From positions 124,001-188,000 of the forward strand of contig NZ_JBDLLU010000001.1 of NCBI RefSeq assembly GCF_039749495.1: a DNA stretch of 64,000 nt, written 5' to 3'. This DNA is from Dehalogenimonas sp. THU2. GTDB taxonomy: Bacteria > Chloroflexota > Dehalococcoidia > Dehalococcoidales > Dehalococcoidaceae. The notes beneath the pieces are model-generated. The model was not told the DNA's origin and did not search any database. It saw only the letters and a list, made by a program, of their open reading frames with translations. Both the position numbers and the translations under genes were made by a program. The number at the start of each line of letters is the position of its first letter. Position 1 is the first letter of the stretch. Shown here piece by piece: positions 1 through 64,000 of this stretch.

Positions 1-1
1 T

Positions 2-361
2 ACTGCCATAGGTGGCGCTCCGCTGGTGATACATGAGCGGCGCATTGAAAAGCTGGCGATTCCCGAAGAAAAGTTCAATATGCCCATTGAACAATTGGAT
101 CTCTCGGTGCGCTCTTTGAATTGCCTGAGGCATGCGGGTTTGAGCACCGTAGGTGAACTATTGACCAAAGGGATCGATGAACTCATGGGACTCAGGAATT
201 TTGGTTTGAAGAGTCTTAACGAGTTGGAAGAACGGCTCCAGGTATTCGGTATGTCAATCAATCAACCTGAAGGCGTCTGCCCTCCGGTTGAAACTGCTGA
301 AGAAGAACAAGAAGAAGATAAAAAGCCCAAGCGCAAACGCGCTGAGGCGGCTGCGGAATAG
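2..361 (+). CDS. rpoA: RNA polymerase alpha subunit, C-terminal part (5' end outside window)
   Basis: Only the 3' end of the gene is in the window; the frame is open from base 2, so the ATA-CAT-GAG region is internal and the GTG at 26 is not a start. The protein matches the alpha C-terminal domain, which binds UP elements and activators. The helix-hairpin-helix part is clear: IEQLDLSVRSLNCLRHAG, then STVGELL and FGLKSLNELEERL. After the domain comes an acidic then basic tail (EEEQEEDKKPKRKRAEAAAE). The position directly before rplQ (10 bases) is the standard bacterial order. Certain apart from the missing start. Confidence 0.97.
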   Translation, partial: TAIGGAPLVIHERRIEKLAIPEEKFNMPIEQLDLSVRSLNCLRHAGLSTVGELLTKGIDELMGLRNFGLKSLNELEERLQVFGMSINQPEGVCPPVETAEEEQEEDKKPKRKRAEAAAE

Positions 362-371
362 GTGAGATAAA

Positions 372-725
372 ATGCGACACGGATTAAGAAGCAAAAGGTT
401 TGACCGTGATTCAGGGGCGCGCCAAGCGCTTTTCCGCGGTCTGGTAACTGATCTGCTGGGCTATGAAAAAGTGACCACTACCGAGTCACGAGCCAAGGAG
501 ATCCGCCGGGTAGCCGAAAAAATGGTAACTCTCGGTAAAAAAGGCGACTTGAATGCTCGCCGGCGGGCACTGGCTTTTATCTACGATGAGAAGATAGTTT
601 CCAAGTTGTTCGACGATCTGGCCAAGCGCTACGCCGAACGCGCCGGTGGTTACACCCGTGTGACCAAACTGGTTCCGCGGCTGGGAGACGCCGCCCCCAT
701 GGCCGTGGTGGAACTGCTTAAGTAG
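372..725 (+). CDS. rplQ: 50S ribosomal protein L17
   Basis: This 117-residue protein is a full-length L17, a large-subunit protein near the exit tunnel. It opens with the family signature [20 protein letters not shown] and contains the usual [20 protein letters not shown] block. The ATG follows a GGTGAG ribosome binding site 11 bases after the rpoA stop. Gene order rpoA-rplQ-truA-rplM-rpsI is the common end of the ribosomal superoperon, so co-transcription is very likely. Confidence 0.98.
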
Positions 726-730
726 GGCAA

Positions 731-1516
731 TTGACCGGTATCTCCAAATCCAAACTGGCTTTAATAATTGAATATGACGGTACGAGGTTCTGCGGCTCCC
801 AGCGGCAAGGTAAAGGAGTCACGGTGCAAAGTGAACTGGAGCTGGCCTTACAAAAATTGACCGGTGCGGCGATCCGGGTGAATCTGTCCAGCCGCACTGA
901 CGCCGGGGTTTCGGCGCTGGGTCAGGTAGCCAGTTTCCGCAACGCTTCGACGGTGCCACTGGAAAAGGTTGTGAAGGGACTCAATCACTATCTACCTGAG
1001 GATATAGCGGTGCAGGCGGTCTGCCGCATCCCGGATGACCTCGATGTACGGCGCCACGCAGTGAGCCGGGAATATCGCTACCGTATCTGGAACAGCCCCA
1101 TGCCTTCTCCCGTAATGGAAAGGCACGCCCATCTCGTCAGCGGGGCTCTGGATGAGGGGCTGATGGACACTGCAGCCAGGATGCTGATCGGCACTCATGA
1201 CCTGGTTTCATTCGCCAGCCGCATGGCAAAGTTTGAAAAAACTACCGTGCGCAGTGTTCATGAAGCGGGAGTGAGCCGGGAGGGAAAAGAGATACTTTTT
1301 CGTATCGTGGCAGGATCCTTCCTGCCACACCAGGTGCGGAACACGGTGGGGGCTTTGATCCGGGTGGGGCGGGGTAAGATGACCTTGGAAGAATTCGGGG
1401 AACTTTTAGAGACGAAAATACCGGGAACAGCCGGCCCGGCGGTGCCGGGTCGGGGGCTATGCCTGGTCAGGATAAATTATCTGAGGGACTTGGGAGATTA
1501 CAATGAAAACTTATAA
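731..1516 (+). CDS. truA: tRNA pseudouridine synthase A (TTG start)
   Basis: TruA makes pseudouridine at positions 38-40 of the tRNA anticodon stem. The 261-residue protein begins at a TTG, only five bases after rplQ, and reads into the family opening LALIIEYDGTRFCGSQRQ. The catalytic Asp lies in the SSRTDAGVSALGQ motif near residue 57, and SFLPHQVRNTVGALIRVG is the usual C-terminal block. The end overlaps rplM by 14 bases, suggesting translational coupling. No better ATG start precedes the conserved N-terminus. Confidence 0.96.
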   Translation: MTGISKSKLALIIEYDGTRFCGSQRQGKGVTVQSELELALQKLTGAAIRVNLSSRTDAGVSALGQVASFRNASTVPLEKVVKGLNHYLPEDIAVQAVCRIPDDLDVRRHAVSREYRYRIWNSPMPSPVMERHAHLVSGALDEGLMDTAARMLIGTHDLVSFASRMAKFEKTTVRSVHEAGVSREGKEILFRIVAGSFLPHQVRNTVGALIRVGRGKMTLEEFGELLETKIPGTAGPAVPGRGLCLVRINYLRDLGDYNENL

Positions 1517-1931
1517 CGTAAAAGCGGGTGAGATCACTCGTGAATGGCACATCATTGACGCCGATGGCAAAGTGATGGGGCAGATCGCGGTGGAAGCGGC
1601 GCGACTTTTAATGGGCAAACACAAGCCCATTTTTAGCCGCCATCTCGATACAGGCGACGGTGTCATTATCGTCAATGCCGCTAAAATGACCTTTACCGGT
1701 AAAAAAGGCACTGACAAATTTTATTATCGCCATTCCGGCTATCCCGGCGGTTTCCGCAAGGCCAGCCTTAATGAGATGATGCAAAAGAAACCGACTTTCG
1801 CGCTGGATCGTGCGGTTCGCGGTATGCTGCCGCGTAATCGGCTCGGTACAGCCATGCATAAAAAACTGCGCGTTTACGCCGGCGCAGATCACCCGCACAT
1901 GGGCCAGATTTCAGTAATAGCTGAAGCCTAA
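1503..1931 (+). CDS. rplM: 50S ribosomal protein L13
   Basis: A 142-residue L13, an early assembly protein of the large subunit. It shows REWHIIDADGKVMGQIAVEA at the start and the GMLPRNRLGTAMHKKLRVYAG block typical of the family. The ATG lies inside the end of truA after a GGGAG-like site. It is followed by rpsI after 18 bases; rplM-rpsI is one of the most conserved bacterial gene pairs. Confidence 0.98.
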   Translation: MKTYNVKAGEITREWHIIDADGKVMGQIAVEAARLLMGKHKPIFSRHLDTGDGVIIVNAAKMTFTGKKGTDKFYYRHSGYPGGFRKASLNEMMQKKPTFALDRAVRGMLPRNRLGTAMHKKLRVYAGADHPHMGQISVIAEA

Positions 1932-1949
1932 TAACAAAGAGGACTGAAG

Positions 1950-2345
1950 ATGGAAAAGAAAAATTACTTCCAAGGCACCGGTCGGCGCAAATCCGCTGTC
2001 GCTCAGGTGCGTCTTATGCCGGGTAATGGCGCCATCGTTGTTGATGGAAAACCCTTCGAAGAAAGATTCAACCGCCCCCAGTACCTGCGAACGGTGATGA
2101 AACCGCTCGAAGTTACCGAGACGGTCGGGAAATTCAGCATCATGATTAAGTGCAACGGCGGTGGTATTTCCGGTCAATCCGACGCAATTGCCATGGGCCT
2201 TTCACGAGCATTGATCGCCGTTGACGAAAAACATAAGGGTACCCTGCGTCAGAACGGTCTTTTAACTCGCGATCCCCGGACTAAGGAACGCAAAAAGGCC
2301 GGTTTAAAACGCGCCCGAAAAGCCCCTCAGTACACCAAGCGTTAA
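1950..2345 (+). CDS. rpsI: 30S ribosomal protein S9
   Basis: A 131-residue S9 of the small-subunit head. It has the opening YFQGTGRRKSAVAQVRL, the central GGGISGQSDAIAMGLSRAL, and the hallmark C-terminus KAPQYTKR whose last basic residues reach the P-site tRNA. The ATG follows AGAGGACTGAAG. It is the last gene of the operon, as shown by the strong terminator 27 bases downstream. Confidence 0.98.
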   Translation: MEKKNYFQGTGRRKSAVAQVRLMPGNGAIVVDGKPFEERFNRPQYLRTVMKPLEVTETVGKFSIMIKCNGGGISGQSDAIAMGLSRALIAVDEKHKGTLRQNGLLTRDPRTKERKKAGLKRARKAPQYTKR

Positions 2346-2371
2346 TTCAAAACATCAGTTCCATGAATGCG

Positions 2372-2412
2372 AAAGCCCGCCCCGAAATCAACGGGGCGGG
2401 CTTTATGTTTAT
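2372..2412 (+). terminator. Rho-independent terminator of the ribosomal operon
   Basis: A perfect 13-bp stem: AAAGCCCGCCCCG at 2372-2384 pairs with CGGGGCGGGCTTT at 2392-2404, with a seven-base loop. The 3' side runs on into TTTATGTTT. It sits just after rpsI and ends the operon. Confidence 0.9.
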
Positions 2413-2507
2413 TGAAACACGAGGATAAATGCCGCTCTGGCGATAACGCAACGATTTCGTTTTGAAGTTGTCTCCAAAAGAATGGGCTATTCTAGATGCC
2501 GATTGGT

Positions 2508-2544
2508 GAGAAAAAGCCACCCTCTGGTAGGCGGCTTTTTCCTC
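2508..2544. terminator. Bidirectional terminator between convergent genes
   Basis: AAAAAGCCACC (2511-2521) pairs with GGCGGCTTTTT (2530-2540) with one mismatch. The stem is flanked by A-rich and T-rich runs, so it reads as a terminator on both strands. It lies between the ribosomal operon and the minus-strand isomerase gene ending at 2568. Confidence 0.75.
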
Positions 2545-2567
2545 AAATGGCGCAAGAGGGTGTCAAG

Positions 2568-3635
2568 TTAACCGCTGTCAGCCAGACGCTGCTTAAGGTA
2601 CACGATGCTGTCCACCGGGGTCGGGTTGGTGTTGTTAAGGGCTGCCAAATAATAGCTTACATAATCGCCAAGTAATATCAGGCTCATCATCTGCGCCAGC
2701 GGGCTGATGCCGCGGCCGTCGGCAAAGGCTACCCGGGCGCCGACCCGGGCCAGCAGTTCTGCGGTTACCTTGTATCGGGTCAGGATACGTTCTGACAGGT
2801 GGTTGGAACGCAACATGATCACCGACATGCGCGGGACGAGTTCATCCGGGAATTCATAACCGGCTGTGGCGTTGTGGTTCAATTCCGGTAATGCCTGGGC
2901 GAAAGCCCATTGTTTAGAGTTCTCGTTGAGCTGGGTCTGCCAACGGTAGGCCACCTCAATGGCGATTCCAGCGCCGTAGATGATAGGGATGCGCCCGAAT
3001 AGCTTGTGAGCGAACTCCTTGGCTGGATTGTGGGCCTGGGGCTTCTCAGGCTCTATCTTGCGCGCGAATTGTTCGGTCACCAGCGCTGCTTCGGCAACTT
3101 CAGCCGTCTTATCCGACGCCAACCCCAACCGGATCAGAAAATTGAGCAGCGGGAAAACGCCCCAGGCCACAGCAGCACGGGGTTGGGCGTCATAACTGAA
3201 AACGAATGCCGGTATATTGTTAGACCGCGCCATTTCCAGCAGTTTGCCGCCGGTAGTCAAAACAAGCTTTTTTGCCGGGGTATTCAGGGATTGTTCGAAT
3301 GCCGAGAGGGTTTCCTCGGTATTACCGGAGTAGCTGGAAGCCACCACCAAGGTCCGCTCGTCCACCCAGGCAGGCAGGTTGTAATCCCGAAGCACTGTTA
3401 TCTGGGCTTTGGACTCCTCGACGAGCAGTCGCCGCACCAGATCGCCGCCTATGGCTGAACCGCCCATGCCCAGAACAAGCACATTATCGATATCCCGGTA
3501 ATCGGGTAGTTCAAAGTCGATGGCGGCCTGCCATGCATCCAGGATGACCTTGGGCAATTCGCGGATACGCTGACCCATGCCGTCGGGGTCCAGCTTTTGG
3601 TAAGTGGCGGCGTCATCAAGCATCGTTTCGTTCAT
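2568..3635 (-). CDS. Bifunctional phosphoglucose/phosphomannose isomerase
   Basis: A 355-residue SIS-domain sugar isomerase that would interconvert fructose-6-P with glucose-6-P and mannose-6-P in the cytoplasm. The first SIS domain contains VLVLGMGGSAIGGDLVRRL and VVASSYSGNTEETLSAFEQ, the phosphosugar-binding Ser/Thr loops. Later parts carry the family-typical ELNHNATAGYEFP segment with the catalytic Glu/His. Length and layout match the archaeal/Chloroflexota bifunctional PGI/PMI family rather than classic 550-residue Pgi. It starts two bases after the stop of the phosphohexomutase gene upstream, so both form one operon for hexose-phosphate interconversion. Confidence 0.88.
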   Translation of the reverse strand: MNETMLDDAATYQKLDPDGMGQRIRELPKVILDAWQAAIDFELPDYRDIDNVLVLGMGGSAIGGDLVRRLLVEESKAQITVLRDYNLPAWVDERTLVVASSYSGNTEETLSAFEQSLNTPAKKLVLTTGGKLLEMARSNNIPAFVFSYDAQPRAAVAWGVFPLLNFLIRLGLASDKTAEVAEAALVTEQFARKIEPEKPQAHNPAKEFAHKLFGRIPIIYGAGIAIEVAYRWQTQLNENSKQWAFAQALPELNHNATAGYEFPDELVPRMSVIMLRSNHLSERILTRYKVTAELLARVGARVAFADGRGISPLAQMMSLILLGDYVSYYLAALNNTNPTPVDSIVYLKQRLADSG

Positions 3636-3637
3636 AA

Positions 3638-5068
3638 CTATACTCCGGCGATCTTTTTTCCGGCATCAAGCAACCGGTTAACTCTTTCCATAGAATCAGT
3701 TTCGGCGTAAATGCGCAGCAGCGGTTCGGTACCGGAGGCACGGACCAGCAGCCAGGAACCGTCACCTAAGGTGAACCGGAAACCGTCGAGCGTATCTTTC
3801 TTCACCCGGTCGCCGTCGATCGTATCCGGGGCGGCGGCCTTCAAGCGCTCCAGCACCTTTTGCCGTTCCGTCTCGTCGAAAGTGACGTCGATCCGGTGAT
3901 AGTGATGGGGGCCGACCTTATCATAAAGCTCGGCCAGCAGTTCCGACGGTTTCTTGCCGGTGAGGGCGATGAAATCCAGAAAGTACAAGCCGGCCAATAC
4001 CGCATCCCGTTCCAATACATGATTCCTGAAGCCGTAGCCGCCACTTTCTTCGCCGCCAATGATGGCATTTTCGCGTTGCATCAAGGGCGCGATGTACTTA
4101 AAGCCCACCGGCGTCTCGAACACTGGCACACCATAGAGCTTGCCCAGCTTATCGAGCATTCTGGAGGTGGTGATGGTTTTAACGATCGCCCCCTTTTCCC
4201 CGCGGGTATCCAGCAGGTACATGGCCAGGAGTGAAATTACCTGGAGCTGGGTCAGGAAGTTGCCATTTTCATCGGTGGCGCCCAACCGGTCGGCGTCGCC
4301 GTCGGTAGCCAGACCTATGTCCGCCCTTTCGGTAACTACCCTGGTTTCGAGTTCCCGGAGATTGGGCGCGATAGGTTCCGGCTGGTGCATTCCGGGGAAA
4401 GCGGGGTTGGGTTCGCCCTTGATCTCTATGAGCGGGTAATCATCTCCCAGCAGACGGCGGAAGAAGCCGGCACCGGCGCCGTGCATTGAATCGACAACGA
4501 TTTTAGCTTTGCCGCGCCGCAGTTTGTTGAGATCAACCAGTTTGCCCAGTTGTTCAAGATATGGCGGTGTCAGGTCGGCATATTCGAAGAGACCCTTGTC
4601 CGCCGCCTGTTTCAGGTCCAGCCTGACCGGACGTTCGCCGCTTTGGTAGAGATCGCCGACATGTTTTTCAATGGCGGCTACAACGTCAGAGGAAGCGCTG
4701 GAGCCGGTGGGGGATTTGACCTTGAATCCGTTCCACTGCGCCGGATTGTGGGAGGCGGTAATGACCACGGCGCCGCCGGAGTTACGGTGCAGGGTGCTGA
4801 AACTCACGGTCGGTGTCGGTACGGCGCAGTTTGACAGGGTGACATGGATACCAGCGGCGGTGAGCACCGCGGCGGTCTCGCGGGCGAATTCATCGGACAG
4901 GAAGCGCGTATCGTAACCGACGACCACGCCTTTGCCGGCCAGCCCGCTCTCTTTGAGATAGCGGGCGTAGGCCGCGGCGCAGACGGCCACGTTGTCGAAA
5001 GTAAAATCGCGGGCGATGAGTCCCCGCCAGCCGTCGGTGCCGAACTTGATCGGGCTGGTATTACTCAT
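3638..5068 (-). CDS. Phosphoglucomutase/phosphomannomutase
   Basis: Alpha-D-phosphohexomutase of 476 residues; moves phosphate between C1 and C6 of glucose or mannose. The four-domain family motifs are present: GTDGWRG at the N-terminus, the phosphoserine loop VVITASHNPAQWNGFKVK, the metal loop ATDGDADRLGA, the sugar loop GGEESGGYGF, and the phosphate-binding RASGTEPLLRIYAE at the end. I place the start at the ATG at 5068, because AGGGGGAACGTC lies just before it and the homologous N-terminus (IKFGTDGW) begins there; an upstream in-frame ATG at 5128 adds 20 unconserved residues. Feeds the isomerase gene directly downstream. Confidence 0.92.
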   Translation of the reverse strand: MSNTSPIKFGTDGWRGLIARDFTFDNVAVCAAAYARYLKESGLAGKGVVVGYDTRFLSDEFARETAAVLTAAGIHVTLSNCAVPTPTVSFSTLHRNSGGAVVITASHNPAQWNGFKVKSPTGSSASSDVVAAIEKHVGDLYQSGERPVRLDLKQAADKGLFEYADLTPPYLEQLGKLVDLNKLRRGKAKIVVDSMHGAGAGFFRRLLGDDYPLIEIKGEPNPAFPGMHQPEPIAPNLRELETRVVTERADIGLATDGDADRLGATDENGNFLTQLQVISLLAMYLLDTRGEKGAIVKTITTSRMLDKLGKLYGVPVFETPVGFKYIAPLMQRENAIIGGEESGGYGFRNHVLERDAVLAGLYFLDFIALTGKKPSELLAELYDKVGPHHYHRIDVTFDETERQKVLERLKAAAPDTIDGDRVKKDTLDGFRFTLGDGSWLLVRASGTEPLLRIYAETDSMERVNRLLDAGKKIAGV

Positions 5069-5149
5069 GACGTTCCCCCTTGCCGTTGATTCGGCGATAA
5101 TGAGCAGAAAAACCTCTGCTGCCTTCATACCGCCTCAGTTGGCGTTGCT

Positions 5150-6361
5150 CTAGCCTCCGGAACAGGCGGTGCAATCGGCCTTGATGGCGTCGACCTTATC
5201 CAGGCGTTCCCACGGCAGGTCGATGTCGGTGCGGCCGAAATGACCGTAAGCCGCTGTTTGACGGTAGATCGGTTGACGCAACTCAAGGTTCTCGATAATG
5301 GCCGCCGGCCTGAGGTCGAAGTGCTTTTGCACCAGCTCCATCAATCTTTCCTGGCTGACCTGTGCCGTCCCGAAGGTTTCCAGGGAAACGGACAACGGCT
5401 GGGCGCGACCGATGGCGTAAGCTATCTGCATCTCTATCTGGTCGGCCAAGCCTGCGGCGACCAGATTCTTGGCGACGTAGCGAGCCATGTAGGCAGCGGA
5501 ACGGTCCACCTTGGTGGGATCCTTGCCGGAAAAGGCGCCGCCGCCGTGGCGGGCAATGCCGCCATAGGTGTCCACCAGAATCTTGCGCCCCGTAAAACCG
5601 GTATCCGAGGCGGGACCGCCGATGATGAAGCGGCCGGTAGTGTTGACATAAAAATTAGTGTCGGCATCCAGGAGTTCGGCAGGGATGATGGGTTTGATGA
5701 CGTGGCGGATGACATCTTCCCGGATCATGTCCTGGGGAACATCATCGTGTTGTGCGCCGATGACTACCGTTTCAATCCGCGCCGGTTTGCCGTGACGGTA
5801 TTCCACGGTGACCTGACTTTTACCGTCCGGCCGGAGATAGGGGAGAACGCCTTGTTTTCGTACCATGGCCAATTGCCGGGTTAACCGGTGAGACAGGGCG
5901 ATGGGCAGCGGCATCTTTTCATCAGTCTCGTTGCAGGCATAGCCCACCATCATGCCTTGGTCGCCGGCGCCGACGGCGTCCAGCGGGTCGGTGGAGCCAG
6001 CTTTGGACTCGGCGGACTGACCGACGCCTAAAGCGATATCCGCCGACTGCTTGTTGATGGATACCATGACGCCGCAGGACTGGGAATCGAAACCGTATTC
6101 CGGTTTGGTATAGCCGATATCGTGCACTACTCGCCGGACCAGTTCCGGTATCTCCACATAGGTCTGGGTAGTAATTTCACCCAGAACGAAGACCAGGCCG
6201 TTGGTTACGGCGGTCTCGCAAGCCACCCTGGCAAAAGGATCCTTGGCAAGGATGGCGTCCAGCACTGCGTCGGAGACCTGATCGCACATCTTGTCCGGGT
6301 GGCCTTCGGTGACCGATTCCGAAGTAAAGAGGTATTTTTCTGAGTCTTTAAAACTAAGCAT
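5150..6361 (-). CDS. metK: S-adenosylmethionine synthetase
   Basis: MetK (403 residues) makes SAM from methionine and ATP. Signatures seen: [20 protein letters not shown] near the start, the [16 protein letters not shown] loop, and [19 protein letters not shown]. Length is normal for bacterial MetK. It heads a minus-strand methyl-cycle group together with ahcY (eight bases away), core MetE and MTA phosphorylase, which regenerate methionine and remove the products of SAM use. Confidence 0.97.
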
Positions 6362-6369
6362 CTCGCCTC

Positions 6370-9223
<2,854 letters not shown>

Positions 9224-9234
9224 GTGGTGGAGGA

Positions 9235-9585
9235 CTATTCCGCCTCGGCTTTTTTGGTGGTCTTCCTGGCGGTTTTCGGTTTTTCCTCGACCGGAGCGGC
9301 GGCCTCGGCGGGCACCTTGGGTTTTACGGTTTTGGCGGCCTTGGGTTTCTCCGCAACCGCGGTTTCGGTTTCGGCCGCCAGCGCTTTAGGTTTGGGCGCT
9401 GCTTTGGGTTTGGTCTCTTTCACAGGTGCCGCGGCGATGGTTTCATCGAATTCATACCTGGTGCGTGCCGGCTTTGCCACTGCATGCCCACCGGTCTCCA
9501 GCATCCGCGCCGCACGCGCCCGATTCTTGAGTGTTGTCTTTCTTTTCAGACTCTTCGCCTGGGCGACACGTCTTTTCTTGTTCAT
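9235..9585 (-). CDS. Small Ala/Lys/Pro-rich basic protein, function unknown
   Basis: A 116-residue protein with a very basic N-terminus (MNKKRRVAQAKSLKRKTTL) and a low-complexity Ala-Lys-Pro-Glu C-terminal half with repeated KPKA/KPKAAK units, resembling histone H1-like tails. The start is the ATG at 9585, preceded by GGAGG ten bases upstream; a longer open frame to 9720 runs into the MetE gene. No enzyme motif is visible. It could bind nucleic acid or ribosome, judged only by composition. It ends 11 bases before the start of the two-domain kinase gene, so it is probably translated from the same message. Confidence 0.6.
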   Translation of the reverse strand: MNKKRRVAQAKSLKRKTTLKNRARAARMLETGGHAVAKPARTRYEFDETIAAAPVKETKPKAAPKPKALAAETETAVAEKPKAAKTVKPKVPAEAAAPVEEKPKTARKTTKKAEAE

Positions 9586-9626
9586 GTTTGGATGTCCTCC
9601 CTCGCGTTTTATTCCAAATATAAGGG

Positions 9627-10652
9627 TTACAGGTAGCGGCTTCTCATCCGGGTGGTGAGTTCCACCATCAGTTGCAGAGTTTTTTCCGCGCCATCCTCGC
9701 TCATATAGGCCATACCGCAACTTGGGGTTATCAGCCCCTGCCGCAATAATTGACGGAAATTAATTCCATGGCGGGTGAAGGGAGCCATGGTTTCTTCCAG
9801 GCGGTCCTGCAGGCTGGCGACTGTCTCCGATTCCGCCAGTTTATCGGTGTTGGGCGCGATGCCCCAGGCTACGGCACCGCCGCGGGCCAGAAATTGATTG
9901 ATCTCTTTGGGATAAAGGGAAAGAGAACCACCGTAATTGTAAGCATCGAAACTGATGATATCGACGATGGTATCGGTCAACAATGTCCAATCGGTATTGC
10001 CGCAACAGTGGACACCTTTGAGCCCTTTCACTTCCTGCAACACTTCCGTCAACATCTGTTGTATACGTTCCTTGGACAGCGGCAGGTAAGCGGAACCGTA
10101 AGCGGTAAGTGCCGGTTCGTCCAGAAAGATGACCGTCCGGGGAGAAATGTTCCGGAGTTGTTTCTCCTGCCACGCGATCTTGAGACACAGGAGCTTAGCC
10201 GCGGCTTCAGCCAGAACATCATCATAGATCAGCAATCCGCCGGACTCATCCTTGACCGATAGTCCCCAGCTGACCGGTCCCTCCACCTGGCCCTTGACGC
10301 CGCGGGGGGAGGGGGGGTGGATCTCGAGGAAGGTCTGGAAGCCGGCGGCGGCCTCCGGGCTGATGCCGTATTTTTCAGTATCGCTGATGATATAAGCGCC
10401 GTAAATGGCTTCCAGTTCATGCTCCCAACCAGCTTGCCGGTCCACCGATACATCTTCATCGGTGATCTTGATACCGGGGAAACCCTCGGCGTATTGGGCG
10501 GTCATAAACTCACGGGGGGAGCGTTGGGGGAGTTGCGGCCAGGCTGGAAGTTCGGTCAGATAACGGGAGATAAGCCGGCAGGCGGCCGCCGGATCCCGGT
10601 GAGGCATGCTGCCGATTATAGTAGGTGTAAGGTTGAACTCGGTGTCTGCCAT
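9627..10652 (-). CDS. Core MetE-type methionine synthase (corrinoid-protein linked)
   Basis: A 341-residue protein with only the C-terminal catalytic barrel of cobalamin-independent methionine synthase; normal MetE is about 750 residues. The expected zinc ligands are visible: His215-x-Cys217 in GVHCCGNTDW and Cys312 in TPSCGMAYM. Such short 'core MetE' proteins lack the folate-binding N-terminal half; one from Dehalococcoides mccartyi has been reported to take the methyl group from a corrinoid iron-sulfur protein. The same reaction here is inferred by similarity. ATG at 10652 has GGAG five bases before it; an ATG at 10667 is an alternative. Completes the methionine cycle with metK and ahcY. 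Confidence 0.82.
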   Translation of the reverse strand: MADTEFNLTPTIIGSMPHRDPAAACRLISRYLTELPAWPQLPQRSPREFMTAQYAEGFPGIKITDEDVSVDRQAGWEHELEAIYGAYIISDTEKYGISPEAAAGFQTFLEIHPPSPRGVKGQVEGPVSWGLSVKDESGGLLIYDDVLAEAAAKLLCLKIAWQEKQLRNISPRTVIFLDEPALTAYGSAYLPLSKERIQQMLTEVLQEVKGLKGVHCCGNTDWTLLTDTIVDIISFDAYNYGGSLSLYPKEINQFLARGGAVAWGIAPNTDKLAESETVASLQDRLEETMAPFTRHGINFRQLLRQGLITPSCGMAYMSEDGAEKTLQLMVELTTRMRSRYL

Positions 10653-10744
10653 TTGGTCTCCGTTCATAGACGTTGCCCCTATTAAATCACAAAAACAGTG
10701 ATCGGGGAAACATGGTCGTCAATAATAACCAGTTGTGACTGGTA

Positions 10745-11614
10745 TCAACCGATATATTTGCCGATAAGGAGCTTCATGTGTTCCTTCCGGTCCGGGGCGA
10801 TTGTTTTCGGGTCGGTGACGATTGCGTTTTGGAGGGCGGTCGGGCAGGGACAATCCCGTAACTCAGGCAGCTTTTCTATCGCTAACCTGATGATGCGCTT
10901 GGAAAGTTCCATGTTGGTTTTGAGGGTGGCTATGACCATGTTTACCGTTACAGCTGCGTCTTCTTCATGCCATGCATCGTAGTCAGTGGAACAGGCGATA
11001 ATGGCATAGCAAATCTCGGCCTCACGAGCCAGCTTTGCTTCCGGTAACGCCGTCATGCCGATGACATCGGCGCCCCAGCTTTTATGCAGTTTCGATTCGG
11101 CACGGGTAGAGAAAGCGGGGCCTTCCATGACCACGTAAGTGCCGCCGTTATGCACTGTAGCCCCGGCTTCCATAGCGCAATTATAAAGCAGACGTCTCAT
11201 ATCCGGGCAGAACGGCTCAGCGAAACCGATATGCGCTACGACACCATCGCCAAAGAAGGTGTTTTCCCGCCGGCTCGTGCGGTCGATAAGCTGATCGGGA
11301 ATCAAAAGGTGGCCCGGCGCGACCTCCCGTTTAAAGCTGCCGACAGAGTTGATGGCGATGATGTGTTCCACGCCGAGGCTTTTCAGCGCCCAGATATTGG
11401 CCCGTACAGGAATCTCAGTTGGCATGAGGCGGTGACCTTTGCCGTGCCTGGGCAGAAAGGCAACGCGAATGCCGTTAAGGGTGCCGATGACAATGGTATC
11501 GCTGGGTGGGCCATAAGGCGTATCGACGTTGACCTCTTCAATGCCGGTGAGGCCTTCGATGTCATAGAGACCGGTGCCGCCGATGATTGCGATCTTTACC
11601 CTGTTGTCTGCCAT
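10745..11614 (-). CDS. mtnP: S-methyl-5'-thioadenosine phosphorylase
   Basis: Purine nucleoside phosphorylase family member of 289 residues; phosphorolyses MTA, the by-product of polyamine and radical reactions using SAM, to adenine and methylthioribose-1-P. Visible motifs: IAIIGGTGLYDIEGL, the phosphate site FLPRHGKGHRLMPTEIP, NSVGSF, MEGPAFSTRAES and the purine-site TDYDAWHEE. The Asp pair in STDYD is typical of MTA/6-aminopurine enzymes. The chosen ATG at 11614 begins just before the conserved core; an in-frame start 54 codons upstream adds AT-rich, unconserved sequence. It is the first gene of the minus-strand methionine group. Confidence 0.88.
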   Translation of the reverse strand: MADNRVKIAIIGGTGLYDIEGLTGIEEVNVDTPYGPPSDTIVIGTLNGIRVAFLPRHGKGHRLMPTEIPVRANIWALKSLGVEHIIAINSVGSFKREVAPGHLLIPDQLIDRTSRRENTFFGDGVVAHIGFAEPFCPDMRRLLYNCAMEAGATVHNGGTYVVMEGPAFSTRAESKLHKSWGADVIGMTALPEAKLAREAEICYAIIACSTDYDAWHEEDAAVTVNMVIATLKTNMELSKRIIRLAIEKLPELRDCPCPTALQNAIVTDPKTIAPDRKEHMKLLIGKYIG

Positions 11615-11863
11615 TCTATTTATGATCCTTCCAATTCCATATCGATACGCATTATGCGAAAATCGGCATCTACTATTGGGTTCGATTTGGATTATTCTCT
11701 CTATTACCGCGCTGTATTTGATACCCTCAATCGCAATATTACATATATATATGAGAAGGTTACACCCGAGGAGCATTTTAAGTGGGGGCTATGTTGATGT
11801 CAAGGATAGGGAACCGGGACATGAGTTTAAAAAGGTAACCGAAAAATATTTTTTCAAAACCCC

Positions 11864-11893
11864 TTGCAATTGAATGCCTGGCGGGTTTACACT
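11864..11893 (+). promoter_or_regulatory. Candidate promoter giving a leaderless pilT-like mRNA
   Basis: TTGCAA (11864-11869) and TACACT (11888-11893) with an 18-base spacer. Each box matches 4 of 6 consensus positions. A start seven bases downstream falls on the ATG at 11900. No Shine-Dalgarno sequence precedes that ATG, which fits a leaderless message. Confidence 0.4.
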
Positions 11894-11899
11894 TGAAAT

Positions 11900-12988
11900 A
11901 TGGACGTGCTGGAACTTCTCCGCGCTGCCAATGACCTGAAGGCCTCTGACCTGCAGCTGGTTATCGACAGCCCGCCGCTGCTCCGTATCGATGGTGAGTT
12001 GCAGAGTATGGATGACTACCAGGTACTGACGCCCCATGATATCGACATAGCCCTGACTCAACTCACCACTGAAGAACAACGTCAGAAATTTCTGCAAAAC
12101 AAAGAGCTGGATTTTGCTTATTCGCTGGAAGGCTGCGGCCGGCTGCGTTGCAACGTCGCCCGGCAGTTGAACGGTATGAGTCTGGCAATCCGGTTATTGC
12201 CGCCCCGGATTCCCACCATAGACGAGTTGGAATTACCTCAGATATTCAAAGACCTGGTGCAGCAGCCCCGGGGTCTACTACTCGTGACCGGTCCGACCGG
12301 CAGCGGAAAAAGCACTACCTTAGCAGCGATGGTACAACATCTGAATCAGACGGGCGGGCATCACATCATCACCATCGAAGACCCGGTAGAATATATACAC
12401 CATCGGATTAAATGCGCCATTACCCAGCGCCAACTCGGGGATGACACGGCGTCTTATACCGCGGCTTTACGGCATGTGTTACGACAGAATCCGGATGTGA
12501 TCATGCTGGGGGAGATACGAGATACCGATACCGCGGCGGCGGTGCTGTCGGTGGCGGAAACCGGGCACCTGGTATTATCCACATCCCATGCGCCTTCCGC
12601 GCCCCAGGCGATCGAGCGGATAATCGACCTGTTTGCTCCTCATGAACGCCACCTCGCTGAAACGCGGTTGGCTTCTCTGCTGGTGGCTGTCGTCTGCCAG
12701 ACACTGGTGCCCCGTGGTGATGGAGCAGGTCGAGTCGCGGCGGTGGAGGTACTGCTGGCGAATCCGGCTGTCAAGAACATGATCCGTGAAGGCAAGGTAC
12801 ATCACCTCCACAACATCATAACTACGCACCGGGAAATGGGCATGATTACACTTGATGAGTCGCTGGCTGATCTATATAAGGGCGGCAAAATCAGTTTAAA
12901 AACGCTGTTTGCCTACTGCAATGATTCCAATGAAGTGAAAAAGTACCTCAGTTCCCAGACGAACCAGATCAACGACGGTTTCAGGTAG
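11900..12988 (+). CDS. PilT-like type IV pilus retraction ATPase
   Basis: A 362-residue secretion-superfamily ATPase. Walker A is TGPTGSGKSTT (130-140), followed by the Asp box TIEDPVEYIHHR, the Walker B region MLGEIRDTDTAAAVL and the His box ETGHLVLSTSHAP (PilT normally has LSTLHT). The N-terminal domain with AYSLEGCGRLRCNVARQ matches PilT and PilU. PilT drives pilus retraction at the inner face of the membrane. No pilin, pilB, pilC or pilM is in the window, so this is an orphan gene. It is flanked by unrelated genes on both sides. Confidence 0.85.
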   Translation: MDVLELLRAANDLKASDLQLVIDSPPLLRIDGELQSMDDYQVLTPHDIDIALTQLTTEEQRQKFLQNKELDFAYSLEGCGRLRCNVARQLNGMSLAIRLLPPRIPTIDELELPQIFKDLVQQPRGLLLVTGPTGSGKSTTLAAMVQHLNQTGGHHIITIEDPVEYIHHRIKCAITQRQLGDDTASYTAALRHVLRQNPDVIMLGEIRDTDTAAAVLSVAETGHLVLSTSHAPSAPQAIERIIDLFAPHERHLAETRLASLLVAVVCQTLVPRGDGAGRVAAVEVLLANPAVKNMIREGKVHHLHNIITTHREMGMITLDESLADLYKGGKISLKTLFAYCNDSNEVKKYLSSQTNQINDGFR

Positions 12989-13108
12989 CTTAAAAATACT
13001 CGGAAAATTCTGGTCTCTAACCTCAGCCCACGGTCAGTTTGGCGTATTTTCCTCTTTTAAGGCATAATTCGTTCTGTATATTTAATTTAGGTGCAGCAGG
13101 AGAATCGA

Positions 13109-13522
13109 TTGGGTAATAAATCACAAGCGGCAGGCATACTGATTATTATATCGGGGGCTATTGGACTGCTCTCATCCCTTTTTACACCGGCGATGATACC
13201 GATGATGAAGGAAATCATGTCCGATCCCGGCGTATGGGAAGGGACGATGACCGCCGCTCAAATCGACTCTTTCGTTGAATTCATGGGCACGTTCATGATC
13301 GTCATGGCGCTAATCGGTATAGCGCTCAGCATTCTGGCTATTCTCGGCGGCGTATACGCCATGCGTCGCAGGGCATGGGGACTGGCGCTGGCGGGATCGA
13401 TTGCCAGCATATTGCTGTTTTTTCCCACTGGCATACCGGCGGTGGTTTTCACCGCGTTGTCCAGGTCGGAGTTTGAAAATGATGCCACGAATGCGGTGAT
13501 AAAGACTGGCGGATCGGCCTGA
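13109..13522 (+). CDS. Small membrane protein, DUF4064-like
   Basis: About 137 residues with three to four hydrophobic segments (AGILIIISGAIGLLSSLF; IVMALIGIALSILAILGGVY; GLALAGSIASILLFFPTG). The pattern of a first helix, a polar loop, then three closely spaced helices resembles DUF4064-type proteins, but I am not certain of the family. I choose the TTG at 13109 because AGGAG lies six bases upstream; a GTG at 13091 in the same frame has no ribosome binding site. No function can be given. Confidence 0.6.
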   Translation: MGNKSQAAGILIIISGAIGLLSSLFTPAMIPMMKEIMSDPGVWEGTMTAAQIDSFVEFMGTFMIVMALIGIALSILAILGGVYAMRRRAWGLALAGSIASILLFFPTGIPAVVFTALSRSEFENDATNAVIKTGGSA

Positions 13523-13544
13523 CGTCCACGTCGAAGCTACGGCG

Positions 13545-13967
13545 TTAAGAACGGGTAAGCGCGTCGATCAAGGCATCGAATTCTTCGATGTCGGAAGGGG
13601 CACCCTCGATACAACCGGTGGCTCCGACGCATAAATGCCAGGATGCCAGTCCTTCCCGGCAATCCTGTTTGGACAGGTCCGCCTGCCATTCGATGCACGA
13701 AGCCGGTTTGAAGGCTTGGATGCGGCAGAAAAAGACTCGTTCGTCGGGCTGGCGCTCCAGGAAAAGGCAGTGGCCGCCAGCATGCCGGACCAAAACCGTC
13801 CTGACCCCGGGCCAGGCAGGGTCAAGATATTCTCTTTGGAACTCTTCCCAACCGATGCCTAGAGTCGCTGCGATACGGTGGGCTTCTTCGAGCGGCATCT
13901 GGACCTGGTATTTGGAGCAGCAAACGCCGCAGCAGAAACAGGTTAAAGCCGGATTATCTCGTTCCAT
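13545..13967 (-). CDS. YkgJ-family cysteine-cluster protein
   Basis: A 140-residue protein with an N-terminal cluster CFCCGVCC (residues 10-17), further Cys at HCLFL, FFCRIQAFKPASC and DCREG. This is the zinc/iron-chelating YkgJ/Fliw-type cysteine cluster family, whose biochemical role is unsettled. The ATG at 13967 follows GGAG five bases upstream. It is convergent with the small membrane-protein gene and separated from the stress-protein gene by a 141-base divergent intergenic stretch. Confidence 0.8.
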   Translation of the reverse strand: MERDNPALTCFCCGVCCSKYQVQMPLEEAHRIAATLGIGWEEFQREYLDPAWPGVRTVLVRHAGGHCLFLERQPDERVFFCRIQAFKPASCIEWQADLSKQDCREGLASWHLCVGATGCIEGAPSDIEEFDALIDALTRS

Positions 13968-14108
13968 GTGACTCCGTTCGCTGTCGTTCGATTCGCTGTC
14001 CCAATTATAAGTGTTTCAAGTGTCCGAACCAAGACAGGGATGATATACTAAGACGCTGGCTGGTACCGGCGCGGAGCCCATCGCCCTGAAACGAGTGAGA
14101 GGTTGGCT

Positions 14109-14996
14109 ATGACGCATATCAAACAAGTGGTAATCCCCTTGGACGGTTCCGACGGCGCCGAGATCACGCTGCCTTATGGCCTGACCATGGTGAAGCTGTT
14201 CGGAGCCGGATTGAACCTTCTCTCAGTCGATGAAAGCGGTGCGGCCGATACCGCCAACCTCTACCAGAGCTATCTGACGCACCTGGATATCAGGCTCAAA
14301 GAAAAATACCCGGATCTTGCCGGGACATGGCAGACATACCTGCAAAACGGTAAAGCGCCTGATGAGATAATCCGCTTCACCCTGGAAAAAGAAGCCGACA
14401 TGGTCATCCTTGCCGCGCACGGCGCCTCGGGGCTCGGCGCTTCCCAGGTGGGTAAAACGGCCAACAAGATTTTGTCGGGCACTGAAAAACCGGTGCTGCT
14501 GGTTAAATCGCCGCCACCGGAGCGGGAGCATCTCATCCATCGCATCCTGGTGCCGCTGGACGGATCAGGCATCGGTCAGGCAGCCCTGGACCTGGTGGCT
14601 TACCTGGCGCCTGTTTTTGGCGCGGAGGTTGTCCTGATACAGGTGGTGGAGCCGGTGCGCTATATGCCGAGCATAGACGGTCTCGGCGCATACACCATGC
14701 CGATCGACGATGCCGAGATCGAGGCCGAAGCCACCGGCTTTTTAAGCCGCCGTGCCGCGAAGCTGCGAGAGAAGGGCATAACCACCACGACGGTGGTCAA
14801 GACCGGCGCCGCGGTCGATCTGATCCTGAATTACGCCAATGAGAACGGCATCGACCTTATTGCCATGTCCACCCACGGCTTGTCCGGGCTGACACGCTGG
14901 GTGTTCGGCAGTGTGACCGAGAAGATCATGCAGTATTGCACCATGCCGGTGCTGGTGGTAAGGCCACATCCTCCGGAGGGAGAGCCGAAAGCCTAA
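14109..14996 (+). CDS. Universal stress protein with two UspA domains
   Basis: About 295 residues in two tandem UspA domains (about 5-140 and 147-290). Each ends with the nucleotide-binding loop pattern G-x2-G-x9-G: HGASGLGASQVGKTANKIL then PVLLVK in the first, HGLSGLTRWVFGSVTEKIM then PVLVVRP in the second. The ATG at 14109 has GAGAGG six bases upstream; an overlapping TTG at 14103 is less likely. ATP binding is inferred from the motif. A second tandem UspA gene is at 45500. Confidence 0.88.
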   Translation: MTHIKQVVIPLDGSDGAEITLPYGLTMVKLFGAGLNLLSVDESGAADTANLYQSYLTHLDIRLKEKYPDLAGTWQTYLQNGKAPDEIIRFTLEKEADMVILAAHGASGLGASQVGKTANKILSGTEKPVLLVKSPPPEREHLIHRILVPLDGSGIGQAALDLVAYLAPVFGAEVVLIQVVEPVRYMPSIDGLGAYTMPIDDAEIEAEATGFLSRRAAKLREKGITTTTVVKTGAAVDLILNYANENGIDLIAMSTHGLSGLTRWVFGSVTEKIMQYCTMPVLVVRPHPPEGEPKA

Positions 14997-14997
14997 C

Positions 14998-15064
14998 ACC
15001 AAAATTCTAATATCTAAACTCTAAACAAATTCCAAATATCAAGCACTAAATTTCAAACTTTTGG
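14998..15064. repeat. AT-rich dispersed repeat, copy 1
   Basis: Low-GC tract made of short modules such as TCTAATATCTAAACTCTAAA and AAGCACTAAATTTCAAA. The same modules occur between genes at 47107, 48268, 50504, 58757 and 60644. It separates two convergent genes and may act as a weak transcription end, which the sequence alone cannot show. Confidence 0.6.
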
Positions 15065-15643
15065 TTATTGGGTTTTTTCGCTTGTTCCGTAGTAGTGTTT
15101 TTCCGTCCAGTTCTGGTGGGTGAAGTCCTTGAATCCCGCCTGCCGGAACATTGCTTCCATTTTCTCCGGTGAGATACGAATCCGCTGAGGCGGGCCGGGT
15201 GAATCGAACTCCGCCCGCCACTCCACCGCCAGCAGACGGCCGCCCGGCTTCAACAACCTGAAAGCCTCATCGAGGATTTTCTGGGGTTCTTTGGTCTCAT
15301 GCAGGATAAATGCCGCCAGGCAGAAATCGGCGATGCCGCTATCTAGGCCGGTGGCGGTGAAATCGGATTGAACCGGGACGATTTGCGGCGGCGGCTTGCG
15401 GGACTTGAGTATGCTCAGCATGGCGGCGCTGTCGTCTATGGCGAAAACCTTGCCTTTTTCACCCACCCTGGCGGCTATTCGGAGGGCGAAGGTACCGGTA
15501 CCGGCCCCAAGGTCCACGCAGGTCATGCCACCCATGACGCCGCCGATATCCTTCAGAAGCTCCGGTATCCGCAACTCCCGTATCCGCCCTTCGTTATCGA
15601 GGTGGGAGGCTTTGTTGATGTCGAAGTGAGACTCGTCCGTCAT
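15065..15643 (-). CDS. Class I SAM-dependent methyltransferase
   Basis: A 192-residue Rossmann methyltransferase. Motif I is VDLGAGTGTFALRIA, the acidic end of strand 2 is FAIDDSAAM, and motif IV/post region is IADFCLAAFILHET followed by LLKPGGRLLAVEW. It resembles Methyltransf_11/25 proteins acting on small molecules or quinones; the substrate is unknown. Its ATG overlaps the stop of the small gene upstream as ATGA (15640-15643), so translation is probably coupled, within a uvrB-led operon. Confidence 0.82.
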   Translation of the reverse strand: MTDESHFDINKASHLDNEGRIRELRIPELLKDIGGVMGGMTCVDLGAGTGTFALRIAARVGEKGKVFAIDDSAAMLSILKSRKPPPQIVPVQSDFTATGLDSGIADFCLAAFILHETKEPQKILDEAFRLLKPGGRLLAVEWRAEFDSPGPPQRIRISPEKMEAMFRQAGFKDFTHQNWTEKHYYGTSEKTQ

Positions 15644-15784
15644 TCCGGTTTATTCTCCACCGCCCGTTTTTCGATGCTTTTCTTGTAGATGATCGCAATC
15701 GACTTGCCGTGATGAGTCATCTGCGATTTCTTCGCCTGCCGTTTCTTCTCCCGGCGTTCCTGGCGGGTTTCAAACATTCTACCA

Positions 15785-15798
<14 letters not shown>
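15640..15798 (-). CDS. Small basic protein in the uvrB operon, function unknown
   Basis: A 52-residue, Lys/Arg-rich protein ([18 protein letters not shown] in the middle). The ATG at 15798 lies inside the end of uvrB, and its stop overlaps the start of the methyltransferase gene by four bases. Tight coupling on both sides argues that it is real. No known domain is recognised. Confidence 0.55.
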
Positions 15799-17797
<1,999 letters not shown>

Positions 17798-17828
17798 ATG
17801 TTTAATTATAAGGGACAAGGGAGGCGAA

Positions 17829-17870
17829 TACTACCAATATTACCAATACTACCAACTCCAATACTACCAA
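17829..17870. repeat. Short tandem repeat
   Basis: Imperfect repeats of a ten-base unit like TACTACCAAT or TATTACCAAT, four to five units, just upstream of uvrB. A replication-slippage tract is the simplest explanation. Confidence 0.6.
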
Positions 17871-17900
17871 TGGGTGACGGAGGGGCGCCAAATCCGAAAT

Positions 17901-17920
17901 CCCTTCGACACGCTCAGGGC
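17901..17920. repeat. REP-like element
   Basis: CCCTTCGACACGCTCAGGGC, with CCCT/AGGG ends able to pair. From memory this type of short element recurs between genes in many environmental bacterial genomes; here only one copy was seen. Confidence 0.4.
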
Positions 17921-18586
17921 AAGCCGAATATAGAAATCCGAAACGTTATCCAAAATAAAAAAACTCCAATCATCTCACAGTGTGGGGGATAAAGATGAGC
18001 GATACGTAGATGATTTGCTGAAAAATATTTTGAGTCGTTTTCCAAAGTGCAGAAACGAACCTCTTTTCAGCTGAGAAAATTGCAGGGGAATGAATACTTT
18101 GGTGTACCTTTTGATAAGTAAAGTGCAGAAACAAATCGAAACAAATCCCATTTTCGCAGCTTCAGGCACGATGGAATGATTAGAACCCGGGAGCGGAATA
18201 TGGCAAAATGCTTGCCGGGAAAAAGACACCGGAAGAGCGTCAGCCGCCGGCCGTGAATTGATCCCGGAAGAAGAAACAAAGGAAACAATTCCGTTTCAGC
18301 GGCGATACGGGCGGGTGCGGGTGAGGCGGGGTAAGCGGTGAAACTCATAAATCAGCAAATCTCTCATGTCAAACATCTATCGGAGAACATATGATACACC
18401 GGGACGGGGGAGAAAGTAAATAGGATTTTGGCGGGTTTGGAAAATAAATAATTTCAGCTATCAGTTGTGGACACGGGGAACGAACCGGTCTGGAGATACG
18501 GCTGGCTTTATTACGGGTAATTCGCGCTTCGGAAGTTTGTTTGCGGTAGTGGTAGCGTATTTGGTTTTTAGGGTGGGTCAATGTTG

Positions 18587-18606
18587 GTGGTTATTCACAG
18601 GGCGAC
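18587..18606 (-). repeat. Eroded CRISPR repeat at the trailer end
   Basis: GTGGTTATTCACAGGGCGAC resembles the array repeat with the central 12 bases of the GC hairpin deleted (9 of 13 matches on the left part, 7 of 7 on the right). The distance to the next repeat (18607-18640, 34 bases) equals a normal spacer. It is probably the oldest, decayed repeat. Confidence 0.45.
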
Positions 18607-18640
18607 ATGTGCAATCCCGTTGCGGTCAATGTAATCCGGG

Positions 18641-21600
18641 GGTTCAATTCACACCCCCGCGTGGGGGGCGACCTCGGATATGCTGCCCTGCCGACTGAGA
18701 CAGCTGATGTTTCAATTCACACCCCCGCGTGGGGGGCGACACCCGAAATCGCTCAACATTGGCAAGGCGATAGATGTTTCAATTCACACCCCCGCGTGGG
18801 GGGCGACTTGAGGTCAGGCGAGACACGCTGGAATATAAACTTGAGTTTCAATTCACACCCCCGCGTGGGGGGCGACCTCGGCGCTGCCGGCGCTGGCTTC
18901 TTCAAGATTTGGGAGTTTCAATTCACACCCCCGCGTGGGGGGCGACAGACCAGATCAAGCACACCAATCAACTGCTCCAGGTTTCAATTCACACCCCCGC
19001 GTGGGGGGCGACGGTCATGCAGATGAGATCGTCGTCCTCGTTGACCGAGTTTCAATTCACACCCCCGCGTGGGGGGCGACAGGGCTTAACAGTTGTCCAC
19101 AGCCGCACGCACAAAGTTTCAATTCACACCCCCGCGTGGGGGGCGACGTCGGCGGCGTTGCGCTGGTCTAAGTGTTCCCCGGTTTCAATTCACACCCCCG
19201 CGTGGGGGGCGACCTTTCAATCAGTTCAACTCTCACGTTATTCAGATGGTTTCAATTCACACCCCCGCGTGGGGGGCGACATACAAGCCTCGTCAATAAC
19301 GTCCATTACTTCACTGTTTCAATTCACACCCCCGCGTGGGGGGCGACAAACGCCGCCCGCATAACCCAATGGGGCTAATGCTGTTTCAATTCACACCCCC
19401 GCGTGGGGGGCGACCTGTAAGGCGCTACCGGCTTGACGCCCGATAACTTGTTTCAATTCACACCCCCGCGTGGGGGGCGACGCGGGCAGACTTGACGGGC
19501 CGCACCAGTTCTCAGGTTTCAATTCACACCCCCGCGTGGGGGGCGACCATGACCACCAATGAGAAGCTACCGGATAAAATAGTTTCAATTCACACCCCCG
19601 CGTGGGGGGCGACAGAGTATCGGCGTGAAGGGGCAGAAGCTACATTGTTTCAATTCACACCCCCGCGTGGGGGGCGACAATATTCGAACGTTATACCTGT
19701 CGCGTCTCCGATAGTTTCAATTCACACCCCCGCGTGGGGGGCGACTGAAGAGGATGAACAAGGGCATCCTTTGCCGCCGGTTTCAATTCACACCCCCGCG
19801 TGGGGGGCGACATCGACCTGGTCGTCGACGCCTTCATCGCCTCCCCGGTTTCAATTCACACCCCCGCGTGGGGGGCGACATCGTGGAAGCCAAAAATAAA
19901 CACAGGGGGAGCAAGTTTCAATTCACACCCCCGCGTGGGGGGCGACGAGGACATCCGCCGCCAGTACGTCAACTATTTCCCGGTTTCAATTCACACCCCC
20001 GCGTGGGGGGCGACTCCGTCACCAGGGCGATAGTCCGCATCCTTAAAGTAAGGTTTCAATTCACACCCCCGCGTGGGGGGCGACTACCTTTCGGCGCGGG
20101 GTACATATAGACAATCCAGTTTCAATTCACACCCCCGCGTGGGGGGCGACTGGCGGCACGGACGCACAATTACGATTGCAAGAGTTTCAATTCACACCCC
20201 CGCGTGGGGGGCGACGAAACTAATAGGAGACACAGATGAACCGATCAACTGTTTCAATTCACACCCCCGCGTGGGGGGCGACCTGTGTCTCTGGCGATAC
20301 GTTGATCGATTGTCCAGTTTCAATTCACACCCCCGCGTGGGGGGCGACTCCTACAAAGGCCATTGTAAAGAGAAACATCTCATGGTTTCAATTCACACCC
20401 CCGCGTGGGGGGCGACATCGTATATTCTTACCCAAAACCGATTTGTATATGTTTCAATTCACACCCCCGCGTGGGGGGCGACTTACCGGTTCCGGTTCAG
20501 GCTTCAGTTCTCTTTTTTGTTTCAATTCACACCCCCGCGTGGGGGGCGACGGCCAAGGGTAAAACAACTCCCCGAGGTAGCTATGTTTCAATTCACACCC
20601 CCGCGTGGGGGGCGACTCAAAAAGGTTTGAGAAAAATGACTGTCACTGATGAAGTTTCAATTCACACCCCCGCGTGGGGGGCGACATGCCGCTCGTGCCC
20701 GTGGTAATGGCCATCACCCGTTTCAATTCACACCCCCGCGTGGGGGGCGACGTGGCCTTCTTTATCCTAAGTCATAAATGGTTCTCAGTTTCAATTCACA
20801 CCCCCGCGTGGGGGGCGACAAAGCCCCGCCGTCGACAGGTAAGCAAGGGACCGAGTTTCAATTCACACCCCCGCGTGGGGGGCGACAACAGTTCAAAGAC
20901 GATTTCCAGAACCGGCGATAGTTTCAATTCACACCCCCGCGTGGGGGGCGACTTCCGCTTGGTCAGCTTTTCCACCATGAGGTTCAGTTTCAATTCACAC
21001 CCCCGCGTGGGGGGCGACGAAATTCGCTCACGGCACCGTACAGTATCCGAGGGTTTCAATTCACACCCCCGCGTGGGGGGCGACTCCGGGCGGTATCCTT
21101 GCCAATGAAGATTGCAAAGTTTCAATTCACACCCCCGCGTGGGGGGCGACTGCCGAATTCACCATCGTCATCCACCAGCGCGGAGTTTCAATTCACACCC
21201 CCGCGTGGGGGGCGACGACCTCAAGACCCGCGCATGGGATATGCTACTCAAGTTTCAATTCACACCCCCGCGTGGGGGGCGACGCTTATAATTTACGCAA
21301 CCAAGCGACCATTTCAGCGTTTCAATTCACACCCCCGCGTGGGGGGCGACTGGATTGACCGCAGAGAAGCGGCAATCAGAGCAGTTTCAATTCACACCCC
21401 CGCGTGGGGGGCGACAAGCCGATGATAGCCGCCAGCACCAGATAGACCGAGTTTCAATTCACACCCCCGCGTGGGGGGCGACTTGCTCAACCTGCCGCCT
21501 CAATCGCGGTGGAAAACCAGTTTCAATTCACACCCCCGCGTGGGGGGCGACTAACATACCCGTTATACCCGGTAATAATTGGCATGGTTTCAATTCACAC

Positions 21601-22751
21601 CCCCGCGTGGGGGGCGACTTTAGACAGCTTTCCCCGTCACGTTGCACCAGGTTTCAATTCACACCCCCGCGTGGGGGGCGACGTTCGACGGCTGGTACAT
21701 CGACGCCGGCAACGGGGTTTCAATTCACACCCCCGCGTGGGGGGCGACTCGATGCGGCGGCGCGGTTGTCGATCCGATGAACAAGTTTCAATTCACACCC
21801 CCGCGTGGGGGGCGACGTTAGCATTATGTGATAAGCCCCTTAGCAATCCGTTTCAATTCACACCCCCGCGTGGGGGGCGACTCGACTTATAAGGACGCTG
21901 TATCGGTTCTACCGGAGGTTTCAATTCACACCCCCGCGTGGGGGGCGACCTGGCTCACCGTGACGCTATCGGCGTGGTCATCCAGTTTCAATTCACACCC
22001 CCGCGTGGGGGGCGACGAGTAATGATGACAAATGATTTAACACTAGAGGATGTTTCAATTCACACCCCCGCGTGGGGGGCGACGTTTCAGCACCTGTCGC
22101 TGCTAATAGAATGTTAAAGTTTCAATTCACACCCCCGCGTGGGGGGCGACATTGTAGAGACAGGCGGCCAAGAGAACGAACTCAAGTTTCAATTCACACC
22201 CCCGCGTGGGGGGCGACGGCAGAAAAGGGGACAGACCATGCTAGGGTACCCCCCGTTTCAATTCACACCCCCGCGTGGGGGGCGACTTAAAGACACGATT
22301 GCAAGCGTTCAAGAGCGCAAAGTTTCAATTCACACCCCCGCGTGGGGGGCGACATCCCCCATGCTTGGCAATCTATTGGCGGCGTTTCCGTTTCAATTCA
22401 CACCCCCGCGTGGGGGGCGACCGGTGCCGAAAGACCTATTAAAACAAGCGAGTAGAGTTTCAATTCACACCCCCGCGTGGGGGGCGACTTATGTAATAGA
22501 TGTTACCCCGAATCGTCACTTTAGTTTCAATTCACACCCCCGCGTGGGGGGCGACGTTGGGGAAGGAATAGACCACTCCACCTTTGAGTTTCAATTCACA
22601 CCCCCGCGTGGGGGGCGACGCAGATTAGGCATGACTCACCGTCGCGTTGTGCTGTTTCAATTCACACCCCCGCGTGGGGGGCGACACTGGACGACTGGTC
22701 AATGGAATTTCCAATCGCTGTTTCAATTCACACCCCCGCGTGGGGGGCGAC
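18641..22751 (-). CRISPR. Type I-C CRISPR array, 62 repeats of 32 bp and 61 spacers
   Basis: Repeat copies start at 18641, 18709, 18776 and so on to 22720; I counted 62. The unit is 32 bases and spacers are about 33-37 bases, giving a mean period near 67. On the minus strand the repeat starts GTCGCCCCCCACGCGGGGG and ends ATTGAAAC, the usual type I-C form, with a 5-bp GC stem and ACGC loop that Cas5 would cut beside. All copies read are identical except the leftmost one, which has G for T at its second base. That decay and the promoter at the other end show transcription leftward, with newest spacers near 22.7 kb next to cas2. The many open frames inside the array are artefacts of the repeat. 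Confidence 0.98.
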
Positions 22752-22777
22752 CGTACTAACAAACGTACACATAGATT

Positions 22778-22806
22778 ATTGTAGCAAAAAGGGAAGTATG
22801 TGTCAG
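22778..22806 (-). promoter_or_regulatory. CRISPR leader promoter for pre-crRNA
   Basis: On the minus strand CTGACA (22806-22801) and TACAAT (22783-22778) are separated by exactly 17 bases; both match consensus at 5 of 6 positions. The predicted start near 22771 is about 20 bases before the first repeat. Position and direction agree with repeat orientation. Confidence 0.75.
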
Positions 22807-22884
22807 CTTTGCGCTTGATGGTTGGGGGTACCGCCAAAGCTCGCGTACCTCAGCTTTAGGGGACTTACCGCTACAGGTACGCGA
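22805..22884. promoter_or_regulatory. Inverted repeats in the leader between cas2 and the array
   Basis: TCGCGTACCT (22841-22850) and AGGTACGCGA (22875-22884) are perfect inverted repeats of 10 bp, ending three bases after the cas2 stop. A second pair, AGCTTTG (22805-22811) and CAAAGCT (22835-22841), overlaps it. They may end the cas message, or be bent-leader or integrase contact sites. Confidence 0.5.
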
Positions 22885-22886
22885 AC

Positions 22887-23177
22887 TCAGGCTATGAGGG
22901 GGCCTTCCGGGTCGTAGGGTTCGCTGATGCCGACGTGTTCTATCCTCGGTTTCCAGTTCTTACCAAGAAAATAGAATCGGAGGCTGTCCTCACTGGTGTC
23001 TATCTCCTTGAGTAGCTGCTGGCGTAGCGACGCCAGTTGAGCCGGGTCAACCAAGCATTCGAAAACCGAATTCTGAACCCGCTGGCCATAGTTGAGACAT
23101 GTTTTAGCCACCTGGCGCAGCCGCCGGCGGCCTTCTGTGGTCTCGGTGCTTACGTCGTAGGTGATCAGTACCAGCAT
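22887..23177 (-). CDS. cas2: CRISPR-associated protein Cas2
   Basis: A 96-residue Cas2, the dimeric scaffold of the spacer integration complex with Cas1. It begins MLVLITYDVSTETTEGRRRL, with the conserved Asp after strand 1 and the ferredoxin-like fold pattern, and has RVQNSVFECLVD. Length fits type I-C Cas2. It is the last gene of the cas operon and lies directly beside the array leader. Confidence 0.95.
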   Translation of the reverse strand: MLVLITYDVSTETTEGRRRLRQVAKTCLNYGQRVQNSVFECLVDPAQLASLRQQLLKEIDTSEDSLRFYFLGKNWKPRIEHVGISEPYDPEGPLIA

Positions 23178-23229
23178 TATTCGCTCCTATTCCACTGTTG
23201 GTATTCAGTTGTTAAGGTGCACATATCCT

Positions 23230-24252
23230 TTACCGGAAGATAAAGGCCGGATAGCCGTCGAGGTCTCCCCGCAAATACCGGGCAAGAAGCATCGCCTGAA
23301 TGTGCGGCAGGAGTCCGACGACCACTTTTTCGTTGAGAAACGGGTGCCTGATTTCTTCCTGTTTCTTCTTCTGGTATTCGGTGAGTACTATCTTGCGGGT
23401 GGCGTCGTTCATCTGAACCGCACCGGAAGCTGTTTTTTCGAAGCCTTCGGCTTTTATCTGGCGCAAGTTGATGAGTGAAAGGACCAGGCGGTCGGCGGTG
23501 AAGGGCCGTAACTCCTCCATGATATCGAGGGCCAAGCCCGGCCGCCCCGGACGGTCGCGATGAAGAAAACCAACAGCGGGATCGAGACCGACGCCCTCCA
23601 GCGCCGACGCCACGTCGTGCGCCAACAGGGTATAGACGAATGAGAGTAACGCGTTGATGTTATCAAGGGGCGGACGGCGGCTTCTCTCGTGAAAGACGAA
23701 AGCTTCTTTTTGAGAAGTGATTAAACGGTCGAAGACGCTGAAGTAGGTACGGGCGGCATCCCCTTCCTTGCCCCGGATACGATCAAGAGCGATCGGTTCC
23801 GAAAGATTAAGCAGATGAGTCTTCAGGTCGTCGGCGGCCCCGGCCAGAACTGTGTCTCCTATTCTTTCCCTGGATGCTCTCAACAGTACGGTACGGCAGT
23901 TGGCGATCTTGGCCAGGATGAAGCTGCGGGCGATATCGGCGGTAAACGCCTGATCATCGGCGCGGCGGTACTGGGCTTTTCTGAGCAGCACGTTACCAGA
24001 TACGGGACCTACCATGCGCGCCATGAACCGTCCCGACATACTGAAGAAAGAAACGGTCACCTTGCGGGCAGCGCAAAAGCCCAGAAGCGGCGCGCTGGCA
24101 CTCACCTGGCCGAAACACATGATGGCCGACAGGGTGTGGATTGGTAGTTGAAGTTTTATCTCGTCATCCTGCCGGACCACCACCGTTTCCCCCTGACGCG
24201 ATAGATAACTACCGGATGTCATGACATAAAGTGTGTTAAGCAGTTTCTTCAC
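23230..24252 (-). CDS. cas1: CRISPR-associated endonuclease Cas1 (type I-C)
   Basis: The 340-residue integrase that inserts new spacers. The N-terminal beta domain (about 1-70) is followed by the helical catalytic domain, in which the three metal ligands appear in order: Glu in IRGKEGDAARTYF, His in AVGFLHRDRPGRPGLALD and Asp in ALDIMEELRPF. The start overlaps the end of cas4 by 17 bases. All catalytic residues are intact, so adaptation should be possible. Confidence 0.96.
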   Translation of the reverse strand: MKKLLNTLYVMTSGSYLSRQGETVVVRQDDEIKLQLPIHTLSAIMCFGQVSASAPLLGFCAARKVTVSFFSMSGRFMARMVGPVSGNVLLRKAQYRRADDQAFTADIARSFILAKIANCRTVLLRASRERIGDTVLAGAADDLKTHLLNLSEPIALDRIRGKEGDAARTYFSVFDRLITSQKEAFVFHERSRRPPLDNINALLSFVYTLLAHDVASALEGVGLDPAVGFLHRDRPGRPGLALDIMEELRPFTADRLVLSLINLRQIKAEGFEKTASGAVQMNDATRKIVLTEYQKKKQEEIRHPFLNEKVVVGLLPHIQAMLLARYLRGDLDGYPAFIFR

Positions 24253-24922
24253 TGGTAACCTCGTTGATCGTCCTCTTCAGGTAACGCGAGACACTGCCTT
24301 CCTGCCGAGGCGCTTGCGGCAGGCACAGGTCAATGAGCGAGCAGTTCTGGCATCTGGGAGCGTACTCAGGCGGAGGAGTCTGCCCGGAATCAATGATCTC
24401 GCGAAGACGAACCGCCAACCGCCCGGTCTCCGCTCTTAAGTCCATGTCCAGGGTCACTGCATGCCGCCGCCGCGGCGTTCCATAGAAGAACGCGCTTTCG
24501 GCGATGCTGGCTCCGAGCATCTCTTCCAAGCAGAGCGCCTGGGCGCATAACTGGATCTCATCGCAATGATCCAACTTAGGCCGGCCGCGCTTGTACTCGA
24601 CGATGTACGGGAGAAAGCGGCCCCGGAGGCCGGGCAGCGCAACACCGCCGGCCTCCGCACTATCAACCGGAGTCAACTCAAGCATGTCTATGGCTCCGAC
24701 CAACCCGAATTCGAGTGAACGCACCCGCAGACCGCGCACAAGTCTCACGCCATTGCGAACCTCGGCGTCATCCTCATGCACCTTGTCATGCAGGCCGTGG
24801 CCTTCCACGGTCAGCTTGTTCTCCTGCCATTCGCCTTCCAGGTGGATAAGCGCCGCCTGCCGCTCACAGAACGCCAGGTGCTGCAGGGCGGAGATGGGGA
24901 GGAGGTCGTCTTCAGTGAACAC
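24236..24922 (-). CDS. cas4: CRISPR-associated exonuclease Cas4 (GTG start)
   Basis: A 228-residue RecB-type nuclease that trims prespacers and selects the PAM side. One Cys lies in LAFCERQA near the start and three more in CQNCSLIDLCLP near the end, the four ligands of a 4Fe-4S cluster. The nuclease core has VGAIDMLEL (Asp) and IVEYKRGRP (Glu-x-Lys). I choose the GTG at 24922: GAGGTG lies seven bases upstream and the protein then begins at the conserved VFTEDDLLPISALQHLAFC; a longer frame overlaps cas7. Confidence 0.93.
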   Translation of the reverse strand: MFTEDDLLPISALQHLAFCERQAALIHLEGEWQENKLTVEGHGLHDKVHEDDAEVRNGVRLVRGLRVRSLEFGLVGAIDMLELTPVDSAEAGGVALPGLRGRFLPYIVEYKRGRPKLDHCDEIQLCAQALCLEEMLGASIAESAFFYGTPRRRHAVTLDMDLRAETGRLAVRLREIIDSGQTPPPEYAPRCQNCSLIDLCLPQAPRQEGSVSRYLKRTINEVTSEETA

Positions 24923-24926
24923 CGAT

Positions 24927-25805
24927 TTACACCTCGTGTATTGCAATCCCGGCGGGCAGGTTGTCACGGTTAACCGTCACAACGTAGTCGGTAAACGCCC
25001 TGGCGGGACGGGCTTGGTCCCTGCGAGTGATACTGATGCGTTCAAAGAGTTCATGCGCCGGGGCACTCCCGAGCGGACTATCATGCTCGAAAATAATCAG
25101 TTTGCGTTTGGCCATTTCGCCGCGTGCAGCAGAGCGGTCAACATCAAACATCATACCCATTGACTGCCAGAGAAGTTTAAGGTCATCGTCTGAAAAACCC
25201 GTCTTGGCAGCCAGGAACGGCGAATAGAAACCGTGACTGACGTAGAGTCCGTAAGGTACGATTTCCTTTCGCCCCATTGTGCGGTTGCCACCTTCCTGTT
25301 TTTTGGATTCGGCCTCTGTGGTAACGGCCATGCGAGTCAGAGCTTGTTCGAGGGATACAATCGGATCAACAGAGCGACCGAAAACGTATTGCACCGGGCC
25401 GCGAACCTGGCCGCAATTGACTTCGGTGGTCATGACGGCACCGAACATGCGGATGTCGAAGAAATTCTGGCACATCCACCGCTGCACTTTATCCTGTGTC
25501 TCTTGATCCGGGGTCTTAGTTGGTTTGAGGCCTTCAGCGGTATAGGCGCGGCCATGCTGGTTGTTGAGGATCGCTTTTTCTTTGACATAGATGTCGTAAC
25601 CGGGGAATGGGTTGCCATCCGCATCTTGCTTAGCCAAAGTAACGTAGTTTCTGATCTTGCGTTTGAGGGAAACATCCGAAACAAGGCCGTGGCCGGTTTC
25701 AGGATCGATGCGGGGAGAGTTACCGGCATCCGGGTCACCATTTGGATTACCGTCCTTGACATCGAAGAGCAGGGCGAAGTCATACCGTTTCTTGGAGTCG
25801 ATCAT
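24927..25805 (-). CDS. cas7: Cascade backbone protein Cas7 (Csd2, type I-C)
   Basis: A 292-residue Cas7/Csd2, copies of which coat the crRNA spacer. It starts [20 protein letters not shown], the typical Csd2 opening with the DGNPNGDPD loop, and contains [19 protein letters not shown]. It follows cas8c by 33 bases and is followed by cas4 after four bases. Confidence 0.95.
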
Positions 25806-25838
25806 TTTTATTGATTCCTTTCTTTCCTGTTATTATTC

Positions 25839-27752
25839 TTACGACCAGATGTAAGCTGCCGGGATATCCTGGTTTTCCTGGTGCCAAGCAGAGCGTTCCT
25901 CTTTCGACAGCCAGAGCCACTTACGCATATGATGGTAGCCCAAAACGAAGAGTCCCTGGTCTTCGAGCGGAAGATAAGCCGGGAAACTTTGAGCATTTTC
26001 CACCAGATTGTAGCCCATGGTTTTTGTGACTCCCGCCTTGGACGACAGGTCATCCAACAACCGGTCAAGGCGGAACGCCATGCCGGCGCTAGCACCGTCT
26101 TTGGCTTTACTAACGTGGTGACGGGCATTTTTCAGCAAGCGCGGAAAAACGGCGCGTGGGGACGCCGACGCGCTACTGAAATAACGGTCAACTACAGTTG
26201 CCCCAACGTCACCCTGAGCCGTCTGCTGGAGCCTTTCCAGCACTGCCATCATTTGTCCCAGTAGATACCCTTGATTCTGATTTCCGGGATCCATAGACTC
26301 TTTCACCTCCTGGTATTTTGTTGTCTCTTGAAAATATCTTTGTTTGCGGTTCAAAACCGCTTTGATGACTGCGGCGCGGGCATCGCGACGGTTTTCGTCC
26401 TTCCAATCGTGTTTACCAACTTCGGCACGTTCTCTTTCCAGCGCTTTTTGTAACATAGAAGTGGGATAAAGCGTTCCATTGATAGCGGCCATCGCCATCT
26501 GTCCAACGAGCGGCGGGGGGATTTTCTCACGGTCTCCCTCCGGGCTGAGCGATTCAAGGAGCAATCTTAAACCGAATTGCGGTGAATGGCCTTTTTCTTT
26601 AGGCGGAGGTGTGTTACGTACCACACTCAGGTCTCTGAAATGCTTAGCCAGATTGCTGGATGCTTTGGATACGGTGGATTCTATCCAATCCCGGACGATT
26701 GCGCGTCCTTGTGCTCCCGATATGACCAAGGCATAAAACGCGCTGTCAGACAGAATTGGCGGGGGCACGCCGCGCCATACGGAACGGTACAATTCGCCCA
26801 CTTCCTCCGGGTTGGCATCCAGGATGCCGGAAAATGCATTGCAAAAACCGTCGCCACTTGGTGCTGCTGGCCAATAACAGACCGCTGTATCTGCACTCAA
26901 GTGAATGTTGCGTTTTGACAGTGATTGACCCGGTTGAGCGGGATCCGGGTAGGCCGGATCAAGCAGTCGTCTTAACGCTTCCGCCGCCATCTCGGAAGAT
27001 TGGCGTGAAATTGAGGCATTCTCGTTCCCCTTCCATCCGTATGATTCAAAGGCGCTTTTATTGTAGGAGACCAGAGCGACCCCACTGGTGGTTCCCCCTG
27101 GTACTCGTTTAACTCCTGGAAAATTATCAACTTTACCACTGAAAGGATCGCCGGACACCAGGCAGACTTGTTGTTCTCCAACTTCACCGGCCACTTGCCT
27201 TAGACTTGCCCAATAACTACGTACTGCGGGACGATCTGTCAACAGAGAATCGATATCTGGATCATAGATGAAAGCAAACAGATCATTAGGAGCGATCTTA
27301 TCGGGCAGGGCGACGCTTGACCGGTCAGCCGAATAAGCATCAAGTGCCATGAGGAGTTTTGCCACTCCTTCATCTTCGATGATTTTCAGACACTCCTCAA
27401 CGCGTTCTCGAAATAGGTTGAAACGGGATTCTAGCTTTTCTGTCTCTCTTGTGCCTTCAGGATCAACCCCAAAAACGTACTCCGCTTTGTCATACAAAAA
27501 GAAAGCGCGGTCACCGGACTGCCGGGATTTTTCTCTGGGTAATCTGAAATTCTTGGCAACAGGCTTGGGTGGGCGGGATATTTTGCCGGCGTGGGATGCT
27601 ATTTCGGGGATGCTTCTTGTGTCTTCCAAAGGAGTGATGATTCGGCCGTCCCTGGAAATGCGAACGAGCCACGTCACCGGCCTCCATTCGTAGTCCGGGT
27701 CTTCCATCAACCCTTCACGTTCGGCAAGGATATAGAGCTCTTGCAAGATCAT
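25839..27752 (-). CDS. cas8c: Cascade large subunit Cas8c (Csd1)
   Basis: A 637-residue Csd1, the large subunit that reads the PAM and recruits Cas3. It opens ILQELYILAEREGLMEDPDYEWRPVTW and has the family blocks QVCLVSGDPFSGKVDNFPGVK and GVALVSYNKSAFESYG (partly quoted). Type I-C systems have no separate small-subunit gene; an internal start in cas8c usually supplies Cas11c, so one is likely in the 3' third here too. Its ATG overlaps the cas5 stop by four bases. Confidence 0.93.
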   Translation of the reverse strand: MILQELYILAEREGLMEDPDYEWRPVTWLVRISRDGRIITPLEDTRSIPEIASHAGKISRPPKPVAKNFRLPREKSRQSGDRAFFLYDKAEYVFGVDPEGTRETEKLESRFNLFRERVEECLKIIEDEGVAKLLMALDAYSADRSSVALPDKIAPNDLFAFIYDPDIDSLLTDRPAVRSYWASLRQVAGEVGEQQVCLVSGDPFSGKVDNFPGVKRVPGGTTSGVALVSYNKSAFESYGWKGNENASISRQSSEMAAEALRRLLDPAYPDPAQPGQSLSKRNIHLSADTAVCYWPAAPSGDGFCNAFSGILDANPEEVGELYRSVWRGVPPPILSDSAFYALVISGAQGRAIVRDWIESTVSKASSNLAKHFRDLSVVRNTPPPKEKGHSPQFGLRLLLESLSPEGDREKIPPPLVGQMAMAAINGTLYPTSMLQKALERERAEVGKHDWKDENRRDARAAVIKAVLNRKQRYFQETTKYQEVKESMDPGNQNQGYLLGQMMAVLERLQQTAQGDVGATVVDRYFSSASASPRAVFPRLLKNARHHVSKAKDGASAGMAFRLDRLLDDLSSKAGVTKTMGYNLVENAQSFPAYLPLEDQGLFVLGYHHMRKWLWLSKEERSAWHQENQDIPAAYIWS

Positions 27753-28417
27753 TTATCTCCTCCTTGCTCCAAGCATCCAGCCAGGTCCGGTACCGTCATG
27801 GCACCGGCTTCCAGTCTAGCCCGGAAAAAGATCGGACGATTGTATTCTGGCCGGTAATCGATATCCCACAGCATTATGCCCAGGTCCCGGCTGTCGGGTA
27901 TTGGGGGTGGGGCATCAGCAGCGGGCAGAATATCCGCCGCAAACTCGCGGCAGCCAAAGTATGGTTTAAGGTGGTACTGGCCTTTCTCAACCCGCCTCGT
28001 AAACATGTCAATGAACTTGTTCAGGTTATCAGACTGACCGGCACGCTCGGTCATGGTGAAAAAAGCCTCGATGATGTAGTCCACATTTTGGAGCGCTATA
28101 GTGTTACGCTGGGAACGATCATCTTCAATGAAGAACGGCCTTATCTCTCCGCCGTTTTCGATGACACTTCTTGAAGGCGTGCTGGCCTTGCTATTGACCT
28201 CATTCCGCCGGAAAGAAGTGAATTTGATCTCTGAGAGTACAGAAATCCGCGTGATATGCCAGTCTATGGCTGGTTTCCACAAGACGGATTGCAAGATGCC
28301 GCGAGCGGCAGACGGGGTAATCACAGGATAAGTCACTCTTTCCACTTTGAGCTCCGGCCGGGTAAAACAGGCCAACGGTCCTTTGGCCCGTAAGCTTAGT
28401 ACTGGGCTCTGGTTCAT
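27749..28417 (-). CDS. cas5: CRISPR RNA endoribonuclease Cas5 (Cas5d, type I-C)
   Basis: A 222-residue Cas5d. In type I-C this protein replaces Cas6: it cuts the pre-crRNA at the repeat hairpin and stays on the 5' handle. The sequence shows LSLRAKGPLACFTRPELKVERVTYPVITPSAARGIL (only in part the family signature), and FTSFRRNEVNSKA. It lies between cas3 and cas8c; no cas6 gene is present, which agrees with this role. Confidence 0.93.
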   Translation of the reverse strand: MNQSPVLSLRAKGPLACFTRPELKVERVTYPVITPSAARGILQSVLWKPAIDWHITRISVLSEIKFTSFRRNEVNSKASTPSRSVIENGGEIRPFFIEDDRSQRNTIALQNVDYIIEAFFTMTERAGQSDNLNKFIDMFTRRVEKGQYHLKPYFGCREFAADILPAADAPPPIPDSRDLGIMLWDIDYRPEYNRPIFFRARLEAGAMTVPDLAGCLEQGGDK

Positions 28418-28436
28418 AAGACCTCCTTTCGATTTT

Positions 28437-30734
28437 TCATATAATCAGCGCCGGCGCCGAGGTTGATTCATCGCCGGCGGTTAAACCGAATGTATCATCA
28501 TAAAGATTCTCTGCCCCAACCCGAAGGGTGTAGAGTGATGGGGCTGCTTCAAGTTCCAACAGATAACCGGAATCCAAGAGGTTCTTGAAAGCTTTCGGAT
28601 ATACGTTTACAACAAAAGGTTGAAGTGAGCGCAGTAGTTTTCGGTCAGAGCCATTTTGCCTGAGTGTGTTCAGCCTGGCGGGTGCATCCTCGTATGGTAC
28701 TACGATGGACTCGGTGAAACCGTCCTCGATTAAACGGAATTCCCGTCCTACGGTGGCGAAATTAAACTCCTCGCGTTCACGCTGGATGTTTTTACAGTCA
28801 AGTTCATGCGTCAAGTAAAGCCGCCGAAAATATTCCTCGATTATTTCGGGGCTGTCAGGCTCAAAACCTCCCCTGGCTCGTAGCATGGTCTCGGTGACAT
28901 CAAGTGCTTTTCTGGGCGTACCCGGCGGCGGTTTTGACGGTGCGCGGAATATTACCACCTTTCCTTTCTTGGAACGGCCTTCCCGATTACAGCGACCGGC
29001 TGCTTGCACGATGCTATCCAACCCTCCCAGCGCCCGATAAACGATGGGAAAATCGAAATCCACGCCGGCTTCTACGAGTTGAGTGGATACGACCCGCGTC
29101 GGCATGCCCAATTTTAATCTTTCTTTGATACGAGCGATAACCTCTAAACGATGCGCGGGGCACATGAGGGCTGAGAGGTGGAAGACGGTGTGCTTCAGAC
29201 TGCAAGCAACGAGGGCTTGAGCTAAGTCGCGCGCATCCTGGCGACGATGCACCACCACCAGCACCTGCTCGCATTGAGCAACCTCGTCTATTAAAGTTTC
29301 CCAACGAATAGCCTCGTCTGATTCCGGCCATAGATAGTTTACCCTTTTTAGTTTTTGGGCAAGCGCTTCAGGTTCGGCGATAATCTGCCTCACGTTTTTG
29401 AGGCCTTGCGGCAGATTAGGCCGTTCAAGCAGAGCAGGCGGTGTGGCGGTGGAGAGCACCAGGCTGCAACCGTAATTTTGCGTCAACTCCTGTAACGCAT
29501 CAAGAATGGACGCCAGCATGCCTGGTGGCAAGGTCTGGACTTCGTCCAGGATGATGACACTACGGGCAATGTTGTGCAGCTTTCTGCAGCGAGAAGCGCT
29601 GGAACTGAACAAGGTTTCCAGAAACTGGACGCTGGTGGTGACGATCAACGGGGCTTCCCAGTTCTCGGTGGCGAGATTTGCCCGTTTTTCAATATCTGTT
29701 TCATTCCCGTTTTCCCGGTTTTGGGGATCATAACTGGAGTGGTGTTCAATAATATTCTCGTCACCTAATGCCTGTCGATACTCTTTGGCGTTTTGTTCGA
29801 TAATACTTGTGTAAGGTATGACGACAATAACGCGGTGTAAACCGTGCGCGGCAGCATGTCTGAGTGCAAAGCTCATAGCCGAAAGCGTTTTTCCACCACC
29901 TGTCGGCACAATAAGGCTGAAAAGGCCGGGCAAATCCAACGCACGCAAACGGCACGCATTCAGTACATCGCGTCTGGCGCGGTTGACCTCACTGTCTTGA
30001 AGATGGAGTGGGATAGCCACTACCTTTTTCTCCAGGTGTTCATCAAGTTTCCGGTTCAATTCCAAGATGGCGCTGAATTGCGCACGGAGTTTTGCCTTTT
30101 CAGGTTCACCGAATTTTTCGGAGTCAAGCCGGTCCGCGTCTATTAAGCTGGAAAATAGAAAACGAGTCCACATCTCTCCGGAACGTTTAAGATGTGCTTG
30201 AACGGCAGCGGAGTTCACTTTGCTGGAGTTGGTAAGAAAGTCCGGTAATTCTGGCGTAGAGCGTTCAAGGATTTCCTCAGGAATAATTCCTGCTTCCTTG
30301 ATAGCTTTCATTACTGGCGTATTTTCCGTTAGCCGCGACTTCAGTGGTTTGGGTTGGTGTGTACCGCCCTTGATCAGATCAGCTAATTCGCCATGATGAC
30401 CCGCAATGGCGAACGCGAGCGGAAACCCGCTTTGCGGCATCCTTTCCATCGCACATACAGCGCCAAGCCCCGAATGTTCTACACTGATTTTTTCGCCATT
30501 CAGTCGTCGTTGAAAATCTTGCTGGTATTTCCCCAGGTCGTGCCATAGTCCGGCGAGATAACCCCAATCTGCGGAAGAAAAATCGGCTGCGAAACCTGCC
30601 GCTAATCCTGCTGCGTTTATCAGGTGTGTTTCGAGAGCCTGTTTTCGTTCGCCCGTGGCCTCATGAGCTATGCGAGCGTAATACGACTGTTTTATCAATG
30701 AACCGCTTTCTCCGTCGATGAGATTTTTTAGCAT
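28437..30734 (-). CDS. cas3: CRISPR-associated helicase/nuclease Cas3 (HD + DEAD)
   Basis: A 765-residue Cas3 that degrades DNA bound by Cascade. The N-terminal HD domain has LAGLWHDLGKYQQDFQRR, EHSGLGAVC and AGHHGE. The helicase part has Walker A VPTGGGKTLSAMSF, Walker B ILDEVQTLP, motif III STATPP and motif VI QAAGRCNREG. The ATG at 30734 is preceded by AGGGGAGTATA; an upstream in-frame start at 30764 has no such site. It is the first gene of the cas operon, so it is read from the divergent promoter region at 30.8 kb. Confidence 0.96.
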   Translation of the reverse strand: MLKNLIDGESGSLIKQSYYARIAHEATGERKQALETHLINAAGLAAGFAADFSSADWGYLAGLWHDLGKYQQDFQRRLNGEKISVEHSGLGAVCAMERMPQSGFPLAFAIAGHHGELADLIKGGTHQPKPLKSRLTENTPVMKAIKEAGIIPEEILERSTPELPDFLTNSSKVNSAAVQAHLKRSGEMWTRFLFSSLIDADRLDSEKFGEPEKAKLRAQFSAILELNRKLDEHLEKKVVAIPLHLQDSEVNRARRDVLNACRLRALDLPGLFSLIVPTGGGKTLSAMSFALRHAAAHGLHRVIVVIPYTSIIEQNAKEYRQALGDENIIEHHSSYDPQNRENGNETDIEKRANLATENWEAPLIVTTSVQFLETLFSSSASRCRKLHNIARSVIILDEVQTLPPGMLASILDALQELTQNYGCSLVLSTATPPALLERPNLPQGLKNVRQIIAEPEALAQKLKRVNYLWPESDEAIRWETLIDEVAQCEQVLVVVHRRQDARDLAQALVACSLKHTVFHLSALMCPAHRLEVIARIKERLKLGMPTRVVSTQLVEAGVDFDFPIVYRALGGLDSIVQAAGRCNREGRSKKGKVVIFRAPSKPPPGTPRKALDVTETMLRARGGFEPDSPEIIEEYFRRLYLTHELDCKNIQREREEFNFATVGREFRLIEDGFTESIVVPYEDAPARLNTLRQNGSDRKLLRSLQPFVVNVYPKAFKNLLDSGYLLELEAAPSLYTLRVGAENLYDDTFGLTAGDESTSAPALII

Positions 30735-30816
30735 TATACTCCCCTGAATTGACATAGCAAGCACATCGCCATTAATTGTAAGCCAGTGACGGGCATTCCA
30801 CTATTCTAACGCATGC

Positions 30817-30845
30817 TATAATACCATCGGCTTGTGACATATCAA
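30817..30845. promoter_or_regulatory. Overlapping divergent promoters of cas3 operon and WYL regulator
   Basis: Minus strand: TTGATA (30845-30840), 16 bases, TATTAT (30823-30818), reading toward cas3. Plus strand: TATAAT at 30817-30822, reading toward the WYL gene, with a weak -35. The two -10 boxes use the same bases, so the promoters should exclude one another. Confidence 0.6.
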
Positions 30846-30870
30846 GGCTAATCACCGGGGAGGTGAAAAA

Positions 30871-31848
30871 ATGACATCAATCAACAGGCAGGACAATCGC
30901 CTTGTGAGGCTGGCAGCTATCGAGCATCTCCTTTACCAGAGCGGCGAAAAGGGGTTGAGGCTGGATGAACTGGCTGACTATTTGGATGTCAGCAGCCGGA
31001 CGGTCCGCCGGGATCTGGACGCCATCGAGGCACAGCAGGTGTTTCCGATGTGGCGGGAGGGCGCGCAATGCGGCATCGTCAAGGGAAAGTACCTGCCGCC
31101 GATCCACTTTACCCTGCCGGAGGCGCTGAACCTCTTCCTGGCTACACGCCTCATGCTCAGTTACGCTAACCGGCACGACCCGGACGTGGTGGGTATTTTC
31201 AGCAAACTCAATTGCGCCATGCCATCGCCGTTCAAAGAGCAGATACAGAGTACCCTCAAGTGGATCAGGACGCTGCCGGATAATCCGCGGCTGGCCAGCA
31301 CATTATCCCACCTGGCGGGGGCCTGGGCGCGGCAGAAGCGGGTACGGATCAGTTACCGTGCCATCGAGGCCGAGACTGCCGGGGAAAGGGTCATCGAAAC
31401 TTACTTCATTCAGCCCGCGGCGCCGGGGCATTCGGCGTACGTCATCGGCTATTGCCAGAAGGCGAAAGCGATGCGCACCTTCAAGGTGGAGCGTATCGAA
31501 AACATTTTCGAACTGGATGAGACGTATGAAGTGCCGGCGGATTTCGACGCGAACAGATACCTGGCGGACGTGTTTGGCGTAACCGTGGGGGGCGAAGTGA
31601 TGAAGGTGCGACTCAAGAGCCGGACCCAGGAGGCGGCCAGGCTGCTGTCCGAGACGATGTGGCATTCGTCGCAGGAGAACGAGGCAAGGGAGGACGGGGC
31701 TGTCATCGCCGGTTTTGAAGTGGTTGTCAGCAACGAGTTTGTTTCCTGGGTGCTGGGGTGGGGGGACAGGGTGGAGGTGCTGGAGCCGGAGGGGCTGCGG
31801 GAGAGTGTAAAGAGCACCGCGGAAGCTATGGCCGGGGTTTATGGATAG
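30871..31848 (+). CDS. WYL-domain transcriptional regulator next to cas operon
   Basis: A 325-residue regulator. The N-terminal helix-turn-helix (about 10-65) contains LRLDELADYLDVSSRTVRRDLD, like DeoR/YafY proteins. The WYL ligand domain (about 150-225) has RVRISYRAIE, then FIQPAAPGHSAYVIGYCQ, in which AYVIGY replaces the W-Y-L triad, and RTFKVERI. A WCX-type domain follows. The start has a perfect GGGGAGGTGAAAAA before the ATG. WYL proteins control CRISPR and other defence loci in several bacteria; regulation of the divergent cas3 operon is inferred from position. Confidence 0.88.
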   Translation: MTSINRQDNRLVRLAAIEHLLYQSGEKGLRLDELADYLDVSSRTVRRDLDAIEAQQVFPMWREGAQCGIVKGKYLPPIHFTLPEALNLFLATRLMLSYANRHDPDVVGIFSKLNCAMPSPFKEQIQSTLKWIRTLPDNPRLASTLSHLAGAWARQKRVRISYRAIEAETAGERVIETYFIQPAAPGHSAYVIGYCQKAKAMRTFKVERIENIFELDETYEVPADFDANRYLADVFGVTVGGEVMKVRLKSRTQEAARLLSETMWHSSQENEAREDGAVIAGFEVVVSNEFVSWVLGWGDRVEVLEPEGLRESVKSTAEAMAGVYG

Positions 31849-31856
31849 GGGCTAAG

Positions 31857-32363
31857 CTAACGCAATTCCGCCAGCACATTCGATATCCGGGGGTCTCCCG
31901 GCCGGACCGTGGAAGGAAAAAAGGTCCGAAAATACTCAGGAAGCAAAGACCGGCGCACAACGGATACAGTTCGGGTGGCGTTGCGGTAAGCCAATGAGGC
32001 GCTTTCGGCGAAACCTCGTCCGGTTAGCTCGAGGTGACCCATCTCGTCGAGAAAGACCACCTCACACCCGTTTTCTACCGCTTCCTCTATCGCCCGCCGG
32101 CCGAAGGCGAGTCCTGATTCGCTCAGAACGTACATCCCGACCCGCTCGCCGGAAAAGCCGGCCCGGTCGATAACCCGGCCCAACATGGCGGTCCGGCCGG
32201 TGCGGATATCGAGGACTTCATAGCCGGTTTTAACCCCGTCCTCAAACACCGCCAGCGACAGGATGCCGCCGGCCGATACACCGGCCCGGGCAAGCCGGGA
32301 TACTTCGTCACGGCACCATGAAGTTTTTCCGGCGCCCACATCCCCGGTGACAAGGCAGTTCAC
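31857..32363 (-). CDS. THEP1-like nucleoside-triphosphatase (GTG start)
   Basis: A 168-residue P-loop NTPase. Walker A is TGDVGAGKTS (6-15), Walker B lies in CEVVFLDEMGHLELTGRGF, matching the THEP1/YyaK pattern of a D-E-[MI]-G-x-[ML]-E-L loop. The GTG start follows the stop of the upstream membrane-protein gene directly, with GGGAGG just before. Such NTPases are often seen near molybdenum enzymes and ABC systems, though their role is unclear. It is the last gene of the molybdoenzyme operon. Confidence 0.8.
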   Translation of the reverse strand: MNCLVTGDVGAGKTSWCRDEVSRLARAGVSAGGILSLAVFEDGVKTGYEVLDIRTGRTAMLGRVIDRAGFSGERVGMYVLSESGLAFGRRAIEEAVENGCEVVFLDEMGHLELTGRGFAESASLAYRNATRTVSVVRRSLLPEYFRTFFPSTVRPGDPRISNVLAELR

Positions 32364-33053
32364 CTAGCCTCCCAGGCCGAAAACCGGCGGGATAACCCAG
32401 CAAAATACGACCAGGGCGATCAGGGAAGCGTGATAGAACCGGGGATACAATGCGCTGATGCCGGAGAGCCTGGGAAGGCCGAACTTTCCGGCGGCATTGC
32501 CCAATACCAGCATTACCGAGCCGGCTAAGGCTACCGGCACGCCCGTGTCGACGATCGTCCCGATCTTAACCGCCAGATCCATGACCGGCCATTTGCCCAT
32601 GCCCAGGGTGGAAGCGACGGCAGCGTACAAAACGATACCCAGGGCTCCAGCCAGGAATCCAGCCCCGATCCTGGCCGTAACGCGTGTTTCCATGGCACGG
32701 TGGAGGACGACGGCTGCGAGGGCGAAAGCCAGTGATTCAAGGAAGATGGCCGTCGCCGGATTGACCACATAGGCCGAAGTTACGGGCTGGCCGAAAATGA
32801 ACGCGGAAAACGGCTTGAAGGAAGCGGCGATAAGACCCAGCGCCGGAACCAGCAACGGTCTCCTGGTGACCGACAGGAAAACGGCCATCAAAGAAATAGC
32901 CATGCCGCCCATGACAGCGCCCTTATGGGCAAAGTGAATGGTATGAAGGAACCCGCCCAGGGTCATCTCCATGAGTCCCCACACCGAACCGAATACGATG
33001 ACGGCGAGTACCAGCGATAGTCCGGACCTTGCGCGGATTGAGGCAATATCCAT
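32364..33053 (-). CDS. Polytopic membrane protein of the molybdoenzyme operon, function unknown
   Basis: A 229-residue protein with about six hydrophobic segments (for example LSLVLAVIVFGSVWGLMEMT, MAISLMAVFLSV, LAFALAAVVLH, VPVALAGSVMLVLG, SLIALVVFCWVIPPVFG). The first two helices flank a GGFLHTIHFAHKGAVMGG loop with three His. The layout is reminiscent of ECF transporter S-components, but I cannot assign a family. It starts 24 bases after the large molybdoenzyme subunit and is fused in transcription to the THEP1-like gene, suggesting a shared task such as cofactor or metal supply. Confidence 0.6.
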   Translation of the reverse strand: MDIASIRARSGLSLVLAVIVFGSVWGLMEMTLGGFLHTIHFAHKGAVMGGMAISLMAVFLSVTRRPLLVPALGLIAASFKPFSAFIFGQPVTSAYVVNPATAIFLESLAFALAAVVLHRAMETRVTARIGAGFLAGALGIVLYAAVASTLGMGKWPVMDLAVKIGTIVDTGVPVALAGSVMLVLGNAAGKFGLPRLSGISALYPRFYHASLIALVVFCWVIPPVFGLGG

Positions 33054-33077
33054 GGCTTTCCCCCTTTTATTCCGGTA

Positions 33078-36000
33078 TTAGATGACGACCTTTTCCAGTT
33101 TGACCTGGGTATCGTAGAAGACAGCGCTGCCGCCGACGGTATCGGTCAAGCAAGTATTTTTTAGATATGGATCAGTCCTCATCGCCGCATTGGCGTTGAT
33201 ACCTCTGGACCGCCGTTTTTCGCCTTTGATCACCTGCCCGTCAATCGTGATGTCCACGCCACCGTAGGCAAAATGACCGTGCCCCAGTGAGAAGGCGATG
33301 ACGCCCGGTCTTATGCCCTGGATCACTTTCACTCCGCCGTTCATCGGCCACTCTTCACCATTTTTGAGATCCCAGACACCTTTCGGATTACTGGCCGAGG
33401 TCACCCTGACCACGTCGCCGTCCTTGAGTCCCAGCCGCTCGGCATCCGTGATGTTCACCAGGATGGAGTTTTCAGGGAGCAGCGGGTTCAGATAATAGTT
33501 TCCCGGCGTCGGCGGAGTCCGCGAGATTTCCCTGAAGGTGATCAGCCGCAGGTCGAAGCCCTGTTTCTCGTCTTCGAGCGGTTGGCCGAAAACGTCACGC
33601 CCCGATGTGATATAGGTAGCATGACCGATGATAGGCTGCCCGGTCTGGGAGTTTTTAACTTTAGCGGTCTTCTCCTGGAACATATTCAGCAACTTGCCAT
33701 ATTTATTGCCGACGGTCTGGTTTTCCAGGTAGCCTTGTGCCATCCCCTGGAATCGGCCCCCGCGGTTGAGCACGTAGACAACCTTGGGCCATAGTTCCTC
33801 ACCGACCAGACCGCGCCAGCGGTCAGCATCGAAGACGCTTGGGGGCAAATGGCGCCGGGCTTTAAGGAAGATATTTATCTCCTCCTCATCTGCATCCGGC
33901 ACCGAGTCCGAGCCGTCGGCTTTTTCACCAAAAGCAAGATTAGCGACCATTCTGATGTAGAGGTCATCTTGATGAGTGAGCGGCACACCCTGCCCGAGTC
34001 CATCCGGGCCGAAAGCGGGCAATCCGATCTTTTCCGCCAAACCCAGAAGTAATGCTTCCATAGACAGCGGAATCTGGCGGCCATAGACCGTTACCGTGTC
34101 CTCAAGAGGTGCGATGGTCGGCTGGCGCAAAGGCTGGGACTTGAAGGCGATGGTGGGGTGGCTGCCGGCAAATTCCCATCGTTCCAGGTTGGTAACGTCC
34201 GGGAAGATATAATCGGCATACATCGAGGTCTCGCCAACAACGATGTCGGATGTGACCATCAAGGGTATTTTAGATGTATCCGACAAAATTTCGATGATAG
34301 TGTGACCGGCCGGCATGACATAAACCGGCGACCCCATTTGCAAGAATAGCGCCTTGATAGGATAAGGATAGCCATCCGCCGCCGATGGGAAAACCTCTTG
34401 GTAAATATCCTCCGAAAGCGGGAACCAATTGCGCCGGGCGGGATAATTATCTCTCTGGAACAGGGTCGTGTCCTCGTAATTGTGGCCGTGACGGACCAGA
34501 TTGACGCCGAAGGGGACGAGAGCCCCCGGCTTCATCTGGGCCATTTTGAACGGACCGCCGGCCTGACCGCCGGAGATATCGTAAACGGCCGCCTTGGTCA
34601 TGCCGCCCTGCCAATCGTAGTTGCCGATGAGCATATTCAGGCTCCACCAGGCCTCGGCATTGTAGAAGCCGTTGGTGTGCTGGCTGACGCCGCGGTGAAC
34701 GTCGGCGGCAGCTTTCTTACCATGGCTGGTGAATTCCCGGGCCAGTTCTTCCAGATCGGTTGCCTTGACGCCGCAGATATCTGCCCATTCCTCATTGGTA
34801 TGGGACGACGCTTCCTCCCAGAGGATCTGCAGGCTGGTCTTGATATGGTAGCCTTCGACAACCGTATCCACCAGGAGATCTCCTTCAGCGGGATCACTGG
34901 TGGAGTTGGGGTCGAAGGCAGATGGGCGTCCGTCGCGCATGACCAGCGGCGGATCGAAGGTGAAAGGCTCATGGCTGATACCGAGGTCGGAGGCTCTCAG
35001 CAGCCGCTCGGCCCGGCCGTTGTCATCGATCTTGACCAGCCAGGCGGCATTGCTCCAGGTGGGTTCGCCATCGGCTGAGGCGGCGGCTTTATTGGCATTG
35101 GTCAAATATTTTTTATCATGGCGTCCGTTTTCAATAATCCAGCGGATGAGGCTCAGAGCCAACGCAGCCTCGGTCCCAGGCATGGCCGGCAGCCACTTCC
35201 AGGCCTTGGAGGCCGCCTTGGAAAAACGAGGGTCTACTACGGCGTATTTGAGGCGGCCGCTGCCCAATCCATCGGTAATGCGCATCGAGCGGCTGGTCGG
35301 TCCAAAGTTGGCCTCGAAAGGTGAAGCTCCGGTGAAAATGACGAACTCGCTTTTGCCGACATCAGCCATCCAGAAGAATTTCTGGCCGCCGCTGAAGCCC
35401 CCGGTCTTCGGGTCGAATTGTTCGCTGATCGCCTTGGTTGATTGGAACAGGCTGCCCTGACAGACAGTAGTGTGCCCGTGAACGTTTTCGGAACCCATAC
35501 CGTCATGGGTGAATCGTTTGATGAAATCCGCCCGGCCGCCCTGGACCCGCCCGTACATGAATGTGAACTGGTTGTTCTTCGGCCCAAGATCCGGGTAGTC
35601 AGGGTCTATCATCTTGTCGAGATGGTCGCGGTATTGTTCTTTGAAGGTGCTGACCCGTTCGCGTTTTTTCGCTTCGTCTTTCTCACCCCAGATAGCTGCT
35701 ACATCGCTTTTCATTGCCTTCATCAGTGCCGGGTCCCGAATTGCACAGATATCCTTGAGTCCTTCGACCACCCGGTTCTCTTCACCGGGCACATGACTGA
35801 AAAGCCTGCCGCCATCGGCGATCTCCGCAATGGCTTGATCGAAAGGAATGGTCTTCCACTTGTTAGATCCTCTGGGGCCGTCGCGCTTGACCACCTTGAC
35901 CAGGCGGTACGGGTCGTAAGTCGTTTGGGCGCCAGAATGCCCTTTAGGACAGATGCTGGCATCGATTGAAGCGGTAGTCGTTACCGGTGTCTGATAGTCC

Positions 36001-36296
36001 AGATGGGGCATCATATTCCACGGGCTGTAGGGGTTGCCGTCGATCTTGGCAATAACCCCGTCGATCAGCTTGACCTTGATACCGCATTGAGTGGCGCATT
36101 GCTGGCAGGTGCTGTAAATGATGTTTTCAGGTTGCGCCAGTTCGTAGGCGTCATCACCGCCGGACCGCCTGGTGTTGGGCCCTACGCCGCAACCGGCCAG
36201 TACCGCGGTACCCCCGAGCAGTGCGGAGATCTTGATGAAATCCCCACGTGTGATACCTTCTTTCCCGGTGACATGTGATATATTGGAATTCATCAT
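33078..36296 (-). CDS. TtrA/PsrA-like molybdopterin oxidoreductase, catalytic subunit
   Basis: A 1072-residue member of the complex iron-sulfur molybdoenzyme family. Cys64, 67, 71 and 116 (TCQQCATQC then ICPKG) fit the N-terminal 4Fe-4S cluster; Cys279 in TTVCQGSLF is a candidate molybdenum ligand. Size and blocks such as YDPYRLVKVVKRDGPRG resemble tetrathionate and related sulfur/arsenic reductases, but the substrate is not settled. The leader reads TRGDFIKISALLGGTAVLAGC: the usual twin-Arg pair is T-R-G, a weak Tat signal followed by a lipobox-like AGC. ATG at 36296 overlaps the NrfD gene (ATGATGA). A longer reading to 36557 is antisense-like noise within that gene. Confidence 0.85.
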   Translation of the reverse strand: MMNSNISHVTGKEGITRGDFIKISALLGGTAVLAGCGVGPNTRRSGGDDAYELAQPENIIYSTCQQCATQCGIKVKLIDGVIAKIDGNPYSPWNMMPHLDYQTPVTTTASIDASICPKGHSGAQTTYDPYRLVKVVKRDGPRGSNKWKTIPFDQAIAEIADGGRLFSHVPGEENRVVEGLKDICAIRDPALMKAMKSDVAAIWGEKDEAKKRERVSTFKEQYRDHLDKMIDPDYPDLGPKNNQFTFMYGRVQGGRADFIKRFTHDGMGSENVHGHTTVCQGSLFQSTKAISEQFDPKTGGFSGGQKFFWMADVGKSEFVIFTGASPFEANFGPTSRSMRITDGLGSGRLKYAVVDPRFSKAASKAWKWLPAMPGTEAALALSLIRWIIENGRHDKKYLTNANKAAASADGEPTWSNAAWLVKIDDNGRAERLLRASDLGISHEPFTFDPPLVMRDGRPSAFDPNSTSDPAEGDLLVDTVVEGYHIKTSLQILWEEASSHTNEEWADICGVKATDLEELAREFTSHGKKAAADVHRGVSQHTNGFYNAEAWWSLNMLIGNYDWQGGMTKAAVYDISGGQAGGPFKMAQMKPGALVPFGVNLVRHGHNYEDTTLFQRDNYPARRNWFPLSEDIYQEVFPSAADGYPYPIKALFLQMGSPVYVMPAGHTIIEILSDTSKIPLMVTSDIVVGETSMYADYIFPDVTNLERWEFAGSHPTIAFKSQPLRQPTIAPLEDTVTVYGRQIPLSMEALLLGLAEKIGLPAFGPDGLGQGVPLTHQDDLYIRMVANLAFGEKADGSDSVPDADEEEINIFLKARRHLPPSVFDADRWRGLVGEELWPKVVYVLNRGGRFQGMAQGYLENQTVGNKYGKLLNMFQEKTAKVKNSQTGQPIIGHATYITSGRDVFGQPLEDEKQGFDLRLITFREISRTPPTPGNYYLNPLLPENSILVNITDAERLGLKDGDVVRVTSASNPKGVWDLKNGEEWPMNGGVKVIQGIRPGVIAFSLGHGHFAYGGVDITIDGQVIKGEKRRSRGINANAAMRTDPYLKNTCLTDTVGGSAVFYDTQVKLEKVVI

Positions 36297-37468
36297 GAGT
36301 TTTCCTCGTTTCCTATGGTGATCGGGATCAAGCGCAATTTGCTGGCGGCGATGTAGAAGGCCAGGACTGCCAGGGCGGCGATGCCCGCCGACAGGGCCCA
36401 TTCGGGCAAGGTGGGCACATAGCTGGCGACATGCCTGGAGTCGACGATGCCGCTGGTCAGGAATTCGTTGCCGGCTACAGCCTGAGCCGGAATGATGAAG
36501 TTCAAGCGGGCGATAGCCGTGCCCAGGAGCACCAAACCGCCAGCGGTGACCCCCCACACCGGCTTTTTGGCCAGGCCTGGCCGGAGGAGCACCATGGACA
36601 GGATGCCGATTGGTACAACAACCCCCAAACCGATCTGAAATATCCAGAAACCGTACCAGTATTGGCCGAACATGATGTACTCGGCGGCCGCCACATTGGC
36701 CGGAGATGTATCATAGGCGCCGACGAACAGCACTGAGCCGATGATATAGATAATGGCCAGTAAGAGGGAGATGGTCAGTATGGCCATCGTTCTGGCCGCG
36801 CGGGGGTATCCCAGGCTTTTCTTGTTGCCGAACAGGGCAACGATGACCCGGGACAAGGCCAATCCGGCTGACATACCAAAGATGGGGAACAGTACCGGGA
36901 ACAGGCTTACGTTCCAGAACGAATGGGACGATTGTGTGCTGAGGGTAAAGCCTACCGCGCCGCTGGCCACCACGGCCACCGGAAACCCCAGGACCATCAG
37001 CGTCTTCACCAGTGGCTCCCGGCGCACCGGCAGCCATTTTTGAGGGGCGAAAAGGGCGATAAGTATGCCGACGGTAGCCAGGGCGATAGCGGTATAGATC
37101 CACACCGACCAGGCCAGGACGGATTGAAAATTGGGATAAAGGAATACGTTCAGCACCCGTTCCGGACGGCCTTCGTTGGCCAGGATATGGGTCAAGCCGG
37201 CCGCCAGGGAGGCAAACGAGGCCAGCATGAAGATCTTGCCGGTGCCGGCGAAAGCCTTGACCTTGAAAAGCAGGTCGAGGGACGCCATGAAGAACATGCC
37301 AGCCGCGGTGCTGGCGAAGAAGACGTAGAGTGCCATCCACAGGCCCCAGACAACGAAGCTGCCCAGACCGAGAGCCTGCTGACCTTGGGTCAGAAAGATA
37401 TAAAAGCCCCAGGCGCCCACAGCCAGGGAAAGGATGAGGATTGCCAGCGCTACTTTCTTGAATAACAT
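36293..37468 (-). CDS. NrfD/PsrC/TtrC-family membrane subunit
   Basis: A 391-residue integral protein with nine to ten helices, the quinol-interacting anchor of the complex. NrfD-type features include WGLWMALYVFFASTAAGMFF, LANEGRPERVLNVFLYPNFQS and FVGAYDTSPANVAAAEYIMFGQYW. It would pass electrons between the menaquinone pool and the iron-sulfur subunit. It lies between the iron-sulfur gene (19 bases upstream) and the catalytic gene (4-base overlap), giving the B-C-A order of ttrBCA. Confidence 0.87.
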   Translation of the reverse strand: MLFKKVALAILILSLAVGAWGFYIFLTQGQQALGLGSFVVWGLWMALYVFFASTAAGMFFMASLDLLFKVKAFAGTGKIFMLASFASLAAGLTHILANEGRPERVLNVFLYPNFQSVLAWSVWIYTAIALATVGILIALFAPQKWLPVRREPLVKTLMVLGFPVAVVASGAVGFTLSTQSSHSFWNVSLFPVLFPIFGMSAGLALSRVIVALFGNKKSLGYPRAARTMAILTISLLLAIIYIIGSVLFVGAYDTSPANVAAAEYIMFGQYWYGFWIFQIGLGVVVPIGILSMVLLRPGLAKKPVWGVTAGGLVLLGTAIARLNFIIPAQAVAGNEFLTSGIVDSRHVASYVPTLPEWALSAGIAALAVLAFYIAASKLRLIPITIGNEENS

Positions 37469-37487
37469 GGGTCCTTATGCCTCCTTT

Positions 37488-38423
37488 CTAGAATAAGTAA
37501 TGAACCGAGGGCTTAGTCCCCAGTTCGGGCTTCAACTGGATGATTCCCGGGTCAGCTAAAAGCTCCGAGACCAGGCCGTCCGGGTCGTTGCTATCGCCGA
37601 AAGTGTTCACCCGGCCGATGCAGGTGGTGACGCAGGCCGGAAGCATGCCGTTTTCCAGACGATGCAGGCAGAAGTGGCATTTCCGGGCGTTGCCAATGGG
37701 AGAATCCCTCTTTTCACTGCGCTCGCGTTTGGTGGCATACTCGAAATTGGCAGCCTGCTCCCAAACTGCCGCCTGCTCCTTTCCTACGATCAAGCCTGGA
37801 ACATCGGGCGTGCCACGCAGGTAATCGTCTCCATAATCCATGACCCTGGCGGTGTAGGGACAGGACACGATACAAAAACGGCAGCCGATACAGCGGTCGT
37901 AGTCGATGACCACTATTCCGTCGGCTTGTTTGTAAGTGGCTCCTACCGGGCAGACCTTGGTGCAGGGCGGATTGTCGCAGTGCATGCAGGGCCGGGGGGT
38001 AAAGCGACGGGAGAGATTGGGGTAACTGCCGGTCTCCTCGTCCATGACGAAACGATAGACAACACCGGAAGGCAACTTGTTTTCGGAGATGCATGCTTCG
38101 GTACATGCGTGGCAACCTATACATTTCCTGAGGTTGATGACCATGCTCCAGTGCCGCTCTTCCATCGGCCTGGTCATGGCGCGGCGGACTTCATTCTGCA
38201 TTCGAATGAGAACATCCTGTTGTTGGGAACCAGAAAATATCGTGTCGATGGGGAATTGTTTGATCTCGGCCGGTGGACCGACCGCAGCCGTGATTCTTTG
38301 TGTCCGATCACTGACTTCCGCGACGGCGGCCAAAGCCAAGGCAGCTCCGGCAAGTTTTAAGAATTCACGACGTTTTGGGTTTGCTTCACTGAAGGTTGTT
38401 CCCTGTTCCCCGTTTTCTGTCAT
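37488..38423 (-). CDS. TtrB/PsrB-like iron-sulfur subunit with Tat signal
   Basis: A 311-residue exported ferredoxin with four 4Fe-4S clusters: Cys101/104/107/111, Cys146/149/154/158, Cys178/181/184/188 and Cys249/252/264/268. The N-terminus has a clear twin-arginine signal, [19 protein letters not shown], so the complex faces outside the membrane. It is the first gene of the operon, with TAGGAGGAAGCG before the ATG and a promoter with a large palindrome upstream. Confidence 0.9.
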
Positions 38424-38496
38424 CGCTTCCTCCTACCGGATCTGAGCTTATTTTGACGGGTTTTTGATGAGGCGCTTCATAAGCGCTATTGACTGG

Positions 38497-38563
38497 AAAG
38501 GACTAGTACTAGGACACAAGTATTAGTCCTTTTTAAACTACACCCGTTCCGCACCGGGGTCAA
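38497..38563 (-). promoter_or_regulatory. Promoter and palindromic operator of the molybdoenzyme operon
   Basis: On the minus strand TTGACC (38563-38558), 17 bases, TAGTTT (38540-38535). Directly downstream lies a 14-bp inverted repeat, AAAGGACTAGTACT (38497-38510) against AGTATTAGTCCTTT (38519-38532), one G-T mismatch, with an eight-base centre. It would cover the transcription start, so repression is the likely mode. The core AAGTATTAGT recurs at 53551. Confidence 0.55.
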
Positions 38564-38811
38564 GTGACCTTAAAGCTACAAAACGGTTGCATTGCTTAAC
38601 GATATGGGCGACAACTTTTCCGTTGCGGGCAGATAAAGAAACCGGAATCACATAACCGGCAACGAACGGAAAGCCAATAAAAAACCCTCGTGCCTGACGG
38701 AGGTTGTTCCAGAAATAACAAACTATATCGGGATAATCATGATAATCATGGCAGGTGAAAGCGTCCGATTGGGGCGCTCCGGCTGAGGATGACGGGTTTT
38801 AGTATGGGAAA

Positions 38812-38841
38812 GTGACCGCCCTCCCGAGGGCGTGGTATAAT
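38812..38841 (+). promoter_or_regulatory. Candidate prfC promoter with palindromic spacer
   Basis: GTGACC (38812-38817), 18 bases, TATAAT (38836-38841). Inside the spacer CGCCCTC and GAGGGCG (38817-38832) form an inverted repeat around CC, which could be an operator. The rest of the 38.42-38.95 kb gap shows no gene. Confidence 0.55.
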
Positions 38842-38947
38842 TAGACTTTATGACTCATTGATTCGGACCCAACCTCTGCATTCACTCATTTATCCTGCTC
38901 CGGCACGGTCATTTATTCATAGAAATATTCAGACATGAGGTCTAACG

Positions 38948-40564
38948 ATGAGTTCCATAGTTCAAGATAATTTACAGGTCAATCCCGAAGCATTTCTTAA
39001 AGAGGTGGCGCGGAGGCGTACCTTTGCTATCATCTCCCATCCCGACGCCGGCAAGACCACGTTGACTGAAAAATTCCTGCTTTACGCCGGGGCGGTGGAG
39101 CTGGCGGGGTCGGTGCGGGCGCGGGCCAACCAACAGCATACGGCTTCCGACTGGATGAGCATGGAGAAACAACGCGGCATATCCATTTCCGCGACGGCGC
39201 TGGAGATGGAGTACCAGGGGTACCACATCAACCTGCTGGATACGCCGGGCCACCAGGACTTCAGCGAGGATACTTACCGCACGCTGATGGCCGTGGACAG
39301 CGCGGTCATGGTGCTGGACAGCGGCAAGGGCATAGAGCCACAAACGGAGAAACTGTTCAAGGTCTGCCGGTTGCGGGGCATACCGATACTGACTTTCATC
39401 AATAAGATGGATCATCCCGGGCGCGACCCGCTGGAGCTGCTCGACGAGATAGAGCGGATGCTGGGGATAACGGCGGTGCCGATGAACTGGCCGGTGGGCG
39501 AGGCGCCCTCTTTCCAGGGGGTGTATGACCTGCGCGGCAATCAGATGCTGCGTTTCCAACGGACGGAGCATAACAAGTTCCGCGCTCCGGTGCAGGTGTC
39601 CGGCATCGATGATCCCGCGCTGCCGGAACTGCTGGGCATACCGGCGCACCGGAAACTGGTGGAAGATACGGATCTGCTGGCCGGGGCGGTTTGCGAGTTC
39701 GACCGAGAGCGCTTTTTATCCGGCACGATGACTCCGGTGTTCTTCGGCAGCGCGCTCAACAACTTCGGCGTGGCGGCCTTCCTGGACGCCGTGCTGGAAC
39801 TGGCGCCGCCGCCGTCGGTGAGGGAAACCGAGCAGGGCGTCATCGATCCAAAAAGCGACGTATTCCGGGGTTTTATCTTCAAACTACAAGCCAACATCGA
39901 CCCGCGCCACCGCGACCGGATGGCGTTTATGCGGGTCTGCTCCGGCCGTTTTGAGAAGGACATGCAGGTCCTGAATCCCCGGCTGAAACAGACCATCAGG
40001 CTGTCGCGGGCGTTCCGGCTGTTCGGCCGGGAGCGGGAACCGGTCGAAGAGGCCTTTCCCGGCGACGTCATCGGCATCATCAGCCCCGGGCTGCTGACTA
40101 TTGGGGATACGGTCACCAACGGCAAGCCGATCGAGTTCGCCAGGGTGCCGATCTTCCCGCCGGAACATTTCGGGACGATGTACAACCCCGACGTCAGCCG
40201 CTACAAGCAGTTCAACAAGGGTCTGGAGCAACTGGAGGAGGAAGGTGCGATTCAGGTGTTCTACGCCGATGACGCCATGCGCCGGGAGCCGATAGTGGCG
40301 GCGGTGGGTGAACTCCAGTTCGACGTGGTATTGGCCCGGCTGCAGGACGAATACGGGGTTACTGCGCAGATCTCCCGGCTGGGTTTTACCGGCGCCAGGT
40401 GGGTCAAGGCCGCCGGCGCGGCGGCGGAGAAACTATCTCTATCCCGCAATATGCGCCGGTGCCGGGACCGTCACGGCAACCCGGTGGTGCTGTTCTCCAC
40501 CCAGTGGGAACTGGATTACTGCCAACGGGAGAACCCCGGGGTTACGCTGGCTGAGATAAGCTAA
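38948..40564 (+). CDS. prfC: Peptide chain release factor 3
   Basis: A 538-residue translational GTPase that recycles RF1/RF2. GTPase motifs: G1 ISHPDAGKTTLTEK, G2 RGISISATA, G3 LLDTPGHQDFSEDTYR, G4 TFINKMD. RF3-specific blocks include ARANQQHTASDWMSMEKQRG and the C-terminal VGELQFDVVLARLQDEYGV. The ATG follows GAGGT seven bases upstream. RF3 has a patchy distribution across bacteria. It stands alone with its own promoter. Confidence 0.95.
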   Translation: MSSIVQDNLQVNPEAFLKEVARRRTFAIISHPDAGKTTLTEKFLLYAGAVELAGSVRARANQQHTASDWMSMEKQRGISISATALEMEYQGYHINLLDTPGHQDFSEDTYRTLMAVDSAVMVLDSGKGIEPQTEKLFKVCRLRGIPILTFINKMDHPGRDPLELLDEIERMLGITAVPMNWPVGEAPSFQGVYDLRGNQMLRFQRTEHNKFRAPVQVSGIDDPALPELLGIPAHRKLVEDTDLLAGAVCEFDRERFLSGTMTPVFFGSALNNFGVAAFLDAVLELAPPPSVRETEQGVIDPKSDVFRGFIFKLQANIDPRHRDRMAFMRVCSGRFEKDMQVLNPRLKQTIRLSRAFRLFGREREPVEEAFPGDVIGIISPGLLTIGDTVTNGKPIEFARVPIFPPEHFGTMYNPDVSRYKQFNKGLEQLEEEGAIQVFYADDAMRREPIVAAVGELQFDVVLARLQDEYGVTAQISRLGFTGARWVKAAGAAAEKLSLSRNMRRCRDRHGNPVVLFSTQWELDYCQRENPGVTLAEIS

Positions 40565-40631
40565 TTTACAGGGACGCCACGATGAAAATGTTGGGTATTT
40601 CATAGCTGTACGACTCGGCGATGATCGTGGC

Positions 40632-40652
40632 GGGCGGGTCTGAGACCCGCCC
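40632..40652. repeat. REP-like hairpin downstream of prfC
   Basis: GGGCGGGTCT, a single G, then AGACCCGCCC: perfect 10-bp arms, followed by CCTACC. Similar GC-rich elements ending in CCCTAC are common in environmental genomes; a second, different one is at 42609. Confidence 0.6.
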
Positions 40653-40670
40653 CTACCTTCCAAACAACAA

Positions 40671-40697
40671 GAAGGACCGCTTTTCAGGCGGTCCTTC
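40671..40697. terminator. Hairpin terminator between prfC and the protease gene
   Basis: GAAGGACCGC (40671-40680) pairs with GCGGTCCTTC (40688-40697) around a seven-base loop. The T run afterwards is weak (GGTGTTT). It sits between convergent genes, so it may end both. Confidence 0.6.
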
Positions 40698-40718
40698 GGT
40701 GTTTAAGCGCGGTTATGA

Positions 40719-41546
40719 CTATGGGATGTTGGTGAGAAGAGAAGCTGCCTCGTCGATCGGGACGAAGAGATAGATGCCGTCCGCTTCCGCCAGCGAGGCG
40801 AGGCCGACCAGGTCACCGTCCATGGTGAACAGACCGCCGCCGCCGCTGCCGCCGGCGATGGATGCGTCGGTCTGGATGAAGTGGAAATCCGCGGCGGTGC
40901 GCAGTGAAGAGACGATGCCGGCTGTGAAGGTGGCTGGGCCGGGGATCTCAGGCGTCAGAGGGTAAGCGGCGGCCACAACCGCCTGACCGGCCAGCAGGGT
41001 GTTCATGGAGCCCAGGTCGGCGGCGGGAAAATTGGTACGGGTGGTGGTCATTTTGAGCAGCGCCAGGTTGGCGGTGGTATCCGAGGCAACCATGGTAGCG
41101 GCAAACTCCTCGCCGGTATTCAAGGTAACGGTAATGGAATTAGCCCCGTTTACCGCATGGAGGACGGTCAGCACGTAGCCGCTCGAACTGATGATAACGC
41201 CGGAGTTGTAACCCCGGAGACCGGGGCCAGGAGCGGTGAGCCGGACGACGACCGGGTCTGCGGCGGCGATGAGCGGGCCATACTTGGCGGTAATGGCGGA
41301 TGAACCGCCGTTTCCAAGCTGTGAAGCGGTGACTTGCAACGCGGCCAGGGCAGCGGCGGCCTGGGCCTGTTCCGCTGCCAATGCACCGATGCCATTATCG
41401 AGAGCGGTATTGGAAGATTCGAGGGCGGCGATAGCCGCCAGGTCTAGCTCTGTTTGATCTTCGGCGTTCAGACGCAGGGCGGCGATGGCGCCGTTGCCCA
41501 GGAGCAGAACGGCTACCAGTATTATAGTTAACGAATTATTCATCAT
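40719..41546 (-). CDS. Trypsin-like membrane-anchored protein with altered catalytic triad
   Basis: A 275-residue paralogue of the next gene. An N-terminal hydrophobic anchor (SLTIILVAVLLLGNGAIAAL) and an Ala/Glu-rich coiled segment precede a DegP-like protease domain. The His is in VLTVLHAVNG and the Ser in AGGSGGGGLF, but the position of the catalytic Asp reads TTANLALLKM, where the neighbour has DMDAAVLKI, so Asp has become Asn. The usual GNSGG is also GGSGG. It may bind peptides without cutting them, or be weakly active. It starts 29 bases after the neighbour's stop. Confidence 0.8.
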   Translation of the reverse strand: MMNNSLTIILVAVLLLGNGAIAALRLNAEDQTELDLAAIAALESSNTALDNGIGALAAEQAQAAAALAALQVTASQLGNGGSSAITAKYGPLIAAADPVVVRLTAPGPGLRGYNSGVIISSSGYVLTVLHAVNGANSITVTLNTGEEFAATMVASDTTANLALLKMTTTRTNFPAADLGSMNTLLAGQAVVAAAYPLTPEIPGPATFTAGIVSSLRTAADFHFIQTDASIAGGSGGGGLFTMDGDLVGLASLAEADGIYLFVPIDEAASLLTNIP

Positions 41547-41575
41547 CGATTTCTCCGGCTTTCAGGTTCCCGATG

Positions 41576-42430
41576 TTATTGGGACAGGGCGCCCTGGATG
41601 AGGGACTGAACGGCGTCGATGGGCACGGCGGTGTTGATGCCGGTGGCGAAACCGTAGGACGGTATGCCGATCAGTTCACCGTTCATGTTGAATAGGCCAC
41701 CGCCGCTGTTGCCGGGATTGATGTCGGCGTCGAACTGGATATAGTCCATCCTGAAATTGGGATTTTCAGTATTGGAGGAGATCATGTTGCGAATGGCTGA
41801 AACGATGCCAGTGTTGAACGTGGCTGGACCGGGCAGTTCGTCACCCAGCGGGTAGCCGCAGGTGATGATCTCCTCACCGAGGATGACCGCCGCGGACGAG
41901 CCCATTTTAGCTGCCGGCAGGTCCGTCCGGGTAGTGGTTATCTTGAGGACGGCGGCATCCATATCGGCGCTACTGGTCAGCAGGGTGGCCGAGAAGCGTT
42001 CGCCGGTCATCAGGGTGACATTGATTGAGGTGGCTCCGTCCACGACGTGCTGATTGGTCAGGACATAGCCGTCAGCGCGGATTATGGTGCCGGAACCTGT
42101 GCCGCCGCCGAAACGGCTGAAGACCTCGACGTAAACCGTCGATGGTTCGATCTGGGCGGCCAGCTTGGTGAAATCGGTTCCCGATACGACAGGGACGGCG
42201 GCGATCTGGGAAACCTGCTGTTGCAGCGCGGTTATCTCCACCAGCAGCGCAGCGGCGTCCGATTGCTGCTCGGCGAGGGATGCTTCCAAAGAAGTGTTCC
42301 GGGTTTGGAGCGCCGATAACTCGGCCGCGGTGTCCTGAGAACCGGAGTTGGAATCCAGGAGCAGGGCGCCGTTGGCAATGGTGCCTGCACTTAAAAGGAC
42401 GATAAGGATCGTCATCAACCAGCGTTTCAT
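41576..42430 (-). CDS. Membrane-anchored trypsin-like serine protease (DegP/HtrA type, no PDZ)
   Basis: A 284-residue protein with an N-terminal signal anchor (WLMTILIVLLSAGTIANGAL), a short coiled-coil-like stretch (TSLEASLAEQQSDAAALL), then a protease domain. The triad is complete: His in VLTNQHVVDG, Asp in DMDAAVLKI, Ser in NPGNSGGGLF. There is no PDZ domain, so it differs from classic DegP. It likely acts outside the cell membrane. It forms a tandem duplication with the altered copy downstream. Confidence 0.86.
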   Translation of the reverse strand: MKRWLMTILIVLLSAGTIANGALLLDSNSGSQDTAAELSALQTRNTSLEASLAEQQSDAAALLVEITALQQQVSQIAAVPVVSGTDFTKLAAQIEPSTVYVEVFSRFGGGTGSGTIIRADGYVLTNQHVVDGATSINVTLMTGERFSATLLTSSADMDAAVLKITTTRTDLPAAKMGSSAAVILGEEIITCGYPLGDELPGPATFNTGIVSAIRNMISSNTENPNFRMDYIQFDADINPGNSGGGLFNMNGELIGIPSYGFATGINTAVPIDAVQSLIQGALSQ

Positions 42431-42608
42431 GTCGGTCTCCTCTGTTTCAAATGTTTGGTCGGTCCTTCGATATTACCGTAGCGGCGCGTGCACGTCAAAG
42501 AGGGCACACCGCGACTATGATGTCCATCATTTATTATGGCAGAAAAATGTGAAGGAATTATGGAGGGAGACCGCTGGATTTCGAGGGCCACAACATGGGC
42601 GACGGGGC

Positions 42609-42629
42609 GGGCCGACTTCAGGTCGGCCC
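42609..42629. repeat. REP-like hairpin downstream of frr
   Basis: GGGCCGAC, loop TTCAG, GTCGGCCC: perfect 8-bp arms followed by TTACAG. It lies 26 bases past the frr stop and could also stop transcription of the rpsB operon. Confidence 0.6.
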
Positions 42630-42654
42630 TTACAGAGGACGATTGGGGTGATGC

Positions 42655-44030
<1,376 letters not shown>

Positions 44031-44034
44031 GGCG

Positions 44035-44538
44035 TTAGCCGCCCAGTTCGAAGCGGACAAACCGCTTCAAGCGGATGTTCTCACCGGTCCGGGCTATAAC
44101 CTCGGTGATGAGGTCGTTGATCGACTTGGACGGTTCCTTGATGAAGGGCTGTAGCAGCAGGCAGGCGCTGTTGGCTTCTACTTCACAATCCGCCGGGCGA
44201 TCGGCTTCGGACAGGTATATGGGACACATGGCCGCGACCTGCATGGCCACGTCATGCGCCAGACGTTTAAACTCATCGGTGCGGGCGACGAAATCGGTCT
44301 CGCAATTTAGCTCGATCAGGGCGCCGACCCGGCCGCCGGTGTGAATGTAGGACTCCACCAGACCCTGACCGGTAACGCGATCAGCTTTCTTAGCCGCCTT
44401 GAGAAAGCCCTTGGCTTGGAGGGCCTCGAAAGCCTTGTCGATGTTGCCTTCGGACTCGATAAGGGCGTTGCGGCAGTCCATGACGCCGGCGCCGCATTTT
44501 TCCCGCAGTTCTTTAATGGTTTCAGCAGATACTTGCAA
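44035..44538 (-). CDS. tsf: Elongation factor Ts, short form
   Basis: A 167-residue EF-Ts, the nucleotide exchange factor of EF-Tu. The N-terminal UBA-like domain and first core are present: IKELREKCGAGVMDCRNAL, VESYIHTGGRVGALIELNCETDFVAR (only in part), DVAMQVAA. The second core domain found in the 280-residue E. coli protein is missing, as in other short forms such as that of Thermus. It lies 35 bases after rpsB. Confidence 0.95.
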   Translation of the reverse strand: MQVSAETIKELREKCGAGVMDCRNALIESEGNIDKAFEALQAKGFLKAAKKADRVTGQGLVESYIHTGGRVGALIELNCETDFVARTDEFKRLAHDVAMQVAAMCPIYLSEADRPADCEVEANSACLLLQPFIKEPSKSINDLITEVIARTGENIRLKRFVRFELGG

Positions 44539-44573
44539 TGTATTAAACCTCGATGTCGATATTAGAAAATAAG

Positions 44574-45353
44574 CTAGGCCGCGAACTCGATGTCGGCGGC
44601 GCGTTTTTCGTCCAGTTCCTTATTGGCGGCGGTGGTATCCACCTGCTCCACTTCGATCTTGGAAAGTCCGGCCCGGACGGCGAGCATGGTGTCGGCTACT
44701 TTGCCGATAACGAGCTTGATAGCGCGCATGGCGTCATCGTTGGCGGGGATCGGATAGTCGATGCCTACCGGGCTGCAGTTGGTGTCGACCATAGCCACCA
44801 CGGGGATACCCATGCGCTGGGCTTCGGCCAGGGCGATCTTCTCTTTGGTGGGATCGACGATAAAGATAACGTCCGGCAACGAGGTCATTTCCTTGAAGCC
44901 ACCCATCATCTTGTTGAGGCGGGCCATTTCATCGGCCAGTTTGAGCTGCTCTTTCTTGGGCAGGCGGGCCAGTTCGCCGCGAGCGTGCTGGTCTTCCAGG
45001 CGGACCAGATAATCGATGCGGTTCTGGATCGCGGCGAAGTTGGTCAGGATACCGCCGATCCAGCGCTGGTTGATGTAATACATGCCGCCGCGTTTGGATT
45101 CCTCGGCGACGATCTCCTGTGCCTGTTTCTTGGTGCCGACGACCAATATCTTGCCGCCCTCGGATGCGATGTTCTCGATAAAATCAAGCGCTTTGTCCAG
45201 CATCACGACAGTCTTGTCGAGATCGATGATATGGATGTCGTTGCGCTTGGTGAAGATGTATTTCTTCATCTTGGGGTGCCAGCGGCTGGTCTGATGGCCG
45301 AAATGGGCCCCGGATTCCAGCAGCTCTTTGATATTGGTGGTTGTGATCGGCAA
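44574..45353 (-). CDS. rpsB: 30S ribosomal protein S2 (TTG start)
   Basis: A 259-residue S2. Motifs: IKELLESGAHFGHQTSRWHPKM, GTKKQAQEIVAEE, INQRWIGGILTNF, and VIFIVDPTKEKIALAEA. The start is TTG at 45353, preceded by GGAGG eight bases away; TTG fits the S2 N-terminus and no ATG is available in frame close by. First gene of its operon, with a candidate promoter at 45.4 kb. Confidence 0.96.
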   Translation of the reverse strand: MPITTTNIKELLESGAHFGHQTSRWHPKMKKYIFTKRNDIHIIDLDKTVVMLDKALDFIENIASEGGKILVVGTKKQAQEIVAEESKRGGMYYINQRWIGGILTNFAAIQNRIDYLVRLEDQHARGELARLPKKEQLKLADEMARLNKMMGGFKEMTSLPDVIFIVDPTKEKIALAEAQRMGIPVVAMVDTNCSPVGIDYPIPANDDAMRAIKLVIGKVADTMLAVRAGLSKIEVEQVDTTAANKELDEKRAADIEFAA

Positions 45354-45408
45354 GTGGTTTTCCTCCTAAGTTAAAGCACGCGTATTCAGCCAATAAGTAT
45401 AACACAGC

Positions 45409-45437
45409 AGTATATCACAACGCTAAAGGGCGGGCAA
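45409..45437 (-). promoter_or_regulatory. Candidate promoter of the rpsB operon
   Basis: On the minus strand TTGCCC (45437-45432), 17 bases, TATACT (45414-45409). The -10 matches 5 of 6 and the -35 4 of 6. A second TATACT occurs closer to the gene at 45401-45396 without a good -35. Confidence 0.5.
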
Positions 45438-45499
45438 CGGTGTTGCGGGGACTTCCGGCGGGTGATTCAGGGTGCCTGAATTCGACGCGGTTTCCCGAA

Positions 45500-46378
45500 C
45501 TATTCCTGCCGTACGATAAGGAGAGGCAGGTCGCCCGCCAGCAGCAGTTTATGGGTGACGGACTTCACGCCCCAGGTAGACACGCGTGAGGTGGTGGCCA
45601 TGACCACCATGTCCGCCGCCAGGACGCGGGCGGCGGCGCTGATAAGTTTGGCGCCGTCGCTGCCGACATCGACACGGGTATCGACGTCCAGTCCCTGATC
45701 CCTCATTTTCCAGGCCAGTGTCTCCAGGTATTCACCGGTCTTTTCCTGAGCGGCGAGCGAACCTTTGATATCGTAAAGACCGCGATCACCGACCAGGTCG
45801 GACTCCGGTTCCGAATGCACCAATTCTTTTACCATGCTGAAGAGGGTGATCACGGCGTCACTGGCGGCGGCCAGGGCGGCTGCGGGGGCTAAGGCCTGTT
45901 CGGAACCCGGCGTGCCGTCAAGCGGGACAAGTATCTGGGAAAACAGGGGTTTACCCGGGGCGACAGCCCGCGGCGGTACCAGCATCGAGGGACAGCCGAT
46001 GACCCGGAAAACATCATCGGCGACGGAGTTGGGCCGCGCAGCCGATGCATTGAGCCCGCCGCTGACCATGATGACCAGATCTATGCCGTTCTGCTCCACA
46101 TAATCGTGAATTACCGGAGCCAGTTCACCAAATTGGGTCACGGCGGTTACGCAGGGTGATTGCCCCTCACCGGCACTGGAAAGGAAACCTTCCGCAACCA
46201 ACTCAGCCCGTTTTTCCAGGTAAAGCCGGTGCATGGTATGGTTCAGGTTGTGGCTCTCATCACAGGCATGTATGAGGACGAGTTCAGAACCCAGCCGCCG
46301 GGCCAGGGCTTCACCGTAGGGGATGACGGATTCCGCCATGTCCGAGCCGTCAAGAGGCAGCAGAATCTTATTGAACAT
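45500..46378 (-). CDS. Universal stress protein with two UspA domains
   Basis: A 292-residue tandem UspA protein. The start MFNKILLPLDGSDMAESVIP and the restart FSQILVPLDGTPGSEQALAP mark the two domains. Their nucleotide loops are degenerate compared with the 14.1 kb protein: SGGLNASAARPNSVADDVF and TTSRVSTWGVKSVTHKLLL lack the full G-x2-G-x9-G pattern, so ATP binding is less sure. It is divergent from coaE with a 135-base gap. Confidence 0.85.
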   Translation of the reverse strand: MFNKILLPLDGSDMAESVIPYGEALARRLGSELVLIHACDESHNLNHTMHRLYLEKRAELVAEGFLSSAGEGQSPCVTAVTQFGELAPVIHDYVEQNGIDLVIMVSGGLNASAARPNSVADDVFRVIGCPSMLVPPRAVAPGKPLFSQILVPLDGTPGSEQALAPAAALAAASDAVITLFSMVKELVHSEPESDLVGDRGLYDIKGSLAAQEKTGEYLETLAWKMRDQGLDVDTRVDVGSDGAKLISAAARVLAADMVVMATTSRVSTWGVKSVTHKLLLAGDLPLLIVRQE

Positions 46379-46513
46379 CTCGATTATCTCCTAACGCCAA
46401 GGATAGTGACAGAATATCTTTTGGTGCCGCCGCTGTCAATATCGGTAATGGGACGTGATCGGACCCCGAAGGTTTGAAACGCACCGGATGAGGTGCTAGA
46501 CTCTTGACTTATT

Positions 46514-47125
46514 ATGATAACTATCGGCATTACCGGCGGTATCGGCAGCGGCAAGAGTACCGTCGGCGCGATGCTTAAAGACCTTGGCGCGGCGTTTATC
46601 GACGCCGATAAGGTCGGCCACAGGTTGTTCCGGGAAGATTCGTCATTAAAGCGATCTATCGTCGAATCCTTCGGCGACCGGATCCTTACTCCGGAGCAGG
46701 ATATCGACCGCCGACATCTGGCCGCGGTTGTTTTCAAAGATCCGGCGGCGCTGGCTAAGCTGAATTCCATAATGCACCCGGCCATCAGCTGCGCGGTGGG
46801 AGAAGAAGTAGCGGCGCTCAGAGCCCAGGGGTACGGGGTAGTGGTGATCGAAGCGCCTCTGTTGGTGGAAGCCGGCTGGACCAAACAGACAGATGTCATC
46901 TGGCTGACGGTGGCTCCGGCGGCGGTTGTGTTGAAGCGGCTGATCGAGAAAATGGGATACACCGAAGTCGAAGCCCAGGCACGCATCGCTTCCCAGATCT
47001 CAAACGAGGAACGACGTCAGTATGCCTCGGTGGTCATCGACACCGACGTTCCCTTCGACGAACTGCGGGCACGGGTGGGGGAGTTGTGGCGGGGACTGAG
47101 CAAAGGACTAAATCCTAATTTCTAA
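46514..47125 (+). CDS. coaE: Dephospho-CoA kinase
   Basis: A 203-residue CoaE, the last step of coenzyme A synthesis. Walker A is ITGGIGSGKSTVGAML; the acceptor and lid regions FIDADKVGHRLFR and VVIEAPLLVEAGWTKQTD are typical. The gene ends inside an AT-rich repeat. Confidence 0.94.
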   Translation: MITIGITGGIGSGKSTVGAMLKDLGAAFIDADKVGHRLFREDSSLKRSIVESFGDRILTPEQDIDRRHLAAVVFKDPAALAKLNSIMHPAISCAVGEEVAALRAQGYGVVVIEAPLLVEAGWTKQTDVIWLTVAPAAVVLKRLIEKMGYTEVEAQARIASQISNEERRQYASVVIDTDVPFDELRARVGELWRGLSKGLNPNF

Positions 47126-47160
47126 GTACTAAAAAATTCTAAATCCCAAATACCATAATG
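47107..47160. repeat. AT-rich dispersed repeat, copy 2
   Basis: CTAAATCCTAATTTCTAAG and TTCTAAATCCCAAATACC share modules with the copies at 14998, 58757 and 60644. It covers the last codons of coaE and the following gap. Confidence 0.55.
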
Positions 47161-47270
47161 ATAGGAACGGGGATAGCGGGCGAGCGAGGTGTGCCTCCCC
47201 CCTACGGGATTGGTGAACTATTCGGTTGTCAGTAAATAGGCAGTATTCAGTAGCCAGCCGTACTCTTTGA

Positions 47271-48197
47271 TCACGGCGACAATAATATCTGAGACAGATT
47301 GTCTCTATTAAATATCTCATCCCCGGAAACCCATTTATGTTCCAGCAGCAGATATGATAATACTTCCCACTGGTACTGTTGACCGCTGGTAGGCATGGTG
47401 GAGATTTTTAAGAGTAGCTGTTGCGCGTTTTGGTATGAAGATAAGGTTGCCGAACTGGTAGGTCCGGTAGATAAAGAATTACCGTGGCAATTGAAGCAAT
47501 TGTTGTTATAAGACAATTTCCCTTTTAGTGCCAACTCACTGAAGGTAGCCACTATAGGTGTACTTGTGGTACCAGGTGTGGTCACCATAGCAATAATCTG
47601 GTTAAAGTCCTGTTGAGAAAGATGCTGTGGCTGGTATATTACACCTTGCTCTTTTAATTTAGCGGTAAATATGCCCAAATGATTTTCGGAACCTTCCGTT
47701 AATTTATTAAGAGCTGACCCGATATCATATTTATCCGTTTTTGCGGTGATTTCCGCAATATCTATGATATCCAATTCCTCAATCTCTGCCGCAGTAGACA
47801 GCGCAGTGATCTCTGAGGATGAACCACGTTCGATTAGGTCATTGTACATTTGCTGCAGGGCATTGGTAGTGAATTCACCCCTGCCTTTACTGGCTGCCGG
47901 GTTAGCCAGGTTATATTTATCAGTGAGTTCCTTCATGATGTCCATATGGGACTGTTCACTGCCACTGATGACATTCAGGACAGAAGAACCCCATTTGTCG
48001 TAGAAGTTTTGGTAGACGTCTCTGGCTAATTTTTCCAACTCATAGATATAAAGAATTCCTTCTTTATCAGCGTCCGTTAATGTTGGGGTTGTGGTTGGAG
48101 AAACGTTGCCATTGTTTGTTGCCTGGGAACACGCTGACAATACCAACATAGAAATTAACGCGATAACCAACAGAAGATAACTGATTCGTTTTAACAT
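47271..48197 (-). CDS. Lipoprotein: DUF2202 ferritin-like domain fused to cytochrome c domain
   Basis: A 308-residue secreted lipoprotein: lipobox LSAC with Cys23 follows a hydrophobic leader. Residues about 40-190 are a ferritin-like DUF2202 helical bundle, with IYELEKLARDVYQNF, SEQSH (Glu81/His84) and SENHLG as likely metal ligands. Residues about 215-308 form a single-haem cytochrome c domain: Cys234-x-x-Cys237-His238 and a later STMP with the probable axial Met. The start at 48197 has GGGAGG eight bases upstream. The gene is clearly more AT-rich than its neighbours, suggesting transfer. An outside redox or metal role is inferred. Confidence 0.8.
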   Translation of the reverse strand: MLKRISYLLLVIALISMLVLSACSQATNNGNVSPTTTPTLTDADKEGILYIYELEKLARDVYQNFYDKWGSSVLNVISGSEQSHMDIMKELTDKYNLANPAASKGRGEFTTNALQQMYNDLIERGSSSEITALSTAAEIEELDIIDIAEITAKTDKYDIGSALNKLTEGSENHLGIFTAKLKEQGVIYQPQHLSQQDFNQIIAMVTTPGTTSTPIVATFSELALKGKLSYNNNCFNCHGNSLSTGPTSSATLSSYQNAQQLLLKISTMPTSGQQYQWEVLSYLLLEHKWVSGDEIFNRDNLSQILLSP

Positions 48198-48267
48198 AAC
48201 AGAACCTCCCACCAATGATATTATACTCCGGAAGTCAGATAGTAGTTAGTCGTAGCCAGCGGGGGAA

Positions 48268-48335
48268 ATTTCAAATCTTAAATACCAAATCCCAAACAAT
48301 ATTTAAACCCAATATAAAATAACCAAAACGAGATA
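48268..48335. repeat. AT-rich dispersed repeat, copy 3
   Basis: TCAAATCTTAAATACCAAAT, CCCAAACAATATTTAAACCC: modules shared with the other AT-rich intergenic copies. It lies upstream of the lipoprotein gene and after the SDR gene end. Confidence 0.5.
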
Positions 48336-48413
48336 CCAAGAGTGCTTTGTCACTTCACTCCTCGCGATGATGTGACAGCGGTATTGGATTATTTTAATAT
48401 AGGACAGCAGTGC

Positions 48414-49313
48414 TTAGGATTTCCGACGGTTAACGGCAAGGTAGCCAAGGCCGTCCCGCAGGTGCAGCGGTTTGAAACCGAAGTCTTTCTCCACCGCGTC
48501 AGGATCGGTCACATTCGGGATTTCCATGGACTTGAACTCCACCATAGTTACCGGCGGGTTGCGGAGGATGGCATCCATGACGGCTACACCTGGCCGCATC
48601 AGCCACTTTGGTACGTGGATTTTGCTCTTCTTTACACCCATCGCCCGTAATATCTCATCGATCAGCGCATCGTAAGTCACGATCTCCGGCCCGCCGATCT
48701 GGCAGGTCTCGCCACGTTTTTCTCCGGCCACCAGCTTCATGACGCAGGTCACCACGTCGCCTACCCATATCGGTTGCAGCCTGGTTTTGCCGTCGCCGGC
48801 GATGGGTACGATGAACGGCACCATGCGGATGGAGCGGAGCAGGGAGACGATGAAGCCGGCGCCCTGGCCGAACATGACCGAGGGCTGGAGCATTGAGAAA
48901 TCCAATCCGCTGTTCCTGACCGCCTCCATGCCCAGCCATTTCGAGTGGAGATATTTGTATGCGGGGTCGGGGGTGGCGCCCAAAGCACCCATGTGGATAA
49001 AGCGCTTCACCCCGGCGCTTTTGGCGGCGTTGAGCACGTTCTGTGTGCCTTCCACGTTCACCTTGTGGAACGTGTTTCGCCCGGACTCCCGGATGACGGC
49101 CACCAGGTGGACGACGGTATCGACGCCGTCCATGGCGGCGCGCAGGCTGTCCGGGTCGGCGACGTTGCCGACGGCAAGCTCACAGCCGGGGGCTTTGATA
49201 CGGGCGCCCTCCGCCTCGTTAGTGATCAGGCAACGCAGCTTGTGGCCATCCTTCTGCAACCGGGGAATCAGATGGCTGGCTACAAAGCCGCTGGCACCAG
49301 TGATAAGTATCAT
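48414..49313 (-). CDS. NAD(P)-dependent SDR protein, NDUFA9-like (atypical epimerase family)
   Basis: A 299-residue Rossmann protein. The nucleotide motif is ILITGASGFVASHLIPRL; the catalytic Tyr-x-x-x-Lys site is YKYLHSKWLGMEA, in which the Tyr-Lys spacing is disturbed, as in atypical SDR-a5 proteins related to complex I subunit NDUFA9. Further family block: GFIVSLLRSIRMVPFIVPIAGDGKTRLQPI (quoted in part only). It may bind NADPH without classic epimerase activity. Substrate unknown. Confidence 0.78.
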   Translation of the reverse strand: MILITGASGFVASHLIPRLQKDGHKLRCLITNEAEGARIKAPGCELAVGNVADPDSLRAAMDGVDTVVHLVAVIRESGRNTFHKVNVEGTQNVLNAAKSAGVKRFIHMGALGATPDPAYKYLHSKWLGMEAVRNSGLDFSMLQPSVMFGQGAGFIVSLLRSIRMVPFIVPIAGDGKTRLQPIWVGDVVTCVMKLVAGEKRGETCQIGGPEIVTYDALIDEILRAMGVKKSKIHVPKWLMRPGVAVMDAILRNPPVTMVEFKSMEIPNVTDPDAVEKDFGFKPLHLRDGLGYLAVNRRKS

Positions 49314-49483
49314 CGCTGTCCTCCTAAAGCAGAATCGATTTAAGTATAGCGCGAAAAAGATGGATGGGATAGGGGGTAGGGACGATAATGCCGATATGGG
49401 ATCTAGTAGCGCTCGATTTTCGCGATAAAGCGTAATAGGAATGACGCTTGAAGTGATATAATCGAAATCGAAAGGAACCAGCC

Positions 49484-50500
49484 ATGCATCCAGCTCTTCT
49501 TTGGGAAAAGTTGCCGGAAAATCGGGTTAAGTGCCACACCTGCCAGTGGTATTGTGAGATCAACGACGGCAAGTCGGGCGTCTGCCGCATGTATAAGAAT
49601 GAAGGCGGGGAGCTTTTTAACCTCAATTATGCCAGGATTTCCTCGATAGCCGTCGATCCGATCGAAAAGAAACCTTTGTACCACTTCCATCCCGGCACCA
49701 CGGTCTTCTCCCTCGGCAGTTGGGGCTGCAACTTCCACTGCAAAGGCTGCCAGAACTGGGAGATCGCCTGCCCGGAAACGGATGAGGGATTGCAGCAATC
49801 CCGCGAGATAATGCCCGCCCAGGCAGTGGGCACGGCTGAGAATTCAGGCTGCGCCGGCATTGCCTGGACCTATAACGAGCCTTCGATCTGGCTGGAATAC
49901 ACCCTGGAATCGGCGAAACTGGCCAAAGAGAAGGGGCTTTATACCGTCTATGTCACCAACGGATACGCGTCCCATGAACACCTCGATGCCATCGGGCCGT
50001 ACCTCGACGCCTGGCGGGTGGACGTCAAGGGTTTCCGCGACGATACTTATAAGAAGATCGGGCGCATTCCGCACTTCGAAGGCATCCTCAGCATGGCCGA
50101 ACGGGCTAAGGACAAATGGGGCATGCACGTGGAGGTGGTGACCAACGTCATCCCCGGCGTCAACGATGACGATGCCCAGATTTCCGGCATCGCCGACTGG
50201 ATAGCCCGGAAGCTGGGAAAAGACACCCCCTGGCACATCACCCGTTTCCACCCTCACCGGCAGATGCGGGACTATCCGGCCACCTCGATGGAAACGCTGG
50301 AACACGCCTGGGAACACGGCAAAGCGGCGGGTTTGAAGTTCGTCTACCTGGGCAACGTGCCGGGCGACGGGCGCTCGAACACTGTCTGCTATCAGTGCGG
50401 TAAAACGGCGGTGGAGCGATCTGGTTTCAGTGCCAGAGTCACCGGACTCGATGTAGGCAAGTGTAAGTATTGCGGTGCGGAGTTAAACTTTCGAGTTTAA
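49484..50500 (+). CDS. amrS: AmmeMemoRadiSam system radical SAM enzyme
   Basis: A 338-residue radical SAM protein. The iron-sulfur site is Cys82-x3-Cys86-x2-Cys89 in SWGCNFHCKGCQNWEIA. Four N-terminal Cys (17, 20, 24, 34) and a C-terminal ribbon (CYQCGKTAVE and CKYCGAEL) could bind metal. The block ISSIAVDPIEKKPLYHFHPG is typical of this family, related to pyruvate formate-lyase activase. Function in vivo is unknown. It precedes the fused partner protein by 125 bases. Confidence 0.9.
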   Translation: MHPALLWEKLPENRVKCHTCQWYCEINDGKSGVCRMYKNEGGELFNLNYARISSIAVDPIEKKPLYHFHPGTTVFSLGSWGCNFHCKGCQNWEIACPETDEGLQQSREIMPAQAVGTAENSGCAGIAWTYNEPSIWLEYTLESAKLAKEKGLYTVYVTNGYASHEHLDAIGPYLDAWRVDVKGFRDDTYKKIGRIPHFEGILSMAERAKDKWGMHVEVVTNVIPGVNDDDAQISGIADWIARKLGKDTPWHITRFHPHRQMRDYPATSMETLEHAWEHGKAAGLKFVYLGNVPGDGRSNTVCYQCGKTAVERSGFSARVTGLDVGKCKYCGAELNFRV

Positions 50501-50503
50501 CTA

Positions 50504-50604
50504 TGACCAAGACACAAGATACAATAACCAATAACCAAGCCAATTCTAATAGCCAATTCAAAATAATCTAACATGTTTGGAATTTGTCTCTTGGTTATTG
50601 GTGA
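50504..50604. repeat. AT-rich inverted repeat, copy 4
   Basis: ACAATAACCAATAACCAAG on one side and CTTGGTTATTGGTGATTG on the other form an arm-loop-arm structure between the two AmmeMemoRadiSam genes. Module wording partly differs from the other copies. Confidence 0.6.
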
Positions 50605-50625
50605 TTGCGAGCAAGGAGCGAGACT

Positions 50626-51948
50626 ATGGCTATGATACGGCATCCCATCGCCTCCGGGAGATTTTATCCCGGGACCGCTGAAAGTCTTAGAGCTCTTATC
50701 GAATCGTTCGTCGAGAGGGTGGAGGATAAGATCGATGCTGCGGGTATTATCTCGCCTCACGCCGGGTATATTTATTCCGGGGGTGTGGCGGCTTCGGTCA
50801 TCGCTCGTATCGAACCGGCGGATACCTATGTTCTGATCGGCCCCAATCATACCGGCATGGGCAAACCGTTCTCCATCATGACCGTCGGTTCATGGGAGAC
50901 ACCGCTGGGGGAGGTGCCTATCGATTCAGCACTGGCACAGAATATCCTGGCTACCTCCAAGTATCTTCAGGAGGACCGCACCGCTCATCAAGGTGAGCAT
51001 TCCATCGAAGTCCAACTGCCGCTACTGCAATATTTCAAACCCGATCTCAAGATCGTACCCATCGTTTTAGCGGTGGCTACTCTGGAAGTCTACCGGGAGA
51101 TCGCGCGCAGCATCGCCCAGGCGATCAAGGAATCGCCGGGAAAGAAAATAGTCATCGTGGCTTCGTCGGATATGAGCCATTACGAACCCCAGGAGACGGC
51201 GGCGGCCAAGGATAAACGGGCCATAGAGGTGATCCTGCAGATGGACGAGGCTGCTCTTCTCGATAGGGTGGTAAAAGAACGCATCTCCATGTGCGGCTAC
51301 GCCCCGGCGGTGACCATGCTGGCCGCCGCCAAGGAACTCGGCGCCACAAGCGCCGAACTGGTGCGTTACCAGACGTCCGGCGACGCTTCCGGGGATTACT
51401 CCTCCGTAGTCGGTTACGCCGGGTTGATCGTCCCCCGCCACGAGATGTCGCCTCTGGTCAAACTGGCCAAAGAAACTGTCGAAACCTACGTCAGGGAACA
51501 TCGCGCCGTCAAACCGCCGGAAGAACTCATACCGGAAATGAAAGAAAAGGCCGGTGTCTTTGTCTCTATCAAGAAGGATGGCCAGTTGCGGGGTTGCATC
51601 GGCACCTTCGAACCATCGCGTCCGAATATCGCCGAAGAGATCATCGCCAACGCCATCTCCGCCGCCACCCGGGATCCCCGCTTCCTGCCTATTTCTCCCG
51701 ACGAACTGGAACACCTATCTTTCAGCGTGGATGTCCTGACACCACCGGAACCGGCGGAATTTGGAGACCTCGATCCCAAGAAATACGGTGTCATCGCCGA
51801 ATACGGCTGGAAACGGGGTCTGCTCCTGCCCGATCTGGAAGGGGTCGATACCGCCAAGGATCAGGTGAGCATATGCTGCCAGAAGGCCGGTATAAGTCCC
51901 GGCGAGCCGGTTAAGCTGTCCAGGTTCCAGGTGAAAAGATACCGGTAA
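50626..51948 (+). CDS. Fused AmmeMemoRadiSam proteins B and A (Memo + AMMECR1)
   Basis: A 440-residue fusion. Residues about 1-265 are a Memo-like domain of the LigB dioxygenase fold: [48 protein letters not shown] and SSDMSHYE, with His residues placed for metal binding. Residues about 280-440 are AMMECR1: [20 protein letters not shown] and the [20 protein letters not shown] block. ATG at 50626 has AGGAG seven bases upstream; a longer start at 50605 is less likely. With the radical SAM gene it makes the complete three-part set. Confidence 0.92.
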
Positions 51949-52053
51949 ATACATAAATCGATCTCAAGTTGAAAACGGGCCACTACCGGCATATCATCTG
52001 CTCGACTGACCATCCCCAGGAAGTCATGGATATAATCCGAGAGAGGCTGAAAA

Positions 52054-53400
52054 ATGCCACGGGACATGTTCGAAGCGCATTTTGAAAAACTGAGAGACGA
52101 AACGGCGCCGCTGGCGGCGCGGATGCGGCCCCAAACCCTCGACGAATACGTCGGGCAGGAACACCTGGTGGGGGAGGGGCGGGCGCTCAGGCGGGCTATC
52201 GATGCGGGCGAACTGCCGTCCATCATCCTGTGGGGGCCGCCGGGTTCTGGCAAGACGACGCTGTCTCACCTCATGGCCGGAGCCAGTAAAGCCTATTTCG
52301 CCCAGGTGAGCGCCGTCAGCGCTGGGGTGGCGGACCTGCGGAAGATCATCGAAGAGGCCAAGCAGCGCCGACTGTCGCAGCACCAGAAAACCATCCTCTT
52401 CATCGACGAGATCCACCGCTTCAACAAGGGGCAGCAGGATACCATTTTACCCTACGTGGAGGACGGCACAGTGACCCTCATCGGCGCCACCACCGAGAAT
52501 CCTTCCTTCGAGGTCATTTCACCGCTCTTATCGCGCGCCCGCACTTATGTCCTGAAGGGACTGACCGGCGAGCAGATGAAGCTTATCCTCAGCCGGGCTA
52601 TCGCCGATGTTGAACGGGGTATCGGCAACTCCAACGTGGAATTATCGGAAGAGGCCGCCGATCATATCGTCAACCTGGCCAGCGGAGATGCCCGGATAGC
52701 GCTGAATATCCTGGAACTGGCCGCCCGAACCACACCTGTCGATGAGGCGGGCAAACGGCAGATCACACTTGAAGCCATCGAGGACGCAGCCCAGGCCAAG
52801 ACGCTGCTTTACGACCGCGCCGGCGAGCAGCACTACGATATTATCTCGGCTTTACATAAGTCTATGCGCGGTTCCGATCCGGACGCTTCCTTATATTGGC
52901 TGGGACGTATGTTGGAGGCGGGAGAAGACCCGCTATACGTCGTTCGCCGCCTGATCCGCTTCGCCTCGGAGGATGTGGGTATGGCCGACCCCCAGGCGCT
53001 CGTCGTAGCTATGGCGGCGCAGCAGGCGGTCCATTTCGTCGGCATGCCGGAATGCAACGTGGCACTGGCACAACTGGTGGTCTATCTGGCCACTGCGCCT
53101 AAGAGTAACTCTCTCTACAAGGGATATAAACGGGTGCAGGAAACTATCGCTAAAAACCCCATCGAGCCGGTGCCGCTGCACCTGCGGAACGCCGCGACAG
53201 GGTTGATGAAGGACCTGGGCTACGGCAAGGGCTACAAATACGCTCACGATTTCCCCGGCGGTTTCGTCCGGCAACAGAACCTGCCGGACTCGCTCAAGGA
53301 TAAAAAGTTCTATCTTCCGACGGAAATCGGGTTTGAAAAGACCATCAATGCGCGCCTCAAGGCCTGGTTCGGCGACAACATAGACAACAACGAGGGGTAG
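52054..53400 (+). CDS. rarA: Replication-associated recombination protein A (RarA/MgsA)
   Basis: A 448-residue AAA+ ATPase acting at stalled replication forks. Motifs: MRPQTLDEYVGQEHL, Walker A ILWGPPGSGKTTLSHL, Walker B FIDEIHRFNKGQQD, sensor TENPSFEVISPLLSRARTY (partly quoted), and the C-terminal tetramer domain with YDIISALHKSMRGSDPDASL. Full length. It stands alone. Confidence 0.95.
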   Translation: MPRDMFEAHFEKLRDETAPLAARMRPQTLDEYVGQEHLVGEGRALRRAIDAGELPSIILWGPPGSGKTTLSHLMAGASKAYFAQVSAVSAGVADLRKIIEEAKQRRLSQHQKTILFIDEIHRFNKGQQDTILPYVEDGTVTLIGATTENPSFEVISPLLSRARTYVLKGLTGEQMKLILSRAIADVERGIGNSNVELSEEAADHIVNLASGDARIALNILELAARTTPVDEAGKRQITLEAIEDAAQAKTLLYDRAGEQHYDIISALHKSMRGSDPDASLYWLGRMLEAGEDPLYVVRRLIRFASEDVGMADPQALVVAMAAQQAVHFVGMPECNVALAQLVVYLATAPKSNSLYKGYKRVQETIAKNPIEPVPLHLRNAATGLMKDLGYGKGYKYAHDFPGGFVRQQNLPDSLKDKKFYLPTEIGFEKTINARLKAWFGDNIDNNEG

Positions 53401-53530
53401 GGGCGGCGGTCCGATTCGATCCAATTCAATCCGGAAATTGTTGGTCCGTGCTTCCCCGGTTTTGGCTTTCAGCTCGCGGGATCGCATAGCTGTCTCCTCG
53501 AATATCGTTACCCATATTTTTGAAATTAAG

Positions 53531-53634
53531 TAGGTACTAGTCGGTTAACTAAGTATTAGTACTTATTGACAGATGTCACGGAAGTCTTATATAATCAGTG
53601 TCATCCCAGTGGGGCGGTACTAGTTCCTAAGTAC
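53531..53634 (+). promoter_or_regulatory. Strong promoter flanked by palindromic operators
   Basis: TTGACA (53566-53571), 18 bases, TATAAT (53590-53595): both boxes perfect. Just upstream is AAGTATTAGTACTT (53551-53564), nearly palindromic, and before it GGTACTAGT. Downstream, over about +16 to +32, GTACT and AGTAC (53617-53634) flank AGTTCCTA. The half-site resembles GTACTWAG and the upstream site shares AAGTATTAGT with the operator at 38497. Confidence 0.65.
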
Positions 53635-53661
53635 AATGCTGGTAGTTGAGGAGGGCAAGGG

Positions 53662-53700
53662 ATGATACCTGACTCTCACAAGACACCGAACTTAATCTGA
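53662..53700 (+). CDS. Possible 12-residue leader peptide
   Basis: MIPDSHKTPNLI, with GGAGG seven bases before the ATG, in the untranslated leader of the Cys-rich protein gene. The ribosome binding site is better than chance would suggest. It could be an attenuator or a chance frame. Confidence 0.3.
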   Translation: MIPDSHKTPNLI

Positions 53701-53762
53701 AAGAACGCACCTGTCCTGTCCAAGGGAAACGAAGCAAACATAGAACGAAAGGAACCAAGCAA

Positions 53763-53930
53763 ATGAAGCAGTCAGGTTTTCACGTAGCTACTTCGCATTG
53801 CGGTCTATGTCACTACTCCGGTTACTCCAACCGATGCACCTTTTTCGATGACGGAGTGTGCCCCTACATCCAGAGCGTCCGCGACATTAAAAAGGGAAGC
53901 CATGCCCAAGAAGCGGAAGTCGCCGCTTAA
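53763..53930 (+). CDS. Small Cys/His-rich protein, function unknown
   Basis: A 55-residue protein beginning MKQSGFHVATSHCGLCHYSG. Cys residues at Cys13-x2-Cys16-His17, then Cys25 and Cys33 with several His/Tyr, could bind a metal or iron-sulfur cluster. AAAGGAACCAAGCA precedes the ATG. It has its own strong promoter, operator-like palindromes and a strong terminator, so it is clearly expressed as a single gene. Its operators link it to the molybdoenzyme operon. The family is not recognised; homologues should be sought among short proteins. Confidence 0.7.
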   Translation: MKQSGFHVATSHCGLCHYSGYSNRCTFFDDGVCPYIQSVRDIKKGSHAQEAEVAA

Positions 53931-53957
53931 CGCACGTATAATTTAATAGCGCCAGTC

Positions 53958-53993
53958 AAGCGGCGGGGGTGAAAACCTCCGCCGCTTTTTCTA
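53958..53993 (+). terminator. Rho-independent terminator after the Cys-rich gene
   Basis: AAGCGGCGGGGGT pairs with ACCTCCGCCGCTT around a GAAA loop (13 bp with one G-U) and is followed by TTTTTCT. Confidence 0.9.
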
Positions 53994-54083
53994 TTGCGAT
54001 AATTTCGATCTCAAATTGATGTATTGCCCGGCTTCCGGCTGTGTGCTAAGATAGCCTGAGTACAAGAGGTGAATGATCGTTCA

Positions 54084-55631
54084 ATGAAAAACAAACTCAA
54101 TGAACTCGCATCCAAAAAGCAGCAGATAGCGTCCGGCGGCGGTGAATCCCGGATCAAGGCGCAGCACGCCCGCGGCAAGCTTACCGCCCGGGAGCGCATC
54201 GAAAAACTGCTGGACCCCGGTTCCTTTCTCGAACTTTCCGCTTTTTGCAGTCACCGGGCGATCGATTTCGGTTTGGCCGATCAGCAGCATCCCGGCGACG
54301 CCGTGGTGACCGGCTGCGGCACGATCGACGGACGCAAGGTATTCGTTTATTCCCAGGACTTCACCGTCCTCGGCGGCTCCATCTCCGAGGTGGTCGGGCA
54401 GAAGGTGCGCCAGATCGTAGACATGGCCATCGACCAGGGCGCACCCCTGATTGCCATCAACGACTCCGGCGGCGCCCGCATTCAGGAGGGCGTGGCCAGC
54501 CTGTGCGGCGTAGGCGATATACTGCTGCTTAATGCCCTGGCTTCGGGGGCGATTCCTCAGATATCGATTATCGTCGGTCCTTCGGCGGGCGGGGCGGTCT
54601 ACGGGCCGGCCCTCACCGACTTCGTGTTCATGGTCAAGGGCATGGGCCAGATGTATATCACCGGTCCGGACGTGGTCAAGGCGGTCACCGGCGAAGAAGT
54701 GACCCACGAGGCCCTGGGCGGCGCCGACGTTCACGGGAAAAAGAGTGGGGTGTCCCACTTCACCTGCAATACCGAGATGGAGTGCTATGCGTCGGTGCGG
54801 CGCCTGCTGTCATTCCTGCCTTCTAGCTTCAAAGAGCCCTCGCCTAGGCTTCCGGTCAAGAAGACCTCCGTCAGCCAGGAAGACGAGACCCTCAACAGCA
54901 TCGTCCCCGACGACCCGCGCCGGGCTTACGATATGAAAAAGATCATCACCGCCGTTCTCGATAACGGTGATTTCATGGAAGTGCACGCCGCCTTTGCGCC
55001 CAACATCGTCGTCGGTTTCGGCCGGATCGACGGACAGAGCGTCGGCATCGTCGCTCAGCAGCCCAATTTCCTGGCCGGCGTCATAGATATCAACGCTTCG
55101 GTCAAGGCGGCGCGCTTCGTGCGTTTCTGCGATGCGTTCAACATTCCGATTATCAGCTTTGTCGATGTGCCGGGTTTCATGCCCGGCGTCGACCAGGAAC
55201 ACGGCGGCATCATCCGCCACGGCGCCAAGCTGATTTTCGCCTACGCCGAAGCCACCGTGCCCAAGATCACCGTCATCACCCGCAAGGCCTACGGCGGCGC
55301 CTATATTGTCATGAGTTCCCGGCACCTCCGCGGCGATATCAACCTGGCCTGGCCCTGTGCCGAGATAGCAGTCATGGGTGCGGAAGGTGCGGTGGCCGTC
55401 ATTCACCGCAAGAAGATCGCCGAGTCCCCGGAACCAGATGCGGAACGCCAGCGCTGTGTCGCCGAGTACCGGGAGAAATTCGACAATCCGTATCAGGCGG
55501 CGGCCATGGGCTATATCGATGACGTGATCGTCCCCGCGGAGACGCGGCCCCGTCTTATCCAGGCGTTACGGACGCTGGCTGGCAAGACGGGCAAGAACCC
55601 GGCTAAAAAGCACGGCAACATCCCGTTGTAG
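54084..55631 (+). CDS. Acyl-CoA carboxylase carboxyltransferase subunit (PccB/MmdA type)
   Basis: A 515-residue biotin-dependent carboxyltransferase that moves CO2 between biotin and an acyl-CoA such as propionyl- or acetyl-CoA. It has two crotonase-like halves: ARGKLTARERIEKLLDPGSF, NDSGGARIQEGVASLCG, GPSAGGAVYGPALTDF in the first, and NFLAGVIDINASVKAARF, DVPGFMPGVDQEHGGIIRHG (one oxyanion hole), AYGGAYIVMSS in the second. The ATG at 54084 is uncertain; a GTG at 54069 in frame may be used instead, since AAGAGGTG is close to it. Biotin carboxylase is not in the window. Confidence 0.88.
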   Translation: MKNKLNELASKKQQIASGGGESRIKAQHARGKLTARERIEKLLDPGSFLELSAFCSHRAIDFGLADQQHPGDAVVTGCGTIDGRKVFVYSQDFTVLGGSISEVVGQKVRQIVDMAIDQGAPLIAINDSGGARIQEGVASLCGVGDILLLNALASGAIPQISIIVGPSAGGAVYGPALTDFVFMVKGMGQMYITGPDVVKAVTGEEVTHEALGGADVHGKKSGVSHFTCNTEMECYASVRRLLSFLPSSFKEPSPRLPVKKTSVSQEDETLNSIVPDDPRRAYDMKKIITAVLDNGDFMEVHAAFAPNIVVGFGRIDGQSVGIVAQQPNFLAGVIDINASVKAARFVRFCDAFNIPIISFVDVPGFMPGVDQEHGGIIRHGAKLIFAYAEATVPKITVITRKAYGGAYIVMSSRHLRGDINLAWPCAEIAVMGAEGAVAVIHRKKIAESPEPDAERQRCVAEYREKFDNPYQAAAMGYIDDVIVPAETRPRLIQALRTLAGKTGKNPAKKHGNIPL

Positions 55632-55706
55632 AAAACAAGAATTGGCCGATGTATAATCAAATGTGATTCATTGATGCAAGTCACATTTGGTTAACTGGAG
55701 GTCAAT

Positions 55707-56036
55707 GTGGTTGAAGGTACAGTTCCGCCTGAAGTACTACTCCGTGAGAAAAAATGCGCGTTGGCATTGCAAGATATCGAAGACTTCATGAAGAGTACCA
55801 GGAAATATGCCTTAAGGGATCTTTGTGAACACTTAAAGAGTCTAGAGGATTATGCAAGACACTCCAAAAAGGATGTTCAAAGTAGGCAATATGAACCGAT
55901 TGATTATGTATTTCACACGCTAGAAGAAAGCATCGGTAAGTTAGTTGGTGAGTCACATCGTATTTATGACTCGGTCAATTCTCTTAAATCATCTTGTCAC
56001 CTCTTCCGTGAAGAAAACAACTTAATCCGAAAATAG
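55707..56036 (+). CDS. Small helical protein of an AT-rich cassette, function unknown
   Basis: A 109-residue mostly helical, charged protein (GTG start, GGAGG six bases before). Sequence such as DIEDFMKSTRKYALRDLCEHL and YVFHTLEESIGKLVGESHRI suggests helical bundles. It is AT-rich compared with its neighbours and lies six bases before the cyclotransferase-like gene, so the two likely came together. No known domain recognised. Confidence 0.6.
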   Translation: MVEGTVPPEVLLREKKCALALQDIEDFMKSTRKYALRDLCEHLKSLEDYARHSKKDVQSRQYEPIDYVFHTLEESIGKLVGESHRIYDSVNSLKSSCHLFREENNLIRK

Positions 56037-56042
56037 GGGAAT

Positions 56043-56558
56043 TTGACTTTAGTATTTCAATACGGTTCGAACACATCTCTGTCGAGGATTAATTCTGACG
56101 ATAGGCTAAGAGGTGATGCTCGTCCGATTGGAATTGCGTATACTGAGGATGATTATGATCTTGAATTCACCGTTTGTAGCAAGGGAAACAAATGCGCTGC
56201 GGCGAGTATCGAACAAGGTTCCGGGCGAAACATCTGGGGAGTCCTTTATGATATCCCGGATTATTTGATCTATCGCGGGCAATCGGGTGAGCGAAAGTCA
56301 TTGGATAAAATAGAAGGTGAGGGCGTGAATTACCGCCGTATGCCGATACGAGTCCGGGACAGTGAAGGAAAGTCAATTATTGAACCCGTGATAACTTATG
56401 TTGCTTTGGACAGAAAGCAGGGCATAAAAACCTCAAGCGTGTATGCTAATCTCATTATTGCCGGACTTAAAGAAAACAATGTTCCAAATGACTATATAGA
56501 ATATGTCAGAACTAAAATACTTGAGAACAACGCTGATCTAGGGAATGAATTAAATTAA
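56043..56558 (+). CDS. Gamma-glutamylcyclotransferase-like protein (TTG start)
   Basis: A 171-residue GGCT-fold protein. The loop FQYGSN (5-10) matches the substrate-binding YGSN/YGSL motif, IWGVLYDIP is the typical central strand, and SLDKIEGEGVNYRRMPIRV carries the likely catalytic Glu91. The C-terminal SSVYANLIIAGLKENNVPNDYIE is also usual. TTG start after AGGGGA. Such enzymes split gamma-glutamyl peptides or, in some cases, amines. AT-rich, in a two-gene cassette inserted in the carboxylase cluster. Confidence 0.72.
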   Translation: MTLVFQYGSNTSLSRINSDDRLRGDARPIGIAYTEDDYDLEFTVCSKGNKCAAASIEQGSGRNIWGVLYDIPDYLIYRGQSGERKSLDKIEGEGVNYRRMPIRVRDSEGKSIIEPVITYVALDRKQGIKTSSVYANLIIAGLKENNVPNDYIEYVRTKILENNADLGNELN

Positions 56559-56615
56559 GTTCATTTTAGTCTATTCAGTCAAAAGTATATTGTCAGACAC
56601 TCAAAGACCAACAAG

Positions 56616-56774
56616 ATGCCAAACATGCTCGAAATCGCTATAATAGGCGCAGCCATTCAGGCTTATCTGGAGTCTGACGGCGGCTTTGCGTTGCCGGATG
56701 ATGGGACTGATTTGCAAGCGCTCATCGCCGCGGCGGTAGCCGCGTATTTTGACATGGAATACGCCACCATTTAA
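56616..56774 (+). CDS. Small Ala-rich protein preceding the biotin carboxyltransferase
   Basis: A 52-residue protein: an N-terminal hydrophobic run (MLEIAIIGAAIQAYLES) and an Ala-rich helix LQALIAAAVAAYFDMEYA. It ends 10 bases before the next start. The AIAAAVAAY-type helix is common in small proteins next to biotin-dependent decarboxylases and carboxylases. No good ribosome binding site; ATG at 56625 is an alternative start. Confidence 0.55.
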   Translation: MPNMLEIAIIGAAIQAYLESDGGFALPDDGTDLQALIAAAVAAYFDMEYATI

Positions 56775-56784
56775 GGGGGAGAAC

Positions 56785-58755
56785 ATGCCGGCTCAGCCAC
56801 TCAAGATTACCGACCTGACGCTCCGCGATGGCCATCAGTCGCTATTGGCCACCCGGATGCGGACCGATGATATCCTGGGAATCGCCGCGGACATGGACAA
56901 AGCCGGCTTCCATTCGCTGGAAGTCTGGGGCGGCGCCACCTTCGATGTTCCGATTCGATTTCTGAACGAAGACCCCTGGGACAGGTTGCGGGCGATCAAG
57001 AAAATAGCTCCCAAGACGCCGCTGCAGATGCTGCTCCGCGGTCAGAACCTGGTAGGCTATCGCAACTACGCCGACGATGTAGCCACCGCCTTTGTGGAAC
57101 ACGCCGCGGACTGCGGCGTGGATATCTTCCGCGTTTTCGACGCCGTCAACGACGAACGTAACTTCGAAACGGTCGTAAAGGCCATCAAGTCCAAGGGTAA
57201 ACACGCGCAACTGGCTATCAGCTACTCATTGACCGAACGGGTCATGGGCGGCCCTGTCTATCATCTCGATTATTACATCGAGAAAGCCAAAATCTTCGAG
57301 GCTATGGGCGCCGACAGCTTCTGCATCAAGGATATGGCAGGTCTTATCTCCCCGACCGATGCCTTCAACCTGGTCAAGGCGCTTAAGAAAGCCCTCAAGA
57401 TCCCGGTTCAATTCCACAGCCATTACACCAGCGGCATGGCTTCCATGAGCATGCTCAAAGCCGTCGAGGCTGGCGCCGACATCGTTGATACCTGCCTGGC
57501 GCCCTGGGCCCTGCGCACCTCGCACCCGGCTGTCGAACCCATGGTGGCGGCGCTGGCCGGCACGCCGCGGGATACGGGGCTCAACCTGCACCAGTTATTG
57601 AAACTGGGCGAGTACTTCGAGGATATCACACCTAAATACCGCGAATTCATCGACAACACCAAGATGTCGGTCATCGACACGGCGGTGCTGGAGCACCAGG
57701 TTCCGGGCGGTATGATCAGCAACCTGGTCAGCCAGCTCCGCGAGGCCGGGGCGCTCGACCGGATCGATGAAGTTTATGAAGAGATCCCCCGCGTCCGCAA
57801 GGAAATGGGCTTTCCGCCGCTGGTCACGCCGACCAGCCAGATAGTCGGCATCCAGGCGGTTCAGAACGTTTTATTCGGCCGTTACAAGGTTATCTCCGCG
57901 CAGGTCAAGGATTACTTCTACGGCCTCTACGGCCGACCGCCGATGCCGGTGGATCCGGAAGTCCAGAAGCTGGCTCTCAAGGGCTACGAACGCGGCGAAA
58001 CGCCCATCACCGTCCGCCCCGCCGACGTGCTTAAGCCGGAACTCGAAGCCGCGCGTGAAGCCACCAAGGGCATCGCCAAGGATATCGGTGATGTGCTGAC
58101 CTACGCCCTGTATCCGCAGGTCGGCCTGCGTTTCCTCAAATGGAAATACGGCCTGGAGACGCCGCCGGCTGACGTCAAAGCCAGAACTCTCGACGATGTA
58201 AAACGGGAGGACGATCTTATCGCCAAAGCCAGGGCGGGCAAACTGGTGGAAAAAGGCTCCGAACAGGCCGCTGCCCCCGCCCCGGTCGCGCCCGCCGGCG
58301 GCTTGCGCCATTTCAATATCCACCTGGACGGCCGGGTGTACAATGTCGGCGTGGAACCGGCGGCTGCCGGCGCCGCGCCGGTTACTTACGTCCCCGCGCC
58401 TGCGCCTCAAACTGTCGTAGCGACCCCCGCCGCACCGCCGCCGGTTCAAGAGGCACCCAAACCCGTTGAAGCGCCCAAGCCCGCCGAAAAGCCGGTTGCC
58501 AGGGTTGAAGCCAAACCCGCCGCCGGTCCGGAACCGGCCGGGGAGGGAGTTATGGCTCCCATGCCGGGCGTGGTGGTGCGTTATGAGGTCGAGGTTGGCG
58601 CCAAGATCAAAGCCGGTGATACCGTGGTGGTCTTGGAAGCCATGAAGATGGCTATCGACCTGCCGTCGCCGGTGGACGGCACGGTAGCGGTGTTGAAATT
58701 CAAGGCTGGCGATCGCGTCTCCCGCGACGATGTGCTGGCGATCATAACCAGTTAA
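56785..58755 (+). CDS. Pyruvate/oxaloacetate carboxyltransferase with C-terminal biotin domain (PycB/OadA type)
   Basis: A 656-residue protein. The HMGL-like barrel (about 1-300) has ITDLTLRDGHQSLLATRM, the carboxylated-Lys site FCIKDMAGL and metal His in FHSHYTSGMASM. A conserved carboxyltransferase domain follows, then a Pro/Ala-rich linker (about 540-590) and a biotinyl domain with VVLEAMKMAIDLPS, biotin Lys at 621. ATG at 56785 has AAGGGGGAG six bases before it. In an anaerobe lacking a visible sodium pump subunit, pyruvate carboxylation to oxaloacetate is likelier than decarboxylation, but both fit. Confidence 0.88.
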   Translation: MPAQPLKITDLTLRDGHQSLLATRMRTDDILGIAADMDKAGFHSLEVWGGATFDVPIRFLNEDPWDRLRAIKKIAPKTPLQMLLRGQNLVGYRNYADDVATAFVEHAADCGVDIFRVFDAVNDERNFETVVKAIKSKGKHAQLAISYSLTERVMGGPVYHLDYYIEKAKIFEAMGADSFCIKDMAGLISPTDAFNLVKALKKALKIPVQFHSHYTSGMASMSMLKAVEAGADIVDTCLAPWALRTSHPAVEPMVAALAGTPRDTGLNLHQLLKLGEYFEDITPKYREFIDNTKMSVIDTAVLEHQVPGGMISNLVSQLREAGALDRIDEVYEEIPRVRKEMGFPPLVTPTSQIVGIQAVQNVLFGRYKVISAQVKDYFYGLYGRPPMPVDPEVQKLALKGYERGETPITVRPADVLKPELEAAREATKGIAKDIGDVLTYALYPQVGLRFLKWKYGLETPPADVKARTLDDVKREDDLIAKARAGKLVEKGSEQAAAPAPVAPAGGLRHFNIHLDGRVYNVGVEPAAAGAAPVTYVPAPAPQTVVATPAAPPPVQEAPKPVEAPKPAEKPVARVEAKPAAGPEPAGEGVMAPMPGVVVRYEVEVGAKIKAGDTVVVLEAMKMAIDLPSPVDGTVAVLKFKAGDRVSRDDVLAIITS

Positions 58756-58756
58756 G

Positions 58757-58882
58757 CACTAAGCACTAATATCTAAATCCTAAATAAATTCAAATATCGA
58801 AATTCAAATATCCAAACGTTTTGAACTTGGGATTTTGGATTTTGGTATTGTTTAGGATTTAGTGCTTGGACATTAGGATTTA
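58757..58882. repeat. AT-rich inverted repeat, copy 5
   Basis: Left part CACTAAGCACTAATATCTAA, right part TTTAGGATTTAGTGCTTGG, with the middle also AT-rich. The two sides can pair over many short stretches. It separates the biotin carboxyltransferase from the aconitase-like gene and may fold in the mRNA. Confidence 0.75.
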
Positions 58883-58888
58883 ACGTCT

Positions 58889-60142
58889 ATGGGTAAAACA
58901 CTCGCTGAAAAGATACTTTCGGAAAAAACCGGCGGCGACGTCAAACCGGGGGACATTGTCGTCTCCCCGGTCGATTGGGCGCTGGTTCAGGATACCACCG
59001 GTCCGCTGACCGTACGGGAATTCCTCGGTCTGGGGTTGCCGAAGCTGGCCAACCCGTCGCATACGATCCTTTTTATAGACCATGCCGCGCCGTCGCCGCA
59101 GAAACAGCTTTCCTGCGACCACACCTTCCTGCGCAAGTTCGCCAATGACTACGGCGCGGTATTGTCCGACGTAGGTGAAGGTGTCTGTCACCAGATCATG
59201 GCCGAAAAATACGCCCAGCCGGGTGACGTCATTGTCGGGGCGGATTCTCACACCGTTACCGCCGGCGGCCTGGGTGCTTTCGCCACCGGCATGGGATCGT
59301 CGGATGTGGCGGCGACCTTCGGCCTGGGCAAGACCTGGTTCCGGGTGCCGGAGACTTTCTTCATCCGTCTTAGCGGCAGTTTTCAGAAAAACGTCACCGC
59401 CAAGGATATCATCCTGCATCTCATCGGCCTGATCGGCGCCGACGGTGCCACTTACAAATCGCTCGAATTCGGCGGCGAAGGCGTCAACGCTCTCGGCGTG
59501 ACCGACCGCCTGACCATCGCCAACATGGCGGTGGAAGCCGGTGCCAAGGTCGGTCTATTCCCTTCGGATGCGCTGACACTTGAGTATCTCATTCAGCAGG
59601 GACGGGGCGGGGATCACCGCTACATCTCCGCGGATGCCGATGCCGTCTATGAACGGGTTATCGACATCGATCTCAACAAGCTTGAACCGACCATTGCCAA
59701 GCCGCACACCGTCGATAACACCGCCACGGTCACCGAGGTCAAAGGAACGAAGGTGGACCAGGTGTTCATCGGCACCTGCACCAACGGCCGCCTGGAGGAT
59801 TTGAAACAGGCCGCCGATATCCTCAGGGGCAAGCGGCGGCATCCGGGCACGCGACTGCTGGTCGCGCCCGCCTCGCCGCAGATCATGCTGGCCGGTATGC
59901 GACTGGGTTATATCCAGACACTGGTAGAAGCCGGCGCTACCATCCTGCCGCCCGGTTGCGCCGGATGCCTCGGCGTTCACCAGGGCGTTTTGGGCGACGG
60001 TGAGATCTGCCTGTCCACCGCCAACCGCAACTTCCTGGGACGCATGGGCAACCCGGAGGGGTTGATATATCTGTCCAGCACACCGACGGCGGCGGCCTCG
60101 GCCATCACCGGCGTCATCACCGATCCGCGGGAGGTAGCGTAA
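58889..60142 (+). CDS. Aconitase/homoaconitase-family large subunit (LeuC-like)
   Basis: A 417-residue large subunit of the two-protein aconitase/isopropylmalate isomerase family. Iron-sulfur ligands appear in GTCTNGRLEDL and PPGCAGCLGVHQG; substrate-side residues in ADSHTVTAGGLGAFATGMGSSD (quoted in part). Although such proteins are often called LeuC, the surrounding genes (isocitrate dehydrogenase, malate dehydrogenase, fumarase) point to citrate/isocitrate. The small subunit overlaps it by one base. No strong ribosome binding site; it starts seven bases after an AT-rich repeat. Confidence 0.82.
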   Translation: MGKTLAEKILSEKTGGDVKPGDIVVSPVDWALVQDTTGPLTVREFLGLGLPKLANPSHTILFIDHAAPSPQKQLSCDHTFLRKFANDYGAVLSDVGEGVCHQIMAEKYAQPGDVIVGADSHTVTAGGLGAFATGMGSSDVAATFGLGKTWFRVPETFFIRLSGSFQKNVTAKDIILHLIGLIGADGATYKSLEFGGEGVNALGVTDRLTIANMAVEAGAKVGLFPSDALTLEYLIQQGRGGDHRYISADADAVYERVIDIDLNKLEPTIAKPHTVDNTATVTEVKGTKVDQVFIGTCTNGRLEDLKQAADILRGKRRHPGTRLLVAPASPQIMLAGMRLGYIQTLVEAGATILPPGCAGCLGVHQGVLGDGEICLSTANRNFLGRMGNPEGLIYLSSTPTAAASAITGVITDPREVA

Positions 60143-60636
60143 TGCTCAAGGGTAAAGCCTTCAAATTCGGCGATAACATTTCCACCGATCTCATCGCGCC
60201 CGGCCGGCTGGTCCACTTGAGGAGCAACCTGCCGGAACTGGCCAAGCACGTCCTGGAGGACGCCGATCCTACATTCGCCGCACGGGTGAAACCGGGTGAT
60301 TTCGTCGTCGGCGGCAGCAACTTCGGCCTGGGTTCAAGCCGCGAGCATGCGCCGGTGATCATCAAGATGGCCGGGGTATCGGCCGTGCTCGCCAAATCAG
60401 TCGCCCGCATCTTCTTCCGCAACGCCATCAACGTCGGTCTGCCGGTGCTGGTGTGCGATACCGACAAGATAAACGAAGGCGACGAACTGGAGGTTGACCT
60501 GGCGGCAGGCACCATCCACAATAAGACCAACGGTGAGAAGATCACCTTCGGCAAGATCCCGGACGCCATGCTGTCTATCCTGACCGAAGGCGGATTGATG
60601 CCTTATATCAGGAAGTATGGCGATTTTAAAATATAA
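60142..60636 (+). CDS. Aconitase/homoaconitase-family small subunit (LeuD-like)
   Basis: A 164-residue swivelling domain. Residues HLRS at 25-28 occupy the position where isopropylmalate enzymes have YLV(Y/M) and homoaconitases have YLRT. The Arg is held to bind the extra carboxylate of citrate-like substrates, so citrate or homocitrate is favoured over isopropylmalate. GSNFGLGSSREHAPVIIK is the conserved active-site loop. TAATG overlap with the large subunit gene. Confidence 0.85.
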   Translation: MLKGKAFKFGDNISTDLIAPGRLVHLRSNLPELAKHVLEDADPTFAARVKPGDFVVGGSNFGLGSSREHAPVIIKMAGVSAVLAKSVARIFFRNAINVGLPVLVCDTDKINEGDELEVDLAAGTIHNKTNGEKITFGKIPDAMLSILTEGGLMPYIRKYGDFKI

Positions 60637-60643
60637 ATTTACG

Positions 60644-60777
60644 AAATCCTAAGCACTAATATCTAAATTCTAAACAATATCAAAACCCAAAGCACTAAGG
60701 CTCAAAACAAATTTGGATTTTGAAATTTGGTCATTTGGATTTATTTGGGATTTAGTGCTTAGATATTAGGATTTCCG
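60644..60777. repeat. AT-rich inverted repeat, copy 6
   Basis: AAATCCTAAGCACTAATATC begins the left arm; TAGTGCTTAGATATTAGGAT ends the right arm. Modules AAATCCTAA, GCACTAA and TATCTAA occur in both arms in a different order, so several alternative stems form. It lies inside the gene cluster, between the small subunit gene and isocitrate dehydrogenase. Confidence 0.75.
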
Positions 60778-60793
60778 AAAAGCGAGAGGTTTT

Positions 60794-61864
<1,071 letters not shown>

Positions 61865-61892
61865 CCTGGTTTTTGGAAGGCTGTATCAGAAT

Positions 61893-62813
61893 ATGAAAAT
61901 CACCGTCGTCGGTGCCGGCAATGTCGGCGCCACCCTGGCCCAGCGCCTCATTGAAAAAGATTTCGCTGATATCGCTCTTGTCGATGTGGTCGAGGGGATT
62001 CCCCAGGGCAAGGCTCTGGACATGCGGCAGTCGGCCAATGCGCTGGGATTCACCCATAAGTTGGCCGGCTCCAACTCCTACGATGTGACCGCCGGTTCCA
62101 GCATTATCGTCATCACCGCCGGTATCGCCCGCAAACCGGGCATGACCCGCGACGAGCTCATCGGCATCAACGCCAGGATCGTCCGCGAGGTGGTGGAAAA
62201 GGCTTTGTCCCTGTCGCCGGACGCGATTTTCATCATCGTCACCAACCCGGTGGACGCCATGACCTACCTGGCGCTCAAAGCCAGCGGTCTGCCGCGCAAC
62301 CGTGTGTTCGGTCTGTCGGGAGTTCTTGACGGAGGCCGTCTGGCCGCCTTCATCGCCGAGGAATTGAATGTGAATGCTTCCGACGTCGTTCCCTGTGTCA
62401 TGGGTGAGCACGGCGGCAGCATGGTTGTTTATCCCCGCTTCACCACCGTCAACGGCAAACCCCTTGCCGATCTGGTCGATGAGGAAAAACAAAAAGCCCT
62501 CGCCGAGCGGACCGTCAACGGCGGCGCGGAGATCGTCGGCTATCTCAAGACCGGCTCGGCCTTTTATGCACCCTCGGCCTCGGTGGCCCATATGGTGAAG
62601 GCAGTCGTCACCGGCTCCGGCGTTCAGATGAACTGCGCCGCCTACCTTGACGGCGAATACGGCCTGTCCGATGTTGTCGTCGGTGTGCCGGTGAAATTGG
62701 GACGTACCGGCATCCAGGAAATCGTCGAATTGCCGCTCAACGACGATGAATCCGCGACGCTTAAAACCTCGGCAGAAGCTGTCCGCAAGACAATCACAGC
62801 TCTCAACCTGTAA
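61893..62813 (+). CDS. mdh: Malate dehydrogenase
   Basis: A 306-residue LDH/MDH-family protein. Nucleotide motif ITVVGAGNVGATLAQRL; catalytic loop GIARKPGMTRDELIGINARI, with Arg at the malate-selective position; His in VMGEHGGSMVVYPR. ATG at 61893 begins the conserved core; an in-frame start at 61791 lies inside icd and is out of context. It links oxaloacetate and malate for the reductive branch. Confidence 0.92.
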   Translation: MKITVVGAGNVGATLAQRLIEKDFADIALVDVVEGIPQGKALDMRQSANALGFTHKLAGSNSYDVTAGSSIIVITAGIARKPGMTRDELIGINARIVREVVEKALSLSPDAIFIIVTNPVDAMTYLALKASGLPRNRVFGLSGVLDGGRLAAFIAEELNVNASDVVPCVMGEHGGSMVVYPRFTTVNGKPLADLVDEEKQKALAERTVNGGAEIVGYLKTGSAFYAPSASVAHMVKAVVTGSGVQMNCAAYLDGEYGLSDVVVGVPVKLGRTGIQEIVELPLNDDESATLKTSAEAVRKTITALNL

Positions 62814-62906
62814 GATGAGCTTCAACCACCTCGCGTTACACAGTTGATGATTGCTGACAGCTATCAGCAATGACAGCCCAACCCCACCTGCCCTATAATA
62901 AACCCT

Positions 62907-63752
62907 ATGCGTGAAATTCAAACTTCCCAAATTACCGCTACCGTCGCCCGGCTGGCAGAGGAGTCCAACTACCAACTGTCTCCCGATGTGCTCCGGGCTT
63001 TAGCCAGGACCAAAGACAAGGAAAAATCGCGGTTGGGCCGTGAGCTGTTGGACAGCATCATGGAAAACGCCCACCGCGCCCCGGAACTCCGCAGGCCTTT
63101 ATGCCAGGATTGCGGTGTGGCGGTAGTCTTCATCGATATCGGCCAGGACGTCCATGTGACCGGCGGAGATATCGATTCAGCCATAGGCGAGGGCGTGCGC
63201 CAGGGGTACGCCGACGGCTACCTTCGAAAATCGATGGTGGCCTGCCCGTTTACCGAGCGTAAGAACACCGGCGACAATACCCCGCCGGTCATCCACTACC
63301 GTATCGTACCGGGAGACAAGGTCAAGATCAGCGTCATGGCCAAGGGGTCCGGCGCGGAGAACATGAGCCGGTTGTTCATGCTCAAGCCCGCCGAAGGCCG
63401 CCACGGTATCATCGATGCTGTGGTGAAGACGGTGGAAGAGGCGGGGGGCAAACCATGCCCGCCACTCATCGTCGGCATAGGCATCGGCGGCACGGCGGAG
63501 GCATCGATGCTGCTGTCCAAGCGTTCTCTGCTGCGCGCTGTCGGTCAGCCCGGGATCGATACCGAAACCGCCGCCCTCGAACGTGAGATACTGACTGAGG
63601 TGAACGGGCTGGGCATCGGGACGCTGGGACTGGGGGGCAGCATCACCGCGCTGGCGGTTCACATCGAGAGCATGCCCTGCCATATTGCCAGCCTGCCGGT
63701 GGCCGTCAATCTCCAATGCCACAGCGCGCGGCACCGGGAGGCCATACTATGA
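62907..63752 (+). CDS. fumA: Fumarate hydratase class I, alpha subunit
   Basis: A 281-residue N-terminal half of class I (iron-sulfur) fumarase. Ligand cysteines lie in PLCQDCGVAVVF, in the MVACPFTERKNTGDNTPP region and in the SMPCHIASLPVAVNLQCH region. The two-subunit layout is normal in many anaerobes. It ends with an ATGA overlap with the beta subunit. Would make fumarate from malate in this cluster. Confidence 0.93.
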   Translation: MREIQTSQITATVARLAEESNYQLSPDVLRALARTKDKEKSRLGRELLDSIMENAHRAPELRRPLCQDCGVAVVFIDIGQDVHVTGGDIDSAIGEGVRQGYADGYLRKSMVACPFTERKNTGDNTPPVIHYRIVPGDKVKISVMAKGSGAENMSRLFMLKPAEGRHGIIDAVVKTVEEAGGKPCPPLIVGIGIGGTAEASMLLSKRSLLRAVGQPGIDTETAALEREILTEVNGLGIGTLGLGGSITALAVHIESMPCHIASLPVAVNLQCHSARHREAIL

Positions 63753-64000
63753 TGCTGAATTGGCGTCTTCTTCAGTTACCGATGTCCGCAGAGACTATCG
63801 CCGGTCTCAAGGCAGGGGACAAGGTCATGCTGTCCGGCACTGTTTATGCCGCCCGGGACGCGGCGCATAAGCGTTTTATTGAAACACTCGACAAGAGCGA
63901 AAAACTGCCCATCGACCTCGAATCGGCGGCAATATATTACATGGGGCCGTCACCCACCCGCCCGGGCGATATCATCGGCTCCTGCGGCCCGACCACCAGC
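63749..64000 (+). CDS. fumB: Fumarate hydratase class I, beta subunit (cut by window end)
   Basis: The first 84 codons of the C-terminal half of class I fumarase. It reads GTVYAARDAAHKRF, then DLESAAIYYMGPSPTRPG and IIGSCGPTTS, all typical. ATG at 63749 overlaps the alpha-subunit stop by four bases. The rest lies beyond the window. Confidence 0.92.
   Translation, partial: MMLNWRLLQLPMSAETIAGLKAGDKVMLSGTVYAARDAAHKRFIETLDKSEKLPIDLESAAIYYMGPSPTRPGDIIGSCGPTTS

Follow-up and report, generated by a model that had tools for sequence, protein, structure and literature searches.

Does the short interval between rarA and an mmdA-like gene in Dehalogenimonas sp. THU2 hold a gene of its own and, if so, what might its product do? 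The window analysed here is a stretch of 64,000 nucleotides (contig NZ_JBDLLU010000001.1, positions 124,001 to 188,000). An earlier note, made from the letters of this DNA, had proposed a compact Cys-rich gene with its own promoter, ribosome binding site, leader peptide, and terminator. Length cut-offs could overlook so short a gene. The features of the locus are collected in Table 1.

Table 1. Features of the small gene and its surroundings (positions in the window)
Feature	Position	Strand	Basis
Neighbour, RarA/MgsA-type AAA+ ATPase (context)	52054..53400	+	Pfam; adjoins in 7/7 relatives
Further copy of first operator half, 5' of promoter, GGTACTAGT	53533..53541	+	Sequence; putative role
Palindrome-like site 1 abutting -35, AAGTATTAGTACTT	53551..53564		Alignment; putative role
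-35 hexamer TTGACA	53566..53571	+	Exact, 8/8 genus genomes
-10 hexamer TATAAT	53590..53595	+	Exact, 8/8 genus genomes
Site 2, GGTACTAGTTCCTAAGTAC, motif GGTACTAGTN6GTAC common to rdhA promoters	53616..53634	+	Exact in 6/8 genus genomes; rdhA association
12-codon leader frame MIPDSHKTPNLI, probably not conserved	53662..53700	+	Sequence; among 7 relatives, also in G006 only
AAAGGA, ribosome-binding-like site, 9 nt 5' of ATG	53748..53753	+	Sequence
Gene, 55-aa four-cysteine protein	53763..53930	+	Frame conserved, codon-level selection
Intrinsic terminator hairpin, then T tract	53958..53987	+	Sequence; hairpin in relatives
Neighbour, MmdA-like carboxyltransferase (context)	54069..55631	+	Pfam; NCBIfam below cut-off; adjoins in 7/7 relatives

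The frame starts with ATG and encodes MKQSGFHVATSHCGLCHYSGYSNRCTFFDDGVCPYIQSVRDIKKGSHAQEAEVAA. Its Cys and His residues are H12, C13, C16, H17, C25, and C33, which confirms the metal-binding type residues noticed before, and a basic stretch lies downstream of the Cys core. The strong promoter that had been claimed lies upstream of the interval described in the earlier note. It is of the sigma-70 type, agrees with the consensus at 12/12 positions, and has a spacer of 18; TTGACA-N18-TATAAT is exact upstream of the small gene in 8/8 genus genomes. The ribosome binding site was likewise found as described. The terminator, which had been called perfect-looking, was also confirmed; its hairpin has 13 pairs followed by TTTTTCT, and none of 60 mononucleotide shuffles matched it. 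A terminator-like hairpin with a T tract was detected by script in 7/8 genus genomes; in G006, the hairpin exceeded the loop limit of the script and was recognised by eye instead.

The small gene is present in all eight Dehalogenimonas genomes examined, the source genome (G000) included, and sits between rarA and the mmdA-like gene in each of them. In G006, rarA and the small gene are separated by an open frame of 327 codons on the opposite strand. Over the first 45 codons, pN/pS was 0.00-0.26 in all 28 pairs of the eight genomes, and the variable columns per codon position were 11/10/42, a bias that was gone in both shifted frames. Because the frame is conserved and the changes are biased towards synonymous ones, 53763-53930 is a real protein gene under purifying selection. 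The core of the earlier proposal, a compact, separately transcribed Cys-rich gene with its own promoter and terminator, is supported, with the frame and the promoter in 8/8 genomes and the hairpin in the relatives. In the sister genus (three genomes), the best match had an E value of 0.39, and profile searches gave none. Further downstream, at 55707-56558, two frames, one of 109 aa and one AIG2-like, lie between the mmdA-like and OadA-like genes. This stretch has a low GC content (0.41), its two frames have no counterpart among the frames of at least 80 aa picked in seven relatives, and it was possibly inserted.

A compact promoter-terminator unit would also suit a small RNA in which the frame is accidental. 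This reading is contradicted by the codon-level evidence, namely the low pN/pS and the third-position variation, and also by homologues that form a domain of larger proteins (see below); its probability is practically negligible. The outcome that the earlier note had named as pointing to a small RNA, an RNA structure kept while the frame is not, came out the other way round: the frame is conserved, and no consensus fold or pairs were found in the eight genus leaders. Rfam gave 0 matches in the window and none in 12 loci. On the absent Rfam match and the absent consensus leader fold, a structured RNA or riboswitch is not supported. The proposed leader peptide with its own GGAGG did not hold up. 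The 12-codon frame, which is preceded by GGAGGG, is missing from 6/7 relatives and was seen only in G000 and G006. With the leader frame in just 1/7 relatives, a leader-peptide-controlled operon was rejected.

The protein has the family core spacing C-x2-C-x8-C-x7-C. Across 16 aligned rows, C13, C16, G20, S22, G31, and C33 never vary. The third Cys, C25, is conserved in 15/16 and replaced by Phe in G016. Alignment A8 excludes G005 (near-identical to G004) and G007 (identical to G003). The four-Cys core, with Pro after the last Cys in many members, resembles zinc-finger and ferredoxin families. However, searches of Pfam, NCBIfam, and PHROGs at E 0.01 gave no match for any of the 16 members, so no zinc-finger, ferredoxin, or other named family was found above cut-off, and the best match of a PDB search was unconvincing (E 0.52). 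To our knowledge, this spacing fits no zinc-finger or ferredoxin family. The 55-aa protein thus defines an unnamed family without a match in the libraries searched. The conserved Cys ligands suggest that the four cysteines of this protein of 55-60 residues probably hold a single metal ion or iron-sulfur cluster, around which the chain folds. The AlphaFold model (mean pLDDT 59) is too poor for a fold search or metal-site geometry.

The family is rare. In the class of the source genome, 12/393 genomes matched at E 0.001, eight of them from the genus, and across the phylum 11/400 matched at E 0.01, comprising the eight genus genomes and three weak cases that were set aside. The order of G308 gave 5/84 genomes, with G778 and G789 newly found there, the order of G195 gave 1/18, and the class of G522 gave 0/41. 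Overall, eight genomes outside the genus carry a member, including G050 and G016; the estimated contamination of G050, G778, and G789 is 6-9%. Weak matches with E values of 0.005-0.47 were set aside as unconvincing, which does not disprove them (G038, G020, G046, G011, G021, G012, G055, G044, G008, G051, G013, a second place in G006, G125, G137, G522, and two places in G528). A mobile origin was considered and rejected, as P0001 and the double module had no plasmid match and A3/A4 had no viral-contig match.

All eight members found outside the genus adjoin or sit within regulatory genes. In G308 and G392, the member lies directly 3' of a PAS histidine kinase and an OmpR-type regulator; the domains were determined for the G308 pair, and the G392 regulator is 80% identical to that of G308. 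A winged-helix regulator (about 100 residues) is encoded divergently from it in G016, G332, and G789, and G050 has the same arrangement, cut by the contig end. In these four genomes, a TTGACA/TATAAT-like promoter points toward the small gene and is followed by an ACGAA/TTCGT repeat, as judged by eye, which is clear in G016 and G789 and imperfect in G050 and G332. This winged-helix family is common (25/61 genomes), usually without the four-Cys gene. As a general partner it was rejected: it occurs in 3/8 genus genomes, and the four-Cys pattern is nearby at 2/20 of its loci. Also in G016 (L010 1-969), the small gene follows a 40-residue frame that, as judged by eye, looks like the end of a biotinyl domain but lacks the usual MKM. 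Within the genus, no regulator adjoins the small gene.

In G195 and G778, two tandem four-Cys copies form the C-terminal part of a receiver-domain protein. A kinase with Fe-hydrogenase, FeS, HisKA, and HATPase domains is encoded about 1.5 kb upstream, and we take these kinases to resemble the sensory [FeFe]-hydrogenase-type histidine kinases that act with a response regulator. The four-Cys part differs from such systems in having no family name, and the genus protein, which stands alone, differs in having no receiver domain. The receiver was assigned by Pfam in L050 and by 53% identity to L050 in L074. The fused proteins have two four-Cys copies and no recognised DNA-binding domain. The receiver proteins with two modules (L050 6462-7169, L074 7520-8353) have a hydrogenase-type histidine kinase and Hdr/Nuo-like genes nearby.

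How the small gene is controlled can be approached from its promoter, which is flanked by GTACTA-type repeats. Site 1 is RGTACTARTACC-like in the other genus genomes and degraded in G002. GGTACTAGTN6GTAC is exact just 3' of the -10 hexamer in all but G001 and G002, which lack it. At up to one mismatch, 30 sites were found in the eight genus genomes versus 18 for a backwards control. Of the 24 sites that are not at the small gene, 15 lie 44-424 nt upstream, on the same strand, of 14 reductive dehalogenase genes (rdhA), and nine do not lie ahead of rdhA. Uniform placement predicts 0.09 of 24 within the 450-nt upstream window, which was chosen after inspecting the sites; this compares observed with uniform-expected placement only, and the genomic positions of the 18 control sites did not enter it. 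Sites in orthologous rdhA genes are not independent, and a rough collapse left 11/20 (P about 2e-22). The 14 genes all encode RdhA with twin-arginine starts. TIGR02486 matched eight of them (E 1e-33 or better), four over the cut-off and four under it on frames cut by locus ends; the other six lie at coordinates over the cut-off in the list of rdhA-type matches. Twelve sites are exact, six at the small gene and four before rdhA (three genes); the remaining two lie near a kinase/regulator pair and ahead of a substrate-binding-protein-like gene, respectively.

The sharing of this motif between the small gene and some rdhA promoters is well supported. Neither it nor the association of the family with regulatory genes figured in the earlier note. 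The shared operator exceeds chance, with the motif missing at 2/8 small-gene promoters, and at up to one mismatch it precedes 14/237 rdhA-type matches (19-52 per genus genome of 1.7-2.1 Mb, as would fit Dehalogenimonas), a minority of them. At up to two mismatches, 5/30 top-scoring rdhA loci have it, versus one for the control. Two rdhA genes of G001 bear a two-mismatch motif, whereas its small gene has none, and in the source genome the motif occurs at one rdhA only (one mismatch). The short motif GGTACTAGTNC was dropped, as it was hardly enriched in G000 (13 sites versus 9 for the control) and none of six inspected sites was near rdhA. In G005, two exact tandem copies lie 163 bp apart before one rdhA (L117 and L121, G005:C1:1809522 and 1809685), inside a duplicated upstream segment.

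The placement of the motif differs between the two kinds of promoter. At rdhA, the best -10-like hexamer begins 22-24 nt 3' of the site in 11/15 cases, and such a hexamer with at most one mismatch occurs downstream in 13/15 and upstream in 7/15. At the small gene, the site is preceded in 6/6 by an exact TATAAT, whose end lies 1-20 nt 5' of it, and none follows downstream at one mismatch. Regulatory genes are found near some sites. In L097, a MarR-type gene (Pfam) is divergent from the motif-bearing rdhA; the same holds for L111/L115, where the gene is 30% identical to that of L097 and L111 has no Pfam match. In L105 (G005:C1:595376-595401), overlapping sites on both strands lie 3' of a kinase/OmpR-type pair, with a radical-SAM gene next and no rdhA within the 3 kb examined. 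The G308 regulator was compared with one beside a motif site, and the resemblance was too weak to use (43% versus 38% to another).

The leaders of rdhA genes were also inspected. The leader of the small gene in G000 shares ATGATACCTGAC with that of one rdhA of G002 (L163); blastn at E 1 returned only operator-motif pieces, so we make no claim from this likeness. The rdhA leaders share GGCATCCGGGAGAGACCGGA-like DNA 3' of GGAGG in 8/30 loci by a strict pattern and at 10/27 distinct starts by a loose one, without an Rfam match. Such leaders are located upstream of rdhA in L135, L136, L141, L144, L145, L152, L162, and L163. A 2024 paper, in the part available to us, names an 'rdhA motif' as a candidate riboswitch of Dehalococcoides (PMC11109978).

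We tentatively favour, as a reading that is quite possible, a metal- or redox-binding signalling adaptor that is gated together with some rdhA genes by a shared regulator. A DNA-binding regulator of the MarR or OmpR type, acting on some rdhA genes, would gate the consensus promoter of the small gene. The GTACTA-N6-TAGTAC-like operator just after the -10 hexamer would be in a blocking position, and in rdhA promoters it would be at a roughly activator-like position. Given this operator position, the amount of protein would track the state of organohalide respiration. The protein may then signal the redox or metal state to a regulator; in related bacteria, the same module makes up the C-terminus of receiver-domain response regulators. 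With an activator of rdhA, expression of the small gene and of rdhA would be expected to change in opposite directions, and with a MarR repressor in the same direction. In favour of this reading are the purifying selection, the fixed position and exact promoter of the gene, the conserved Cys residues, the regulatory genes around the members outside the genus, and the motif with its placement. Against it count the few rdhA genes that bear the motif, its absence from the small gene in G001 and G002, the nine sites elsewhere, the Phe at the third Cys in G016, and the lack of an adjoining regulator in the genus. An extension of this proposal, which we consider unlikely, is a feedback arm of organohalide respiration formed by the unnamed module, which is used both as a stand-alone protein and as a receiver output domain. 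The rdhA regulator would block the small gene from the downstream copy of the site, or a MarR protein would repress both, so that the protein level would reflect dehalogenase induction and the protein would adjust the sensor according to redox or metal state.

Other functions fit part of the same evidence. The motif common with rdhA, the mmdA-like neighbour in 8/8, the four-Cys core, and the G016 member, which by eye precedes a biotin-carboxylase-like gene, would suit a metal or iron-sulfur chaperone or small electron carrier. Its clients would be dehalogenases or the biotin-dependent carboxylase next door, it would be regulated together with them, and the receiver fusions would have recruited the module secondarily. 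This is somewhat unlikely, as the small gene has its own terminator before mmdA, most members outside the genus have no carboxylase neighbour, the sister genus has no family member, and the module is fused to receiver domains. These fusions also argue against a metal store or redox buffer that works with no regulatory partner; a short, Cys-rich product of a strong promoter would agree with it, but just four Cys per module do not, and it is very unlikely. The protein could itself be a small zinc-finger-like DNA- or RNA-binding regulator, given its Cys/His-rich core, the basic stretch after it, and the constant company of regulatory genes outside the genus. We consider this doubtful in view of the absent zinc-finger match above any cut-off, of the unconvincing best PDB match, and of fused proteins that carry two copies and no recognised DNA-binding domain.

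The shared regulator of the adaptor reading can be related to described systems. MarR-type and two-component (RdhP/RdhS) control of rdhA is reported, with citation of Krasper 2016 and Wagner 2013. Two placements of the motif resemble such control: the intergenic space that separates rdhA from a divergent MarR-type gene (L097, L111/L115) and the vicinity of a kinase/OmpR-type pair (L105). The small-gene target differs from it in being no dehalogenase and in having the site after the -10 hexamer, not before. The part of a report available to us describes both kinds of control in Dehalogenimonas and Dehalococcoides and a single 6-bp palindrome ahead of one strain GP rdhA, and mentions no such motif or small gene there (PMC13390414). 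Literature searches among open-licence PMC papers turned up none that treats this protein or motif in its title or the displayed opening of its abstract. In Sulfurospirillum, the sites of RR2 (OmpR type) overlap the -35 of pceAB, according to the available part of that study (PMC7755780), and likewise place a regulator at the -35 region of a dehalogenase promoter. Unlike at the small gene, the RR2 site is a CTATW-N17-CTATW direct repeat, and that part mentions no four-Cys gene (PMC7755780).

The control of the dozens of dehalogenase genes in these probably dechlorinating bacteria is largely open, and a motif common to 14 rdhA genes and one tiny non-dehalogenase gene offers a concrete DNA target in the search for the regulator. 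The four-Cys module, which none of the searched family libraries contains, connects regulatory systems with a possible metal or redox chemistry.
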